Shown here in pieces: positions 1-64,000 of a DNA stretch of 64,000 nucleotides. This DNA comes from Gemmatimonadota bacterium (lineage in GTDB: Bacteria > Gemmatimonadota > Gemmatimonadetes > Longimicrobiales > Gaopeijiaceae): positions 1 through 64,000 of the forward strand of contig JAPPNO010000123.1 in assembly GCA_028873845.1 (NCBI GenBank). The letters are read 5' to 3'. A program made the translations under genes and the position numbers. The stretch's first letter is position 1; each line of letters starts with the position of its first letter. The notes beneath the pieces were generated by a model. That model did no database searches. It was not told the origin of the DNA and worked only from the letters and a program-made list of their open reading frames with translations.

Positions 1-9
1 GGTAGTTAG

Positions 10-680
10 AAGATTTTCTGCCGGGATTCAAACCTCAGTTGCTCCGCCCCGGAGGCGTACGGCCTCGGCGGTGTCGTCAAGGACGCGCCCTGGACCTTCG
101 ACACGGTCATGGTCGAGGGAGCGGCCTCCATCGACGTCGTGGCCATCGCGGCGGGCGCCGCCGAGGGAGCGGTCCGGGCCCTCAACGGGCATCTGGTGCT
201 CGGCCTCACTCCGGCGGAGGGTTCAACGCTGATGCGCGTCCCGAATGGACTGGGGAACGGTTTCGACGAGCGCCTGGCCGCCATTCCCGCCGACCGGCGG
301 GTGACCTTCACATCACACACCGTCGTTGCCGGCGAGACGCTGTCGCACATCGCGCGCAACTACAGGGTGGCCGTGGCGGACCTGCGAGCCGCCAATCCGG
401 ACGTCGAGCCCCGGCGCATGCGGATCGGGACGCGGCTGGTGGTTCCGAGGGCCGGGCCGGTGGCGAGACCCGCCCCCACAGCCGCCAGGGACGGCGGACA
501 GGCGGCCGGCCGGCCGCTGGAGGTGAACGCGTTCACACGGTCAGGCCCGGGGACACGCTGTGGCGGATCGCGCGGTTGCACGAGGTGGAGCTGGAACGCC
601 TGCTCGCCCACAACGAATTGTCGGCGGACGACAAGATCTTTCCCGGCGACAGGATCAGGATTCCGTCGGGCGGCCGCTGA
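10..680 (+). CDS. LysM-repeat C-terminal part of an MltD-like lytic transglycosylase, 5'-truncated and apparently frameshifted
   Basis: Frame 1 carries PEAYGL...DAPWTFDTVMVEGAASIDVV and a LysM (HTVVAGETLSHIARNYRVAVADLRAANP); a second LysM (VHTVRPGDTLWRIARLHEVELERLLAHNEL) continues in frame 3 to the stop at 680. In-frame TAG at 7-9. Confidence 0.6.
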
Positions 681-692
681 CGGCCGGCTGCG

Positions 693-1202
693 CTACTGCG
701 AATCCCGCCGCCAGCTCCCGCTTCGCCCCCCCGACTTCTCGACGAGCCGTATCGGCCCGATCGTCATGCCGCGATCCACGGCCTTGAGCATGTCGTAGGC
801 GGCGAGCAGCGCCACCGCCACCGCCGTGAGCGCCTCCATCTCCACGCCGGTCTGCCCGGTGATCGAGGCGGTGGCCGTCACCCGTAGTCCGGGCAGTGCA
901 CTGTCGGGTTGGATGTCCACGCTCACGCTCGCGGCCGGGAGGACGTGGCAGAGGGGGATGAGTTCGCCGGCGCGCTTGCCGCCCATGATTCCGGCGACGC
1001 GTGCGACCTGCTCCACGTCGCCCTTGGGGTTGCCGCCGCCGACGAGCACGCGGTACGCCTCGGGGGAGCAGCGGAGGACTCCCTCCGCGACGGCGAGCCG
1101 GGCGGTGGACGCCTTGGCGGTCACGTCCACCATGCCGGCATCACCTTCGGGATTCAGGTGCGTCAGCGGGGCCTCGCCGGGCCGATTCGGGTCTTTCGCC
1201 AT
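693..1202 (-). CDS. moaC: Cyclic pyranopterin monophosphate synthase MoaC
   Basis: MVDVTAKASTARLAVAEG...GGNPKGDVEQVARVAGIMGGKRAGELIPLCHVLP...TGVEMEALTAVAVALLAAYDMLKAVDRGM. Confidence 0.95.
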   Translation of the reverse strand: MAKDPNRPGEAPLTHLNPEGDAGMVDVTAKASTARLAVAEGVLRCSPEAYRVLVGGGNPKGDVEQVARVAGIMGGKRAGELIPLCHVLPAASVSVDIQPDSALPGLRVTATASITGQTGVEMEALTAVAVALLAAYDMLKAVDRGMTIGPIRLVEKSGGRSGSWRRDSQ

Positions 1203-2350
1203 CAGGCCGCCGGTGTCAGGGTTTCCTCCAGCTCCAGCAAAACTCCGGAGATCAATAGCTGGGGGTTTACGTTGCCGAGCGCCAGCATGCGGGCCGCCTC
1301 GATCCGGTCGACGGCTGTCGCCACGCGGTCCGGAGTAAGCTGCAGACGCCGGGCCGTTTCCTTCAGGAATCGGAGTTCGTCGGCGTTTACGACGCGGTCG
1401 TCCCGGCCGAGGGCGGCGGCCCCGAGGTCGCGAATCCACAGCTGCAACGCGGCGAAGAGCCCGAGCAGCCCCCGGGCGCCCCCGGGGCCGAATGCGAGAG
1501 CGGCCCGGTAGGCGTCGGCCCGCTTCCCCTCCACCGCGGCTCGCAACAGCTCCAGCGCCCGCGCCCGCTCGGCAGCGTGCACTCCCTCTCCGTCGAGGTG
1601 TCCGAGCGCCGTGCCGATGGAGCCCTGCGAACGCGTTGCGGCCTCCGCCGCGGTTGCCGGATCGGCTCCGCATTCCTCTTCCAGGAACGCTGCCACCTCT
1701 TCAACGGGAAGCGGTGGCAGGTGGAGGGGAAGGGTGCGGGAGCGGATGGTATCGAGCAGGCTGCCGGGGCGGCCCGAGGTGAGGATGAAGCGGCTGCCGT
1801 CGGGCGGCTCCTCCAGCAGCTTGAGCAGGGCGTTGGCCGCCTCCGGGCTCGCCTCCTGGGGCACCAGGTACTCGGCGTCGCCGATGATGAAGAACTGTTG
1901 GCTGCCCATCGCGGGACGCTTGTGCGCCCGGGCCCGGATCGAGAGGACGGCGGCAAGGTAGATGCCCTTGACGTCGGTGTCTCCCTCGGGGCGGAGAGGT
2001 TGCCGCCGGAACTCGGCGAGCCTGTTGTGACGCGCCTCTTCGAGGGCTTCCGCAAGCTTTCCGGGCGTGGAAGCGCGTTTGGGGCGGGGCAGGGGGAAGT
2101 ACCAGTGGATGTCGGGGTGTTCCAGGCGCAGCGCCAGGCGGCAGCTGTTGCAGTGGTCGCAGGGGCGCGTGTCGGCGGCGCAAAGGGCGGTGCGGGCCAT
2201 CCAGAGGGCGAGGGACTGCTTGCCGCAGCCGGGCATGCCGTGGACGAGGACGGTCGCGGGGAGGGTGCCGCGCGAGAGGGCGCGGTGCAGGGATGCGCGC
2301 AGCGCGCGGTGGCCGCGAAAGGCGGGGGATGGGGGGGGTGGGCGGGTCAT
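1202..2350 (-). CDS. holB: DNA polymerase III delta' subunit (AAA+ clamp-loader type)
   Basis: LVHGMPGCGKQSLALWMA, CDHCNSCRL, ANALLKLLEEPPDGSRFILTSGRPGSLLDTIRSRTLPLHLPPL. Confidence 0.85.
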   Translation of the reverse strand: MTRPPPPSPAFRGHRALRASLHRALSRGTLPATVLVHGMPGCGKQSLALWMARTALCAADTRPCDHCNSCRLALRLEHPDIHWYFPLPRPKRASTPGKLAEALEEARHNRLAEFRRQPLRPEGDTDVKGIYLAAVLSIRARAHKRPAMGSQQFFIIGDAEYLVPQEASPEAANALLKLLEEPPDGSRFILTSGRPGSLLDTIRSRTLPLHLPPLPVEEVAAFLEEECGADPATAAEAATRSQGSIGTALGHLDGEGVHAAERARALELLRAAVEGKRADAYRAALAFGPGGARGLLGLFAALQLWIRDLGAAALGRDDRVVNADELRFLKETARRLQLTPDRVATAVDRIEAARMLALGNVNPQLLISGVLLELEETLTPAA

Positions 2351-3345
2351 GGCGCCCGCCGCCGCCGCGCCAAGCGCGCCGCCAGCCCCACCGCCGCAAT
2401 CATCGACGACGGATCGGCCACGCCCTTCCCGGCGATGTCGAACGCGGTGCCATGATCGGGCGAGGTCCGCACGAACGGCAGCCCGATCGTCACGTTTACA
2501 CCGCGGCCGAATGCCGCCGTCTTGAAGGCCGCCATCCCCACATCGTGATAGGGTGCCACGACCGCGTCGAACTCGCCCGTGAAGGCCCGTTTGAACACCG
2601 TGTCGGCGGGAACGGGGCCCGTCACGGACCACGGGTCCGGCGACAGTGCGGCCAGGGCGGGGGCGTAGATGTCCCGCTCCTCCGTGCCGAACATGCCCTC
2701 GTCCGAGGCGTGGGGATTGAGGGCGCAGAGCGCGATCCGGGGAGCCACGATCCCCCAGTCGGTGCGGAGTGCGCGCCCGAGCAGCCGGGTCTGGGAGACG
2801 AGCAGCTCCGCGGTCACAAGATCCGGAACTCGAGCGAGCGGCACGTGGATGGTCGCGAGCAACACGCGCTTCGCCGGTTCCCCGGCCACGCCTTCGTCGC
2901 ACATCACCATCCCCACCCGCGGCACCCCCGCCAGCGCCATCAGCATCTCCGTATGGCCGGGGTGGTATCCGGCCGCGGCCAGCGCCGGCTTGTGCACGGG
3001 CGCGGTCACGACGGCATCGGCCTCGCCCTCCAGCGCCAGTTCCACCGCCCGTTCGATCGCCAGCCCCGCCGCCTCCCCCGGCCCCAGCCCCGCCGCCCCA
3101 CCCCCCACCGCCTCGAAACGGCACGGCGCCACGAAATCCCCACCGTACTCCACCGGCCCGATCACGCGCACGGGATCGCCGATCTCCCCGAGCCCTTCCA
3201 ACGCGCTGGCCACGACCTCGGGCCCGATCCCCCTCGGATCGCCCAGCGTGACCGCCAGACGGACTCCGCCAGCGGGTGTCCCCAGTTCAGAACCCCTTGA
3301 TTTCGACGTAGGTCTTCGCGCGGAGGCCATCGACAAGTGCTTCAA
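2347..3345 (-). CDS. pdxA: 4-hydroxythreonine-4-phosphate dehydrogenase PdxA (true start may be internal)
   Basis: LAVTLGDPRGIGPEVVASAL...VTAPVHKPALAAAGYHPGHTEMLMALAG...PYHDVGMAAFKTAAFGRGVNVTIGLPFVRTSPDHGTAFDIAGKG. Confidence 0.93.
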   Translation of the reverse strand: MKHLSMASARRPTSKSRGSELGTPAGGVRLAVTLGDPRGIGPEVVASALEGLGEIGDPVRVIGPVEYGGDFVAPCRFEAVGGGAAGLGPGEAAGLAIERAVELALEGEADAVVTAPVHKPALAAAGYHPGHTEMLMALAGVPRVGMVMCDEGVAGEPAKRVLLATIHVPLARVPDLVTAELLVSQTRLLGRALRTDWGIVAPRIALCALNPHASDEGMFGTEERDIYAPALAALSPDPWSVTGPVPADTVFKRAFTGEFDAVVAPYHDVGMAAFKTAAFGRGVNVTIGLPFVRTSPDHGTAFDIAGKGVADPSSMIAAVGLAARLARRRRAP

Positions 3346-4714
3346 ACCGCTTCTGATCGATGAGCGTTCCCCTGATCGACTCCTTCAGGTCCTCGTAGGT
3401 GTAGTCGCCGGCCTCACGGACCTCGACAATCCTGATGACGGCAAAGTACTCCCCCGGCATGACGATCCCGAAGGCGGGCACATGCTGCCGCTCCCGGAAG
3501 GTGAACTCGACGGGCCCCACGATCTCGCCGGCCTCCCGCCGGCCCAGGGCAGCCAGGTACGCAGGCGGGAATCCTTGTGCCACCTCCCTTGTCGGGACGG
3601 TGAACGAGTCCGGGATCTGGATGTTGTGGTAGTCGTCGACGAGGGCCTGGAAGTCCTCGGACTGCGCGCGTTCGGCGATGTCCTCCGCCAGACCGCGGGT
3701 CCTCGAAATGTCGGAGTAGTCCGTCACCGGACGTATCAGGATGTGGCGGGCGCTACGCTCCGCTCCGCGGATTCGTTCCAGGAGGATGACGTGAAACCCG
3801 AACTCGGTCTCCACCACCTCGCTGAGTGCCCCTTCGGGCAGCGAAAAGGCGGCCTCTTCGAACTCGGTCGCCATTCCCTGTCCCCTGCGGAACCAGCCCA
3901 GGTCGCCTCCCGCGGGAGCGGTTCCCGGATCCTGCGAGTATGCGCCCGCGAGCTCGGCGAAGTCCTCGCCCGAACGCGCCCGCAGCAGGATATCCTCGGC
4001 TCGGGACCTGGCCGCCGCCTGCCCGGAATCCGAGGGAAGGACGCGCATCAGGACCTGTCTGAAGGTGACGGTCGCCGGACGTTCCCCGAAACCGGCGCGC
4101 CCTGCCTCGAAAAAGTCCCGAATCTCGTCCTCGGTGACCTCGACCGCGCCCTGGCCGATGTTGGTCTGGACATAGAGGCGGACGAGCTGCTGCTGGCGTA
4201 TCTGTTCTCTGCGCATCTCCCGCAGCGACTGCAGGGTCATCCCCTGGGTGGCCAGGGCCCTTTCCAGCTCGGCCCGGTTCGGAAAGCTGCTTTCCACCTG
4301 CGCCATCACACCGTTCAGCGCCTCCTCCACCTGCTCTTCCTCCACTTCGAGCAGCGTGTCCCGGGCCGCGGCCTGCAGGATGATCTGCACCTCCACGATC
4401 CGGTCGATGATCTCCCGGCGGATGCTGTCCCTTTGGGGGGTTCCCTCGGGCGGGAGCGCGCCGCGCTGGGCCTCCAGTTGGCGTTCGTCCTGGATGATGT
4501 CGGAGAGGAGGACCACGGAGTCCCCGACGATCGCGACGACCCGGTCCACCAGGCTGTCCTGGCCCCATGCATTGCCGGGAGCGATGGCGCACAGGAGAAG
4601 CGCAAGGGACATGGCCGCGAGCCGGGGGCGGCGCGAACCCGCCGGGCGACGCGCGCCGGAACCGGAACGTCCGCGGGCGGTGCGCCGGGCTCCGTGACAG
4701 TCTGTCTCTTTCAT
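3287..4714 (-). CDS. surA: SurA-like peptidylprolyl isomerase / outer-membrane protein chaperone
   Basis: Signal peptide, SurA_N-like DRVVAIVGDSVVLLSDI, parvulin domain (GEDFAELAGAYSQDPGTAPAGGDLGWFRRGQ...). Confidence 0.85.
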   Translation of the reverse strand: MKETDCHGARRTARGRSGSGARRPAGSRRPRLAAMSLALLLCAIAPGNAWGQDSLVDRVVAIVGDSVVLLSDIIQDERQLEAQRGALPPEGTPQRDSIRREIIDRIVEVQIILQAAARDTLLEVEEEQVEEALNGVMAQVESSFPNRAELERALATQGMTLQSLREMRREQIRQQQLVRLYVQTNIGQGAVEVTEDEIRDFFEAGRAGFGERPATVTFRQVLMRVLPSDSGQAAARSRAEDILLRARSGEDFAELAGAYSQDPGTAPAGGDLGWFRRGQGMATEFEEAAFSLPEGALSEVVETEFGFHVILLERIRGAERSARHILIRPVTDYSDISRTRGLAEDIAERAQSEDFQALVDDYHNIQIPDSFTVPTREVAQGFPPAYLAALGRREAGEIVGPVEFTFRERQHVPAFGIVMPGEYFAVIRIVEVREAGDYTYEDLKESIRGTLIDQKRFEALVDGLRAKTYVEIKGF

Positions 4715-4759
4715 GTTGCCGCTCGGGTCAGTGGATGGTACGGTGCGCCGGGACCCATG

Positions 4760-6232
4760 CTACCACGATCGGATCTCCGCAATGCGCGCGACCGTTGCCC
4801 CGATCCGGGATTCGCGGATCCGCCAGGACCCCTGATCCCTGAGGAGAAATGTAACGCTACCCAGGGGGACGATCTGCCGCTCTCCGGAGATGACCCGGAT
4901 CAGCGCCGCCTCCACCCTTTCGGCGGGGGTCGCGGGAACCGGCGGCGCGGATATGGCCCCGACACTGTCCACCGGGCCCGCGCCGGCGCCGGGCAAGCTG
5001 TCTTCGGGCCCCGGGCCGGTGCCGGGGACGAGACCGATTTCCTCCGCCCAGCCGAGGATCACGGTGCGCGCCTCCTGCGCGACCGAATCCGTCTCCTCCC
5101 CGGTCGGCGCAAATCCGCGCGAGCGCGCTTCCTGGAGGATGAGCTGCTCCTGTCCGAGTTGAAGGAGCGCCGTCTCCAGCTCTTCGTCCGGCGCGTTTCG
5201 GATGTTCTCGGCAAAGCCGTCCGGGGCGCTCTCGAAAATCCGAATGAAGTCTCCCGCCGAGTACGCGCCACCGTCCCATGTGACCAGGTCGCGCCGCGCG
5301 GCGCCCCGCGAAAGGCTCGACCGCGTTGCCGCTGCGAGGGAGCGCGCGATCTGCAGCGCGTCTTCGGCGAGACCCAGGCCGGACTCGGAGCCGAGCGCGC
5401 TGACGTACTCGGTCTCGGCCCGGGCGACCCTTTCCTGTTGAATCCGGCGCCGGAATTCCGTGCCCACCTCCTCGAGGTCGGGTACTTCAAGGGCGTCGAG
5501 ACGCAGAAGGTGATAGCCGAGAGGCGTTTCGACCGGGCCGCTGAGCTGGCCCGGCCGGAGACCGAAGACGGCTTCATCGACCGGGGCCAGCATCTCTCCC
5601 CGCCCGAAGGTCCCCATGTCGCCTCCGCGCGGTCCGCTCCCCGGATCACCGCTGTAGCGCCGGGCCAGGGTGGCGAAGTCGGAGCCGCCGGCCAGCTGCG
5701 CGTGGAGTTCCTCCGCGACCACGCGCACGCTGTCGCGCTGCCGCCGGGTCGCGCCGCGGGGGAAGGGAAGGAGTATCTGCGAGGCCGTCGCGCGCGCACC
5801 GGGCATTTCGGTCGCGAACCGCGTGGTGAGTTCCTCGTCCGTGACCACCGTGTCCACGGGGACCGCTTCCTCCCGGAGGCGTCCCAGCATGATCTCGTTG
5901 AGTGCCAGCTCGGTCGCGGGCCCGACGTCCAGCGAAGCCAGCCCGTCGCCCTCCTCCAGTCTGGCGGAAAGAAGCGAGTAGTCCACCCAGAGTTCGGCGA
6001 CGACCCGCACCACCTGACTGTCGCCGGGAACGCTGCTGTGATCGGCGATGAGCCGGGCCGCATCCTCGACCGTCAGACGGCTCCCGCCGGCCTCGGCCAG
6101 GGGTCCCGGCCCGCAGGCGGCGAACCCGAGGACGGCCGGCAGGACGGCTTGCCGCCATCGGTTGCCGGGGCGGCGGTGGCAGCGGCCGCGTCCGGCGGCT
6201 CGATGGGTTGGGCCGGTGGGGCGTTGCAGCAT
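4760..6232 (-). CDS. Second parvulin-type peptidylprolyl isomerase, probable lipoprotein
   Basis: Lipobox-like LGFAACG; ASQILLPFPRG...FATLARRYSGDPGSGPRGGDMGTFGRGEMLAPVDEAVFGLRPGQLSGPVETPLGYHLLRLD. Confidence 0.8.
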   Translation of the reverse strand: MLQRPTGPTHRAAGRGRCHRRPGNRWRQAVLPAVLGFAACGPGPLAEAGGSRLTVEDAARLIADHSSVPGDSQVVRVVAELWVDYSLLSARLEEGDGLASLDVGPATELALNEIMLGRLREEAVPVDTVVTDEELTTRFATEMPGARATASQILLPFPRGATRRQRDSVRVVAEELHAQLAGGSDFATLARRYSGDPGSGPRGGDMGTFGRGEMLAPVDEAVFGLRPGQLSGPVETPLGYHLLRLDALEVPDLEEVGTEFRRRIQQERVARAETEYVSALGSESGLGLAEDALQIARSLAAATRSSLSRGAARRDLVTWDGGAYSAGDFIRIFESAPDGFAENIRNAPDEELETALLQLGQEQLILQEARSRGFAPTGEETDSVAQEARTVILGWAEEIGLVPGTGPGPEDSLPGAGAGPVDSVGAISAPPVPATPAERVEAALIRVISGERQIVPLGSVTFLLRDQGSWRIRESRIGATVARIAEIRSW

Positions 6233-6323
6233 CGTTTTCGCCTTTCGGTTCTGTGATTTCCGCGGCAAGGTCGCACGAGTCAAAGTACGTTTGCGACGTC
6301 CGGCTGTCCCGCCCCGGGAGCTC

Positions 6324-9300
6324 CTACCCACGGACCGCCAGGGCGTCCATGGCTCGCGCTGCGACGTCGGCGAGCCTTTCCTCGTCCCCACACCGGACGA
6401 TAAGCGACAGGGGTGAGATGCGGCGCACCTCGATGGCGACTCCATCGCCGTCGAACGCATCCTCCAGCGCCGACATGCGGGGCACGACATCTGGACGAAA
6501 GCTCACCCTTGCACTACCCCCGCGTACCAGAATACGGTCCACGCCCGCGTCGCGGCCCGCGAGTCCAAGCAGCGCCTTGTCCAGCAGCCGGCGGGCCTCG
6601 CGGGGCGGTCTGCCGAACCGGTCGGCGATCTCCGCGGCCAGCTTCGGCACCTCCTTCCGGTCCGCCAGCCCCGCCAGGCGCCGGTACAGGTGGAGCTTCT
6701 GGTGCGGGTCGGCCACAAAGGCGTCGGGAAGGTACGCGCCAGCCTCCATGATGACCTCGGGACGCGGGAACCGCTCCCGTCCCGGTTCCCGGCGCATTCG
6801 CTTCACGGCCTCCTCCATCATGCGCATGTAGGTGTCCAGACCGACCGCGTGCGCGAACCCCGACTGGTCCTCGCCCAGGAGATTGCCCGCGCCCCGGACC
6901 TCGAGGTCGCGCATCGCGATCTGGTAGCCGCTGCCCAGCTCGGTGTAGTGTTCAAGCACCCTGAGCCGCTTCTCGGCCTCCGGCGTGATCGCCTCCGGGA
7001 CGACCAGGTAGCAGTATGCGCGCCGGTCCCACCGCCCCACCCGGCCCCGTATCTGGTACAGCTGCGACAGCCCGAAGCGGTCCGCGCGCGTCACGATCAG
7101 GGTGTTCGCGTTCGCGACGTCCAGCCCGTTCTCGATGATCGACGAGCAGACGAGCACATCGGTGCCGCCGTCGACGAAACGCGTCATGGCCCGGTCGAGG
7201 GGTGCGGCTCCCATCTGGCCGTGCGCCACGTCGACCCGCGCTTCGGGGAGCAGCCGCCGCACGCGCGCCGCGGCCGTGTCGATCGTCTCGACCCGGTTGT
7301 GCAGGAAGAAGACCTGGCCGCCACGATCGAGTTCCCGCTGGCACGCCTCGGCGATCAGGTGGTCGCTCCACGCGATCACGTGGGTCATCACCGCCATCCG
7401 GTCGCGGGGCGGGGTGCGGATGAGCGACAGGTCGCGGATCCCGGCGAGCGACAGATAAAGGGTGCGCGGGATGGGCGTCGCGGACAGGGTCAGGACATCG
7501 ACGGTGGCGCGCAACTTCTTCAGCCGCTCCTTCTGACGGACCCCCAGGCGCTGCTCCTCGTCGATGACCGCCAGCCCCAGGTCGTGGAAGACCACGTCGC
7601 CGGAGAGGAGACGGTGGGTGCCGACGACGATATCGACCGTGCCGTTCTTCAGCCCCGCCAGGACCCTGCGCTGCGCGGCCGCGGAATCGAAGCGGGACAG
7701 CGAGGCCACGGTGACGGGGTAGTCGGCGAGCCGGTCGCCGAAGGTCTTCAAGTGCTGCGCCACCAGCACCGTGGTGGGGGCCAGCACCGCCACCTGCTTG
7801 CCGTCCTGCACGGCCTTGAAGGCCGCGCGGATCGCGACCTCGGTTTTCCCGTAGCCGGCATCGCCGCAGACGAGGCGGTCCATGATCCGGCGCGACTCCA
7901 TGTCACGCTTGACGTCATCGACCGCGGCCCGCTGGTCCGGCGTGTCCTCGTAGAGGAAGGCGGACTCCATCGCGTGCTGCCAGCGGGTGTCGGGCGGGAA
8001 GGCATGGCCTGCACGCGATCGCCGGGTGGCGTAGAGTTCCAGGAGTTCGGCGGTCATCCGGCGGATGGCAGATTCGGTCTTCCGTTTCAGGGTCTTCCAC
8101 CGCTTGCCCCCGATCCGGTGCAGCCGCGCGGGCCGGTCGCCGGGGTGCGCGCCGACCCAGCGCTCCACCTGGTCCAGTCGGTGCACGGGGACGCGCAGGA
8201 CCTCGCCGCCGTCGTACTCGACCACCAGGGCTTCGATCGACTCCCCGCCGATGACGACGCGTTCCAGCCCCTGGAACCGGCCGATTCCGTGTTCCATGTG
8301 CACGATATGGTCGCCCGGCGACAGCTGGGCGAGACTTTCCAGGGCGGCCGCCCCCCGAAACCGTCGCCCGCGACGGAGCTTGCGGTCGCGCCGGAAGATC
8401 TCGTGGTCGGTGAGGATGTTGACGGGGGGCTGCGAGTCCTCCAGACAGAACCCGCTGGTGAGCGAACCGACCACCAGGTGGCACCCGCGCGGAGGTCGGC
8501 CGCGACGGTCGGCAATGAGGTCGTCCAGTCGATTCGCCTGTCCGTCGTTGTCACAGAGGATGCAGGTCTCGGCACCCCTGGCGGCCGCGTCGGCCAGGAA
8601 CGCGCGCAGCCGGTTCATCTTCCGCTCGAAGACGGGAGGGCGGCGGGCATGGAGGACGGGACTCCCGACGTGCTCCTCGACGAAGGTGAGGCACGGATGC
8701 CGGGCCACGCGTTCCGCCAGCTCTTCGGGAGGCAGCATGAGCGTGCCGGGATGAGTTGCGGGGTTGTCGTCCCTCAACGCTTCCCGGTATCGGGTCTCGG
8801 CCCGTCGCCACAGTTCACGCGCGCCCTCGTCCCACGGCTCGGTTCCGGCACGGACCAGGATCGTGTCGAGAGGAAGCCGGTCCAGGATGGAGCAGGGCGA
8901 ACGGTGCGCCTTCCCGGCGCTGCTCCCGAATCGCACGGGCAGGATATCGATGCGCTCCACCGGCTCCGTGGAACGCTGGTCGAGGATGTCGAAGAGGCGG
9001 ACGGACTCGACCTCGTCCCCCCGGAACTCGACGCGGGCCGGCCCGGCGGCCCCGAACGAGAAGAGGTCGACCAGGCCGCCGCGAACGGCGTAGCACCCGG
9101 CTGCTTCCACCATGGGTGTGCGCTGGAAGCCGCGTTGTTCGAGACGGTCGATGAGGTCGTCGCGGCGAAGCTCCCGTCCGGCGGCGACGGTGAAGCGGAG
9201 GTCGGCCAGGTCATCCGGAATCGGGGCCAGCTCCTGGAGCGCGCGCCGCGTGGCCACCATGACGCGTGCCCGCCCGGACAGGATCGCCTCCACCGCCTCC

Positions 9301-9653
9301 ACGCGCTCGCCGGCGATCGCGGCCCGGGCGTCCTCGCCGACGGGCGCCGTGTCTTCCTGCTGAGGGAAGTGCACGGCCAGCTCCGGTCCAAGCAGGGTCT
9401 CCATGTCCGCCAGGTGCCGGCCCGCTTCGTTGGGCGAGGCGGCGGCCAGGAGCCAGACACGGTTGGGCAGCCGGGTGACAAGGGCGGCGAGGGTGGCGAG
9501 GGGCAGCGAACCCGCTGCTCCGCCGACGGTGGACGACACGTTCGGACCGGGGAGATCGCGGCTCAGTGCCCGGCAGGCGGGAGTCCGGGCGACTGCGGCC
9601 ACGGCGGGATGGAGGTCGGGAGCCTGTGGCGCGCGGCCGGGACTCGACCTCAT
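6324..9653 (-). CDS. mfd: Transcription-repair coupling factor Mfd
   Basis: RecG-like helicase motifs (RLVCGDAGYGKTEVAIRAAFKAVQDGKQVAVLAPTTVLVAQH; VIDEEQRLGV; LSATPIPRTLYLSLAGIRDLSLI) and UvrB-homology N-terminus. Confidence 0.95.
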   Translation of the reverse strand: MRSSPGRAPQAPDLHPAVAAVARTPACRALSRDLPGPNVSSTVGGAAGSLPLATLAALVTRLPNRVWLLAAASPNEAGRHLADMETLLGPELAVHFPQQEDTAPVGEDARAAIAGERVEAVEAILSGRARVMVATRRALQELAPIPDDLADLRFTVAAGRELRRDDLIDRLEQRGFQRTPMVEAAGCYAVRGGLVDLFSFGAAGPARVEFRGDEVESVRLFDILDQRSTEPVERIDILPVRFGSSAGKAHRSPCSILDRLPLDTILVRAGTEPWDEGARELWRRAETRYREALRDDNPATHPGTLMLPPEELAERVARHPCLTFVEEHVGSPVLHARRPPVFERKMNRLRAFLADAAARGAETCILCDNDGQANRLDDLIADRRGRPPRGCHLVVGSLTSGFCLEDSQPPVNILTDHEIFRRDRKLRRGRRFRGAAALESLAQLSPGDHIVHMEHGIGRFQGLERVVIGGESIEALVVEYDGGEVLRVPVHRLDQVERWVGAHPGDRPARLHRIGGKRWKTLKRKTESAIRRMTAELLELYATRRSRAGHAFPPDTRWQHAMESAFLYEDTPDQRAAVDDVKRDMESRRIMDRLVCGDAGYGKTEVAIRAAFKAVQDGKQVAVLAPTTVLVAQHLKTFGDRLADYPVTVASLSRFDSAAAQRRVLAGLKNGTVDIVVGTHRLLSGDVVFHDLGLAVIDEEQRLGVRQKERLKKLRATVDVLTLSATPIPRTLYLSLAGIRDLSLIRTPPRDRMAVMTHVIAWSDHLIAEACQRELDRGGQVFFLHNRVETIDTAAARVRRLLPEARVDVAHGQMGAAPLDRAMTRFVDGGTDVLVCSSIIENGLDVANANTLIVTRADRFGLSQLYQIRGRVGRWDRRAYCYLVVPEAITPEAEKRLRVLEHYTELGSGYQIAMRDLEVRGAGNLLGEDQSGFAHAVGLDTYMRMMEEAVKRMRREPGRERFPRPEVIMEAGAYLPDAFVADPHQKLHLYRRLAGLADRKEVPKLAAEIADRFGRPPREARRLLDKALLGLAGRDAGVDRILVRGGSARVSFRPDVVPRMSALEDAFDGDGVAIEVRRISPLSLIVRCGDEERLADVAARAMDALAVRG

Positions 9654-9678
9654 CTCGCCGGGATACGCCGTGGGGGCC

Positions 9679-11658
9679 CTATCCACCCTCTGCACGGCGG
9701 GTTCGCAGCGCACGGGAAGCGGCCACCACCGTCTCCGCGACCAGCAGCGCCAGGACAAGCACGGCCAGCAGGCGCCACGGTTCCGGCCCACGCCCCGAAC
9801 GGAAGATGTGGCGGGGCCACGCAGCCACATCGTCGACGACCGTGGAGACTCCGGGAATGGCGCGGCGGACATCGGCGATCGACGCCGGTTCCAGGTCGGT
9901 CTCCGTGACCGGCGGGTTGACCGGGACCGTCTGCAGGATGCTGTCTCCCGCGAGCACCCGGTACAGGCCCGAGGTGGCGGTGGCCAGAAACGGCTGATCC
10001 CCATCGACGGCGTGTGCCGTGCCATCGGGCGTGTGCACAGCCGTGGCGGTGGGCGGCGGACGGAAGTTCGTGCCGGCCATTACCTCGCGGGGGGCCGTGC
10101 CGGTCCTGGCGCCGTGTTCGATCGCCCATTCCAGCAGCGGCATCATGGCGGCGGAGACGGGGAGCGTGGTTGCCTGCTCGTCCAGGGGCGACGCGAGGAG
10201 GATGTACGGTCCGGTCGTGCCGTTGCCGGAGAGAAGCCACGGATCGCCGTTGGCCAGGGTGACCAGAGCGGCGGTGCGCGACGGCACGGGAGTATCTGCG
10301 GATGCGGCGCCGTTGTCGGCTTCGGGGTCCCGGCCGGACTCGCCTCCCGCGCGGTTCCGGGCAGTCGAAACCAGGGTGAAGTAACGCCGGATCTCCACCT
10401 GCGAAAGATCGACCGCGAATTCGCCGGGAGCGATGCGCGCCCCTCCCGGGGCGGAGAGTTCGTAGCGGTAGGGGACTCCCGCCTCGGCCAGCCGCAGGTT
10501 CAGGGCCGGAAGCCGCGACGGATCGGCGAGGGGGATCACGAGGGCGCTCTGCCCAAGGCCGTGACGATCCAGGCCCTCGCCGCCCACGCAGATGAGCGTC
10601 GCCGCCCTGGCCGCGCCCCCGATCGAGATCCTGTCGCTCTCCTCCAGCACCGCCAGCGCTTCCGAGACGAAGAACGGGGCAGGGCCGAGGAGCGCGACCG
10701 GAGTCGGATCCCGCACCGTGAAGGCGAAGTACCGGCGGTCGTCCGCGGTCAGTGGATCGGGGTCGATCTCGGCGTATCCTTCCACGCGCCCGGGCGGGAA
10801 GGGACCCGCCGGAAGCCTGACGGTGGCGCCTGCCGGTGCGGTGGCCGCGGCCCTGAGCTGTCCTCCGACATAGAGGCGGACTCCGACCGTATCACCCGGC
10901 TCTCCGCCCGCGATCGAGACCGCCGCCTCCGTGCGCCGGCCCGCCAGAGGGGGGAGCCCGTCCCCGAAGGACAGCGCGGCAATGCCGCGGTTGCCGCGGT
11001 CCCCGGCCGGGGCCCCGAAGACGACCACTGGGATATCGTCCGCCGGGGCGAACGGCTCCGCGGCGAAGGCGGTGGCCTGCAGGTCGGTGAAGACGTGCAC
11101 CTCGCGGCTCGGCAGTTCGCTCTGGCCCACCAGGGCGCGGGCGCGGGCCACGGCACTCGTGAGGTCGCCGGGCGTGTGTCCCGGTTCGGTCGCGTCGATG
11201 GTGGCGAGTGCCTGGGCGATGCCGCCCGGAACCGCCGGCTCCCAGGGCGTTCCCGCCCGCAGCACCCAGATCACGTCCTCGTGATTCGCGCCCGCCACGC
11301 TGCGCCGCGCCACCGCCTTGAGGGTGTCCAGCCGCCGCCGCCCGTCCTCGATGATGGTGGCGCTCATCGAATTGTCCAGGATGAGCGCCAGCGCGGTGGG
11401 ATCGTGGCTTCCCCCTGGACCCCGCAAGTGCATCCGCGCGCCGAGCAGGACGAGCAGGACCACGATCGAGGCTCGCAACAGGAGCAGCAGCAGCTGTTGG
11501 GTCCGAATCTGGCGCGCGTGATCCCGTTCAGTGCGCAGCAGGTAGAGGATCGCCGGAAAGGTGAAGGTCTTGCTCTCCTGCCGATAGAAGAGATGCAGGA
11601 TGATCGGCACCAGCACAGCCAGTCCGGCAACCAGGAACAGAGGGTTGAGAAAGCCCAT
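9679..11658 (-). CDS. BatA/vWA-type membrane protein
   Basis: MGFLNPLFLVAGLAVLVPIILHLFYRQESKTFTFPAILYLLRTERDHARQIRTQQLLLLLLR (BatA N-terminal signature), LILDNSMSA vWA start. Confidence 0.8.
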   Translation of the reverse strand: MGFLNPLFLVAGLAVLVPIILHLFYRQESKTFTFPAILYLLRTERDHARQIRTQQLLLLLLRASIVVLLVLLGARMHLRGPGGSHDPTALALILDNSMSATIIEDGRRRLDTLKAVARRSVAGANHEDVIWVLRAGTPWEPAVPGGIAQALATIDATEPGHTPGDLTSAVARARALVGQSELPSREVHVFTDLQATAFAAEPFAPADDIPVVVFGAPAGDRGNRGIAALSFGDGLPPLAGRRTEAAVSIAGGEPGDTVGVRLYVGGQLRAAATAPAGATVRLPAGPFPPGRVEGYAEIDPDPLTADDRRYFAFTVRDPTPVALLGPAPFFVSEALAVLEESDRISIGGAARAATLICVGGEGLDRHGLGQSALVIPLADPSRLPALNLRLAEAGVPYRYELSAPGGARIAPGEFAVDLSQVEIRRYFTLVSTARNRAGGESGRDPEADNGAASADTPVPSRTAALVTLANGDPWLLSGNGTTGPYILLASPLDEQATTLPVSAAMMPLLEWAIEHGARTGTAPREVMAGTNFRPPPTATAVHTPDGTAHAVDGDQPFLATATSGLYRVLAGDSILQTVPVNPPVTETDLEPASIADVRRAIPGVSTVVDDVAAWPRHIFRSGRGPEPWRLLAVLVLALLVAETVVAASRALRTRRAEGG

Positions 11659-12588
11659 TCAGGGGAGCCGCTGGCGTTTCCACAGGTAGAAGCGAAGCGC
11701 ATGTGACAGCGGCTCGTCCGTACCGATCGTCGAATAGGCGATTCCGCGGCTCGTCAGGGCGGTGGTCCAGTCGGCGACCGCGTTCTCGACGGCGTCGCGG
11801 TACTGCCGCCGCATGTCCGCCACAGACACCTGCAGCGAGTCCCCGGTCTCGGGGTCGACGAAACGGGTCTCCCCGGTAGTGGGCAGGTCGCGCTCGCCGG
11901 GGTCGACGAGGTGGAAGACGAGCACTTCGTGCCCGGTGTGCTGCAGGTAGATCAGCGCCTTGGCGGTGGCGGCGGGATCGACCAGCAGGTCCGAGATCAG
12001 GATCACCAGCCCCTTGCGCTTCAGCCGCATGGCCACGTCCTTGATCGCCGATTCCGAGTCCGTGCGGCCGCCGCCCTGCAGGGCATTCAGGTGCTGCAGC
12101 AGCATGCGCCAGTGGACCTTTCCGCCACGGGCCCGGGTCTGCCGGACGATCCTCTCGTGGAAGGCCATCAGACCGACGATGTCGCCCTGGCGGATCAGGA
12201 TCAGGGAGACGGCGGCAGCCAGGTGCTTGGCGTACCAGAGCTTGGAGGGCAAGCGCGGCCGCGAGGACCATTCCATCGATTCGCTGATGTCGATCAGCAT
12301 ATACGCCCGCAGGTTCGTTTCCTCCTCGTACTGCTTTACGTAGAAGCGGTCCGAACGTGCGAAGAGCCGCCAGTCCAGGGTGCGGAGATCGTCGCCCGGC
12401 TGATAGGCGCGGTTCTCGGCGAACTCGGCCGAGAATCCCCGGTTCGGCGATCGGTGGAGCCCCAGGAGGAACCCGTGCACCACCTGCCGTGCGATGATGT
12501 CGATGCCGCCCAGTTGAGCCAGCGTGGCAGGATCGAGGAGGTCGCCGCGCCGGTCACGGTGAGGCGTGACGGTTTCGTTGGTGGCCAT
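11659..12588 (-). CDS. DUF58 domain-containing protein
   Basis: GFSAEFAENRAYQPGDDLRTLDWRLFARSDRFYVKQYEEETNLRAYMLIDISESMEW. Confidence 0.9.
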   Translation of the reverse strand: MATNETVTPHRDRRGDLLDPATLAQLGGIDIIARQVVHGFLLGLHRSPNRGFSAEFAENRAYQPGDDLRTLDWRLFARSDRFYVKQYEEETNLRAYMLIDISESMEWSSRPRLPSKLWYAKHLAAAVSLILIRQGDIVGLMAFHERIVRQTRARGGKVHWRMLLQHLNALQGGGRTDSESAIKDVAMRLKRKGLVILISDLLVDPAATAKALIYLQHTGHEVLVFHLVDPGERDLPTTGETRFVDPETGDSLQVSVADMRRQYRDAVENAVADWTTALTSRGIAYSTIGTDEPLSHALRFYLWKRQRLP

Positions 12589-12768
12589 GGTCCATTGAAT
12601 GTGGACGAGGGCGGGGGTGTGGGGAAGTGGGAGAAGGGGCGACCCGATCTCCCCGGAGCCACGAGCCGACGCGGCCCCTGGCTGATGTCCTCACCGATCC
12701 GGGCCCTGATGCCCCGGTATGAGACCGAGGTCTCCCGAACCGCCGGGTCGGCCGGGCGTTGAGGTTCG

Positions 12769-15700
12769 TCAGCCCCCCATGCGGTACGTCAGCGAGAGCT
12801 TGATCCGCCGGCCCTTGGGGCTGTGCGTGAACCCGTCATAGGACGCCTCCCACCTCACGAGCGGCGGCGGGGCGTCCAGCACATTCAACGCCGACAGGCC
12901 CACGTCGAACTGGTCGGACGCGCGCCGGAGCATACTGACATCCCACGTCAGGAACCGGTCGATGTTCTCGTATTGGGTGCCCACAAAGGCTTCGTTGGTG
13001 TATCCCGAAACCGTATTGAGATAGTTGACAACGCTGTAGTCCCCCACATGGTATCCCGCGGAGAAGCTCGATTTCCACTGGGGCAGCGGCGGAGCGATGG
13101 GATTCGCCCAGTTGAGCTTCCCCGTCGCGTCGTGTTCCCCCAGCACTTCGACCCCGGCCACATCCAGCGCCCGGACCGTGAACTCCCTGCCCCAGGTGCC
13201 ATCCATTTCCAGGGAAATCATGGCTTCCCCGCGAGGAATACGGGTGCTGGCGTGAAAATCGATGCCCGACATGTGGACCCCCGGCCAGTTGACGAAGCGC
13301 ACCTCGATCCGCTCCACCGACTGGATGTCGCATGAACCGTCCTGCCTGTTGCCGGGACAGGTCACGAGATCCTTCACCGCCTCCCGCTGGCTTCCGCCCG
13401 CCGCATACAGGCTCGCGACGCCCTCGTAGGGCAGGACATCGATGATGTTCTCGAAGTCGTAGTCCCAGTAGTCGATCGAAGCGCGGAAGCGCGGCAGCTG
13501 GAAGGTGACACCCACGTTGTAGGTGAAGGCCCGCTCGGGCACGAGGTCCTTGTCGCCGTAGGTGTCGATCCCCTTGTAGATCCCGGCCGCACTCACATAC
13601 TCCAGGCCCGTGTTCACGCCCTCGTTGAGGTCGTCGACGGACGGGGTCCGGAAGGTGGTCTGGACCGATGCGCGAAGCGCGACCGGCTCCGCCAGTTCGA
13701 CGCGCACCGCGACCTTGGGATCGAAGCTCCGGATCGAACCGTGGAATTCGTAGTTCGCTGCGATCTGCCCGTGAATCCGGTGCCCGAGGTCGATGCCGGA
13801 TTCCGCGAAGAACCGGTGTACGGTCTGTGCGTCGTCGTAGGGGAAGAAGCTCCCGGTGAAGTGGAAGGGGCCGAACTTGTCGGCGCAACTGCGGTCCCCC
13901 GGGACGGCGCACGGCGTCACGTCCAGGTTCCCGGGATCGTTCGGCTCGGCCCCCACGCTCAGCCTGCGGAACTGGTAGCCGACAGCGTATTGCGCCTCAT
14001 CCGCCAGTGCACCCTTCAGCATCGCGTCCACGACAAGGAGATTGGCTTCGTTGTCCAGATTGCTTTCGCCGTTGATCCAGTCGATCAGCTCCTGGGTGTT
14101 GTCGAGCCCCGCGACGTAGTCGGGGTTGTCCCGGTCGCGATAGGGCGCGTCCGGCTGCACCGAGTTCCTGTGAGCGCTGCTGAACGGGTTGTAGTACATG
14201 CAGTTGCCCTGCCCGGCCACCTGGCCGTTGAGGGACCCCAGCGCCATGCCGGACGGGCTCGACGGGTCGACCACCACGCCGACTCCGCAGTTCGGTCCAC
14301 CGAATCCCCGAAACGCCAGGAACTTGCGGTAGAGGAATTCGCCGGGGAGGTTGGCGTTGCCCGTCGACCGCGAGAAGCCGGCGGCAAGCTCGAAGGCCGC
14401 CTCCCGTTCCCCGAAGGCTTCGAATTCATGTTCAAGGGAGGCGGCGAAGCGCTGTGTGCGGGAGTCCCGGCGAAGCGTCCGCGGCGGGCCGGAGTTTCCG
14501 ACCATGCGGCCGAAGAAATACCAGTCGTTCTCCAGGCACTCGTCGTTGCTGGCGAATCCGGCGGCTTGCCCGTAGCTGTTGCAGAAAACCTGCCGCCCCG
14601 GATGCGTGGGCTCGATCAGCTGCGAGCCGTTGTAGGGGGAGATGGGCGGGTAGGAGGGTGTGGTGAGCCAGTTGGGCGTGCTGGCCTCCGCCCACAGGGC
14701 CTCCAGCCGGTAGCTCGATGCGTCGCCGAAGCTCCCGTTCAACTCGGCGAAGGCCCGGATCTGCCGGGAAGCGTCGGTCAGGTTGTCGAAGGGTCCGTAG
14801 TCGAAACGGCAGGTTTCGTCCGGCTCGAGGAAGCCCCCGAACCCCTCGCACTGCGGGTCGACGAAGACGCCTCCCCAGCCGCCGTAGTGCGCGTCGAGCA
14901 GGGCCGAAACGAATTCATCCGGCGTTTCGTCCCCCGTCAGCCTGGGGAAGAGGAAGGCACCCGGATTGCCGGTGTACGACCACCCGCCGCCGCCCGGAAC
15001 GAAGCCGCCCAGCGTCCAGTCCCGCTCCTCGACCTTGAGTTCCCGGGTGAAGAACGCCTCCGCCGAAACGACCGCGTGCGCTCGCTCGCCCAGCTCCGAA
15101 CCCCAGATGGCGCCGACATTCGTTTCCCCCGCTCCCGAGAAATACTCGTGCGAGCCGGAGACTTCGAAGCCCTCGAAACCGCTGCGGGTCAGAAAGTTCA
15201 CCACCCCCGTCACCGCGTCGGAACCGTAGACCGCCGACGCCCCCTCCTTCACCGTCTCGATCCGTTCAAGGGCGATCGACGGAAACGCGTTGACATCGAC
15301 GAACCGCCCCCCGGCGAGGCGGATCGGGATGGGTACCTGGCGCCGGCCGTTCAGGAGCACGAGGGTCCGCGAGGCGCCGAGGCCCCGGAGATTGACGGAT
15401 GCCACGGTCTCCGATACGAGACCGGGCGGGCGGGTGCTGTACCATCCCTGGCGCGCGCCGAGAATGCCCTGGCTGGCGGGGAGATTGCGGAAGAAGTCGA
15501 ACGCCTGCGGTGAACCCAGCTCCGCCATCGTTCTGCGGCCCGACACCGAGACCGCGTAGGGCAGTTCGACGGGCGACTCCTCGAAGGCCGTGCCTGTCAC
15601 GACCAATTCGTGAAGGTGGAACGCCTCCGGCTCCATCTCCAGCTCCAGGAAGACGGCCTCGCCTTCGGTTACGCTGACGGTTCGCGAAAGATCCGCGTGC

Positions 15701-15963
15701 CCCAACATCTCGACGTGAATCTCATGGGTGCCCACGGGCACGTCGCCCATGACGAAGCGACCCCCCTCCTGGGACAGCACCACCCTGCCCAGCGCCGCCA
15801 CTTCGATCCGGGCCCCCGAAATCGGCTGGGCGGTCGCAGCGTCCACCACAACGCCCGTGATCGAGCCGGTCGCCTGCGCACCGAGGGCGGCGGGAAGCGT
15901 GCCGCAAATCAGAAGGCCGGGGACGAGAAGAGAAACGGGGAACCGCGGGAAATGCTTTCGCAT
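12769..15963 (-). CDS. TonB-dependent receptor with N-terminal carboxypeptidase-regulatory-like domain
   Basis: Signal peptide; GSITGVVVDAATAQPISGARIEV; plug region VNLRGLGASRTLVLLNGRRQVP...ASAVYGSDAVTGVVNFLTR; C-terminal barrel. Confidence 0.93.
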   Translation of the reverse strand: MRKHFPRFPVSLLVPGLLICGTLPAALGAQATGSITGVVVDAATAQPISGARIEVAALGRVVLSQEGGRFVMGDVPVGTHEIHVEMLGHADLSRTVSVTEGEAVFLELEMEPEAFHLHELVVTGTAFEESPVELPYAVSVSGRRTMAELGSPQAFDFFRNLPASQGILGARQGWYSTRPPGLVSETVASVNLRGLGASRTLVLLNGRRQVPIPIRLAGGRFVDVNAFPSIALERIETVKEGASAVYGSDAVTGVVNFLTRSGFEGFEVSGSHEYFSGAGETNVGAIWGSELGERAHAVVSAEAFFTRELKVEERDWTLGGFVPGGGGWSYTGNPGAFLFPRLTGDETPDEFVSALLDAHYGGWGGVFVDPQCEGFGGFLEPDETCRFDYGPFDNLTDASRQIRAFAELNGSFGDASSYRLEALWAEASTPNWLTTPSYPPISPYNGSQLIEPTHPGRQVFCNSYGQAAGFASNDECLENDWYFFGRMVGNSGPPRTLRRDSRTQRFAASLEHEFEAFGEREAAFELAAGFSRSTGNANLPGEFLYRKFLAFRGFGGPNCGVGVVVDPSSPSGMALGSLNGQVAGQGNCMYYNPFSSAHRNSVQPDAPYRDRDNPDYVAGLDNTQELIDWINGESNLDNEANLLVVDAMLKGALADEAQYAVGYQFRRLSVGAEPNDPGNLDVTPCAVPGDRSCADKFGPFHFTGSFFPYDDAQTVHRFFAESGIDLGHRIHGQIAANYEFHGSIRSFDPKVAVRVELAEPVALRASVQTTFRTPSVDDLNEGVNTGLEYVSAAGIYKGIDTYGDKDLVPERAFTYNVGVTFQLPRFRASIDYWDYDFENIIDVLPYEGVASLYAAGGSQREAVKDLVTCPGNRQDGSCDIQSVERIEVRFVNWPGVHMSGIDFHASTRIPRGEAMISLEMDGTWGREFTVRALDVAGVEVLGEHDATGKLNWANPIAPPLPQWKSSFSAGYHVGDYSVVNYLNTVSGYTNEAFVGTQYENIDRFLTWDVSMLRRASDQFDVGLSALNVLDAPPPLVRWEASYDGFTHSPKGRRIKLSLTYRMGG

Positions 15964-16082
15964 CAAAGCCAACCTTCCGTCAAAATGGTGCGCCAGGTAC
16001 GGGAGACGGGTGGCGCCCGGTCCGGCACCGGCGCGAAGCAATGAGGAGCGTCCATCTGAAGAGACGGCCAACCGATGATCAA

Positions 16083-16130
16083 GTCAATACGGACCTTACA
16101 CAATGCGGACCCTGCGCAATACGGGACCCC
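16083..16130. repeat. Three 16-bp direct repeats (consensus NNCAATRCGGRCCYNN) in the divergent TonB receptor/lepA spacer
   Basis: gtcaatacggacctta | cacaatgcggaccctg | cgcaatacgggacccc, contiguous. Confidence 0.6.
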
Positions 16131-16335
16131 GCGCGAGCGAGGTCAATTCACCCATCAAATGCAGCGGAAGGCTCCGGCGCCTGCCCTGCGAAGTCCGGCC
16201 CGTCGCCCGGCGGAGGGGTCGAAGCCGCGGTCCGGCGGAGATCATCGCCCCGTGCGATTGACCGCCCAAAAACGGCCCGGTTACCTTCGGAGGGCCGGCC
16301 CCGCGGCCTCGCCGGGTCTCGAGCCGCAACCGTCG

Positions 16336-18180
16336 ATGGCCCCCCCGCCTCCCACCACCCCGGGTCTCTCCGTGCGGACCGACCTCATTCGCAACTTCTG
16401 CATCATCGCCCACATCGACCACGGCAAGTCCACGCTGGCCGACCGCCTCCTCGAGGCCACCGCCACCCTGGACCGCCGCCAGATGAGGGACCAGGTGCTG
16501 GACTCCAACGAGCTGGAGCGCGAGCGCGGCATCACCATCAAGCTGCACGCCGTGCGCATGGCGTACACCGCCCGCGACGGCCGCGACTTCCACTTCAACC
16601 TGATCGACACCCCGGGCCACGTCGACTTCACCTACGAGGTCTCCCGCTCCCTGGCGGCGTGCGAGGGCGCGATCCTGGTCGTCGACGCCACGCAGGGGGT
16701 GCAGGCCCAGACGCTGTCCAACCTCTTTCTGGCCCTGGAGGCGGACCTCGAGATCCTCCCCGTCCTCAACAAGATCGACCTGCCCGGGGCGGAGCCGGAA
16801 CGCCGCCGCCACGAGGTCGCGGAGCTGATGGGCATCGACCCGGGGCAGGTGCTGGAGGTCTCCGCCAAGGAGGGGTCGGGGATCGAGGCCGTGCTGGAGG
16901 CCGTGGTCGAGCGCATTCCGCCGCCGTCCGGCAGCGCGGACGCCCCGCTCAGGGCGCTGATCTTCGACTCGTACTACGACCAGTACCTCGGCGCCGTCCC
17001 CACGGTCCGCGTCGTGGACGGTACGCTCAGGGCCGGAATGACGATCACCTTCGGCGCGGTCGAGGCCGGATACGAGGTGACCGAGGTGGGGCACCTCAGA
17101 CTGGGCCGCGTTCCGGCCGGATCGCTCGGTCCCGGCGATGTGGGATACGTGGTCGCGGCGATCAAGGCCGTGACCGACACGCGCGTGGGCGACACCATCC
17201 TCGACGCCGCGAACCCGTCGGACGAACTGCTCCCCGGATACCAGGAGGCCAAGCCCATGGTCTTCGCCGGTCTCTACCCCTCGGACGCGGACGACTACGA
17301 GGAGCTCAGGGACTCGCTCCACCGCCTTCAGCTGAACGATGCCTCGCTGCGGTTCGAGCCGGAGACCTCCCGTGCCCTCGGGTTCGGTTTCCGCTGCGGC
17401 TTCCTGGGCCTGCTCCACCTCGAGATCGTGCAGGAGCGGCTGGACCGCGAATTCGGCGTGAAGCTCGTTACGACCGTCCCCAACGTGAAGTACCGGGTAA
17501 CGATGTCGGAGGGCGAGACCCTCGCGATCGAGAACCCGGCCGAGCTGCCGGACCGCGCCCTGGTCGATACGGTGGCCGAGCCGGTGGTGAGGGCCCACAT
17601 CATGACGCCCGCCGACTACATCGGGAACGTGCAGAAGCTCTGTCATGAACGCCGCGGAGTGTTCCGGGGGATGACCTACCTGGATCCGCGCCGGGTCGAG
17701 ATGGACTATGAGCTCCCCCTGGCCGAGATCGTGCTGGACTTCTACGGCCGGCTCAAGGGTGGGACCAGGGGCTACGCGGCGCTGGACTACGAGTTCCAGG
17801 AGTACCGGGCGAGCGACCTGGTGAAGCTCGACATCCTCGTGAACCAGGAACCCGTCGATGCCTTCTCGGTCATCCTCCACCGCAAGGGCGCCTATCAGCA
17901 CGGGCGGGCGCTCGTCCGCAAGCTCAAGGAGCTGATACCCAGGCAGCAGTTCGAGGTCGCCCTGCAGGCGGCCATCGGGGGCCAGGTGATCGCGCGGTCG
18001 AATGTGAAGGCCGTGCGCAAGAACGTCACCGCGAAGTGCTACGGCGGCGACATCACGCGCAAGCGCAAGCTGCTGGAGCGCCAGAAGGAGGGGAAGAAAC
18101 GGATGAAGCAGGTGGGATCCGTGGAGATCCCGCAGGAGGCGTTCATGGCGGTGTTGCAGCTGGACGGGGATCGCTCGTGA
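16336..18180 (+). CDS. lepA: Elongation factor 4 (LepA)
   Basis: [23 protein letters not shown]...[15 protein letters not shown]...[38 protein letters not shown]; LepA C-terminal. Confidence 0.97.
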
Positions 18181-19265
18181 CATCGTCGCAGCCGGATGCG
18201 GGCACCGGCGGTGGAGGGCACGGACACGGTGATGGGGAGCGGAGCGGATGCCCCGGGCGGGAGAAGACGGGGGACCGCGGGCGGGATCGGGCCGGCGCGC
18301 CGCGCTGGATCGCCGGCGTGGACATCGGGGGGACCAACCTGCGCGTGGGTCTGGTCCCGCTCGAAGGGGGACCGCCGGGTGTGATCAGGCGTGAGCGCAC
18401 CCGGGCCGGGCAGGGTCCGGCGCATGTGGCCGCCAAAGTGGCCGACATGCTGCGGAGCGCGGTCGGCGAGGTGGGGCGGGGCGGGGTGGCGGGGATCGGC
18501 GTGGGGTGTCCCGGGCCGGTGGACCGGGGGGCGGGCATGGTTCTGGAGACTCCCAACCTGGGGTGGCGGCACGTACCGCTGCGCGACCTGGTCGCCGATG
18601 CCACAGGTCTGCCGGTCACCCTGGAGAACGATGCCAACTGCGCGGCCTACGGAGAGTGGTGGCAGGGGGCGGGGCGGGGGGCGGAGCGTCTGATCGGCCT
18701 TACCCTGGGGACCGGGATCGGAGGGGGGATCGTCCTGGGGGGCGAGATCTACCACGGCGCCTCGGACGCCGCCGGGGAAGTGGGACACATGTCGGTGGAC
18801 TTCGATGGGCGGCTCTGCGCGTGCGGTTCGAGGGGGTGCGTGGAGGCGTATGCGTCCGGACCGGGAATCGCGGCCCGGGCCGTGGAGGGCCTGGCGGACG
18901 CGGCCGACTCCAGCCTGGCCGGAATCGCACGGACCGACGGCGTCCGCGTAACCGCCAGGATGGTTTGCGAGGCGGCGGCGGGGGGGGACGGGTATGCCAG
19001 GCGGGTCCTGGCCGAGACGGGGCGCATCCTGGCGGTGGCGGTGGCCAATCTTGTCAACCTGTTCAACCCCGACGTCATTGTCGTGGCGGGCGGCGTGACC
19101 GCGGCCGGGGACCACCTCTTCAGGCCGCTGCGTGACGAAGTGCGCCGCCGGGCATTTCCCTCCGCCCTCGGCGCCTGCCGCGTGGTCCCGGCCGAGCTTC
19201 CCGGCACGGCCGGCGTGATCGGTGCGGCGGGAGTTTTCAAAGGTGCCGTGTACGGTGGCGTCTGA
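18177..19265 (+). CDS. ROK-family sugar kinase (glucokinase-like)
   Basis: GTG start overlapping the lepA stop; [63 protein letters not shown]. Confidence 0.9.
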
Positions 19266-20226
19266 ACGCCGTCCGGGCTCCGGCACCAGGCGGCTCGGGG
19301 TGCTCGGCACGCTGGTCCGGGACACCATTCACCGCTACGGCAGCGACCGGCCCGCCGAGGGGTGGGGCGGCATCGCGTATTCCCTCGTGGCCTTCGACGC
19401 GGTCGCCCCGCCGGGGTGGACGCTGGTTCCCCTGGTCAAGGTCGGTGGCGACCTGTACGACGACGCCACCGCCTGGCTGTGCTCATTCTCCCGGGTCGGC
19501 GACTCCGCATTCGTCCTGCGGGTTCCGGAACCCAACAACCGTGTCGAGCTGGTGTATTCCACGCCCTCCGACCGCACGGAGACCCTCACGGGAGGGGTGC
19601 CCGGATGGTCCGCCGCCGAAATGGGCGAAGCGCTGCCCGCCCTCGACGCGCTGTACGTGAACTTCATTGCCGGCTGGGAGCTGGATCTCGCGGCCGCGCG
19701 CCGCGTTCGCGCGGTCTTTCGCGGCCCCACATACGCGGACCTGCACTCCCTGTTCATGGACATCGGCGCTGACGGGCGCCGGCGTCCCCGCCCCCTGGCC
19801 GACGCCGAAGCGTGGGCCCGTTGTTTCGACACCGTGCAGATGAACCGCGACGAGTTCGCGCTCTTCGGTGGAGATGCCGGGGACCCATGGGCGGCCGCCG
19901 TGTGGGCCCTGGCCGGGCGCACCGGGACGATTGCCGTCACCCACGGAGACGACGGAGTGGAACTCATGACCACCGCCGCCCGGACCGGGCCCCCGCGGCA
20001 CCACCGTCTTCCCGTTCCGGACGGCCCCGCCCCCGGCGACCCCACCGGTTGCGGCGACATCTGGGGCGCCGCCTTCTTCGCCGGCACCCTCGGAGGGGAC
20101 GATCCCATCGTCGCCGCGACGAAAGCCAACCGCATGGCGCGCGGCAAGCTCCGATCCAGCGGCGCGGAGGCCTTCCGCACCTCCCTCGCCGCCCCCGAAT
20201 CTTCCCCCGCCTCGCGTGCGATGTAA
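19246..20226 (+). CDS. PfkB-family carbohydrate kinase-like protein
   Basis: GGIAYSLVAFDA, LVKVGGDLYD, GDPTGCGDIWGAAFFAG; start codon approximate (ORF opens at 19222). Confidence 0.75.
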   Translation, partial: PCTVASERRPGSGTRRLGVLGTLVRDTIHRYGSDRPAEGWGGIAYSLVAFDAVAPPGWTLVPLVKVGGDLYDDATAWLCSFSRVGDSAFVLRVPEPNNRVELVYSTPSDRTETLTGGVPGWSAAEMGEALPALDALYVNFIAGWELDLAAARRVRAVFRGPTYADLHSLFMDIGADGRRRPRPLADAEAWARCFDTVQMNRDEFALFGGDAGDPWAAAVWALAGRTGTIAVTHGDDGVELMTTAARTGPPRHHRLPVPDGPAPGDPTGCGDIWGAAFFAGTLGGDDPIVAATKANRMARGKLRSSGAEAFRTSLAAPESSPASRAM

Positions 20227-20240
20227 TGAGAACATTACAT
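20221..20240. repeat. Perfect 8-bp inverted repeat ATGTAATG-agaa-CATTACAT
   Basis: Direct reading; spans the stop codon of the upstream kinase and is followed by TTTTGT in an AT-rich islet. Confidence 0.8.
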
Positions 20241-20290
20241 TTTGTCATGTACGATATACACCCTGTACGGGTTGTCGACGGGTTCGTGAC

Positions 20291-21178
20291 GTGCGCGTGA
20301 TCGAGATCCCGGCTTCGCTCGACTATCGAAACATCGAGAGGCTGCTTGCGCGCATCGAGGTCGCCGAGACGGGTCCCGTCCTCTTCGACGCCCGCCGGCT
20401 GCGCTGGATCGATCCCAACGGGATGCTCGGACTGCTTGGCGCGGGAAAGGTGGCCGGGCAGGGCGGAAAGCGGCCGCGGATTTCCCTGCCGACCAGCATC
20501 GAGGTTGCCGGCTACCTCGAACGCATGGGCTTCCTGCGCGTTGCGGCCGGGACCTTCCAGCCGTTGCCGCGCCGGGTCCGGCGGCGGCCCGTCCGCGCCT
20601 CCGACGTACTGCTCGAGATCACCCCGATCACCACCAACTCGGATGTCCACGAGGTGGTCGACAGGGTGCAGGCACGCGCCGGCGCCATCCTGTCCCATAC
20701 GCTGGGGTATCCGCCGACCGCCGTGGTCCAGTTCTCGGTCATCCTGTCCGAGGTCTGTCAGAACATCGTCGAACATGCGGACGGGCCCGGCTGGGTCGCG
20801 GCCCAGTCCTACAACTGGACCCGGCGGCTGGGGCGGCATGTGGTGGTGATTGCCGTGTCGGACCTGGGCCGCGGTTTTCGTGCGTCGCTCACCGCTGAAC
20901 ACGCCGACCGCTTCGGTGACCGCTGGGGCGACGTGACCGCGCTCGAGGCCGCGTTCCTGCTCGGACTGACCCGGTTTCCGGACATCGGCCGGGGGCAGGG
21001 GATCCAGCAGATCCGCAAACAGGTCGCCCGCTGGAACGGCCTGCTGTCGGTCCGGAGCGGAACCGCCCGCATCGCGGACACTCCCGACTGGAGCCGCAAT
21101 CCCCCCGTCGAAGAGGGCCTCCGGCACTTCCCCGGCGCCCAGATCAACATCATTCTGCCCGAGCATTCCGGTGACTGA
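20291..21178 (+). CDS. STAS + histidine-kinase-like ATPase (HATPase) protein
   Basis: N-terminal STAS-like VLFDARRLRWIDPNGMLGLLGAG; N-box-like SEVCQNIVEHA; G1 VSDLGRGFR; G2-like GRGQGIQQI. Start approximate. Confidence 0.7.
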   Translation: MRVIEIPASLDYRNIERLLARIEVAETGPVLFDARRLRWIDPNGMLGLLGAGKVAGQGGKRPRISLPTSIEVAGYLERMGFLRVAAGTFQPLPRRVRRRPVRASDVLLEITPITTNSDVHEVVDRVQARAGAILSHTLGYPPTAVVQFSVILSEVCQNIVEHADGPGWVAAQSYNWTRRLGRHVVVIAVSDLGRGFRASLTAEHADRFGDRWGDVTALEAAFLLGLTRFPDIGRGQGIQQIRKQVARWNGLLSVRSGTARIADTPDWSRNPPVEEGLRHFPGAQINIILPEHSGD

Positions 21179-21767
21179 GCGCCGCCACAGCGAGTTCCCC
21201 ATCGATCTGGAGGCGCTCATGAAGGGTCTTCAGGCGTCGCCGAACGCCGACCTGGTGACACGTCCGACGGGCAGGGCCGTGCGCGAGGCGATCGAGGCCG
21301 CGATCGCCGACTCGGCGCCCCACGTCGCCGTTTCGGTGATCGACTTCACGGGAGTGCGCGTCCTGGACTTCAGTTGCGCCGACGAGGTCGTCGCCCGGCT
21401 CCTGCTGCGCTACCTGCCGCCCGAACGTCCCGGCAACGTCTTCTTTCTCTTTCGCGGGGTGGAGGAGATACACGGCCACGCAGTCGCCGAAGTCCTCGCC
21501 AGGCACGGACTGGCCGCCGTCTGCGACTTCGGAGAAGGTGCCTTCGGGCTTCTCGGCTCGACGACGCGCGAGGAGCGCACCGCATGGTCCACGCTCGAGC
21601 GGAGGAAGCGGATCAGTGCCGGCATGTCGGCGTCGCTGCTCGGCTCCCGGGGCGATGCGATGCTGCACAGGCTTTCCGAACGAAGACTCGCCTACTTCGA
21701 CCCCGCCGGAAGCGCGTCGTCGCTCAGCGCTCTTGCGCGGCCGGTGCCGCCGCGGGACGAACCCTGA
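21171..21767 (+). CDS. STAS-like (DUF4325-type) protein
   Basis: SVIDFTGVRVLDFSCADEVVARLLLRYLPPERPGNVFFLFRGV; overlaps the preceding stop codon. Confidence 0.6.
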   Translation: MTERRHSEFPIDLEALMKGLQASPNADLVTRPTGRAVREAIEAAIADSAPHVAVSVIDFTGVRVLDFSCADEVVARLLLRYLPPERPGNVFFLFRGVEEIHGHAVAEVLARHGLAAVCDFGEGAFGLLGSTTREERTAWSTLERRKRISAGMSASLLGSRGDAMLHRLSERRLAYFDPAGSASSLSALARPVPPRDEP

Positions 21768-21786
21768 CCGAACCAGAACGGAGAAC

Positions 21787-22986
21787 ATGATGAACACCGA
21801 CCCGAGCGTGAACGGCAACCTCGGCTTGGCAACCCGCGCGGTCCATGCGGGACAACCCCGGGCGCACCCGGGGGGCCCGGTCGTGGCTCCCATCGTGCGG
21901 AGCTCCACCTTCCACTGGTCCGGCCCCGGAGACGGCACCGATCTGCTCTACAGCCGGTACGGCAACAACCCCAACCAGCGCTCCGTCGCGGCCAGGATCG
22001 CCGCGCTGGAAGGCACCGAAACGGCGCTGGCGCTGGCCAGCGGCATGGCCGCGATCTCGATGACCCTGCTCGCGGCCACCCGCGCGGGCGACCACATCGT
22101 CTCCAGCCGCCACCTCTATGGCGCCACCCACGCACTGCTCTCGCACGAGCTGCCCCGGCGCGGCGTGACCACCACCTTCGTGGACCCCGCCGACCCCACC
22201 GCCTGGCGCGCTGCCGCGACCCCCGCCACCCGGGTCGTCCTCATCGAGCTGCCGACCAACCCCACCCTGCGCGTCTTCGACATCGGCCCGGCCCGCGACG
22301 CGGCGCGCTCCGCCGGCGCGATCCTCGCCGCCGACATGACCTTCGCCACCCCGGTGAACCTCCGCGCCGCCGAGCACGGCGTGGACGCGGTCATCCACTC
22401 GGCCACGAAGTACCTGGGAGGCCACTCCGACCTCATTGCGGGGGCGGTCGCGGGAAGCGCCGAACTCATCCACGGCGTCACGAAGATGATGAAGCTGTAC
22501 GGTGGGTCCATCGACCCGCAGACCGCCTGGCTGCTCGAACGCGGCATGCGCACCCTCCCGGCCAGGATGGAGCGGCACAACCGTACCGCGCTCGCTCTCG
22601 CAGAGTGGTTCACCGGGGTCGCGGGCGTCCGGCAGGTGATCCACCCGGGCCTGCCCGGCCACCCCGATCATGAATGCGCCGCCCGCATGCTCGACGGCTA
22701 CGGCGGAATGCTGTCCATCGTCCTCGAGGGCGGTGGCGTGGCCGCCGACCGATTCTGCGCCAACCTCGAGGTGGCCGCCGCGGCCCCGTCGCTGGGCGGC
22801 GTCGAAACCCTGGTCTCCCAGCCGCGGCACACCTCCCACGTGGACCTGTCACCGGCCGACCGGGAGGCTCTCGGAATCCCGGACGGCTTCGTGCGCATCT
22901 CGGTCGGGCTCGAGGACCTGGAGGACCTCAGGGCCGACTTCGCGAAGGCGGTCGTCGCGGCATCGGGCGCCCTCGCCCCCGGCTGA
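21787..22986 (+). CDS. Cys/Met metabolism PLP-dependent enzyme (cystathionine gamma-synthase / methionine gamma-lyase family)
   Basis: LATRAVHAGQ, YSRYGNNPNQ, SATKYLGGHSDLIAGAV, ETLVSQPRHTSH. Confidence 0.93.
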   Translation: MMNTDPSVNGNLGLATRAVHAGQPRAHPGGPVVAPIVRSSTFHWSGPGDGTDLLYSRYGNNPNQRSVAARIAALEGTETALALASGMAAISMTLLAATRAGDHIVSSRHLYGATHALLSHELPRRGVTTTFVDPADPTAWRAAATPATRVVLIELPTNPTLRVFDIGPARDAARSAGAILAADMTFATPVNLRAAEHGVDAVIHSATKYLGGHSDLIAGAVAGSAELIHGVTKMMKLYGGSIDPQTAWLLERGMRTLPARMERHNRTALALAEWFTGVAGVRQVIHPGLPGHPDHECAARMLDGYGGMLSIVLEGGGVAADRFCANLEVAAAAPSLGGVETLVSQPRHTSHVDLSPADREALGIPDGFVRISVGLEDLEDLRADFAKAVVAASGALAPG

Positions 22987-23008
22987 TCGCACTTCGGTCC
23001 GAATCTGG

Positions 23009-23045
23009 TCAGAAAACCAGGCTAGCCGGAAAAGCTGGCCAGAAT
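23009..23045. terminator. Hairpin between convergent genes, possible bidirectional terminator
   Basis: GGCTAGC-cggaaaa-GCTGGCC (one G:U) nested inside AATCTGGTCAG...CTGGCCAGAATT. Confidence 0.4.
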
Positions 23046-23070
23046 TGCCGACCCTCGCCGGATCCCGCTT

Positions 23071-24699
23071 CTACTCCGCTCCCATGAACGGATACCCCAC
23101 GCTCGTGGGCGGAACCAGGTTCTCCTTGATCGTCCTGGGCGACAGCCAGCGCATGATGTTGTACGCCGAGCCCGCCTTGTCGTTCGTCCCCGAGGCGCGC
23201 CCGCCCCCGAAGGGCTGCTGCCCGACCACCGCACCGGTGGGCTTGTCGTTGATGTAGAAATTGCCGGCTGCGTTGCGCAGCCTCTCCAGCGCCTCGCGCA
23301 CCCCCCGGCGATCCTGCGAGAACACCGCTCCCGTCAGCGCATACGGCGACGTGGAATCGACGACGTCCAGCGTCTCCGGCCAGGCGTTGTCCGGGTACAC
23401 GTAGATCGACATGACCGGGCCGAAGATCTCGTCGCACATCGTCTCGTGGCCGGGTGTCTTCGCCCGAATCAGCGTGGGACGTATGAAGAAGCCGTCCCCG
23501 TCCGAGTACTCGCCCCCCGCGATCACCTCGGCGTCCGGGCTGGCCTTGGCCCGGTCGATGTAGCCGGTGATCGAGTCGAAGCCCCACCTGTCGATGACGG
23601 CGTTGACGAAGTTGCGGAAGTCCATCGGGTCTCCCATGGCCAGCGCGTCCGTCTCGGCGACCAGGTCGTCGCCGATCTCCCTCCAGAGCGACGCGGGAAC
23701 GTAGGCCCGCGACGCCGCCGAACACTTCTGTCCCTGGTACTCGAAGGAACCCCGCACGATCGCGGTCCGGAGTGCGGCCGCGTCGGCGCTCGGGTGCGCC
23801 ACGATGAAGTCCTTCCCGCCGGTCTCGCCCACCAGCCGCGGGTAGGACCGGTAGCGGGCGATGTTCCTGCCCACGGTGGTCCACAGCGACTGGAACACCC
23901 CGGTCGAGCCCGTGAAGTGCAGCCCGGCGAAGTCGCGGTGATCCGTTGCCGCGGCGGTGATTTCGACGGGATCGCCCGGCACGAAGTTGATGACCCCCGG
24001 CGGCAGCCCGGCCTCCTCCAGGAGCTTGTACGTGTAGTAGCCCGAAAGCACCGCGGTCTTGGACGGCTTCCACAGCACGCCGCACCCGACCATGGCGGGG
24101 GTCCCGGCCAGGTTGGCCCCGATCGCCGTGAAGTTGAAGGGGCTGACCGCGTACACGAAGCCCTCCAGCGGCCGGTACTCGAGCCGGTTCCACACACCCT
24201 TCTCGGAGACGGGCTGCTGGCCGAAGACCTGCTCGGCGAAGTGCGCGCCGAAGCGGAAGAAGTCGATGATCTCGCAGGCGGAATCGATCTCGGCCTGGAA
24301 GGCGTTCTTGCTCTGGCCCAGCATGGTGGCCGCGTTCAGGGTGGAGCGCCACGTGGTCGACAGCAGCTCGGCCGCCTTGAGGAAAACGGCCGCGCGGTCC
24401 TCCCAGGGCCAGGACGCCCACTCCCGGCGCGCCTCCAGCGTGTTCGCGATCGCCCGGTTCGCCTCTTCGGCGCCTCCCTCGTGCCACACGCCCAGGCGCA
24501 GCCCGTGATCGTGCGGGGCGCGGATCGGGTGGGTCTTTCCCGTGCGGATCTCCTCACCCCCGATGATGATGGGAATGTCCGCGTCCCGGTCGGCCATCGA
24601 CAGCAGGGCGGACTTCAGTTCGGCACGTTCGGGAGTGCACGGCGCGTAGGAAAGGACGGGCTCGTTTACGGCGGCGGGTACGCGAATGGATCCGGACAT
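23071..24699 (-). CDS. pruA: L-glutamate gamma-semialdehyde dehydrogenase (1-pyrroline-5-carboxylate dehydrogenase)
   Basis: EGFVYAVSPFNFTAIGANLAGTPAMVGCGVLWKPSKTA, GETGGKDFIVAH, FEYQGQKCSAASRAYVP, PFGGGRASGTNDKAGS. Confidence 0.93.
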   Translation of the reverse strand: MSGSIRVPAAVNEPVLSYAPCTPERAELKSALLSMADRDADIPIIIGGEEIRTGKTHPIRAPHDHGLRLGVWHEGGAEEANRAIANTLEARREWASWPWEDRAAVFLKAAELLSTTWRSTLNAATMLGQSKNAFQAEIDSACEIIDFFRFGAHFAEQVFGQQPVSEKGVWNRLEYRPLEGFVYAVSPFNFTAIGANLAGTPAMVGCGVLWKPSKTAVLSGYYTYKLLEEAGLPPGVINFVPGDPVEITAAATDHRDFAGLHFTGSTGVFQSLWTTVGRNIARYRSYPRLVGETGGKDFIVAHPSADAAALRTAIVRGSFEYQGQKCSAASRAYVPASLWREIGDDLVAETDALAMGDPMDFRNFVNAVIDRWGFDSITGYIDRAKASPDAEVIAGGEYSDGDGFFIRPTLIRAKTPGHETMCDEIFGPVMSIYVYPDNAWPETLDVVDSTSPYALTGAVFSQDRRGVREALERLRNAAGNFYINDKPTGAVVGQQPFGGGRASGTNDKAGSAYNIMRWLSPRTIKENLVPPTSVGYPFMGAE

Positions 24700-25156
24700 G
24701 GGCTCTTTCGGGTTCCTGGTTGGCGGGAGCGTCCGAAAGGGCCGAGCGAACGGGCAAGCTGCGCCCGCCTGTCGCATCTCCTGCTCACGCGGGAGCTTGT
24801 CACCGTAACGGTCCGGGTCGGACGCGCACTTCCGGCTTTCGTTTCGGACCGGAATCGCACGCAATCTCACGCGGCCCGTCAAGTTGCGCAACCGGGGTGG
24901 ACGGGCACCGCGCGGGGACCGGCCGCAGGGCGTTCCCGAGGCTCCCCGTCCCCGCCGTCATGTCCCCGCCGTTGACCTTCCGGAAGCCGCCGCGGTACCT
25001 TCACTTCCGGTTTCCGGCGGAATCTCCGCCACAATCGGCCGGCGATGCACCCGGATACGGTCGAGCGACCATCGTTCACGTTCAGGGAGGGGATCGCACG
25101 GCGCCTCCGGGTTTCCGTCCCCGAGGCGTCGGCCGTCGAATCCCGGAGAGCTGCAA

Positions 25157-26362
25157 ATGAGCAACAGCGGACTTGTGGACGCGGTGACCCGTGCGCTGGG
25201 CGGCGTGGTCAACCCGGCCGCGGGCCAGGACGTCATCGCCTGCGGCCAGGTCGCCGGCGTAACCGTCGACGAGCGGGGCAACGCGCGTTTCGTGTTCTCG
25301 CTCCGTCGCGGCGATCCCGGGTCACTGGTACGGGAGGCGCGGGCTGCAGCCGAGGCGGTGGACGGAATCAGCGCGGTCAAGGTGGATGTGCGCCTTCCGC
25401 AGAGCCCCGCGGCCGCGGAGCAGGAGACCGGCGCCGACGCACGGTCCAGGGAGGCCACTCGTCCGGCGGCCCCTGAATCCACGCCGTCCGGGCCGTCGCG
25501 CCGACCCCTTTCCAGGCAACCCCCCAAACGCGGGCTGCAGCCGGGATCGGTCCCCGCACCGACCCCCAGCCCCGGCGTACTGGCTGGAGTCAAGCGCATC
25601 GTCGCGATCAGTTCGGGCAAGGGTGGAGTCGGCAAGTCGATGGTGGCCACCAACCTGGCCGCCCATGCGGCGTCCCGTGGCCTGACGGTGGGACTGATGG
25701 ACGCCGACATCTACGGCCCCAACATCCCCGTCATGTTCGGCGAGGAGCGGCGCCCGGCGGTGACCGGCGCAAAGGGCTCCGAGATGATTGTGCCGCTCGA
25801 ATCGCATGGCGTCCGCCTCATGAGTCTCGGCTTCCTGCTCGAGCGCGAACAGCCCGCGATCATGAGGGGGCCCCTCATCGCGGGCATCCTCAAACAGTTC
25901 ATGGAGCAGGTGTCGTGGGGTCGGCTCGACCTGATGATCGTCGACATGCCCCCCGGCACCGGCGACGCGCAGCTGTCGCTGGTCCAGACGGTCGAACTGG
26001 ATGGCGCCCTGATGGTCACCACGCCGCAGAAGGTCGCGACCGGCGATGTGCGCCGCGGCGTCAAGATGTTCGAACGGGTGAACACGCGCGTGATGGGGAT
26101 CGTCGAAAACATGTGCGGCTTCCGGATCCCGGGCACGGGAGAGGTCCTCGATCTGTTCGGGCGTGGTGGCGGCGAAGACCTGGCCCGAGAGCTTTCGGTG
26201 CCGTTTCTCGGCCGGGTCCCGCTGGACATGGCGGTTCGGGAGGCCGGCGACCAGGGGCGGCCGACGGTGCTGTCGGCACCCGGGTCCGACGCGGGCCTGG
26301 CGCTGGCGCGGATCGGCGACGACCTGCTGGCTGCTCTGGACGGGTTGCCGGCGCGGCGATAG
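25157..26362 (+). CDS. Mrp/NBP35-type Fe-S carrier P-loop ATPase
   Basis: IVAISSGKGGVGKSMVATNLA, MDADIYGPNIPVMFG, LMIVDMPPGTGDAQLSLVQ, GIVENMCGFRIPGTGE. Confidence 0.93.
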   Translation: MSNSGLVDAVTRALGGVVNPAAGQDVIACGQVAGVTVDERGNARFVFSLRRGDPGSLVREARAAAEAVDGISAVKVDVRLPQSPAAAEQETGADARSREATRPAAPESTPSGPSRRPLSRQPPKRGLQPGSVPAPTPSPGVLAGVKRIVAISSGKGGVGKSMVATNLAAHAASRGLTVGLMDADIYGPNIPVMFGEERRPAVTGAKGSEMIVPLESHGVRLMSLGFLLEREQPAIMRGPLIAGILKQFMEQVSWGRLDLMIVDMPPGTGDAQLSLVQTVELDGALMVTTPQKVATGDVRRGVKMFERVNTRVMGIVENMCGFRIPGTGEVLDLFGRGGGEDLARELSVPFLGRVPLDMAVREAGDQGRPTVLSAPGSDAGLALARIGDDLLAALDGLPARR

Positions 26363-26419
26363 ACGGGCGGACTACCCTCCCGCCCAACCCAGGGGTGGCC
26401 TCGGCTGGTCGGCGTGGGA

Positions 26420-26683
26420 CTATTCCCGCTCCAGCCAGCGACGATCCTTCGCGGAAAGAACCCCGCGGTTGCCCTTCGCCCACGCCCACAGCTTGAGGGC
26501 CGCCCATCCCAGCAACATCACGGGAGCGACCTTGAACAGCAGGAACCCTGCGATTCCGAGGGTGATTCCAAGCAGGTACCCCACGACCGAGAGCACGATC
26601 CAGACCGCCACGATGCTCACGATGCCCACCGCCAGGAATGTCAACAGGGTTCCGATCATGCTACCTCCCAAGAAGCCCGGCAC
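26420..26683 (-). CDS. Small hypothetical membrane protein
   Basis: 87-aa ORF with hydrophobic segments and polar C-terminus AKGNRGVLSAKDRRWLERE. Confidence 0.55.
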   Translation of the reverse strand: MPGFLGGSMIGTLLTFLAVGIVSIVAVWIVLSVVGYLLGITLGIAGFLLFKVAPVMLLGWAALKLWAWAKGNRGVLSAKDRRWLERE

Positions 26684-26826
26684 CGTGCCGAGCCGGGGAT
26701 TCCGGGCGTGAAACGGTGCGTCTGGTCACTTGTCTATAATAACAACTCCGGCAGCCCGTGGATCAATCCCCGCGGGCTCCCGGGGCGGCGCACCTCCTGG
26801 CCGGCGAGTCCGGCAGGGTAGTGCGT

Positions 26827-27723
26827 TCAGCGAATCCACTCCAGGTCGACGCTGCCCAGAACGGCGGTGATCTCGATTTCGACCTTGTGCTCCGCGTTTT
26901 CCCAGTTGTCCGACTGGTAGGCCTTCCCCCGCTTCCTGAGTCCCCCGGTTTCGATGGAGGCCAGGAAGCTGTCCGGCCGCCGCAGCCGGACCCCGAGCGA
27001 CCTGGGGATCTGGAGTTCCAGCGCGCCCAACCCCATGGACACGACCAGGTGCCCGTCCCGTTCCCACACGCCGTCCAATCGCAGGGTCACCGACCCCAGT
27101 CCGGACTTCACCGTGATCTGATCCGCGTTGAGGTTGCCCAGGCCGTGCACGTGAAGGTCCGCGGCTCCGACGTTGATGGCGGCCGATTCCATGCGCTCCG
27201 GGTTCGCTTCGCCGGCCCGGATCACCGATTCCGACGCTCCCGTGTTGACCACCAGCTTCCGCACGCCCAGGCCGGTCAGGTCCAGCTCGGCCCGCCCGGC
27301 TCCGAAGTTCAACTCGAGCTCCATGGGGACGCCCGCGGCGAGTTCCAGCTCCAGCGACGCTTCGGCGGGCCACTTGCCGAAATCGGAGTTTCGGGTCTCG
27401 ATGGCGGAGAGTCCCACCTCCAGCCGCCCGTTCGCGTACTCGGTCTTCGGGACGGCCCAGTTCTCATCGAAGTGGAAGAGAGCATTGTAGAGTTCGCCGT
27501 CGTCGCCGCGCCGCACCGTGAGGACTCCCGCGCCGTACTCCACCGTCACGCGCAGGTCTTCCTCATGGGTCAACTGCCGGGCGGCGGTCAGGGTCTTCCA
27601 GCGCTGTGCGTCCAGATCGGCCGGGCCCGCCAGACCTGCAACGGCCAGCATCGCTCCGGCGAGCACGCTCCGCGTCATCCTGCGCGGTGCCGCCTCGCGG
27701 CCGCATCCGTACCGTCTCACCAT
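26827..27723 (-). CDS. Exported toastrack/LiaF-like (DUF2154-like) protein
   Basis: Signal peptide; LELNFGAGRAELDLTGLGVRKLVVNTGASE...INVGAADLHVHGLGNLNADQITVKSGLGSVTLRLDG. Confidence 0.65.
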   Translation of the reverse strand: MVRRYGCGREAAPRRMTRSVLAGAMLAVAGLAGPADLDAQRWKTLTAARQLTHEEDLRVTVEYGAGVLTVRRGDDGELYNALFHFDENWAVPKTEYANGRLEVGLSAIETRNSDFGKWPAEASLELELAAGVPMELELNFGAGRAELDLTGLGVRKLVVNTGASESVIRAGEANPERMESAAINVGAADLHVHGLGNLNADQITVKSGLGSVTLRLDGVWERDGHLVVSMGLGALELQIPRSLGVRLRRPDSFLASIETGGLRKRGKAYQSDNWENAEHKVEIEITAVLGSVDLEWIR

Positions 27724-29321
27724 CGGTCGCCTCCGCCCTGGTCATCGCCGAAATCATCGTAGGGGACGGCCCAGCCGGTTGGCCTCACGCCTCCCCGGGT
27801 CAGAATCACCGCCCCGAAGCCCGTTGCCAACGCCAGCAGGAACCCCATGGTGCCGGCTGCCTGGAGTATGCTGCCCACCCACCCGGTCAGCGGGAGGACC
27901 TGCAGCCAGGATCCCGCCACCCAGGGGATGAACATCGTGCCCAGGCCCAGCAGCCTGACGTACGATGGCTGGCCCGGATCTCCGCGGTTTAGCCAGCGGT
28001 AACCCCGCCGCAGCACCCATCTGCCCACGTGCTCGCTCACTCCCACGAGACCGACCAGCGCCGCCGCCAACACCGCGAGCGGAAAGAGCGGCACCCACGC
28101 GATCAGGAGGGGTATCCCGAGCATCGTGGCCACGAGCACGGCGATCCCGATCAGGTAGGCCGGGCCGGCCGCGAAACCCCCGGCGAGCCCGACCACCGCA
28201 CTTCGCGCCGGCTGATGCGAGATGGCACGTACCACGACCCCAACCCGGCGGCCCGCCAGCCCTGTGGCGAGCCAGGCAAGGAGGCCGGTCACAACGAAGG
28301 TGACCAGGATGTCGAATGTGAACTGCGAGGCCCGGCTGACTCTCTGCCCGAACCGGCTGCCGTCCCGTGAACTCTGAAGCGACCGGACCACTTCGCGCTG
28401 GACCTCGGCCCGGATCCTCTCCACGTCCCGCCGCTCCTCGGCCCGGATCCTCTCCGAAACGTCGGCGACGCCGCCCCTGACCCCGTCGGCCGCGCCCCGC
28501 AGCCGGGAATCCACGAGCCGGGCTTCGCCGTCGATCCTGCCGGAGCCGACGGCCAGGGTTCCGTCCACGACGATCACGTCGCCGCGTACCCGGCCCCGGA
28601 CATCCAGTTCGCCGTCCACGAGCAGGATCCCACCCTCGACCTGCGTTCCCGCCCGCACCAGATGGTCCCGGCCCACCAGGACCGTCAGCGACCCGGCGTC
28701 GATACCGTCCAGCGCCCGAACGAACGCCTCCTTGTCGTCGCTTCGGGCCATGGCCTGCACCAGCTCCTGCGAGCCGCCCCCGTCGGAGACCCGCGCATCC
28801 GCTTGTACCGAACCTCCGAGTGCGCCGGCGAAGTACCCGCTGACCGCCGCCAGCAGATTGCGCTCGGCCCCGCTGAGGCCGGGATCGGGCTGCCACCGCG
28901 CCAACGCCTCCGCCAGAGGTCCGTTGGACAGTGAAAGAACCCGGCTGAGCAGACCCCGCCATTCGCGATCGGCTGCACCGTCGGGCTGATAGGATCCCAG
29001 GGACTCGCCGTTGACGCTGGCCCGTCCGCCGGAGAAGGTGATTGCCAGATGTTCGCCGTCGGAAAACTCAAGGCGGAGCGAAGCCTGATCCCGGGACACC
29101 TCGATCTGGTTGGCGACGATCTCGCGCTCCTGTCCCCCCGCCGGCATGGCCACGAAAGCGGCGCAGAGGACGGCGGCGACACCAAGCAGTCCGTGGACAA
29201 GGCCCCGCGGGCACATGGCGGGCTCCATGGGGGCGCGCACGCCCCCGGCCGCCACGGTGGTGTGGCGGGGTGTCAGCCGGACGCCGCGGGCGTCCCTGTC
29301 CGGATCGCTACACCGATACAT
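27717..29321 (-). CDS. Polymer-forming (bactofilin-like) membrane protein
   Basis: VEGGILLVDGELDVRGRVRGDVIVVDGTLAVGSGRIDGEARLVDSRLRG repeats, then several TM helices. Confidence 0.65.
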   Translation of the reverse strand: MYRCSDPDRDARGVRLTPRHTTVAAGGVRAPMEPAMCPRGLVHGLLGVAAVLCAAFVAMPAGGQEREIVANQIEVSRDQASLRLEFSDGEHLAITFSGGRASVNGESLGSYQPDGAADREWRGLLSRVLSLSNGPLAEALARWQPDPGLSGAERNLLAAVSGYFAGALGGSVQADARVSDGGGSQELVQAMARSDDKEAFVRALDGIDAGSLTVLVGRDHLVRAGTQVEGGILLVDGELDVRGRVRGDVIVVDGTLAVGSGRIDGEARLVDSRLRGAADGVRGGVADVSERIRAEERRDVERIRAEVQREVVRSLQSSRDGSRFGQRVSRASQFTFDILVTFVVTGLLAWLATGLAGRRVGVVVRAISHQPARSAVVGLAGGFAAGPAYLIGIAVLVATMLGIPLLIAWVPLFPLAVLAAALVGLVGVSEHVGRWVLRRGYRWLNRGDPGQPSYVRLLGLGTMFIPWVAGSWLQVLPLTGWVGSILQAAGTMGFLLALATGFGAVILTRGGVRPTGWAVPYDDFGDDQGGGDRW

Positions 29322-30291
29322 AACGATTCTCCGATCGTGAGAGCTTGACGACATTCCTGTAGAGGATCCACGCAGAGAGAAGAGTGAGCGCGCCGAAAAG
29401 GATCAGTCCGGCCGCGAGATTGGAACCACTGAGAGTCCACATGTCCAGAAGACCGGAAACCCGTCCCATCGCGTAGTCGGCGGTGGGGTTTCCGGACACC
29501 GCGTCCGCCAGCCGCGAGGCCGCTCCGCCGACTCTGGTGCGCAGGAAACTCGCCACGTTGGACGTGGTCAGGAGCGGATTGGCCGACAGCATGTGCAGGG
29601 TGACCAGGAAGACCGCGACCGGACCGACCGCCATCCCGGAGGTTGCCGCGAACCGGTCGCGCGGCGTAGGCCAGCGCGCACCGACCCAGGCGGTCGCGAG
29701 TTCCCACCAGCGGCCGGCCGCCGGCAGGACCGGTACGCCCGCCAGTCGCCAACCACCGGCGCGGGACACTTCGTAGCCGGCTGCCCGCTGTTGCCCGTGG
29801 ACACGCACGCGGGCCATCACCCGGTCGGCAAAGCCCTCGGACGGCTCGAACGCGGGCAGCGTCCCCAGCTCGTCGAAGAGGCGTTCCCAGCCGGCCAGCG
29901 CGACGGCCGCTTCGGGATCCCTGGCCACGAATGCGGAAAGCGCACCGGCCTGCCGCGGCGTCAGTCCCTCGTCCAGGAAGGCCGCCAACACGTTGGACAT
30001 CGGCGGGGGCGTGCCCGCGAGCTTGCGCCGCAGCCGTGCCCACCGGGACTCGGGCGTGTTCAGGAACGCGAGCACGCGCACACGGAAATCGCTCGACGGG
30101 GCATGGGCGGCCATTTCGTCCAGCGTGGCCAACAGGGCCCGGTGGCGCTCGACCTCGCCGGCGAGCGCCGGGTCGGCGGACAGTTCCGCCTCATACGCGT
30201 CCCGCTCCACGGCACTCAGCGTGCCGTCCAGGTACGAGAACATCCGTTCCGTCCGTCGATCGGACGCGGGGGTTGTCCGGCCGGTTCGCAT
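29308..30291 (-). CDS. Anti-sigma factor-like protein with a C-terminal TM segment
   Basis: RRTERMFSYLDGTLSAVERDAYEAELSADPALAGEVERHRALLATLDE; TM LAAGLILFGALTLLSAWILY. Confidence 0.65.
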   Translation of the reverse strand: MRTGRTTPASDRRTERMFSYLDGTLSAVERDAYEAELSADPALAGEVERHRALLATLDEMAAHAPSSDFRVRVLAFLNTPESRWARLRRKLAGTPPPMSNVLAAFLDEGLTPRQAGALSAFVARDPEAAVALAGWERLFDELGTLPAFEPSEGFADRVMARVRVHGQQRAAGYEVSRAGGWRLAGVPVLPAAGRWWELATAWVGARWPTPRDRFAATSGMAVGPVAVFLVTLHMLSANPLLTTSNVASFLRTRVGGAASRLADAVSGNPTADYAMGRVSGLLDMWTLSGSNLAAGLILFGALTLLSAWILYRNVVKLSRSENRYVSV

Positions 30292-30498
30292 CGACCTGTC
30301 GCTCCTCCTTTGGTTACTGGCTCCTCTACGATCCGCCGCGGGACGCGGTTTCAGCCGCGGGTGCCCGCGATTCCGTCGCCAGGAGCCCGATTGAGTCTAA
30401 CGACTCGGGGAACCGGGCGGCGAAAGCCCGGGTGTGCGGCGCACCCGGCGCGTGACCGCCGCGCAGCCCGGTCGGCCCTGTCCCGGAACTGTCGGCTC

Positions 30499-32235
30499 CT
30501 ACGCGATTTTCACGGTCACGATGTCGGTGTCCAGGTACTGCTGGTGACGGACCGAAGAAGCGAAGTGACGCAGGAGCCTGAGCGAGATCTCGTGTTCCTC
30601 GGGGCCCTCGGCGGGCTGATCTCCAATGAGCGCCAGGCGGTCCTCGAGATTCCCCTCGCCGAGGGAGGCCACGAACTCCATTTCCGCACCGTCGCGGCGC
30701 GGGCGGATGACCAGGCGGAGCCTGCGCTGCCCGTCGCCCTCCACACCTTCGATCCGCCGGGCCGACAGCGTCGCTATGGTCTCTTCGGCCACGAGGCGCA
30801 GGCGGCGGACCATCTGTTCACCCCAGCCCTTGCGCGACGACATCTGGCCGAGAACCTCGTCGATCTTCTCCAGGGCCTCCGGGCTCAACTCCGTTTCGAT
30901 GCTCTTGCGGCGCGGGGAGGTCAGCTCGAGGAAGCCGGTCATGATCAGGGCGGCAAGCCCTCCCGCGGCCATGCCGTTGCCCAACAGTTCACCGGCCCAC
31001 CCCTCGAAGCCTTCGGGAAAGAAGATGTCGTGCTGAAACCCGGTGCCGATCCAGAAGGAAAGGCCCACGATCGCGGCCTTGCGGAAGTCCATTCCGTCCT
31101 GCACGACGATCCTCATGCCCAACGCGAAGAGAATCGCGATCATCACGAGTAGGTAGGAAGCCGCCACGGGCCCCGGGATGGCCAGGAAAAGGGCCAGCGC
31201 CTTTGGCAGAAGCGTGAGGGCCAGGAAGAAGAGGCCGATGTAGATACCCACTCTGCGCGACGCAACGCCGGTAACCTCGACGGTGGCCACGCCCGAGGCA
31301 CAGGTGGTATTCGGCACCGTGCCCGCCAGTCCCGAGAGAAGGTTGCCGACGCCGTCGGCGGCCACCGCCCCCTGCACGGAGCGGAAGTCTGTCGCCCGCG
31401 GAGTGCGCCACGAGACCTTCTGGATGCCCACGACATCGCCAACCGTCTCGATGGCTCCCACCAGCGTCACGAACACGAAGGCCGGCAGCAGCGCCCAGAA
31501 CGCCGGTCCCAGGGTGAAGTCGAAGCCCGGCCAGCCGCCCTGGGGAAGTCCGAACCAGGCCGCCTCGGCCACCCGTCCCACCTCGTAGAGCCCGTAGTTG
31601 GACGCCACCACGCACCCCGCGACGACGCCGGCGATCGGGGCCCACCGGCGGACCCCGCCGGATCCGCGCAGCATCATGACGAGGGTGACGAGGAGGGTCA
31701 CGGCGGCGCTGACGTAGATGCCGGTTTCGCTCGCCCCTTCGGGCACCTCCTCCAGGAGTTCCGCCAGGACGGGCATGATCGTGACCGCGATCAGCATCAT
31801 GACCGTTCCCGCCACTGTGGGGGTGATGATCCGGCGCAGCAGCGACAGCCGGGCCGCCAGCAGGAACTGAAAGAGCGAAGACGCAATGAGGAGCGTCATG
31901 AGGAGGCCGGGCCCACCTTCGGTGAGCGCGGTGACGCAAACCGCGATGAACGCCCCCGAGGTGACCATGAGAAGGACATAGCCGGAACCGATCCTCCCGA
32001 CGCGCCGGGCCTGCATCATCGTCGTGATCCCCGAGATGGCAAGCGCGGCGAAAGCGGCCCATGCCAGGTAGGCGTCGGTTCCGCCCGCCGCGCGCACCAC
32101 AACCACCGGAATGAGTATGATCTCCCCGAGTTCGAGCATCATGAGCTGGAGCGCCAGGGCAAGCGCCAGTCCATGAGGGGGGTGTTCGTCGGGCTCGTAG
32201 CGGACGGTGCCGGCGGTCGGGTTGGAGAGAGCCAT
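30499..32235 (-). CDS. Uracil-xanthine permease (NCS2) with C-terminal RsbW-like HATPase-type extension
   Basis: NCS2 features (VGDVVGIQKVSWRTPRATDFRSVQGAVAADGVGNLLSGLAGTVPNTTCASGVATVEVTGVASR); ~150-aa soluble C-terminus RRLRLVAEETIATL...LEDRLALIGDQP...EHEISLRLLRHFASSVRHQQYLDTDIVTVKIA. Confidence 0.85.
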   Translation of the reverse strand: MALSNPTAGTVRYEPDEHPPHGLALALALQLMMLELGEIILIPVVVVRAAGGTDAYLAWAAFAALAISGITTMMQARRVGRIGSGYVLLMVTSGAFIAVCVTALTEGGPGLLMTLLIASSLFQFLLAARLSLLRRIITPTVAGTVMMLIAVTIMPVLAELLEEVPEGASETGIYVSAAVTLLVTLVMMLRGSGGVRRWAPIAGVVAGCVVASNYGLYEVGRVAEAAWFGLPQGGWPGFDFTLGPAFWALLPAFVFVTLVGAIETVGDVVGIQKVSWRTPRATDFRSVQGAVAADGVGNLLSGLAGTVPNTTCASGVATVEVTGVASRRVGIYIGLFFLALTLLPKALALFLAIPGPVAASYLLVMIAILFALGMRIVVQDGMDFRKAAIVGLSFWIGTGFQHDIFFPEGFEGWAGELLGNGMAAGGLAALIMTGFLELTSPRRKSIETELSPEALEKIDEVLGQMSSRKGWGEQMVRRLRLVAEETIATLSARRIEGVEGDGQRRLRLVIRPRRDGAEMEFVASLGEGNLEDRLALIGDQPAEGPEEHEISLRLLRHFASSVRHQQYLDTDIVTVKIA

Positions 32236-32383
32236 AAGTCCTGATCCCGGACAGAGGTGCGCGAAAAGAGCGCCAATGTGGGACTTGGAGCCGTCGCAAA
32301 CAAGCGGTGGCGTCGCCCTGCGGCCCGATCACTTTCCGGGGGGTTGCGGCCCGGTGCCGGCGTCCCTATCGTTCGCCCGCGTC

Positions 32384-33124
32384 ATGTCCGCCCCCGGCAC
32401 CTCTCCCCACCACTTCAAGCGCATGCCCAGCGGATCCAAGTCCATTATTTCAGGCCACAGCTCGCCTGCACCTCGAACCGCCCCAGCGCTGACCGATCTT
32501 GAACAGCGCATCCTGGACTACATGGTGGTCTACCTCCGCACCCACACCTATCAGCCCTCGATCCGGGAGATCGGCCACCACTTCGGGATCAAGAGCACGA
32601 AGACGGTGTCGGAACTGCTCCAGTCGCTGGCGGACAAGGGAGTCGTCGAGCGTGACCCGTCGCGTTCCCGCGGCATCCGCATCCTGGGTCTGGACCTCAA
32701 TGCGCCGACCGTATCGCTGCCCTGCTTCCGTGACCTCGCCGAGGTCGTGGCCGGACTTCGCGGCGGCCGGGCCGAAAAGCGGGTGTGCCTCGACCGGCAG
32801 CTGGCCGGCCGCAGCGGTGGTTTCACCGTGTACGCGACCGGCGACCGGCTGGCCGCGGCCGGAATCGGGGAAGGGGACCTCCTTGTGGTCCAGCCGGTGC
32901 GGGCCGAGGAACTGGCCGACGGAGAGATCGTCGTTGCCCGGGTCCGTGGAGTCACCGACTACCATCAGCTCGAGAAGCGTGGCCCGCGGGTGCTGCTGCG
33001 CGCGGTCGGGGGCGACAGAAGGGCAGTGGACGGCTCGGCGCAGCCGGTCATCCTGGGAAGGGTTGCGGGGTTCTACCGTCATGTGACGCCGCTTTCCTTC
33101 GCGGGACCCTTGACGGCGCACTAG
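32384..33124 (+). CDS. LexA-like repressor with degenerate S24 peptidase domain
   Basis: wHTH LTDLEQRILDYMVVYLRTHTYQPSIREIGHHFGIKSTKTVSELLQSLADKGVVERDPSRSRGI; C-terminal GFTVYATGDRLAAAGIGEGDLLVV...VVARVRGVTDYHQLEKRG. Confidence 0.85.
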   Translation: MSAPGTSPHHFKRMPSGSKSIISGHSSPAPRTAPALTDLEQRILDYMVVYLRTHTYQPSIREIGHHFGIKSTKTVSELLQSLADKGVVERDPSRSRGIRILGLDLNAPTVSLPCFRDLAEVVAGLRGGRAEKRVCLDRQLAGRSGGFTVYATGDRLAAAGIGEGDLLVVQPVRAEELADGEIVVARVRGVTDYHQLEKRGPRVLLRAVGGDRRAVDGSAQPVILGRVAGFYRHVTPLSFAGPLTAH

Positions 33125-33130
33125 CAGCCG

Positions 33131-33622
33131 GTGGACCCCGCCGACCCCGGCAACCCCGATGTCGCCTGGATGTCACGTGCACTGGAGGTCGCTCGGGCGG
33201 GGGGGCTGTGTGGCGAGGTGCCCGTCGGCGCGGTGATCGTGCGGGGTGGAGCGGTGCTCGCCGAGTCCCACAACCGCACGGTGGAGCGGCGTGACCCCAC
33301 CGCCCACGCCGAACTGGTCGCCATCCGCGCGGCCGCGCGTCGCCTGGGGGATTGGCGGCTGACAGGTTGCACCCTGTACACAACCCTGGAACCCTGCGCA
33401 CAATGCGCGGGAGCGATCGTCCTGGCGCGCATTCCAAGTCTGGTCTTCGGCGCCCACGACCCCAAGGCGGGCATGGCGGGCAGCCTGGGCAACCTGGTCC
33501 AGGACCCGCGCCTGAATCATCGGGTGGATCTGATGGGTGGGGTGCTGGCCGACCGGTCGGCGCAGCTGTTGCGCGGGTTCTTCCGGGCGCGGCGGGAGAA
33601 GGCCGCCAACCTCAACCCCTAA
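33131..33622 (+). CDS. tadA: tRNA-specific adenosine deaminase TadA-like
   Basis: HAE (PTAHAELVAIR) and PCxxC (LEPCAQCAGAI) zinc motifs; GAHDPKAGMAGSLGNLVQDPRLNH. Confidence 0.9.
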   Translation: MDPADPGNPDVAWMSRALEVARAGGLCGEVPVGAVIVRGGAVLAESHNRTVERRDPTAHAELVAIRAAARRLGDWRLTGCTLYTTLEPCAQCAGAIVLARIPSLVFGAHDPKAGMAGSLGNLVQDPRLNHRVDLMGGVLADRSAQLLRGFFRARREKAANLNP

Positions 33623-33629
33623 CGCAACG

Positions 33630-35639
33630 TCAGGGTTGCCCGCCCACCTCCGCGTCCATTGCGATCTCCGCGACGGGGGTGCCGTAGATGCGCAGGAACA
33701 CCGCCAGAACGGCAACGCCCGCCAACAGCGCGGCCCAGTGCGGGATCCCCAGCGAGGTACCCAGGCTCCCCAGCACGAGACCGGTGACGCCCACCAGGAC
33801 CGCATACGGAAGCTGGGTGCGCACGTGGTCGACATGGTCGCAGGCCGCGGCCGTCGACGAGAGCACCGTCGTGTCGGAGATGGGGGAGCAGTGGTCGCCC
33901 CAGATCGCCCCCGCCAGCACCGAACTGGTGGTGGCCAGCAGGATGCCGTACAGGGAGCCGTCCGCGAAGCCGGTGCCGCCCGCGAGCGACACGGTGAGCG
34001 GGATCACGAGAGGAATCAGGATCGCCATCGTGGTCCAGGAAGTGCCGGTGGCGAAGGCCATCGCTCCCGAGGTGACGAAGACCACCGCCGGGAGGAGGAC
34101 GATGGGGAGATTGCCGCTCAGAAGCTGCGACAGGTAGTCGGCCGTGCCCACGTCGGTGGTCACCGCGCCCAGCGACCAGGCCAGCGTCAGGATGACCATC
34201 GCGATCATCATCGCCTTGACACCGCCCACCCACGCATCGATGCACTCGTGGACGGTCAGGAGCCGCTGCCCGATCGACAGCGCGGCCGCGACCAGGCACC
34301 CGGCAAGCGATCCCCACAGCAGCGTCGCGAACGGGTCGGCCGCGCCGAACACGTCCCTCAGGGCCGCGTCGGGGCCCGCTGCGGCCCGGCCGGAGGTGTA
34401 CAGTCCCCCCAGGACCACGAGCACCACCGTGAGCACCGGGATCGCCGCGTTCCACCACCGGTGCGGCGCTCCCTCCTTCGACTCGACGAACCCCTTGCCG
34501 GTGTCGGTTGCCAGCATGGCCCCCTCGCGGTGGAGTCCGCGGCCCGCGGCCGCCCTGGACTCGGCCCGGGCCATCGCGCCGAAGTCCCGGTTCATGGCCG
34601 AGGTCAGGAAGACGAACGCCAGGGCCAGCAGGGGATAGAAGAGGTAGGGGATGGTCTGGATGAAGACGGCGTAGGGGCTGAGTCCCGCCAGAAAGGTGGC
34701 CTCGGCGCCCGCGGCTTCGCCGACCGCATTGCCCAGACCGTCCCCGATGAGCGACACCTCGTAGCCGACCCAGGTGGAGATCGGCACGAGCGCGGCGACC
34801 GGCGCGGCGGTCGAGTCGACCAGGTACGCCAGCTTCTCGCGCGACACCTTCAGCCTGTCGGTGATCGGGCGCATGGTGTTGCCCACCACCAGCGTGTTCG
34901 CATAGTCGTCGAAGAAGATCGCCAGACCGGCAAGCATCGTGGCGATCTTTCCCCGGCGCCGGTTCCGGGCCAGCGGCGCCACCGCCCGTACCACCCCCAT
35001 CGTCCCCCCGTTCCTGCTGATCAGTCCGACCATGCCTCCCAGCAGCAGGCTGAAGACCACGATCTGGGTGTGTCCCCCGTCGGTGTCGCCCAGCGCGGGT
35101 ACGATGTACTCGTCGACAAGGCGCCAGGTGGCCTGGAGCGGGTTGTACCCCGCCACGGCCAGCGCGCCCAGCCAGATCCCCGCCAGCAGCGCGGTGATCA
35201 CCTCCTTGAAGATCAGCGCGAGCGCGATCGCGAGGAGGGGCGGAAGGATCGAGAACCACGCGGGAGCGTACGGGGCTGACACCTCGTGCACCGTATCGCC
35301 GATGCGCACCTGGAGCGGCAGTGCGTCGCGCGAGGCGACCGGGATGTCCCGCAGTTCGCGTTCCGCGCCGTGGGCCACCGTGGCGGAGGCGAGAAGTGTC
35401 CCGCCGGCATCGCGAACCTCGACCAGCGCGGAAAGTCCGGTTGTGTTGCGCACCGTCAGGGAGAAGGGCACCGATGAAAGGATGACCCTGGGCCCCTCGA
35501 CGGCGTCCTGGCCGTGCACGGCGGGGGAGACCGCTGCCACCAGAGCGAGGCAGATGCACAGCGGACGAACGGCGCCGTGCAAGGCCGCTGCCGCTCGACT
35601 GGCGGGAGAGTTCTTTCCGCGGGCTGCTGGACGGGTCAT
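33630..35639 (-). CDS. nhaC: NhaC-family Na+/H+ antiporter with signal peptide and N-terminal soluble domain
   Basis: IFFDDYANTLVVGNTMRPITDRLKVSREKLAYLVDSTAAPVAALVPISTWVGYE; GAIWGDHCSPISDTTVLSS. Confidence 0.9.
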   Translation of the reverse strand: MTRPAARGKNSPASRAAAALHGAVRPLCICLALVAAVSPAVHGQDAVEGPRVILSSVPFSLTVRNTTGLSALVEVRDAGGTLLASATVAHGAERELRDIPVASRDALPLQVRIGDTVHEVSAPYAPAWFSILPPLLAIALALIFKEVITALLAGIWLGALAVAGYNPLQATWRLVDEYIVPALGDTDGGHTQIVVFSLLLGGMVGLISRNGGTMGVVRAVAPLARNRRRGKIATMLAGLAIFFDDYANTLVVGNTMRPITDRLKVSREKLAYLVDSTAAPVAALVPISTWVGYEVSLIGDGLGNAVGEAAGAEATFLAGLSPYAVFIQTIPYLFYPLLALAFVFLTSAMNRDFGAMARAESRAAAGRGLHREGAMLATDTGKGFVESKEGAPHRWWNAAIPVLTVVLVVLGGLYTSGRAAAGPDAALRDVFGAADPFATLLWGSLAGCLVAAALSIGQRLLTVHECIDAWVGGVKAMMIAMVILTLAWSLGAVTTDVGTADYLSQLLSGNLPIVLLPAVVFVTSGAMAFATGTSWTTMAILIPLVIPLTVSLAGGTGFADGSLYGILLATTSSVLAGAIWGDHCSPISDTTVLSSTAAACDHVDHVRTQLPYAVLVGVTGLVLGSLGTSLGIPHWAALLAGVAVLAVFLRIYGTPVAEIAMDAEVGGQP

Positions 35640-35822
35640 GGAGGCTCCAGGGTGTTGGGACGCGTCGTTGCGGACCGGTCCCGGCCGGGCCGCGTGTTCC
35701 ATGATCATGTTGGCCGGGCGCTGTCGTGGCAATTACCTTACAGCCGCCCGCCGGCGGATCGAACAGCGAACGCCGCCCGGCGCGAAGGACGGATACCCCC
35801 GACAGGAGCACGGATCGGACAG

Positions 35823-36377
35823 GTGACCCCGGCAGAGCCTACGGTGCTGATGGATGGCGCGGATGTCCGCCGCGCGATCGACCGCATGGCCCACGAGGTG
35901 CTGGAGAAGCTCGGGGGAACAGGGCGCCTTGTTCTTATCGGCGTGCAGCGACGGGGGGTCGATCTGGCCGACATGATCGGCGAAGCGGTCAGGGCCGCCG
36001 AAGGCCATCCGGTACCCACGGGCACCCTCGACATCACCTTCTACCGCGACGACCTCATGGCGCTGGGGCCGCGCCCGCTCGTAGGCGAGACCAAACTGCC
36101 CCCCGGCGGCGTCGACGATCGCGCGGTCGTGCTGGTTGACGATGTCCTCTATACGGGGCGCACCGCGCGCGCCGCGCTCAACGAGCTCATGGACTGGGGG
36201 CGCCCGGCGCGCATCGTGCTCTGCGTGCTGGTGGACCGCGGGGACCGCGAGCTGCCCATCCAGCCGGACATCGTGGGTCGCGAGTTCCCCGTCCTGGCCA
36301 ACCAGAGGATCGACGTGCTGGTCCCCAGGCTGGACGGCGAACTGGCCGTGGTGCTCGGCGCCCTGGATCGTCCGTGA
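35823..36377 (+). CDS. pyrR: Bifunctional pyr regulatory protein / uracil phosphoribosyltransferase PyrR
   Basis: [37 protein letters not shown]. Confidence 0.93.
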
Positions 36378-37345
36378 GCCTGGCGACGCCGGCCCTGGGC
36401 AAGGACCTGACCGGGCTCGAACCCCTGTCGGCCGACCAGATCCGCGTCATCCTCGACACCGCCGAGCCCTTCAAGGAGATCACCGAGCGGCGCGTCAAGA
36501 AGGTGCCCGTGCTCAGGGGGAAGACGATCGTGAACCTCTTCTTCGAGGCCTCGACCCGGACCCGCATCTCCTTCGAGTTCGCCGAGAAGCGTCTGTCGGC
36601 CGATACGGTGAACATCGGCGCGGCGGGGTCCTCCGTGTCGAAGGGCGAGACGCTGGTGGACACCGCGCGCAACCTCGAGGCGATGAGCATCGACATGGTG
36701 GTGATCCGGCACTGGTCCGCGGGAGCGGCGGCGTTCCTGGCCGCCCGCATCCCGTCGAATGTGATCAACGCCGGCGACGGCGCGCACGAGCATCCCACGC
36801 AGGGCCTGCTCGACATCCTCACGTTGCGCGACCACTTCGGCACGCTGGAGGGACTTCGGGTCTGCATCGTGGGGGACGTGCTGCACTCGCGGGTGGCCCG
36901 CTCCAACATCTACGGCCTGGTGAAGCTCGGCGCCGAGGTGGGGGTGTGCGGGCCGCGTACGCTGCTGCCCGCCTCCATCGAGGAGCTGGGGGTGACCGTT
37001 TTCGGGCGGGTGGAGGAGGCGGTCGAGTGGGCGGATGCCATCAATGTGCTGCGGTTGCAGCTGGAACGCATGCAAGACGGTTTCGTGCCCTCGCTACGGG
37101 AGTACAACCGCGTCTTCGGGATCACCCGTGAGCGCCTGGAGAGCGCCCCGCGGCGGCTCCTGATCCTGCACCCGGGACCGATGAACCGGGGCGTGGAGAT
37201 CGACTCGGATGTGGCCGACGGACCCCATTCGGTGATCCTGCAGCAGGTGACGAACGGAGTGGCCGTGCGGATGGCGGTGCTGTACCTGCTGGCCGGTGGG
37301 GCGCCGCACCTTGCGGAGGCGGCGCGGGATTGGACCGGGAGTTGA
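36374..37345 (+). CDS. pyrB: Aspartate carbamoyltransferase catalytic subunit
   Basis: [58 protein letters not shown]. Confidence 0.95.
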
Positions 37346-37401
37346 GCCGGGTGGTCCGGAGGAGCGTGGCGGCCGGTGGGGCGGGGGCCGAAGGGGCCGG
37401 G

Positions 37402-38699
37402 TGGCCGGTGTGAGCAGCGTGCTTATTCGGGCTGGGCGGGTGATCGACCCGGCCGCGGGCACGGACCTTGAAGGGGACGTCCTGGTCGAGGGAGGGCGGA
37501 TCAGTGCGGTGGGAGCCGGGCTGGACGGCGATGGGGCCGAGGTGGTCGACGCGGCGGGGCTGGTGGTGGCGCCCGGCTTCGTTGATCCGCACGTGCACCT
37601 GTGCGAGCCCGGGTGGGAGCATCGGGAGACCATTCGCACCGGGGCCCGCGCGGCCGCCGCGGGTGGCTATACGGCGGTGTGTTGCATGCCGGATACCGAT
37701 CCCGTCGTCGACGATCCGGCTTCGGTCGGGTTCATCGTGGCGGAGGGGCGGAGGGCGGGGGGCGCGCGGGTCTTTCCGGCGGCCGCGGTGTCGGCGGGCC
37801 GAAAGGGCGAGCAGTTGACCGAGTTCGGGGAGGTGGTGGACGCGGGGGCGGTCGCGGTCACGGACGCGGGGCGGTCGGTCGCATCCTCGGTCCTGATGCG
37901 GCTGGCGCTCCAGTACGCCAGGTCCTTCGACATTCCGGTACTCGCGCACTGCGAGGATGCCGACCTCGCGCGGAGCGGCGTCATGCACGAGGGGGTTGTC
38001 TCCACACGTCTGGGGCTGCGCGGCAAACCCGCTGTCGCGGAGAGGATCGGCGTCGCCCGCGACCTGGCCCTGGCGGAGGCGACCGGGGGACGCCTGCACA
38101 TCCAGCGTGTCTCCACCGGGGCGGCCGCGAGCCTCATACGGCGCGCGCGGCGGCGCGGCGTGCGGGTCACGGCCGAAGTCACTCCACACCATCTGGTCCT
38201 CACCCACGATGTCCTCGCGGACTACGGGACCGACTACAAGGTCGACCCGCCCCTGAGGACTCCCTCAGATATCGAAGCGCTACGGGAGGCGCTGGCGGAC
38301 GGAACGATCGACTGCGTCGCAACCGACCACGCGCCCCGTCACTACGACGAGAAGGAACAGGCGTTCGACGATGCGCCCTTCGGGGCCGTGGGCCTGGAGA
38401 CGGCGTTCGCCGTTCTGCACACCCGGCTCGTACGGGAGGGGGCGCTGACGCTGGCTGCCCTGCTGGAACGGCTTGCCACCGGACCCGCGCGGGCGCTCGG
38501 ACTGGAAGGGGGCACGCTGGAGCCGGGTCGGCCGGCGGATCTGGTGCTGATCGATCCCGAAATGGAATGGACCATCGAGAGCGCCGGGTTCCTCTCAAAG
38601 GGGCGGAACACACCCTTTGACGGGGAACGCGTGATGGGGAGGGTCGTCCGAACCCTGGTGGGGGGCAGGACCGTGTGGAGGTTGGGCGAAGACGCCTGA
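37402..38699 (+). CDS. pyrC: Dihydroorotase homologue (class I-like), probably catalytically degenerate
   Basis: pyrB-linked; GFVDPHVHLCEPGWEHRETI, MPDTDP, LHIQRVST, EVTPHHLVLTHD, ATDHAPRHYDEKEQAFDDAPFGAVGLETAF. Start approximate. Confidence 0.88.
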
Positions 38700-38816
38700 A
38701 CCCCCGCGCTCGGGTGTGTCCGCCGCTGACCGCTGGAGATCGGACGAAGGTGAGCCGGCCGGCCGTTCGGCCGGTTCGAGGGGCCGGGTTCGTGCAGTCC
38801 GGTTGGACCGACCCGG

Positions 38817-39071
38817 TCAGGCGTGGCCGCGAACGATTCGATCCAGCTGGGACTTGATCCGGCCCGCCTTGTTCCGGTGCATGATCCGCCGCGTTGCCGC
38901 GCGGTCGATCAGTGCCACGGCCGCACGGCGATGCTCGTCGGCCTGCTCGCGCGAACCCGCTTCATGCACCCGCCGGATCGCGGTGCGGATCCGCGACCGC
39001 GTGACACGATTGCGGCTGCGCGCCTCGCGGCTCAACTCCATCCGCTTCTTCGCGCTCTTGATGTTGGGCAT
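38817..39071 (-). CDS. rpsT: 30S ribosomal protein S20
   Basis: MPNIKSAKKRMELSREARSRNRVTRSRIRTAIRRV...RRIMHRNKAGRIKSQLDR. Confidence 0.95.
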   Translation of the reverse strand: MPNIKSAKKRMELSREARSRNRVTRSRIRTAIRRVHEAGSREQADEHRRAAVALIDRAATRRIMHRNKAGRIKSQLDRIVRGHA

Positions 39072-39218
39072 CTCGGTTGACTTCCCCGGAGTCGGTGTTG
39101 GCAGAACGGCTCCCCGCAAGCGCCGATCCCCGGTAGGGAGATGCCGTCCACGGACTGCCGCGGCCCTCCCTTGAACGAGGGCCGGCACGAAAGGTAGAAG
39201 AGTGGGTCCACCGGATCA

Positions 39219-39281
39219 ACGGGGCTCGTGCGGGGCTCAAGCGGGTCTGTGTCGGGTTTGACAGGGCTTGTGCGGGTTTGT
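39219..39281. repeat. Three degenerate 21-bp tandem units
   Basis: acggggctcgtgcggggctca | agcgggtctgtgtcgggtttg | acagggcttgtgcgggtttgt. Confidence 0.4.
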
Positions 39282-39317
39282 CGTGCGGGTTTCTCCACGG
39301 ACTGCTAGACTTGGTTC

Positions 39318-39965
39318 ATGGAACTCCTGCTCATTCTTCCCGTCCTGCTCTTTTCGGTCGTGGTTCACGAGGTGGCCCACGCCTGGCAGGCACTCCGGGA
39401 AGGGGACCCCACCGCCCGCGATCTGGGGCGCATCACGCTCAACCCGCTCCGGCACCTCGATCCGGTGGGGTCGCTGCTGGTGCCGCTGCTCCTCTACTTC
39501 CTGCCGGGCGATTTCCTTTTCGGGTGGGCCAAACCCGTTCCGGTCAACCCGCGCAACTACCGCAACTACCGTGCGGGCGACATCAGGGTGTCATTGGCCG
39601 GGATCGTGTCGAACCTGTGTCTGGTGGCGCTGTGCGCGGCGGTGCTTGCGGCGATGACCGCCCTCCAGGGGGTTGCGTTCCCTGGCGGATCAATTGGTAT
39701 AAATATCGCTACAATGGCGACTTATGGTATCTTCATAAACCTTGTTCTAGCGTATTTCAACCTCATCCCGATCCCTCCCCTGGACGGTTCGCACGTACTC
39801 TACCACCTCCTGCCTCCCGCGGCCGGTGCCCGCTACCGGGCGATGGGACGCTACGGCGTCACGCTTCTGGTGCTGACCGTGGTGGTGTTTCCGGGTGCCT
39901 TCGGCGTCCTGCTGTCGCCGGTCTTCACATCCTTCTCGTGGGTTTTGCGGATGGTGGCCGGATGA
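39318..39965 (+). CDS. Site-2 protease family (M50) membrane metalloprotease
   Basis: HEVAHAW (HExxH), NLIPIPPLDGSHVL. Confidence 0.9.
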   Translation: MELLLILPVLLFSVVVHEVAHAWQALREGDPTARDLGRITLNPLRHLDPVGSLLVPLLLYFLPGDFLFGWAKPVPVNPRNYRNYRAGDIRVSLAGIVSNLCLVALCAAVLAAMTALQGVAFPGGSIGINIATMATYGIFINLVLAYFNLIPIPPLDGSHVLYHLLPPAAGARYRAMGRYGVTLLVLTVVVFPGAFGVLLSPVFTSFSWVLRMVAG

Positions 39966-40804
39966 CGGGCGACGGTCTCCTCGTGGTCGAGACCGAGCGC
40001 TTCCACGGGCCACTCGACCTCCTGCTGCACCTTATCCGCACGCAGGACATCGACATCTTCGACATTCCGATCGCGCGCATCACCCGGCAATTCCTGGAGG
40101 CGATCGAGGTTCTGGCCGACACCAGCGTGGACGAGGCGGGAGAGTTTCTGGAAATGGCGGCGGTGCTGGTGCGGATCAAGGCCAGGATGCTCCTGCCCGC
40201 CCCCCAGGGTGAAGAGGACCACGACCCGCGCGCGGAACTGGTACGCCGGCTGCTCGAGTACGAGATGATTCGCGAGGTGGCCAACCGGCTGCGCGCGGCC
40301 GAGAACGACCGCGGCCGCCGCTTCGTGAAGGGCTATGTTCAGCCGCGGCCGAGGTCCGGGGCGGCCCAGGCGCCGCTGAGTGTCACCTGGGAGGACGTAC
40401 TGGCCGCCGCGCTGAGGGTGGAGGCTGCCGGCGACCGCGACGTGGCGCACACTGTGGCTACGAGGCGGGTGGCCATGCGCGAGAAGGTCGGCCTGATCGT
40501 GAACACCGTGAGGAGGGCGCGCCGGATCGAGTTCGCGAGCCTGGTCGCGCCGTGGCGGGAACGAATGCACGGCGTCATGACCCTCCTGGCGGGGCTCGAG
40601 CTGGGGCGCCGGCGCGTGGTGTCGCTGCGGCAGCGGGAGCACTTCTCGCCGCTCTGGTTCTACAGGGGCCGCAACCTGGACGACGGGTCGGGGGGTTCGG
40701 TGCTCGGCGCCGCGCTGGGGGCAGGTGGGGAGGGGCCGGGTGCCCGTGCGGGCGGGGACGGGGCGGACAGAGGTGCCGCCGGTGCCGGAGAGGGGGCCGG
40801 GTGA
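39962..40804 (+). CDS. scpA: Segregation and condensation protein A
   Basis: FHGPLDLLLHLIRTQDIDIFDIPIARITRQFLE...EAGEFLEMAAVLVRIKARMLLP. Confidence 0.93.
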   Translation: MTGDGLLVVETERFHGPLDLLLHLIRTQDIDIFDIPIARITRQFLEAIEVLADTSVDEAGEFLEMAAVLVRIKARMLLPAPQGEEDHDPRAELVRRLLEYEMIREVANRLRAAENDRGRRFVKGYVQPRPRSGAAQAPLSVTWEDVLAAALRVEAAGDRDVAHTVATRRVAMREKVGLIVNTVRRARRIEFASLVAPWRERMHGVMTLLAGLELGRRRVVSLRQREHFSPLWFYRGRNLDDGSGGSVLGAALGAGGEGPGARAGGDGADRGAAGAGEGAG

Positions 40805-41457
40805 ACGACGCACGCATCGTCGAGGCGATCCTTTTCGCCAGTGACGCGCCCCTTTCGCCCGGTGAGATCTCGCGTGCCGACGAGGCGCTCGACGAAGACC
40901 GCGTGGAGGCCGCGCTGGCCGCCCTGAAGGCCGAATACGACGATGTCGGACATGCCTTCGAGCTGCGCGAGGTCGCCGAGGGAGTACAGCTCATGACACG
41001 GCCCGAGTTCGCGCCGTACCTGGAGCGCTTCGACACCGTGCCGCGCTCGTCGCGCCTGTCCGGACCGGCGCTCGAGGCGCTGGCCATCGTCGCCTACCGG
41101 CAGCCGATCAGCCGTATCGAGGTGGAGTACATTCGTGGCGTCAACTCGACCGGGGTGATTCGAACCCTGCTGGATCGCGAACTGATCGCGGGGGTGGGAC
41201 GCGGGGAGGGGGTGGGGCGGCCGGTCCTGTACGGCACGACCTCGAAGTTCATGGAACACTTCGGATTCCCCTCGCTGGAGCACCTGCCGCGGCCGGAGGA
41301 GTTGCCGGTGATCCTGCGTGACCGTGCGCCGCTGGAGGCTGGGCCGGAGGCCCGTGATGAGGAGGAGGCGGTGGAGGACACACCCGCCCTGGGCGAGGAA
41401 GAAGCGTTGGCGGCCGTGCTCGCGCACGCGGACCGGCGCCCGGAGTCCCCGGGGTGA
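40801..41457 (+). CDS. scpB: Segregation and condensation protein B
   Basis: IVEAILFASDAPLS...LSGPALEALAIVAYRQPISRIEVEYIRGVNSTGVIRTLLDRELI. Confidence 0.93.
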   Translation: MNDARIVEAILFASDAPLSPGEISRADEALDEDRVEAALAALKAEYDDVGHAFELREVAEGVQLMTRPEFAPYLERFDTVPRSSRLSGPALEALAIVAYRQPISRIEVEYIRGVNSTGVIRTLLDRELIAGVGRGEGVGRPVLYGTTSKFMEHFGFPSLEHLPRPEELPVILRDRAPLEAGPEARDEEEAVEDTPALGEEEALAAVLAHADRRPESPG

Positions 41458-42272
41458 GTCCGGGCGACACCACCCCCATGCGGGTGCAGAAATACATGTC
41501 GCAGGCGGGCGTGGCGTCGCGGCGGCAGGCCGAGGCGATGGTCGGCGAGGGCCGGGTCGCGATAAACGGGGTGCCGGTGACCAGCCCGGGTGCGCGCGTC
41601 ATGCCCGGAACCGACACCGTATCGCTCGACGGCCGGGTGGTGCGGCCGGCTGCCCGCCGCTGGCTCGTCCTGCACAAGCCAGTGGGCGTGCTCTGCACCC
41701 GGACCGATCCCCACGGTGGCGATACGGTCTATGATCTCCTGCCGGATCGGGCTGGCGGACTGCGCTACGTCGGGCGGCTGGACCGCGACACCGCCGGCCT
41801 CCTGCTGCTGACCAACGAGGGGGACCTGGCGGCGAAGCTCGCACATCCCAGCGGGCGGATCGAGCGCGAGTACCTGGCCGGTGTTGCGGGCAGGGTCACC
41901 GCCGCGTCGCTCCGGCGCCTCAGGCGGGGGGTGGAGCTGGAGGACGGTCCGGCTCGCCCGAAGCGCGTTCGGCGGGTCGAGCTGGGCGAGGACGAGTGGG
42001 GCGTAAGGCTGGTTCTCACCGAGGGCCGCAAGCGCGAGGTCCGCAGGATGCTGAGGGCGGTGGGGCACCCGGTGCGGACCCTGGTTCGCACGCGGTTCGG
42101 TCCCTTCCGGCTGGGCACACTGAAGCCCGGAGACTGGCGGCCCGCCTACCCATCCGAACTGAGAGCCGCCCGGGCGGCCGTGGATCCTTCCAGCCAGCGG
42201 CGCCGAAGCCGGAGCCCCGGCTCCGGAAAGGGCTCCCGGCACAAGCGCACCTCCAACCGAAGGGGGAGTTGA
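41454..42272 (+). CDS. RsuA/RluB-family pseudouridine synthase
   Basis: S4 domain MRVQKYMSQAGVASRRQAEAMVGEGRVAING; YVGRLDRDTAGLLLLTNEGDLA; EGRKREVRRMLRAVGHPV. Confidence 0.93.
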   Translation: MSPGDTTPMRVQKYMSQAGVASRRQAEAMVGEGRVAINGVPVTSPGARVMPGTDTVSLDGRVVRPAARRWLVLHKPVGVLCTRTDPHGGDTVYDLLPDRAGGLRYVGRLDRDTAGLLLLTNEGDLAAKLAHPSGRIEREYLAGVAGRVTAASLRRLRRGVELEDGPARPKRVRRVELGEDEWGVRLVLTEGRKREVRRMLRAVGHPVRTLVRTRFGPFRLGTLKPGDWRPAYPSELRAARAAVDPSSQRRRSRSPGSGKGSRHKRTSNRRGS

Positions 42273-42273
42273 C

Positions 42274-42918
42274 ATGACCCATGCGACGCTGGAAGTCGTC
42301 CGCCATCCGCTGATCGAGCACAAGCTCTCGTTCCTCAGGGACAAGCGCACCGGCAGCCGGCAGTTCAGGGCGCTGCTGGAAGAGATCACCCTGCTCCTGA
42401 CCTTCCACGCCGCCAGGCACCTGAAGGGCAAGGAGGTCACCTTCGACACGCCTCTCGAGACCATGCGGGCACGGCGCATCCGGGAGGACCGGCTGGTCGT
42501 GGTCCCGATCCTGCGGGCGGGACTGGGCATGGTGGAGGGCGTGCTCCGGCTGGTCCCGGGCGCCCGCGTCGGCCACCTCGGGTTCTTTCGCAACGAGGAA
42601 ACCCTCCAGCCGGTGCGCTACTACGGCAAGCTGCCCCCGGAGCCGGCGGGTTGCAGCTTCCTGCTGGTCGACCCGATGCTGGGCACGGGCGGCACCGCAG
42701 CCGCCGCCACGAGTGAATTGAAGCAGCATGGCGCGCGGGAAATCCGGCTCATGTGTCTGGTCGCGGCGCCGGAAGGCGCGGCCCGCATGGCCGAGACGCA
42801 TCCGGATGTCCCCGTCTACACGGCAGCCCTCGATCGCCGGCTCAGTGACGTCGGGTACATCCTCCCGGGGTTGGGGGACGCGGGAGACCGGATCTTCGGA
42901 ACGCTCCCGGGCGCATGA
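42274..42918 (+). CDS. upp: Uracil phosphoribosyltransferase
   Basis: HPLIEHKLSFLRDKRTGSRQFR, VVPILRAGLGMVEG, LLVDPMLGTGGTAAAA, SDVGYILPGLGDAGDRIFGT. Confidence 0.95.
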   Translation: MTHATLEVVRHPLIEHKLSFLRDKRTGSRQFRALLEEITLLLTFHAARHLKGKEVTFDTPLETMRARRIREDRLVVVPILRAGLGMVEGVLRLVPGARVGHLGFFRNEETLQPVRYYGKLPPEPAGCSFLLVDPMLGTGGTAAAATSELKQHGAREIRLMCLVAAPEGAARMAETHPDVPVYTAALDRRLSDVGYILPGLGDAGDRIFGTLPGA

Positions 42919-43087
42919 AGCACGCCCGGGACACGGATTTCAACCGAACGCGGGCGGTCCGGACTTGGAGGTGCATGCCCCGCGGGACGCGCGCGCGGCC
43001 CCGGATCCGCGAACCGTCCGGAGCCGGGCCGGACTCGACTTTCTCCGCGCCGTTCCCCCGGGCGTCTCTCAAGCGTTATTCTTACCC

Positions 43088-43161
43088 GGGCCCATAGCTC
43101 AGGCGGTTAGAGCAGCGGACTCATAATCCGACGGTCGGGGGTTCAAGTCCCTCTGGGCCCA
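43088..43161 (+). tRNA. tRNA with CAT anticodon (Met or lysidine-modified Ile2)
   Basis: Acceptor GGGCCCA/TGGGCCC, D-arm AGCTCAGGCGGTTAGAGC, anticodon arm CGGACTCATAATCCG, T-arm CGGGGGTTCAAGTCCCTC. Confidence 0.95.
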
Positions 43162-43262
43162 TGCGATTCGGAGGTGCGCTTCCAACTTGACGATACGGGC
43201 TCGCCAGCATTCTCTTTACGACGAATCCGGCGCTCTCGCTATTGGACCAAGGCGGCTGATCC

Positions 43263-43625
43263 TTGTTCGTTCGCCATACGGGCACAACGGAGTTGCGGCG
43301 TACTGCCGCTGCATGTCTGGCCCTGTTTCAGGTCGGGTCGACGAGTGCACTCACGCACGCGGACGCGCTTCTGGATGCCCGGAGCATGGGATCGCCGGTG
43401 CACGTCGAGTCACCCGACGCCAGCGACTGCGCCATCCACCACGACCACCTGTTCTGCCAGGTGGTGCGATCGCTCTCCCAGGCGACCTTTTCGTGCCAGG
43501 CCACGACGGCGGCGGCTCCGACCCCGCCCATCCTGATCGTGGAAGCGGGTCCTGAAGCACACGAAGCGAAGTGTGCCCCGATCCTGCGCGGCCCGGTCGT
43601 CCCCCGGGGTCCACCGGTCTCATGA
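43263..43625 (+). CDS. Small putative exported Cys/His protein (HHDHLFCQ motif)
   Basis: TTG-start ORF, Ala/Leu-rich N-terminal segment, CAIHHDHLFCQVVRSL; directly upstream of the TonB receptor. Confidence 0.45.
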   Translation: MFVRHTGTTELRRTAAACLALFQVGSTSALTHADALLDARSMGSPVHVESPDASDCAIHHDHLFCQVVRSLSQATFSCQATTAAAPTPPILIVEAGPEAHEAKCAPILRGPVVPRGPPVS

Positions 43626-43667
43626 CGCATTCCGGGGTGCCGCCCCGGACCTCTGTCGCGCCATCCG

Positions 43668-45971
43668 ATGACCACCTTCACCGGGAGGATCCTGCTTCCG
43701 GTGACCCGAAACCGTTCCACCATGCTGCCAACGCCAGTCCGTTCCTTGCCAACGGCCGGCCGGGCGACCGCGCTCGCCGTGACCGTGGCGATCGCCGTGC
43801 TTTCCGGGACCGCCCATGCGCAGGTTCCGGAGCACGACGGCGAGATCGAGGGCGTGGTGCGCGACTCCACGACGGGAGAACCACTTGCGGGATCGCTCGT
43901 GTCGATCGTGGGGTCGGGGGTGCGTGCGGTGACCCACGGTGACGGGACCTTTCATCTGACGGGGATAGAGGAAGGCGAGTACACTCTGCGGGTCGACCGG
44001 CTGGGTTACCGCGGCACCACCAGGGAAGTGACGGTGGGAGACAGGTCGGCCTTCGTCGTGATCGAGCTTGAGTCCTCTCCGATCGCCATCCGGAACATGG
44101 TGATCACCGCCACCCTCAGCGAGCGCGGAGCCACCGAGGCTCTGCGCCCCGTTGGCGTCATGGCCGGCGACGAACTGCAGCGCCGGATGGCGGGTACCGT
44201 GGCTGAGACTCTTGCCTCGATGCCGGGATTGGCTCTGACGGGCATGGGACCGACCGTTGCGCAGCCGGTGATCCGGGGGCTGAGCGGTGACCGGGTGCTG
44301 ATGCTCGAGGACGGAACCCGGGTAGGCGACGTGTCCAACAGCGGGTCCGACCATGCCACCGCGATCGATCCGGGGTCGGCACGCCGAATCGAGGTCGTTC
44401 GCGGTCCCGGAGCGCTGCTGTATGGAGGCAACGCATTGGGAGGGGTCATCAACGTCATCCGCGACGAGATTCCTTCCGGAGTTCCCCACCACATGACCGG
44501 GTCGGCAATGCTGCAGGGCCAGACGGTCACCGGTTCACTGGCCGGCACGGTGTCCACCGTTTTCCCGGTGAGCGAACATGTGCCGTTGCGCTTCGAGGCG
44601 GCGGTGCGAAGGTCGGGAGACCTGGGTACGCCCGCGGGCACGTTGCCGGGCACCGATGGCGAAATGTGGAGTGGGGGCGCGGGTGCGGCGTATGTCGCCG
44701 GATGGGGCCACCTCGGAGCTTCCGTTCGCGGCTACAGAAACCACCACGGCATCCCGGGCGGCTTCGTCGGGGGGCACGAGGCGGGCGTGCGGGTCGAGGC
44801 GGAGCGTGCCGCCACCAAGTTCAGAGCCGTCATCGAGGCGCCGAGCGGGTTCTTCCGGGATATCCGTTTCGACGCGACCTACACCTGGTACGAACACCGG
44901 GAAATCGAGCCGCCCGACATCCTCGGCACCCTGTTCGAGCGGCAGAACCTGAGTGGCGACTTCCTTGCGAAGCACGGGGAGTGGGGTCCGTTCACCGCCG
45001 GAGCCGTGGGCGCCCGCGCGTCCTGGGAGGATTTCGCCTATGGTGGCGGCATCTACACGCCTGACGCGCGGCGCAGCCAGTTGGCCACGTACTTCATGCA
45101 GGAGATGGACCTGGGCGCGGGTCTCGTCGAAGTGGGACTCCGGTACGACTGGACCCTGGCGAACCCGCTCCGGGAGGACCCCGATTCGAACATCGGGAAT
45201 ATCCGCGACCGCCGATTCCACGCACTGTCGGGGTCGCTGGGGGTCCTGTACGAGGTTGTTCCGGGATTGTCGCTGGGAGTGAGTCTGGCCCGGGCGCTGC
45301 GAACCCCCGACATCAACGAACTCTACACGGAGGGGCCGCACCTGGCGGCGTACTCCTTCGAGGTGGGAAACCCGTCACTGGACGGCGAAGTCGGCAGAGG
45401 GTTCGACCTCTTCCTTCGCTACGACTCCGAACGCGTTCGAGGCGAGGTGACGGGGTTCTACAACGATATCAAGGGATACATCTACGGGGAGGACACAGGC
45501 AAACTGAGCCGCGTGCTGCTTCCCATCTACCAGTACCGAAGCAACCATGCCGTGTTCAAGGGCCTCGAGGCGACCCTCGATGTGGACGCCGGGAGCGGAT
45601 TGGCACTCGAGGGAGTCGTATCGTCGGTGAGGGGAAGCCTGAAGGACTCGGGTGATCCCCTCCCGCTCGTTCCCCCGCTCAAGGGGCACTTGGCCATCAA
45701 GTACGAGCGGCCAACGTGGTGGATCCGCTGGGAGGGCGAAATGTCGGCCCGGCAGGAGCGGATCGGCGAGTTTGAAACGGCGACCGACGGGTATGGCGTC
45801 GTCAACGCCGCGGCCGGTGTTCGGCTGACCCTGGGCGGGCGTCTGACCGTCCTCACGGTGGGCTTGGCCAACGCCACGAACACGGAATACCGAAACCACC
45901 TTTCCCGGGTCAAGGAGATCATGCCCGAGGCCGGGAGGGGTCTGAGTGTGAGCTATCGAGTCGTGTTCTGA
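43668..45971 (+). CDS. ZnuD-like TonB-dependent receptor (putative metal receptor)
   Basis: IRGLSGDRVLMLEDGTRVGDVSNSGSDHATAIDPGSARRIEVVRGPGALLYGGNALGGVINVI...ARALRTPDINELYTEGPHLAAYSFEVGNPSLDGE. Confidence 0.85.
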   Translation: MTTFTGRILLPVTRNRSTMLPTPVRSLPTAGRATALAVTVAIAVLSGTAHAQVPEHDGEIEGVVRDSTTGEPLAGSLVSIVGSGVRAVTHGDGTFHLTGIEEGEYTLRVDRLGYRGTTREVTVGDRSAFVVIELESSPIAIRNMVITATLSERGATEALRPVGVMAGDELQRRMAGTVAETLASMPGLALTGMGPTVAQPVIRGLSGDRVLMLEDGTRVGDVSNSGSDHATAIDPGSARRIEVVRGPGALLYGGNALGGVINVIRDEIPSGVPHHMTGSAMLQGQTVTGSLAGTVSTVFPVSEHVPLRFEAAVRRSGDLGTPAGTLPGTDGEMWSGGAGAAYVAGWGHLGASVRGYRNHHGIPGGFVGGHEAGVRVEAERAATKFRAVIEAPSGFFRDIRFDATYTWYEHREIEPPDILGTLFERQNLSGDFLAKHGEWGPFTAGAVGARASWEDFAYGGGIYTPDARRSQLATYFMQEMDLGAGLVEVGLRYDWTLANPLREDPDSNIGNIRDRRFHALSGSLGVLYEVVPGLSLGVSLARALRTPDINELYTEGPHLAAYSFEVGNPSLDGEVGRGFDLFLRYDSERVRGEVTGFYNDIKGYIYGEDTGKLSRVLLPIYQYRSNHAVFKGLEATLDVDAGSGLALEGVVSSVRGSLKDSGDPLPLVPPLKGHLAIKYERPTWWIRWEGEMSARQERIGEFETATDGYGVVNAAAGVRLTLGGRLTVLTVGLANATNTEYRNHLSRVKEIMPEAGRGLSVSYRVVF

Positions 45972-46043
45972 GGTGATTTGTGTGACCTCATGCACGGATT
46001 CGGCAAACGAGTTATCGAAATCAACAGGATTGGAGAACCAACG

Positions 46044-46526
46044 ATGAAGAAGTTGATCGGCAGTGAACTGGCGGCAGTGGCCGCGATGGTGTTGGCACTG
46101 GGGCTGGCGGCGTGCGGCACCGAGCCGGAAGAGGAAGAAGAACACCACGAACCCCATGAGGTCGAACTCGTCATGGGAAGTACCGTCCTCGCTTCCTACG
46201 AGGTGGACGAGACTACCTGGGAGGGTTCGCTGGAGGTCGACGCCGGCGCGGAGACCGGCCAGATCGAGGTGCGCTTCCTGGACGACGAGGGCGATGAGCT
46301 CCACTTCGAGGACGAGGACGAACCGGTCTACCTCGAGGTCGATGTCGCCGACGCAGCGATCGCCGAGTTCGTGCTGAGCGCGCCGGGCGCATTCACGGGC
46401 ACGTTCCGCGGCAAGACGGCGGGCCAGACAGGGGTGACCATCAAGCTCATGCATGGCGAGTTGGGACAAGGGCACCCCGACCTGCAGACGACACCCCTAC
46501 AGGCGACGGTGAACGCCGGCGGGTAG
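46044..46526 (+). CDS. Acidic/His-rich small lipoprotein, putative metal-binding
   Basis: Lipobox LGLAAC; CGTEPEEEEEHHEPHEVELV; FEDEDEPVYLEVDVADAAIAEF; IKLMHGELGQGHPDLQ. Confidence 0.7.
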   Translation: MKKLIGSELAAVAAMVLALGLAACGTEPEEEEEHHEPHEVELVMGSTVLASYEVDETTWEGSLEVDAGAETGQIEVRFLDDEGDELHFEDEDEPVYLEVDVADAAIAEFVLSAPGAFTGTFRGKTAGQTGVTIKLMHGELGQGHPDLQTTPLQATVNAGG

Positions 46527-46650
46527 GGGGAGCGGCAGTGCCGGGGCTGGGCGACACGCTGCCGGGGAGGCAGCTCCGCCGCCGGGTGCCGGGAGTCCGT
46601 GGATCAAGGCGGGGATTGTCCACGGGCTCCCGGGGTGCCCGGTCCCGCGC

Positions 46651-49161
46651 TCAGTTCCCGACCACGTCCATCCGAACGTACCAGACGCGCCCCGCGATCC
46701 CGTAGGGCGACTCGGACGGATGGTCCATCGACCAGAGTTGCGCCACATGGTCGTCCGGGAGACGGCTCGGGAGCCTGTCCAGGAAGTTGTTGGCGCCGAG
46801 GCTGAACCGGATGTGGTCCGCAATGCGGAAGTTCACCTCGGCGTCGGCGATGGTCGCACCCTCGATCATGGTGGGCTGTTCGAAGATGAAGGGGGTCTCG
46901 ACTTCTCCGATGCTCCTCACGCCCAGCCTCAGCCCCACCCCGGCCGCGAACCGCAGGTCGGCACCGGCTCCCAGCCGCCTGTTCGGCTGGGCCGACTCGA
47001 CCAGCATGGTCTGCGTTGTCCCCATGAAGTCGGGATTGCGGTTGTCGGTGATCTCCGTCTCGTTCCAGTGGTAGCTGGTCCACAGCTCCGCCGCGCCCCA
47101 GCCGCCTCCGCGAAGGCGCCAGCCGGCGACGATGTCCAACCCCATCGTTCGGGTGTCGATGGCGTTGGTCCAGAAGGCCACGGCGTCCACCGGGCGCCCC
47201 TGGAACTGCGCGTTGGCCCTCAGGCCATGGTCCTGGGAGAGCGACTGGGTAAGGGCGATGGCGTTGGAGACCGAGACCATGTAGGCGTCGGCCGTCAGGT
47301 CCAGCCCGGCGTCGCTCGAATAGACGAGCCCGCCGGTCAGGCTCCGCGAGGTCTCGTGGCCGAGTGAGCATGCGTCGAAATCCTCGCAGGCGATCGGGTC
47401 GCCTTCGGGAAGGAACCCGGCGGTCACCAGGCCGTCGCTGCCGCCTACGAAGCCCAGGGTGTTGAAACCTCGCTGGGCCAGGCGGGGGGCGCGGAAACCC
47501 GTCGAAACGGCTGCCCGGATCGCGGCGTCCGGTCCTCCGAGTCCGATCCGGGTGGCCACTTTGCCGGTCAGCGAGGCGCCCGCGTCGCTGTAGTGCTCGA
47601 AGCGGAGGGCTCCGCTCACCATCGCCGACCCGGAAGGGCGCAACTCCATGTCCCCGTATGCGCCGAAGCTGTTTCGCCGCCGCTCGCTGCCCGCCGCGGA
47701 AGTGGGGCTGTAACCGGGATAGCCCTGCATTCCGCAACTCGCAAAGGTGCTGCCGTCCGTATTGAGGTGATGCGCGGCGGGGAAGCTGCCGGCGTGGTTG
47801 CTCGGACCGCAGGCGTATGAAGCCGCGTCGCCGGCCTCCATCCAGTACGAGTCGCGCCTGAATGCGCCGCCGACGGCCAGGAACGCCGGCGCGGATCCGA
47901 AGTCGAGGTCGCGCGAGGCGTCGGCGTTCAGGGTCCACTGGCGAACGTTGAGCGATCCGCTGTAGGCACCCCGCGGCCCCGCGTTGGCCGAGATCGCCGC
48001 CCCGTCCGCCCCCGGATGGTTGGCCAGGTACTCGGCCGCGTACGCCGGGTTGATCGAGTTCGCCGCACTGAATGCGAACCGCCCCTGCCCGTAGCCGAGG
48101 CTCAGGTCGGCCGACCAGTCGCCCAGGCCGCCCCGCAACCCCGCAACCGCCGAGCCGTCATCCATCTCGGACTCCTCGTACGGGAAGAAGCCGTCCGGGT
48201 ACACGTACGACACGGTGCGCGGCACCCAGTCGGCCTTGCGGTACAGGCCGTCGGAGACCGCCTCGCGCTCGGAGTACCCCCCGAAGGCGTACACTTCGCC
48301 CGATTCCCCGACGGGGACCGACGCGTTGCCGAAGAACGCCGCCGACTCGTAATCGGGTTCGCCGTTGCGCTGCAGCAGGATTCGCTTGCCGCCGTCGGCG
48401 CAGGGGGCGTAGTCCGGATTCGGGCCGAAGCAGGTGGGCGCCTCGCTGGCGCGGTTGGCGGCTCCCTGGCGGGCGACCTCGACGGTCAGGTTCAGGAAGC
48501 CCGCGGCGAAGGGGACGCCCGCATTCGCGGAGGTGAGCAAACGCGCACCGTCACCCCGGGAGGTGCGGCCGAGGTAGGACGAAGCTCGTACCCCGTTGGC
48601 GTGATCCTTGAGCACGATGTTGATCACGCCGGCGATCGCATCGGAGCCGTACTGGGAGGCGGCCCCCTCGCGCAGTACCTCGATCCGCTTGATCGCGTGC
48701 ACCGGGATGGCGCGCAGATCCGTGCCCGTCGTGCCCTGGCCCACCGCTGCGAGCACCTTGGCGAAGGCGGCGGGGTGCCGGCGCCTGCCGTTGATCAGCA
48801 CCAGCACCTGGTCGCCGTTCATGCCCCTCAGCGTCGCCACATGCAGCGCCGCCCCGTCTCCGGCCGACAGGCGGGCCGAGTTGAACGACGGCGCGATCCG
48901 CCCCAGCACCTCGCCCAGATCCACCTCGCCCAGCCGCGCGATCTCTTCGGCGCCGTAGATGTCCACCGGGACCGGGAGGGTGAGCGGATCGGTGATTCCG
49001 GCGCGGGATCCGACCACGACCTCGACCTCTCCCAGGTCGACGGTGTCGGGGGGGTCCTGGGCCATGGCGGGAACCGCTGCGGCGACAACGAGCAGGAAAA
49101 TCGGCAGGATCGACCTGGTGGGGTGAGGGGGGGCTGGGAATTGCGCGACGTTCCGGACCAT
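46651..49161 (-). CDS. TonB-dependent receptor
   Basis: Signal peptide; LRGMNGDQVLVLINGRRRHPAAFAKV...RIEVLREGAASQYGSDAIAGVINIVLKD; C-terminal barrel. Confidence 0.93.
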   Translation of the reverse strand: MVRNVAQFPAPPHPTRSILPIFLLVVAAAVPAMAQDPPDTVDLGEVEVVVGSRAGITDPLTLPVPVDIYGAEEIARLGEVDLGEVLGRIAPSFNSARLSAGDGAALHVATLRGMNGDQVLVLINGRRRHPAAFAKVLAAVGQGTTGTDLRAIPVHAIKRIEVLREGAASQYGSDAIAGVINIVLKDHANGVRASSYLGRTSRGDGARLLTSANAGVPFAAGFLNLTVEVARQGAANRASEAPTCFGPNPDYAPCADGGKRILLQRNGEPDYESAAFFGNASVPVGESGEVYAFGGYSEREAVSDGLYRKADWVPRTVSYVYPDGFFPYEESEMDDGSAVAGLRGGLGDWSADLSLGYGQGRFAFSAANSINPAYAAEYLANHPGADGAAISANAGPRGAYSGSLNVRQWTLNADASRDLDFGSAPAFLAVGGAFRRDSYWMEAGDAASYACGPSNHAGSFPAAHHLNTDGSTFASCGMQGYPGYSPTSAAGSERRRNSFGAYGDMELRPSGSAMVSGALRFEHYSDAGASLTGKVATRIGLGGPDAAIRAAVSTGFRAPRLAQRGFNTLGFVGGSDGLVTAGFLPEGDPIACEDFDACSLGHETSRSLTGGLVYSSDAGLDLTADAYMVSVSNAIALTQSLSQDHGLRANAQFQGRPVDAVAFWTNAIDTRTMGLDIVAGWRLRGGGWGAAELWTSYHWNETEITDNRNPDFMGTTQTMLVESAQPNRRLGAGADLRFAAGVGLRLGVRSIGEVETPFIFEQPTMIEGATIADAEVNFRIADHIRFSLGANNFLDRLPSRLPDDHVAQLWSMDHPSESPYGIAGRVWYVRMDVVGN

Positions 49162-49313
49162 GGTTATCTCCTTGTCCGATGTGGATCCTCACATCTTCAA
49201 TACATGCGCGGCGGGATGGGGCGCCGCAACCGGAAAATCCCTGTGGCGCCACGACTTGTGCCTCAACGAAGGCAGCACGGCGACGGCACGCGAAAAACAA
49301 CGGAGCGAAATCG

Positions 49314-52187
49314 ATGGAGCGAGAAACCCGAACCATGAACGTGAGACACAGGCCGATCCCGGCCGGCACCTTCGGCATTTCCCGGCTGGCGGCCACCTGC
49401 GTGGCCCTTCTGGCCACCGCCTGCGCCACCGATTCCGGCGGCACCGACTTCGCCATCGACTTCGAGCGCTACGAGCTCGCCAATGGCCTCGAGGTGATCC
49501 TCCACGTGGACGACTCCGACCCCCTCGCGGCCGTCGCGATGACCTTCCACGTCGGCTCCGCCCGCGAGGTGGAGGGGCGGACCGGCTTCGCGCACCTCTT
49601 CGAGCACCTCTTCTTCCTCGACTCGGAGAACCTGGGCGCGGGGGGGCTGGACCGCCTCATGACGCGGATCGGCAGCTCCACGAACGGCTCCACCAGCCGC
49701 GACCGCACCAACTACTTCGAGGTCGTCCCCATCGACGGGCTCGAAAAGGCGCTTTGGGCCGAGGCGGACAAGCTCGGCTTCTTCATCAACACCGTGACGG
49801 AATCGGTGGTGGCCAAGGAGAAGCAGGTCGTCAAGAACGAGAAGCGGCAGGGCGTGGACAACCGTCCCTACGGGCACAACGAGTACGTGATCGACCGCGC
49901 GATGTTCCCCGAGGGACACCCCTACCGCTGGCAGGTCATCGGGTCACTGGCCGATCTCGACGCGGCCACCCTCGAGGACGCCAGGGAGTTCCACGCCCGC
50001 TGGTACGGCCCGGGCAACGCCACCCTGGTGGTGGCCGGCGCCCTCGACGTCGAGCAGACCAAGGCGTGGATCGAGAAGTACTTCGGTGAGGTCCCGGCGC
50101 GCGAAATCCCCACCACCCCCGAACCCCCCGGGGTGCGGCTCGCCGAATCGCCCCGCCTCTACCACGAGGACAACTTCGGCAACCTGCCGCTCCTCACCCT
50201 GTCGTGGCCCACGGTCCCCCGCTACCACCCCGACGCCTACGCGCTGAATGTCCTTTCGAGCCTGCTGACCGACGGCAAGTCGACCCCGCTGTACAAGGTG
50301 CTCGTCGAAGAGATGGAGCTCACCCCGCAGGTGTCGACCTTCCACCGCTCGGACGAGCTTGCGGGCCAGTTCAACTTCCAGTCCCTCGCCTTCGCGGGGA
50401 CGGACCTCGACGACCTGCTCGCGGCTGTTGAAGCCGGGTTCGCCCGCTTCGAGGAGGAGGGAGTCCCCGACTCCGAGCTTCGCCGGGTCAAGGCCGGGAC
50501 CGAGACCGGCTTCTACCGCGGGCTGTCCAGCGCGATCGGGAAGGCCTTCCAGCTGGCCGACTACGCCATCTTCGCGGGCGATCCGGGTTACGCGGGCGAG
50601 GACCTCCGCCGGATTCTCGAAGTCTCGGCGGACGACGTCATGCGCGTGTACGAGACCTACCTGAAGGACCGCCACTACGTCGCCACCAGCTTCGTGCCGC
50701 GGGGTCAGGCGGACCTGGCGCTCGAGGGCTCCGAACTGGCCGAGGTCGTGATCGAGCCGATCGTGCAGGGGGCCGAGGCCGAGTTCACCGTGGTGCGGGG
50801 CGAGGAGCGCACGCCGGGCGGGTCCTTCGACCGCTCCGTCGAGCCGCCCTTCGGTCCGTCCCCGACCTTCCGGGCCCCCGAGGTGTGGCGCGAGACGCTC
50901 GCCAACGGTCTCTCCGTTCTGGGGGTGGAGGACCGCGAGACGCCGATGGTGCAGTTCGAACTGGACTTCCGCGGTGGCATGCTCGTGGAGGCCGCCGGAA
51001 AGGCCGGGGTCGCCAACCTGCTGGCCGAGACCATGATGGAGGGCACCGCCCGGCGCACCCCGGAGGAGCTGGAAGAGGCGATCGACCTCCTGGGCGCGTC
51101 GCTGAGCGTGTCGTCCGGGAGCACCGGCTTCAGCATCTCGGGCAGCGTGATGGCCCGCAACTACGACGAGACCATGGCGCTGGTCGAGGAGATCCTCCTG
51201 GAGCCGCGCTTCGACAGCGACCGCTTCGAGCTCGCCCGCCAGAGGGTGGTGAACCTGATCCTGCGCCTCGACGCGAACCCCTCTGCCGTCGCCTCGCAGG
51301 CCTTCAACCGCCTGCTCTACGGCGACCACATCCTCGCGCGGAGCTCCTACGGGACAATCGACGGCGTGAACGCACTCACCATGGACGATCTCCGCGCCTA
51401 CCACGCCTCGGCGCTGGTCCCGGGCGCGGCCGCCTTCCTCGTCGCCGGTGCGGTGTCCCCCGGCGAGGCCACGGCCTCACTGGCAACACTGGCCGAACGC
51501 TGGGAGGATCGCCCCGCGCCCGAAATCCCCGCTCCCCCCGAGTGGTCCGACGACCGCGCGGGCCTCTACTTCATCGACGTCCCCGGCGCCGCCCAGTCCG
51601 TCCTCAACATCGGCTACCTGGCGCTGACCCGCACCGATGACGACTACCACCCCGCCACGGTCATGAACTTCCGGCTCGGCGGCGGCGGCTTCGCCTCCGA
51701 CCTGACCCAGGTGCTTCGTGAAGGCAAGGGGTATACCTACGGCGTCGGATCGGGTTTCAGCGGAGGCCACTACCCGGGACCCTTCAGCATCAGCAGCTCG
51801 GTGCGCTCCAACGTCACGCTGGAGTCGCTCGAGATCATCAGGGACATGCTGGAGACCTACGGCCCCACCTTCGACGACGAGGACCTGGCCTTCACGCAGG
51901 GTTACCTGCTGCGCGCCAACGCACGCGCCTTCGAGACGCTGGGCGCCAAGCTCGGCGTGGTGAGCGCCGTGAACGAATACGGCTTCGCGCCCGACTACGT
52001 GCTGCAGCAGGAGCAGACCGTGCGCGACATGACGGTGGAGCGCGTGACGGAGTTGGCGGAACAGTACCTGAGCGGGGACATGATCTGGCTGGTGGTGGGG
52101 GACGCGGCCACGCAGATGGGCCGGCTGGAGGCGCTGGGACTGGGGACGCCCGTGTTGCTGGACCGGTCGGGGCGCCCGGCCGGTTGA
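49314..52187 (+). CDS. M16-family zinc metallopeptidase, two tandem M16 modules, probable lipoprotein
   Basis: LLATACATDSGG lipobox; inverted zinc motif HLFEHLFFL (HxxEH); second module VQFELDFRGGMLVEAAGKAGVANLLAETMMEGT. Confidence 0.9.
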   Translation: MERETRTMNVRHRPIPAGTFGISRLAATCVALLATACATDSGGTDFAIDFERYELANGLEVILHVDDSDPLAAVAMTFHVGSAREVEGRTGFAHLFEHLFFLDSENLGAGGLDRLMTRIGSSTNGSTSRDRTNYFEVVPIDGLEKALWAEADKLGFFINTVTESVVAKEKQVVKNEKRQGVDNRPYGHNEYVIDRAMFPEGHPYRWQVIGSLADLDAATLEDAREFHARWYGPGNATLVVAGALDVEQTKAWIEKYFGEVPAREIPTTPEPPGVRLAESPRLYHEDNFGNLPLLTLSWPTVPRYHPDAYALNVLSSLLTDGKSTPLYKVLVEEMELTPQVSTFHRSDELAGQFNFQSLAFAGTDLDDLLAAVEAGFARFEEEGVPDSELRRVKAGTETGFYRGLSSAIGKAFQLADYAIFAGDPGYAGEDLRRILEVSADDVMRVYETYLKDRHYVATSFVPRGQADLALEGSELAEVVIEPIVQGAEAEFTVVRGEERTPGGSFDRSVEPPFGPSPTFRAPEVWRETLANGLSVLGVEDRETPMVQFELDFRGGMLVEAAGKAGVANLLAETMMEGTARRTPEELEEAIDLLGASLSVSSGSTGFSISGSVMARNYDETMALVEEILLEPRFDSDRFELARQRVVNLILRLDANPSAVASQAFNRLLYGDHILARSSYGTIDGVNALTMDDLRAYHASALVPGAAAFLVAGAVSPGEATASLATLAERWEDRPAPEIPAPPEWSDDRAGLYFIDVPGAAQSVLNIGYLALTRTDDDYHPATVMNFRLGGGGFASDLTQVLREGKGYTYGVGSGFSGGHYPGPFSISSSVRSNVTLESLEIIRDMLETYGPTFDDEDLAFTQGYLLRANARAFETLGAKLGVVSAVNEYGFAPDYVLQQEQTVRDMTVERVTELAEQYLSGDMIWLVVGDAATQMGRLEALGLGTPVLLDRSGRPAG

Positions 52188-52194
52188 GCTTGAC

Positions 52195-54492
52195 ATGACA
52201 CAAATCCGTTCTCTCCCACGCCCGGCGGCCACCATCCTCGCCACCGCGGCGCTCCTCGCCGCGCCGGCGATCCGCCCGGCCTGGTCCGCTTCCCCCCAAC
52301 AGGGCCCCGGCAACGGCAACGGCTCGGCCACCGGTCCCTCGCTTCCCGGCACCGCCACCGCCGTGCGCACCGACGCCCCCCCGGTCATCGACGGCGTCCC
52401 CGACGACGCGGCCTGGAACGCCGCCACCCCCCTCACCGCCTTCACCCAGCGCGAGCCCCACGACGGCCGGCCCGCCTCCGAACCGACCGAACTGCGCATC
52501 CTCTTCGACGCCGACGCGATCTACGTGGCGGTCTGGGCCTGGGACTCGCAGGCGCACGCGATCGTCCCCGGCGACGCCATCCGCGACTACGAGGTGAGCG
52601 ACGCCGATGCGGTCATCATGGTCTTCGACACCTACAACGACCAGCAGAACGGCTTCGTCTTCGGCACCACCCCGGCCGGGATCGAGTACGACGGGCAGGT
52701 CGCCTCGCAGGGAGGCGGCGGCGGGTTCTTCCTGGGCGGAGGAATGAACAGCATGCGGCGCTTCCAGGCCGGCGCCGGCGGCGGCTTCAACAAGAACTGG
52801 GACGGCAGCTGGACCGTCGCGGCCACCCGCGACGACGAAGGCTGGTACGCCGAGTTCCGCATCCCCTTCAGCACGCTCCGCTACGGGGCGGAGAACGACA
52901 CATGGGGGTTCAACGTGTCGCGCCGCATCCGGCGCCTCAACGAGGAGGATTTCTGGTCCGCGGTGCCCCGCGAGTTCGGCCTCTACCGCCTGGACTTCGC
53001 CGGGCAGCTGGCCGGCGTGGAGCCACCCTTCCGGCGGGCCGCCACGGTCACCCCGTACGTGCTGGGATCGACGGTGCGCGACTACACCGACCCCGCGCAG
53101 AGCGCCTTCGGCCGCGACGGCGAGATCGGAGGCGAGGCGAAGCTCCAGGTCACCCAGGGCCTCACGCTCGACATGACCGTCAACACCGATTTCGCCCAGG
53201 TTGAGGTCGACGACCAGCAAGTCAACCTGACGCGCTTCTCGCTACTCTTCCCCGAGAAGCGGCCCTTCTTCCTGGAGAACGCGGGCTTCTTCGCCGTCGG
53301 CGGCGGCGGCGCGGACCTCTTCTTCAGCCGCCGGATCGGCATCTCGGGGGGGCACCCCGTGCCGATCAGGGGCGGCGGACGGCTCTCGGGGCGCGCGGCC
53401 GGGCTGAACGTGGGTTTGCTGCACATCCTGACCGGCAACAACGTGCCGGAAGGGCCCGAGAACGCCTACTCCGTGGCCCGAATCGCGAAGGAATTGCCCA
53501 ACCGCTCCCGCCTCGGCGGGCTCTTCGTCAACCGCGCCGGCAATCTGGACGGAGACTACAACCGCACCTTCGCGGTGGACGGTCAGCTGGGGATCGGCGA
53601 CAACCTGACCCTGACGTCCTTCGCCGCGCGCACCGAGACCCCCGGCCTGGAGGGCGCCGATCACGCCTGGAACTTCACCGCCGGTTGGAGCAGCCGCAGC
53701 CTGCGCGCCAACGCCACCGTCCGCGAGATCGGAGAGCACTTCAACCCCGAGGTGGGGTTCGTGCCCCGCAACGGCCACCGCTACATGCAGTTCTTCGTGC
53801 TGCACAACATCCGGCCGACGCGCTTCTTCCGCGAACTCCGCCCGCATATCTCCTACTACACCTACCGCAGCCTGCGCACCGGCGTCGAGAGCAACTTCAA
53901 CGAATCGGCGCGCCTGCACATCGACAATCACTGGGAGTGGCCGTCCGGGATGGAGCTGCACACCGGCGCCAACTACGTAACCGAGGGCCTCTACGAGCCC
54001 TTCACGATCCGCGGCACCGAGGTCGTCGTGCCCGAGGGAAGCTATTCGGGCTGGGAGTCGCAGATCGTCTTCTTCACCGACCAGTCGCGGTCCCTGTCCT
54101 TCAACTCCCGCTTCAACTGGGGCGGTTTCCTGTCGGGGAGCAAGCGGACCAGCAGTGCCGACGTGACGCTCCGCGGGGGCACGCGCGCCAGCGCCACGCT
54201 CCGCGTCGCCTACAACGACGTGAAGCTGCCGGAGGGCGACTTCACCACAACGCTGGCCGGGGTGAACCTGGGCTACTTCTTCACACCGCGCGTCTACATC
54301 CAGTCGCTCGTCCAGTACTCGGACCAGATCGACACCTGGTCGGCCAACGTGCGTTTCGGATGGCTCAACACGGCGGGGACGGGGCTCTTCCTGGTGTACA
54401 ACGAGGTGCAGGGGATCGAGGATCTGACGGGGCCGCTGGGGCGGTCGCTGTACCTGAAGTTCACGCGTCAGGTGAACGTGTTCGGGGGGTAG
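52195..54492 (+). CDS. DUF5916 protein with N-terminal CBM9-like domain
   Basis: APPVIDGVPDDAAWNAATPLTAFTQREPHDGRPASEPTELRILFDADAIYVAVWAWD; NTDFAQVEVDDQQVNLTRFSLLFPEKRPFFLENAGFF. Confidence 0.85.
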   Translation: MTQIRSLPRPAATILATAALLAAPAIRPAWSASPQQGPGNGNGSATGPSLPGTATAVRTDAPPVIDGVPDDAAWNAATPLTAFTQREPHDGRPASEPTELRILFDADAIYVAVWAWDSQAHAIVPGDAIRDYEVSDADAVIMVFDTYNDQQNGFVFGTTPAGIEYDGQVASQGGGGGFFLGGGMNSMRRFQAGAGGGFNKNWDGSWTVAATRDDEGWYAEFRIPFSTLRYGAENDTWGFNVSRRIRRLNEEDFWSAVPREFGLYRLDFAGQLAGVEPPFRRAATVTPYVLGSTVRDYTDPAQSAFGRDGEIGGEAKLQVTQGLTLDMTVNTDFAQVEVDDQQVNLTRFSLLFPEKRPFFLENAGFFAVGGGGADLFFSRRIGISGGHPVPIRGGGRLSGRAAGLNVGLLHILTGNNVPEGPENAYSVARIAKELPNRSRLGGLFVNRAGNLDGDYNRTFAVDGQLGIGDNLTLTSFAARTETPGLEGADHAWNFTAGWSSRSLRANATVREIGEHFNPEVGFVPRNGHRYMQFFVLHNIRPTRFFRELRPHISYYTYRSLRTGVESNFNESARLHIDNHWEWPSGMELHTGANYVTEGLYEPFTIRGTEVVVPEGSYSGWESQIVFFTDQSRSLSFNSRFNWGGFLSGSKRTSSADVTLRGGTRASATLRVAYNDVKLPEGDFTTTLAGVNLGYFFTPRVYIQSLVQYSDQIDTWSANVRFGWLNTAGTGLFLVYNEVQGIEDLTGPLGRSLYLKFTRQVNVFGG

Positions 54493-54523
54493 ACGCACTT
54501 ACAACCGACCAGGAGGCGCCGGT

Positions 54524-55765
54524 ATGGCCGGGAAGACACGAAGGTTCGCAAGTGATTTCAATCGTGGGGTGGCCGTGGCGGTGCCGCTCGTTCTGGCCGC
54601 CGCCTGCCAGGATGCCGCGCAAGCGCCGGCCGTGATGGAAACGGACAGCGCGGGGATCAGGATCGTCACCAGCGATCCGCTCCAATCGGAGGCCGTGTGC
54701 TCCCTCTCCGACGAACCGACATTCCTGGTCGGGGACAACCAGGAGGACGAGTCGCAGTGGTTCTCCTCGGTCAGCGGTGTGGGCGCGCTCTCGGACGGGT
54801 CCGTCGTGGTGGCCGAGAGAGGCAGCGGCCAGCTCCGGATCTACGACGGCACGGGCCAACATCTCCGCAGCATGGGCCGCCTGGGTGAGGGGCCGGGCGA
54901 ATTCAGCCGGCTCTGGTTCCTCAGGGTCCTGGCGGGGGACACCGTGTGGGTGGGCGACTACCGGCCGATGCGCTACTTCCTCTATGCCTCGGGCGGTGAC
55001 TGGGTCCGCACGATCGAGCTTGATCCGATGTACCTGAACCCGACGCGCGACGGCGGCGTATTGGCGAGCGGCGTCTCGATCAACGTTCGGAACGAGGGCG
55101 CCGAGCGACATGACTTCAAGACGCCGGATACCTGGCACGTCGAAGCCCACGCCCCCGACGGCAAACTCATCGGCCCGGTGGCCACGGTGCCGTCGCGCAC
55201 ATTCGGCGAGGTGAAGGAGGATCCGACCTTCCTCATCGACCCCTTCTTCGATTCCAGTGCCTCCGTTGATGCGCGCGGGCACACCATCGCCATCGCCAAC
55301 GGCCGCGATCCCGAGGTCAGGGTCATGGACGATGAGTTCCGGCTGCGCCTGATCGTCCGCTGGCGCGATCCGGGCCGACAGGTGACCCCGGAGCACGTGC
55401 GGGCCGCCCGGGACGCAGTGGAACGGTGGGCAAGGCGGGACGGGGAGCTGTCGGCCAGCGACCGGGCGCTGCTCAGTCCCGACCGCCCCGCGGCCGATGT
55501 CCTGCCGGCGGTCCGGAGAGTGTGGGTCGGCACCGACGGCAGCATCTGGGTGTTCCCGGAAAGCGTCCCTGGCGAGTCCGAGCCGCCGCGGCCCATGGGA
55601 TTCGGAGCCGACGGACGCTTCCTCTGCCACCTGGCCAACGTGCCGGGCGACTTCGGCATCTGGGAGGTGGGGCCCGACTACGCGCTGGGCATTCGGGAGA
55701 GCGAGTTCGACGTGCAGCTGGTGGCGAAGTACGGCCTGAGGCGGCCGGGTGCCGCTCCCGACTGA
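54524..55765 (+). CDS. 6-bladed beta-propeller-type lipoprotein, paralogue 1
   Basis: AAACQD lipobox; GVGALSDGSVVVAERGSGQLRIYDGTGQHLRSMGRLGEGPGEF; GDTVWVGDYRPMRYFLY; ANGRDPEVRVMDDEFRLRLIVRW. Confidence 0.75.
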   Translation: MAGKTRRFASDFNRGVAVAVPLVLAAACQDAAQAPAVMETDSAGIRIVTSDPLQSEAVCSLSDEPTFLVGDNQEDESQWFSSVSGVGALSDGSVVVAERGSGQLRIYDGTGQHLRSMGRLGEGPGEFSRLWFLRVLAGDTVWVGDYRPMRYFLYASGGDWVRTIELDPMYLNPTRDGGVLASGVSINVRNEGAERHDFKTPDTWHVEAHAPDGKLIGPVATVPSRTFGEVKEDPTFLIDPFFDSSASVDARGHTIAIANGRDPEVRVMDDEFRLRLIVRWRDPGRQVTPEHVRAARDAVERWARRDGELSASDRALLSPDRPAADVLPAVRRVWVGTDGSIWVFPESVPGESEPPRPMGFGADGRFLCHLANVPGDFGIWEVGPDYALGIRESEFDVQLVAKYGLRRPGAAPD

Positions 55766-55922
55766 CCGGCGCCCGGGAGCCTGTCCACGCGGCCTCCGCA
55801 CCGGGACCGAAGCGGCGACTTCCGGCAAAGGACCGTATCCCCTTTCCTCGAAACCCCTTACCGGTCAACCCACGTAGTTGGACGCGGGCACCCGATACGT
55901 CCATCGGCCCGGAACAACCGAC

Positions 55923-57170
55923 ATGATCAGATGCACCGCAGTCTCATCGGGGACATGGTCCGCGGCTGTCGCTGCCGCCTTGACGCTGATTCTCGGTGTC
56001 GGCTGCGACGACCGACCCGCACCAGCCCCGAGGATCGAGATCGACAGCGCCGGGGTCAGGATCGTCACCATCGACCCGTTCGCCTCCGATGCCGCGTGCT
56101 CCGTGAGCGAGGAACCGACATTCTACATCGGCGACAGCGAGGAGAGTGACGAGCAGTGGTTCACCCGCGTCCTGGGCACGGTCCGCCTGTCCGACGGCTC
56201 CGTCGCGGTTGCCGACGACTACACCATGCAGGTCCGCATCTTCGACGAGTCGGGTGCGCATATCCGTTCCATGGGGCGGGAGGGGGAGGGCCCGGGGGAG
56301 TTCAAGCGGCTCTGGCTCATCTGGCGTCTGCCCGGTGACACCTTGTGGGTGGGTGACTACCGGCCCTGGCGCTACCAGGTGTACGCCTCGACCGGGGAGT
56401 GGGTGCGGACGGTGACGATGGATCCGGTCTATCCGAACCCGCCCCGGGGAGGAGGGGGCGTGCTCGCCAATGGCATTTCGATCAACGTGCGGCAGATGTA
56501 CGCCAGGCCTCAGGACTTCAGCACCCCCGACAGGAACCAGGTCGAGGCCCATGGACGGGACGGGAAGCTGATCGGCGTCCTCGCGACCGTGCGCGGCCGC
56601 ACCCTCGGCCAGGTGGATGACGGTACGCTCAACTACTACCTGAGCCCCTGGTACGATTCCTACCCAACAATCGACGCGGAGGGCCGGACGATCGTAACCG
56701 CCAACGGCCGCGATCCCGAGGTCCGGGTTCTGGACGACGAGATGCGCCTGCGGCTTGTCATCCGCTGGGACGACCCCGGCGCGAACGTGACCTCCGCCGA
56801 CATTCAGGCGGCCCGGGAAGCCGAGCGGCGCCGGGCCCTGGAAGATGGAGAGATCTCACAGTTCGAAGAGGCCAGACTGAGCCCGAAGCGCCCCGCTGCG
56901 GACGTCTTCCCCGCGGTCAGCTCGGTCAATGCCGGAGTGGATGGTACCGTTTGGGTGTATCGCTATCGCAGGCCCGGCGCGCCCGCCCGGCCGCGGCTGA
57001 TGGCGTTCAGCCCGGATGGGGACTTCGTCTGTCACCTGGCCACAGGAAAGAGCGGCTTCACGATCCGGGAGTTCGGGGCCGACTACGTGCTCGGGGTGCA
57101 CACGACCGAACTGGGTGTGCAGCATGTGGCGATGTACGATCTGGCGCGGCCGGAGGCGACACCGGAATAG
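55923..57170 (+). CDS. 6-bladed beta-propeller-type exported protein, paralogue 2
   Basis: VRLSDGSVAVADDYTMQVRIFDESGAHIRSMGREGEGPGEF; GDTLWVGDYRPWRY; ANGRDPEVRVLDDEMRLRLVIRWDD. Confidence 0.75.
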   Translation: MIRCTAVSSGTWSAAVAAALTLILGVGCDDRPAPAPRIEIDSAGVRIVTIDPFASDAACSVSEEPTFYIGDSEESDEQWFTRVLGTVRLSDGSVAVADDYTMQVRIFDESGAHIRSMGREGEGPGEFKRLWLIWRLPGDTLWVGDYRPWRYQVYASTGEWVRTVTMDPVYPNPPRGGGGVLANGISINVRQMYARPQDFSTPDRNQVEAHGRDGKLIGVLATVRGRTLGQVDDGTLNYYLSPWYDSYPTIDAEGRTIVTANGRDPEVRVLDDEMRLRLVIRWDDPGANVTSADIQAAREAERRRALEDGEISQFEEARLSPKRPAADVFPAVSSVNAGVDGTVWVYRYRRPGAPARPRLMAFSPDGDFVCHLATGKSGFTIREFGADYVLGVHTTELGVQHVAMYDLARPEATPE

Positions 57171-57193
57171 CCGGGCTTGAGGGAGGCCCCTTG

Positions 57194-57289
57194 CCAGCTG
57201 CCGGATGTCACTCGTGTGGCGCTCGCGCTGACGGCTTTCTGACCCGCTCCGTTTAGATTGGGGTTCACACGCGGCACGCCCCCACCTCC
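57194..57289. repeat. Intergenic repeat copy A (matches 58798-58894)
   Basis: cagctgcc..ggatgtca...gctgacgg[c/t]tt[t/c]ctgacccgc...ttagattg.gg...cacacg...cacctcc. Confidence 0.7.
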
Positions 57290-57322
57290 ATGTCGCCAGG
57301 AGCGGTGGTCCGGGCACCGCAT

Positions 57323-57370
57323 TCGCTCGTCCAGTACTCGGACCAGATCGACAACTGGTCGGCCGGCGTG
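57323..57370 (+). repeat. Remnant of the DUF5916 gene 3' region (copy of 54304-54351)
   Basis: 48 nt with 45 identical positions: tcgctcgtccagtactcggaccagatcgaca[c/a]ctggtcggcc[aa/gg]cgtg. Confidence 0.85.
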
Positions 57371-57451
57371 CTGGTCCCGGACAACCAGCCACGCGGGCCA
57401 ATGCGTCCAAGGTTGACAGTGCATATGGGTCCAGCGAACAGAGGGGAGCCG

Positions 57452-58769
57452 ATGAAGAAACTTCCTGGCAACGGCACGCGCATGGGAATTGAACCGGAGA
57501 TTCCGCCGGCCGGATGTCCGGCGTCGTCCGCAAGTTCGAACGGTCGTGCATCGCGGCGACCTTCCGCTCCGGTGTTGGCGCTGCTGATGGCGGGGGTCGG
57601 GGGCTGGAACGCACAGCCCGCGCCGGCACAGCAAGTCGAAATCGACAGCACAGGGGTTCGAAGGGTGACCATCGATCCATCCGCTTCGGATGCCATGTGC
57701 TCCCTGGGCGAAGAACCGACGTTTTCCGTAGGCGACGACGAGGATCACGACGAACTGTGGTTCTCGCGCGTCCTGGGCGTCGCCAGACTCTCCGATGGTT
57801 CCGTGGCGGTGGCGGACGACCAGTCCCGCGAAGTGCGAAATCTTCGACGCGTCCGGCTCGCACGTCCGTTCGATGGGACGGGAGGGTGAGGGCCCCGGGG
57901 AGTTCGACAACATCTGGTTCATGTGGCGCCTCCCGGGAGACACGCTGTGGGTGGGTGATTTCAGACCCTGGCGCTACCACCTGTACACCTCGACAGGGGA
58001 GCATGTCCGGACCGTGACGATGGATCCGCTCTACGCGAACCGATCCCGGGGTGGCGGCGTGCTCGCGAATGGCGTTTCGCTCAACGTTCGGTATGAACCT
58101 GCCAGGCGGCGAGACTTCAAGACGCCCGATTCCTGGCACGTCGAAGCCCACGGCCCTGACGGGAAGCTGCTGGGAACGCTCATGACCCTGCCCGGGCGCA
58201 CGTTCGGCCGCGTGGGTGGGGACGCATCGAACTTCTATGACAGCCCCCTGTTCGACGCGAGCTCATCGATCGACGTGGCGGGCCGAACGGTCGCGATGGC
58301 CAACGGCCGTGATCCTGAAGTCAAGGTCCTGGATGACGAATTGCGACTGCGCCTCGTCGTCCGCTGGGACGACCCCGGCCGGGAAGTGACGGCCGCGCAC
58401 GTGCGGTCGGCCAGGGAGGCCAGGAGGCGCCGGGCAGGGGAAGCCGGCGAGGAGCGGCGGCTGGGAATCTCCGACCTGGACTCGGATCTTCCCGCGGCGG
58501 ATTTCTTTCCCTCGGTCAGTTCGGTCAAGGCGGGCGTGGATGGGACCGTGTGGGTATGGCGGTATCCCAGGCCGGGTGTGCCCGGCCGGTCACGGGTGAT
58601 GGCCTTTGGTTCCGATGGCGATCTCGAGTGCTTCCTGACCACCAACAAGGATGACTACAGGATCCTCGAGTTCGGGGCCGACTACGTGCTTGGGGTGCAC
58701 ACGACCGAACTGGGTGTGCAGCATGTGGCGATGTATGACCTGGTGCGGCCCGCGGCGCCACCGAAGTAG
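57452..58769 (+). pseudogene. 6-bladed beta-propeller paralogue 3, interrupted by a +1 frameshift at an AAA run (57838-57840)
   Basis: Frame of 57452 gives ...GSVAVADDQSREVR then leaves homology; frame of 57795 resumes IFDASGSHVRSMGREGEGPGEF to the stop at 58769. Confidence 0.75.
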
Positions 58770-58797
58770 TCTTGACGGGGTTCGCTGCTGCGGTTGG

Positions 58798-58894
58798 TCA
58801 GCTGCCGCCGGATGTCATTGCTGCCTCGACCGAGCTGACGGTTTCCTGACCCGCGACCCTTAGATTGCGGGGCACACGACCCTCGTCCACCTCC
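58798..58894. repeat. Intergenic repeat copy B (upstream of recQ)
   Basis: See copy A at 57194-57289. Confidence 0.7.
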
Positions 58895-58924
58895 GGCGCC
58901 ACCAGGAACACCAGCCTCTTCGCC

Positions 58925-60769
58925 ATGCCCCAATCCATCCACGACATCCTCCAGCGCGTCTTTGGTTACACGGCCTTCCTCGGCCAGCAGGAGGCCGTCA
59001 TCGAGCACACGGTATCGGGCGGCGACAGCCTGGTCCTGATGCCCACCGGCGGCGGCAAGTCGCTCTGCTACCAGATCCCGGCGATCGTGCGGGAAGGGGT
59101 GGGGGTAGTCGTCTCGCCGCTGATCGCGCTCATGCGGGACCAGGTCGAGGGGTTGCGCCAGGCGGGGGTGCGGGCCGCCTTCCTCAACTCGACGCTGTCG
59201 TACCGCGAAGTGCTCGAGGTCGAGGCGGCGGTGGAACGGGGCCTGCTGGATCTTCTCTACGTCGCCCCCGAGCGCCTGCTCGGGGAACGCACCCTGGAAC
59301 TTCTCTCGCGCGCCCGTCTGGCCCTCTTCGCCATCGACGAGGCGCACTGCGTTTCGCAGTGGGGGCACGACTTCCGGCCCGAGTACCTGCAGCTCTCGGA
59401 GCTGCGCGACCGCTTCCCCGACGTCCCCCGCATCGCGCTCACCGCGACCGCCGACGAACCCACTCGGCGCGAGATCGTGCACCGCCTGGGACTGGGCCGC
59501 GCCGCCATGTTCGTGAGCGGATTCGACCGCCCCAACATCCGCTACGCGGTCGTCCCAAAGAACCGGGCCCGCCGGCAGTTGAAGCGCTTTCTGGAGGAGC
59601 GCCACCCGGGCCACGCCGGCATCGTCTACTGCCTGTCGCGGAGCCGCGTCGACGATACCGCCGAGTGGCTGCGCGGCATCGGCGTGGACGCGCTGCCGTA
59701 CCACGCGGGTCTCGGCGCGGCCGTGCGCCGCCGCAACCAGGACCGCTTCCAGCGCGAGGAGGGCGTCGTGATGGTGGCCACCATCGCCTTCGGCATGGGG
59801 ATAGACAAGCCGGACGTGCGCTTCGTGGCCCATCTCGACCTGCCGAAGAGCATCGAGGCGTACTACCAGGAGACGGGGCGGGCGGGGCGGGACGGAGAGC
59901 CCGCCGACGCGTGGATGGTCTACGGGCTGCAGGAGGTGGTGGCGCTCCGCCAGATGGTGGAGGGATCGAGCGCGGGCGAGATGCGCAAGCGCCTGGAGGT
60001 GCGCAAGCTCGACGCCATGCTCGGCTACTGCGAGCTCACCACCTGCCGGCGCCAGACCCTGCTCGCCTACTTCGGCGAGACCCTCGCGGAGCGCTGCGGC
60101 AACTGCGACAATTGCCTGACCCCGGTGGCCACCTGGGACGCGACCGAAGCTTGTCAGAAGGCGCTCTCGTGCGTGTATCGTACCGGCCAGCGCTTCGGCG
60201 CCGGATATCTGACCGACGTGCTCCGGGGACTGGAGAACGAGCGCATCCAGCGTTTCGGCCACGACCGGATTCCGACCCACGGGGTGGGTGCCGATCTCGA
60301 CCCGTACAGGTGGCGCTCCGTCTTCCGCCAGCTGGTGGCGCGCGGCCTGCTCAGCGTGGACATGGAGGGATACGGATCGCTTCGGCTGACCGAGGCGAGC
60401 CGGCCTGTGCTGCGCGGCGAGGAGGAGGTGCTGATGCGCCGGGATCTGCGTCCGGAGAGGGCAGCGAGGAAGCGGAAGAAGAAGGAGCCTCCACCGCCTC
60501 CCGATCCGGCAACCTGGGACGAGGCGCTCTGGGAAGCGCTACGGGCGCGCCGGACCGGGTTGGCGAAGGCCCAGTCCGTGCCTCCGTATGTGATCTTTCA
60601 CGATTCCACGCTTCGCGAGATGGTGGAGCAGCGTCCCCGCACCCTGGAGGAGTTCGCGCGTTTGAGCGGGGTGGGGGAGACGAAGCTGGGCCGCTACGGC
60701 GACGAGTTTCTGGCGGTGATCACCGGGAGGGGCGACGCACCATCGGTACGATTGGCGGAGGAGGGATAG
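58925..60769 (+). CDS. recQ: ATP-dependent DNA helicase RecQ
   Basis: [46 protein letters not shown], zinc Cys cluster CGNCDNCL, C-terminal HRDC-like [27 protein letters not shown]. Confidence 0.96.
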
Positions 60770-60884
60770 GTCCGGAAGCCGGGGACGGAGCGTCTGCTGC
60801 GGTATGATGCCACACGCGACGGGAGGCTGCGGATCACCACAGGCAGCGAACCGGCCGACCACCAGGAGCGCGGAAGATCCGCCC

Positions 60885-61394
60885 CTACCCCTCCTCCGCG
60901 TTCGCCTCATGAAACGCCTCCGCAAACTCGCCCAGCTTCCTCTCCATCAGCGACTTGAGCGCCGGCGCCACGCTGCCCGCCTCGGCCACCCCCACCTCGC
61001 TGGCCCACCAAGTTACCGCTTCCGAGAGCGTGATCTGCGTGTCGCGGATCATCTGGGTGGCCTGCTGGACCCGCACCGACACCGAGTAGCCCACCACCCC
61101 CGCCACCCCGCCCCCGCACTCGAAGGTCACCCTCAGCTCGGGGATGCCCGGGCTGGCGAGCATTTCCTGCTCGGTCAACAGCGGCACCTCTGCGGCCTCA
61201 AGCGCGGCCACGGCGTCGGTGCGCATCGACTCGGCGGAAACGCCGGCCCCCTCGCAGCCCAGGTTCGTCTCGGCGCGGACGTGTACACCGGCCAGCCCCT
61301 CCAGCGTGTAGCGGTTCCAGGTCGTGTCCTGGGCGGCGGCCGCCATGGGCAGGAGCACCGCTGCGGCCGCGGCGCCCCACCCGGCCGGCCGCAT
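60885..61394 (-). CDS. Exported hypothetical protein
   Basis: Signal peptide MRPAGWGAAAAAVLLPMAAAAQ; 169-aa ORF, ATGA overlap with the upstream ankyrin gene. Confidence 0.65.
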   Translation of the reverse strand: MRPAGWGAAAAAVLLPMAAAAQDTTWNRYTLEGLAGVHVRAETNLGCEGAGVSAESMRTDAVAALEAAEVPLLTEQEMLASPGIPELRVTFECGGGVAGVVGYSVSVRVQQATQMIRDTQITLSEAVTWWASEVGVAEAGSVAPALKSLMERKLGEFAEAFHEANAEEG

Positions 61395-63355
61395 CAGCGG
61401 CTCCCGCACGTCCGGCACTGGTGGTTGTTCTTCGACCCGAGCTTCTCCAGGAGAGCCACGGTGGCCGGATGCGGCTGCGCCCGCTGTTCGGGACTGTTCG
61501 CGAGATCCGCCGTCGTCTGCCCGCGCCGGCTGATCGCGTTCACGTCCGCGCCCCGGCTCACCAGGAACAGGATCGTGGCGTTGTCGCCCCGCGCGGCTGC
61601 GTGGTGGATGGCGGTGTAGCCGTCCTTGTCGCGCAGGTTGGGATCCATGCCGAGCTCGTCGACCAGGTATCGCACCGCGGGGAGCCAGCCGTCGGGGACG
61701 CTGCGATGCTGCTGGGCCACGCGCGAGGTGCCGAAGCCCACCCCCGAGGCCGCGTGCAGCGGGTGGATCGCGGGGCCGCCGTCGGGTACGGGGGGCAGTC
61801 CCGACGGGTCCGCGCGTTCCTCCTGTTGCTGCTGGGGCGGGACGTTCGCCCCGAAGAAGCGCCGCGACGGCAGCTTGATCGTCCAGATGTTCGGATCCGC
61901 GCCGTACTCCACCAGGAGGCGCATGGCATCGACGTCGACCGCGTAGGCCGCCCGCCAGAAGGGCGTGGCCCCGGTGAAGTCGACGCCCATGCGGCCCGCA
62001 TTGTACGCCGCGTACCAGATGTGAGTGGTCGTGCGCTGGTTGGGGTCGGCGCCCGCCTCCAGGAGCAGCCTCATGAAGTCGAGGTAGTGCGTCTCCTGTT
62101 GGCGGAACGCCTGGGGCTGCGGGTACCAGGTGCGCAGCGACCACTCGATGTTGAGGGTGGCGAAGAGCGGGGCCGCGCCGTCGTCGCTCACCAGGTTGGG
62201 ATCGGCGCCGCGCTCCAGCAGGTCGCGGGCCAGGTCGTAGTTGCCGTTGATGACCGCGACCAGCATCGGGGTGGTCTGGTCGCCGCCGGTGCGCTGGTCG
62301 ATGTCGGCGCCGGCGTCGGCCAGGAGCGAGGCGGTGGAGCGGTGGCCTTCCCGGGCCGCGTAGTGCAGCGCGGTGAAGCCGCCCTGCTTGCCGATCTGCT
62401 CGATCGAACTGAGGGCCTTGAGGGGGGGTTCGGCGGGGGGCTCCGGCGCCGAGTCGGGTGGGGTGGCCGCCGGATCCGCGGGCGTGGCCGGATTGGCCGC
62501 CGCGGGGGCTGGCCGGGCGGGGGTGCGGGGCTGCACCGGCGGGATCTGTTGCTGCGGTACCTGGACGCGCCGTTCCTCTTCCTCCTCATCCTCCTTCGGC
62601 TCCTCCGCCGCGGCTCGGACACGTGAGCGCTTCTGCTGCTCGGCGCGCCACGCGACGCTGATGGCCGGGTAGTCCTTGAGGGCGGTCTGCAGTGCCGGAT
62701 CGGCGCCTGCCTCGAGGAGGGCGCCCAGTGCCGCGTCGGCTCCGCGCACCGCGGCGAACATGAGGGGCGTGCGCTTGGAGAAGGTGTCGCGGGCGTCGGT
62801 GTCGGCACCGTGGGCGGCGAGCAGGGCCACGACCCCGGCCGCGTCCGCGTCCGCGGCGAAGTGCATGGCGGTGACGCCTGTGGTGGTGAAGACGTTCGGA
62901 TCGGCCCCGGCCGCAAGGATCAGCTCCGCGACCGTCGTGCTGCCGGACCGGCTGGCCACGTGCAGCGGCGTGTAGCCTCCCAGGCGGGTCGTCGCCCGCG
63001 TGGTCGCGCCGGCGTAGAGGAGGATGCCCGCGATCTCGGCGTCGTTGCGGGTGGCGGCCCAGTGGAGCGCGGTCATGCCGTCGCTCTGGGCGGTGTTCAC
63101 GTCGGCCCCGTCCCGGAGCAGCGCGCGCACGGCTTTCACGTCGCCCCGCTCGGCGGCGTCCGCCACGGGCGAGTCGGCCGGCCCGGCCGCGCCGGTGACC
63201 GACAGCGCGACGACGAGGCTCGCCAGGCCCGCGAACCGGCGGCCTTGCGGCCTACGTTGCTCCGCGGTCCGATTGCGGCGGTTCAGGACAGATTCCTGCC
63301 AGAATCTGTCAAAACGCCTGTCGGCTGATCGGAGACGAGTACTTTGGGTGGTCAT
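61394..63355 (-). CDS. Exported ankyrin-repeat protein
   Basis: Repeated DGMTALHWAATRNDAEIAGILLYAGA / GYTPLHVASRSGSTTVAELILAAGADPN units; GGAGG SD 5 nt before the ATG at 63355. Confidence 0.9.
   Translation of the reverse strand: MTTQSTRLRSADRRFDRFWQESVLNRRNRTAEQRRPQGRRFAGLASLVVALSVTGAAGPADSPVADAAERGDVKAVRALLRDGADVNTAQSDGMTALHWAATRNDAEIAGILLYAGATTRATTRLGGYTPLHVASRSGSTTVAELILAAGADPNVFTTTGVTAMHFAADADAAGVVALLAAHGADTDARDTFSKRTPLMFAAVRGADAALGALLEAGADPALQTALKDYPAISVAWRAEQQKRSRVRAAAEEPKEDEEEEERRVQVPQQQIPPVQPRTPARPAPAAANPATPADPAATPPDSAPEPPAEPPLKALSSIEQIGKQGGFTALHYAAREGHRSTASLLADAGADIDQRTGGDQTTPMLVAVINGNYDLARDLLERGADPNLVSDDGAAPLFATLNIEWSLRTWYPQPQAFRQQETHYLDFMRLLLEAGADPNQRTTTHIWYAAYNAGRMGVDFTGATPFWRAAYAVDVDAMRLLVEYGADPNIWTIKLPSRRFFGANVPPQQQQEERADPSGLPPVPDGGPAIHPLHAASGVGFGTSRVAQQHRSVPDGWLPAVRYLVDELGMDPNLRDKDGYTAIHHAAARGDNATILFLVSRGADVNAISRRGQTTADLANSPEQRAQPHPATVALLEKLGSKNNHQCRTCGSR
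63287..63310. repeat. Palindrome copy 1: GACAGATTC-ctgcca-GAATCTGTC
   Basis: Perfect 9-bp inverted repeat, 6-nt loop, inside the 5' coding part of the ankyrin gene. Confidence 0.9.
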
Positions 63356-63367
63356 TCCAGCCTCCAT

Positions 63368-63409
63368 TGTGACAGATTCCTGCCAGAATCTGACCGGGAA
63401 TCTGTCACA
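63368..63409. repeat. Palindrome copy 2: TGTGACAGATTC...GAATCTGTCACA with internal GAATCTG
   Basis: 12-bp perfect inverted repeat around an 18-nt loop; the first 22 nt are the same as copy 1. Confidence 0.9.
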
Positions 63410-63423
63410 GGTTGCCGTCGTTG

Positions 63424-64000
63424 CTAGATCTCGTAGTGCCCGGTGCTGTTCCCGAACTTCTCGAGGTCGTCGGCGCCGAGCTTGTGGAGCAGGCTCAGCA
63501 TGACGTTGGCCATGGGAGTGCCCGGCTGGGCGCGGATGTGCTGCTCGCCCTCCAGGATCCCGCCCGCGCCGCCGACCAGGAAGAGCGGACAGCGGATGTG
63601 GTTGTGCAGGTTGCTGTCGCCCATCGCCGAACCGTACAGGACCATCGTCTTGTCGAGGAGCGTTCCGTCGCCCTCGGTCGCCTGTTGCAGCTTCGCGAGG
63701 AAGTAGGGGAGCATCGAGATGTGGTACTCGTTGATCCGCCCGAACTGCTTCACGCGCTCGGGACGGCCGCCGTGGTGCGAAGCCGCGTGGAAGGGCGTCT
63801 CGACACCCGACTCGGTGTAGACGCGGGGCGACGCGTCGCGGCCCAGCTTGAGCGAGAAGACCCGGGTGGTGTCCGACTGGAAGGCGAGCACCTGCAGGTC
63901 GAACATGAGCTTCACGTGCTCCTCGAAGGAGTCGGGCACGCCGACCGGCGCCTCGGGGATCTGCCGCTCCTCGCCGCTCACGTTCTGGGCCTCGATCCGC
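63424..64000 (-). CDS. DUF1552 domain-containing protein, N-terminus beyond the window
   Basis: FHAASHHGGRPERVKQFGRINEYHISMLPYFLAKLQQATEGDGTLLDKTMVLYGSAMGDSNLHNH. Confidence 0.85.
   Translation of the reverse strand, partial: RIEAQNVSGEERQIPEAPVGVPDSFEEHVKLMFDLQVLAFQSDTTRVFSLKLGRDASPRVYTESGVETPFHAASHHGGRPERVKQFGRINEYHISMLPYFLAKLQQATEGDGTLLDKTMVLYGSAMGDSNLHNHIRCPLFLVGGAGGILEGEQHIRAQPGTPMANVMLSLLHKLGADDLEKFGNSTGHYEI

Follow-up and report, generated by a model that had tools for sequence, protein, structure and literature searches.

In Escherichia coli LexA, Ser119 and Lys156 form the autoproteolytic dyad. The nearest precedent for the protein described here is LexA of Synechocystis sp. PCC 6803, in which the catalytic Ser is replaced by Asp and the scissile Ala-Gly by Gly-Gly, and which is uncleavable (PMC3091678). 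This protein is thought not to be an SOS regulator and to control other processes, perhaps tuned by phosphorylation (PMC7567884). In Leptospira interrogans, a second LexA (LexA2) exists beside LexA1 and recognises a palindromic site in the promoter of its own gene (PMC3789691). Non-canonical LexA proteins of Bacteroidetes retain the dyad (PMC8565304). Phage 186 CI and the Gifsy repressors are switched by partner proteins, the former by Tum and the latter by LexA-controlled antirepressors (PMC3121763, PMC7708051). SipA from Streptococcus pyogenes, which belongs to the LexA/signal peptidase superfamily, has lost both Ser and Lys and has a non-proteolytic role (PMC12984324).

The locus examined here lies in a stretch of 64,000 nucleotides from a member of the Gemmatimonadota (hereafter the window) and encodes a LexA-like protein. 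LexA2 is used as a working name for this protein and its paralogue group, for which no description was found in the open papers, a source of incomplete coverage. As in Synechocystis LexA, the catalytic Ser and the scissile bond are replaced and the DNA-binding domain is retained. However, the Synechocystis protein is described as the organism's LexA, whereas LexA2 is a paralogue that coexists with a live LexA (LexA1); in LexA2 the Lys is lost as well, and the loss is fixed across the window's family and recurrent in the class. LexA2 shares its domain order, winged helix, and S24 fold with LexA1 and canonical LexA (TIGR00498) but lacks the Ser-Lys dyad, the Ala-Gly bond, and a recognised autoregulatory box, and it falls below the equivalog cut-off. 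The Leptospira LexA2 differs in keeping Ser and Lys, probably with a Cys-Gly scissile bond (PMC3789691). Phage 186 CI and the Gifsy proteins are phage immunity repressors, the latter being much shorter (136 aa), and SipA belongs to the signal-peptidase branch and is not a transcription factor.

The LexA2 gene and its catalytic positions

The open reading frame at 32384-33124 on the forward strand was confirmed as real, with a LexA-like product. An internal ATG is the probable start and the 233-residue protein the likelier product (Table 1), because the Met is kept within the genus (MPSG or MPTG) and the sequence preceding it is not. The initial annotation described the N-terminal half as a canonical LexA winged helix, which agrees with a match of residues 22-84 to PF01726 (LexA_DNA_bind; 59.8 bits, Pfam cut-off 23.7). 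Residues 123-194 match PF00717 (Peptidase_S24) with 26.3 bits, barely above the Pfam cut-off of 23.3. Against the NCBIfam lexA model TIGR00498, the protein scores 102 where the cut-off is 110.95 and so narrowly fails as an equivalog. Two dyad-dead relatives, L028 (126) and L042 (154), exceed this cut-off, and annotation pipelines would name both LexA.

LexA2 was aligned with E. coli LexA, the reference sequence of which was entered by hand and agrees with PDB matches. The alignment gave the replacements of Ser119 by Arg and Lys156 by His stated in the initial annotation, and Ala84-Gly85 is not conserved. The motifs had been said to align without gaps; this is correct within each motif, but a two-residue insertion lies between them relative to E. 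coli. The assignment of the Ser and Lys columns nevertheless holds, because the insertion is also present in LexA2 orthologues with an intact catalytic site, in which Ser and Lys occupy exactly those columns. In the C-terminal half, the only conserved Ser or Lys column found within the window's family is a Ser that precedes the cleavage loop. Since both dyad residues and the Ala-Gly bond are lost, self-cleavage of the window's LexA2 appears implausible; this supports the earlier statement that it cannot self-cleave, in which the scissile bond had not been mentioned.

An AlphaFold2 model of LexA2 (71 sequences) had a mean pLDDT of 89.5. Foldseek searches with the model placed LexA-DNA complexes at the top (3jso, E 1.2e-12); matches to isolated LexA C-domains had a TM of 0.73 (M. 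tuberculosis LexA C-domain), and phage 186 CI was among the S24-fold repressors matched. Over the full length the TM was low, which a different orientation of the domains probably explains. In the window's LexA2, the prediction places a helix in the former cleavage loop, and there is no helix at this position in an intact orthologue from the sister family.

Table 1. Features of the lexA2 locus (window positions) and candidate operators (contig positions or loci)
Feature	Position	Strand	Remarks
lexA2 coding sequence	32423..33124	+	233 aa; likely true start ATG 32423 (MPSG...); first-stage ORF starts at 32384
Promoter-like TTGCGG-N17-TATCGT	32344..32372	+	just 5' of lexA2; no LexA-type operator recognised inside
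LexA winged-helix DNA-binding domain (PF01726)	32486..32674	+	profile match; dN/dS 0-0.03 in closest pairs
Cys101 codon	32723..32725	+	Cys in 97% of f1; column of E. coli Leu78
Former cleavage-loop region	32735..32764	+	Ala-Gly gone; predicted helix (residues 105-114), loop in intact orthologue
Arg codon CGG at catalytic Ser119 position	32846..32848	+	alignment with E. coli LexA
His codon CAT at catalytic Lys156 position	32963..32965	+	alignment with E. coli LexA
C-terminal His233 codon	33119..33121	+	His is last residue in 59/65 f1 members
TTCGG-N6-TTCGG box	G000 C22:48749-48788; C117:6303, 10495 (loci L101, L102, L107, L108)		tandem pair before lexA1; before imuB-like and dnaE2 genes
GTACG-N4-CGTAC	upstream of lexA2 at L134, L135, L136, L128, L053		dyad-intact genes

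Orthologues of LexA2 and the pattern of loss

Relatives of LexA2 are found throughout the order, and two other families of the class have them as well. Families are designated by working codes (f1, f2, f3, f5, and f9), f1 being that of the window and f3 its sister. Orthology is indicated by shared synteny and by the tree, in which f1 forms a single group (support 98) and f2, f5, and f9 also form one group each. The order gltX - lexA2 - tadA - (Na+/H+ antiporter) - pyrR - pyrB - pyrC occurs in most genomes checked, f3 included.

The substitutions in the window are part of a family-wide state: the dyad is lost in all 65 f1 members, with both residues gone in 64. The Ser119 column contains Arg, Glu, Asp, Gln, and others, mostly charged, and the Lys156 column contains Tyr, Phe, or His in 56 of the 65; no Ala-Gly occupies the aligned scissile columns among the f1 rows listed. 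In contrast, Ser, Lys, and Ala-Gly are intact in 11/11 sequences from f3. At least one dyad residue is lost in 8/8 sequences from f2, where the missing residue varies between genera, and the dyad is lost in all four f9 sequences and in 20 of the 43 from f5. Among the f5 losses, Arg replaces Lys in 18/20, and Ala often replaces Ser. Over the 131 LexA2 sequences counted, at least nine losses are needed on a rooted tree with irreversible loss, an approximate figure from a quick tree with many weak forks in which f1, f2, and f9 are merged into one loss. Within one locus, the families form a natural series of LexA proteins: catalytic in f3 and part of f5, half-dead in f2, and fully dead in f1. With a live SOS LexA alongside, the series makes testable how a repressor sheds its switch yet retains its DNA-binding role.

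No LexA2 match was found in seven f1 genomes, perhaps reflecting incomplete assemblies; these genomes suggest that LexA2 may be non-essential, though assembly gaps could also account for them. One f2 genome (G047) contains a second LexA2 (L069) that is near-identical to that of an f5 genus (g51), pointing to assembly contamination or recent transfer. In three short proteins from f3 (L074, L075, and L076), the winged helix is of the LexA type and an S24 domain could not be recognised.

Selection was estimated as dN/dS (NG86) for pairs of the window and its closest relatives. The LexA2 winged helix gave 0-0.03 and the remaining (S24) half 0.17-0.19; within the same genus, LexA1 gave 0.09-0.17 for the winged helix and 0.16-0.20 for the C-terminal half, and TadA 0.14-0.20 overall. 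The DNA-binding domain of LexA2 is therefore under far stronger purifying selection than its S24 half, and the constraint on the dead S24 half is similar to that on the live S24 half of LexA1.

Two further positions are conserved in f1, Cys101 and the terminal His (Table 1). The His is encoded by both CAC and CAT and is retained where a gene other than tadA follows. Overlap with tadA was rejected as the cause of the conserved last codon, as the next gene differs and the codons vary. The six sequences that make up one genus are without the terminal His. A terminal Ala-His is found in two intact f3 members as well, and the Cys in one.

LexA1 and candidate operators

The initial annotation had raised the question of a canonical lexA elsewhere, and one is present in the same genome. 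LexA1 (C22:48858-49436) has GDSM, TVKK, and AAG, and it shares 34% identity with LexA2 over 156 aligned positions. Tandem TTCGG-N6-TTCGG direct repeats occur 5' of lexA1 in the upstream regions of 14/15 genomes. The window's genome has 13 such sites, 11 on one strand and 2 on the other, against 2 on each strand for the reversed control. Besides the lexA1 pair, single sites lie 5' of an imuB-like gene of the Y family (PF00817) and of an error-prone dnaE2 gene (PHP domain; a fragment scores 128.7 bits with PRK05672). Several of the 13 fall inside coding sequence and are probably due to chance. In layout the repeat is similar to GTTC-N7-GTTC, the direct-repeat box of Alphaproteobacteria, and it is a putative SOS box of the Gemmatimonadota. 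Because it precedes lexA1, the imuB-like gene, and dnaE2, LexA1 is most likely the SOS repressor and switch.

No TTCGG box was found next to lexA2. Searches for palindromes and direct repeats upstream of the dead lexA2 genes found no shared operator, only sigma70-like promoters, and early candidates were rejected as coding sequence (LERRILDY). In the f1 promoters, neither conserved dyad symmetry nor a known box was recognised that could serve as an autoregulatory SOS box. A palindrome, GTACG-N4-CGTAC, lies at or adjoining the promoter of 4/23 intact f5 and 1/11 f3 lexA2 genes. This corresponds to 5/34 intact versus 0/97 dyad-lost genes (Fisher p 0.0009, a value that ignores relatedness, with three of the five from one genus). 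Exact-pattern counts were used; a weight matrix had been trained partly on the promoters that it scored. In the window's genome the palindrome shows no enrichment, with 2 sites against 6 for the reversed control, and in two f5 genomes (G067 and G109) a second copy lies inside a thymidine-kinase-like coding region. The distribution hints, as a lead only, that intact LexA2 may repress itself and that this loop may have been lost together with cleavage.

Possible roles of LexA2

The preferred explanation, with a probability of about 0.8, is that LexA2 is an old LexA paralogue that has turned into a non-cleavable, pseudoprotease DNA-binding regulator and that LexA1 runs the SOS response. Judging from homology, the winged helix of LexA2 would still recognise a conserved operator specifically, with the S24 domain kept for dimerisation and possibly for signal reception. 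RecA would be unable to trigger self-cleavage, so that control would have to be non-autoproteolytic; expression level, a ligand, redox state or a metal, modification, a partner protein, or a separate protease might set LexA2 activity. LexA1, encoded elsewhere, would control the SOS response, and LexA2 has probably been rewired to another signal. The initial annotation had offered two options, that the protein is not an SOS switch or that it is inactivated by another route. The former is favoured because the SOS-type operator precedes lexA1 itself and the error-prone polymerase genes, and the latter keeps a minor share of the probability.

A sub-case of the non-cleavable regulator, with a definite mechanism, is that the former dyad pocket became a sensor: Cys101, the C-terminal His, and the aromatic or His residue at the Lys column would form a putative site for a metal, a ligand, or redox sensing, through which DNA binding would be tuned. 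The conservation of Cys101 and of the terminal His, with either codon and independently of tadA as neighbour, is consistent with this proposal, as is the non-random set of residues at the Lys column. It is nonetheless tentative, as the intact f3 members with these residues suggest that the Cys and His may predate the loss, and one genus manages without the terminal His. Similarly speculative is the wider proposal that the class has repeatedly made a duplicated LexA into a reversible sensor-regulator, with a Cys/His or ligand site in place of the dyad and operator specificity kept.

Alternatively, LexA2 might still be linked to SOS and be inactivated by a LexA1-controlled antirepressor or by another protease. 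Phage 186 CI/Tum and the Gifsy repressors provide precedents (PMC3121763, PMC7708051), and the live LexA1 circuit could control such a factor. However, the conserved lexA2 neighbourhood contained no gene recognisable as a candidate antirepressor, and the missing TTCGG box also counts against this link, which is considered unlikely. It is far less probable that lexA2 is a relict drifting to loss; many independent dyad losses and the genomes without the gene would fit such decay, but both halves are under purifying selection, the winged helix is highly constrained, and the frame is open in nearly all copies. Least credible, to the point of being negligible, is a sequencing or assembly artefact or a misalignment that hides an intact Ser and Lys. 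Most of the genomes compared are metagenome assemblies, but the same state recurs in 65 genomes, including the chromosome-level OX639991.1 (Longimicrobiales), and intact orthologues align in the same columns. Loss in every f1 member cannot be explained by sequencing error or chance. For annotation of this phylum, the non-cleavable reading has a practical consequence, since automatic pipelines label several uncleavable proteins LexA and would thereby misassign the SOS regulator.

Upstream of lexA2, where gltX is usual, the window carries a xanthine/uracil-type permease gene (PF00860; 30499-32235, reverse strand). This gene is divergent from and adjoins lexA2 in part of the genus, and gltX holds the position in most other relatives. 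In three f2 genomes (L047, L048, and L059), a tRNA-Gln-like sequence, spotted by eye, lies immediately 5' of lexA2.
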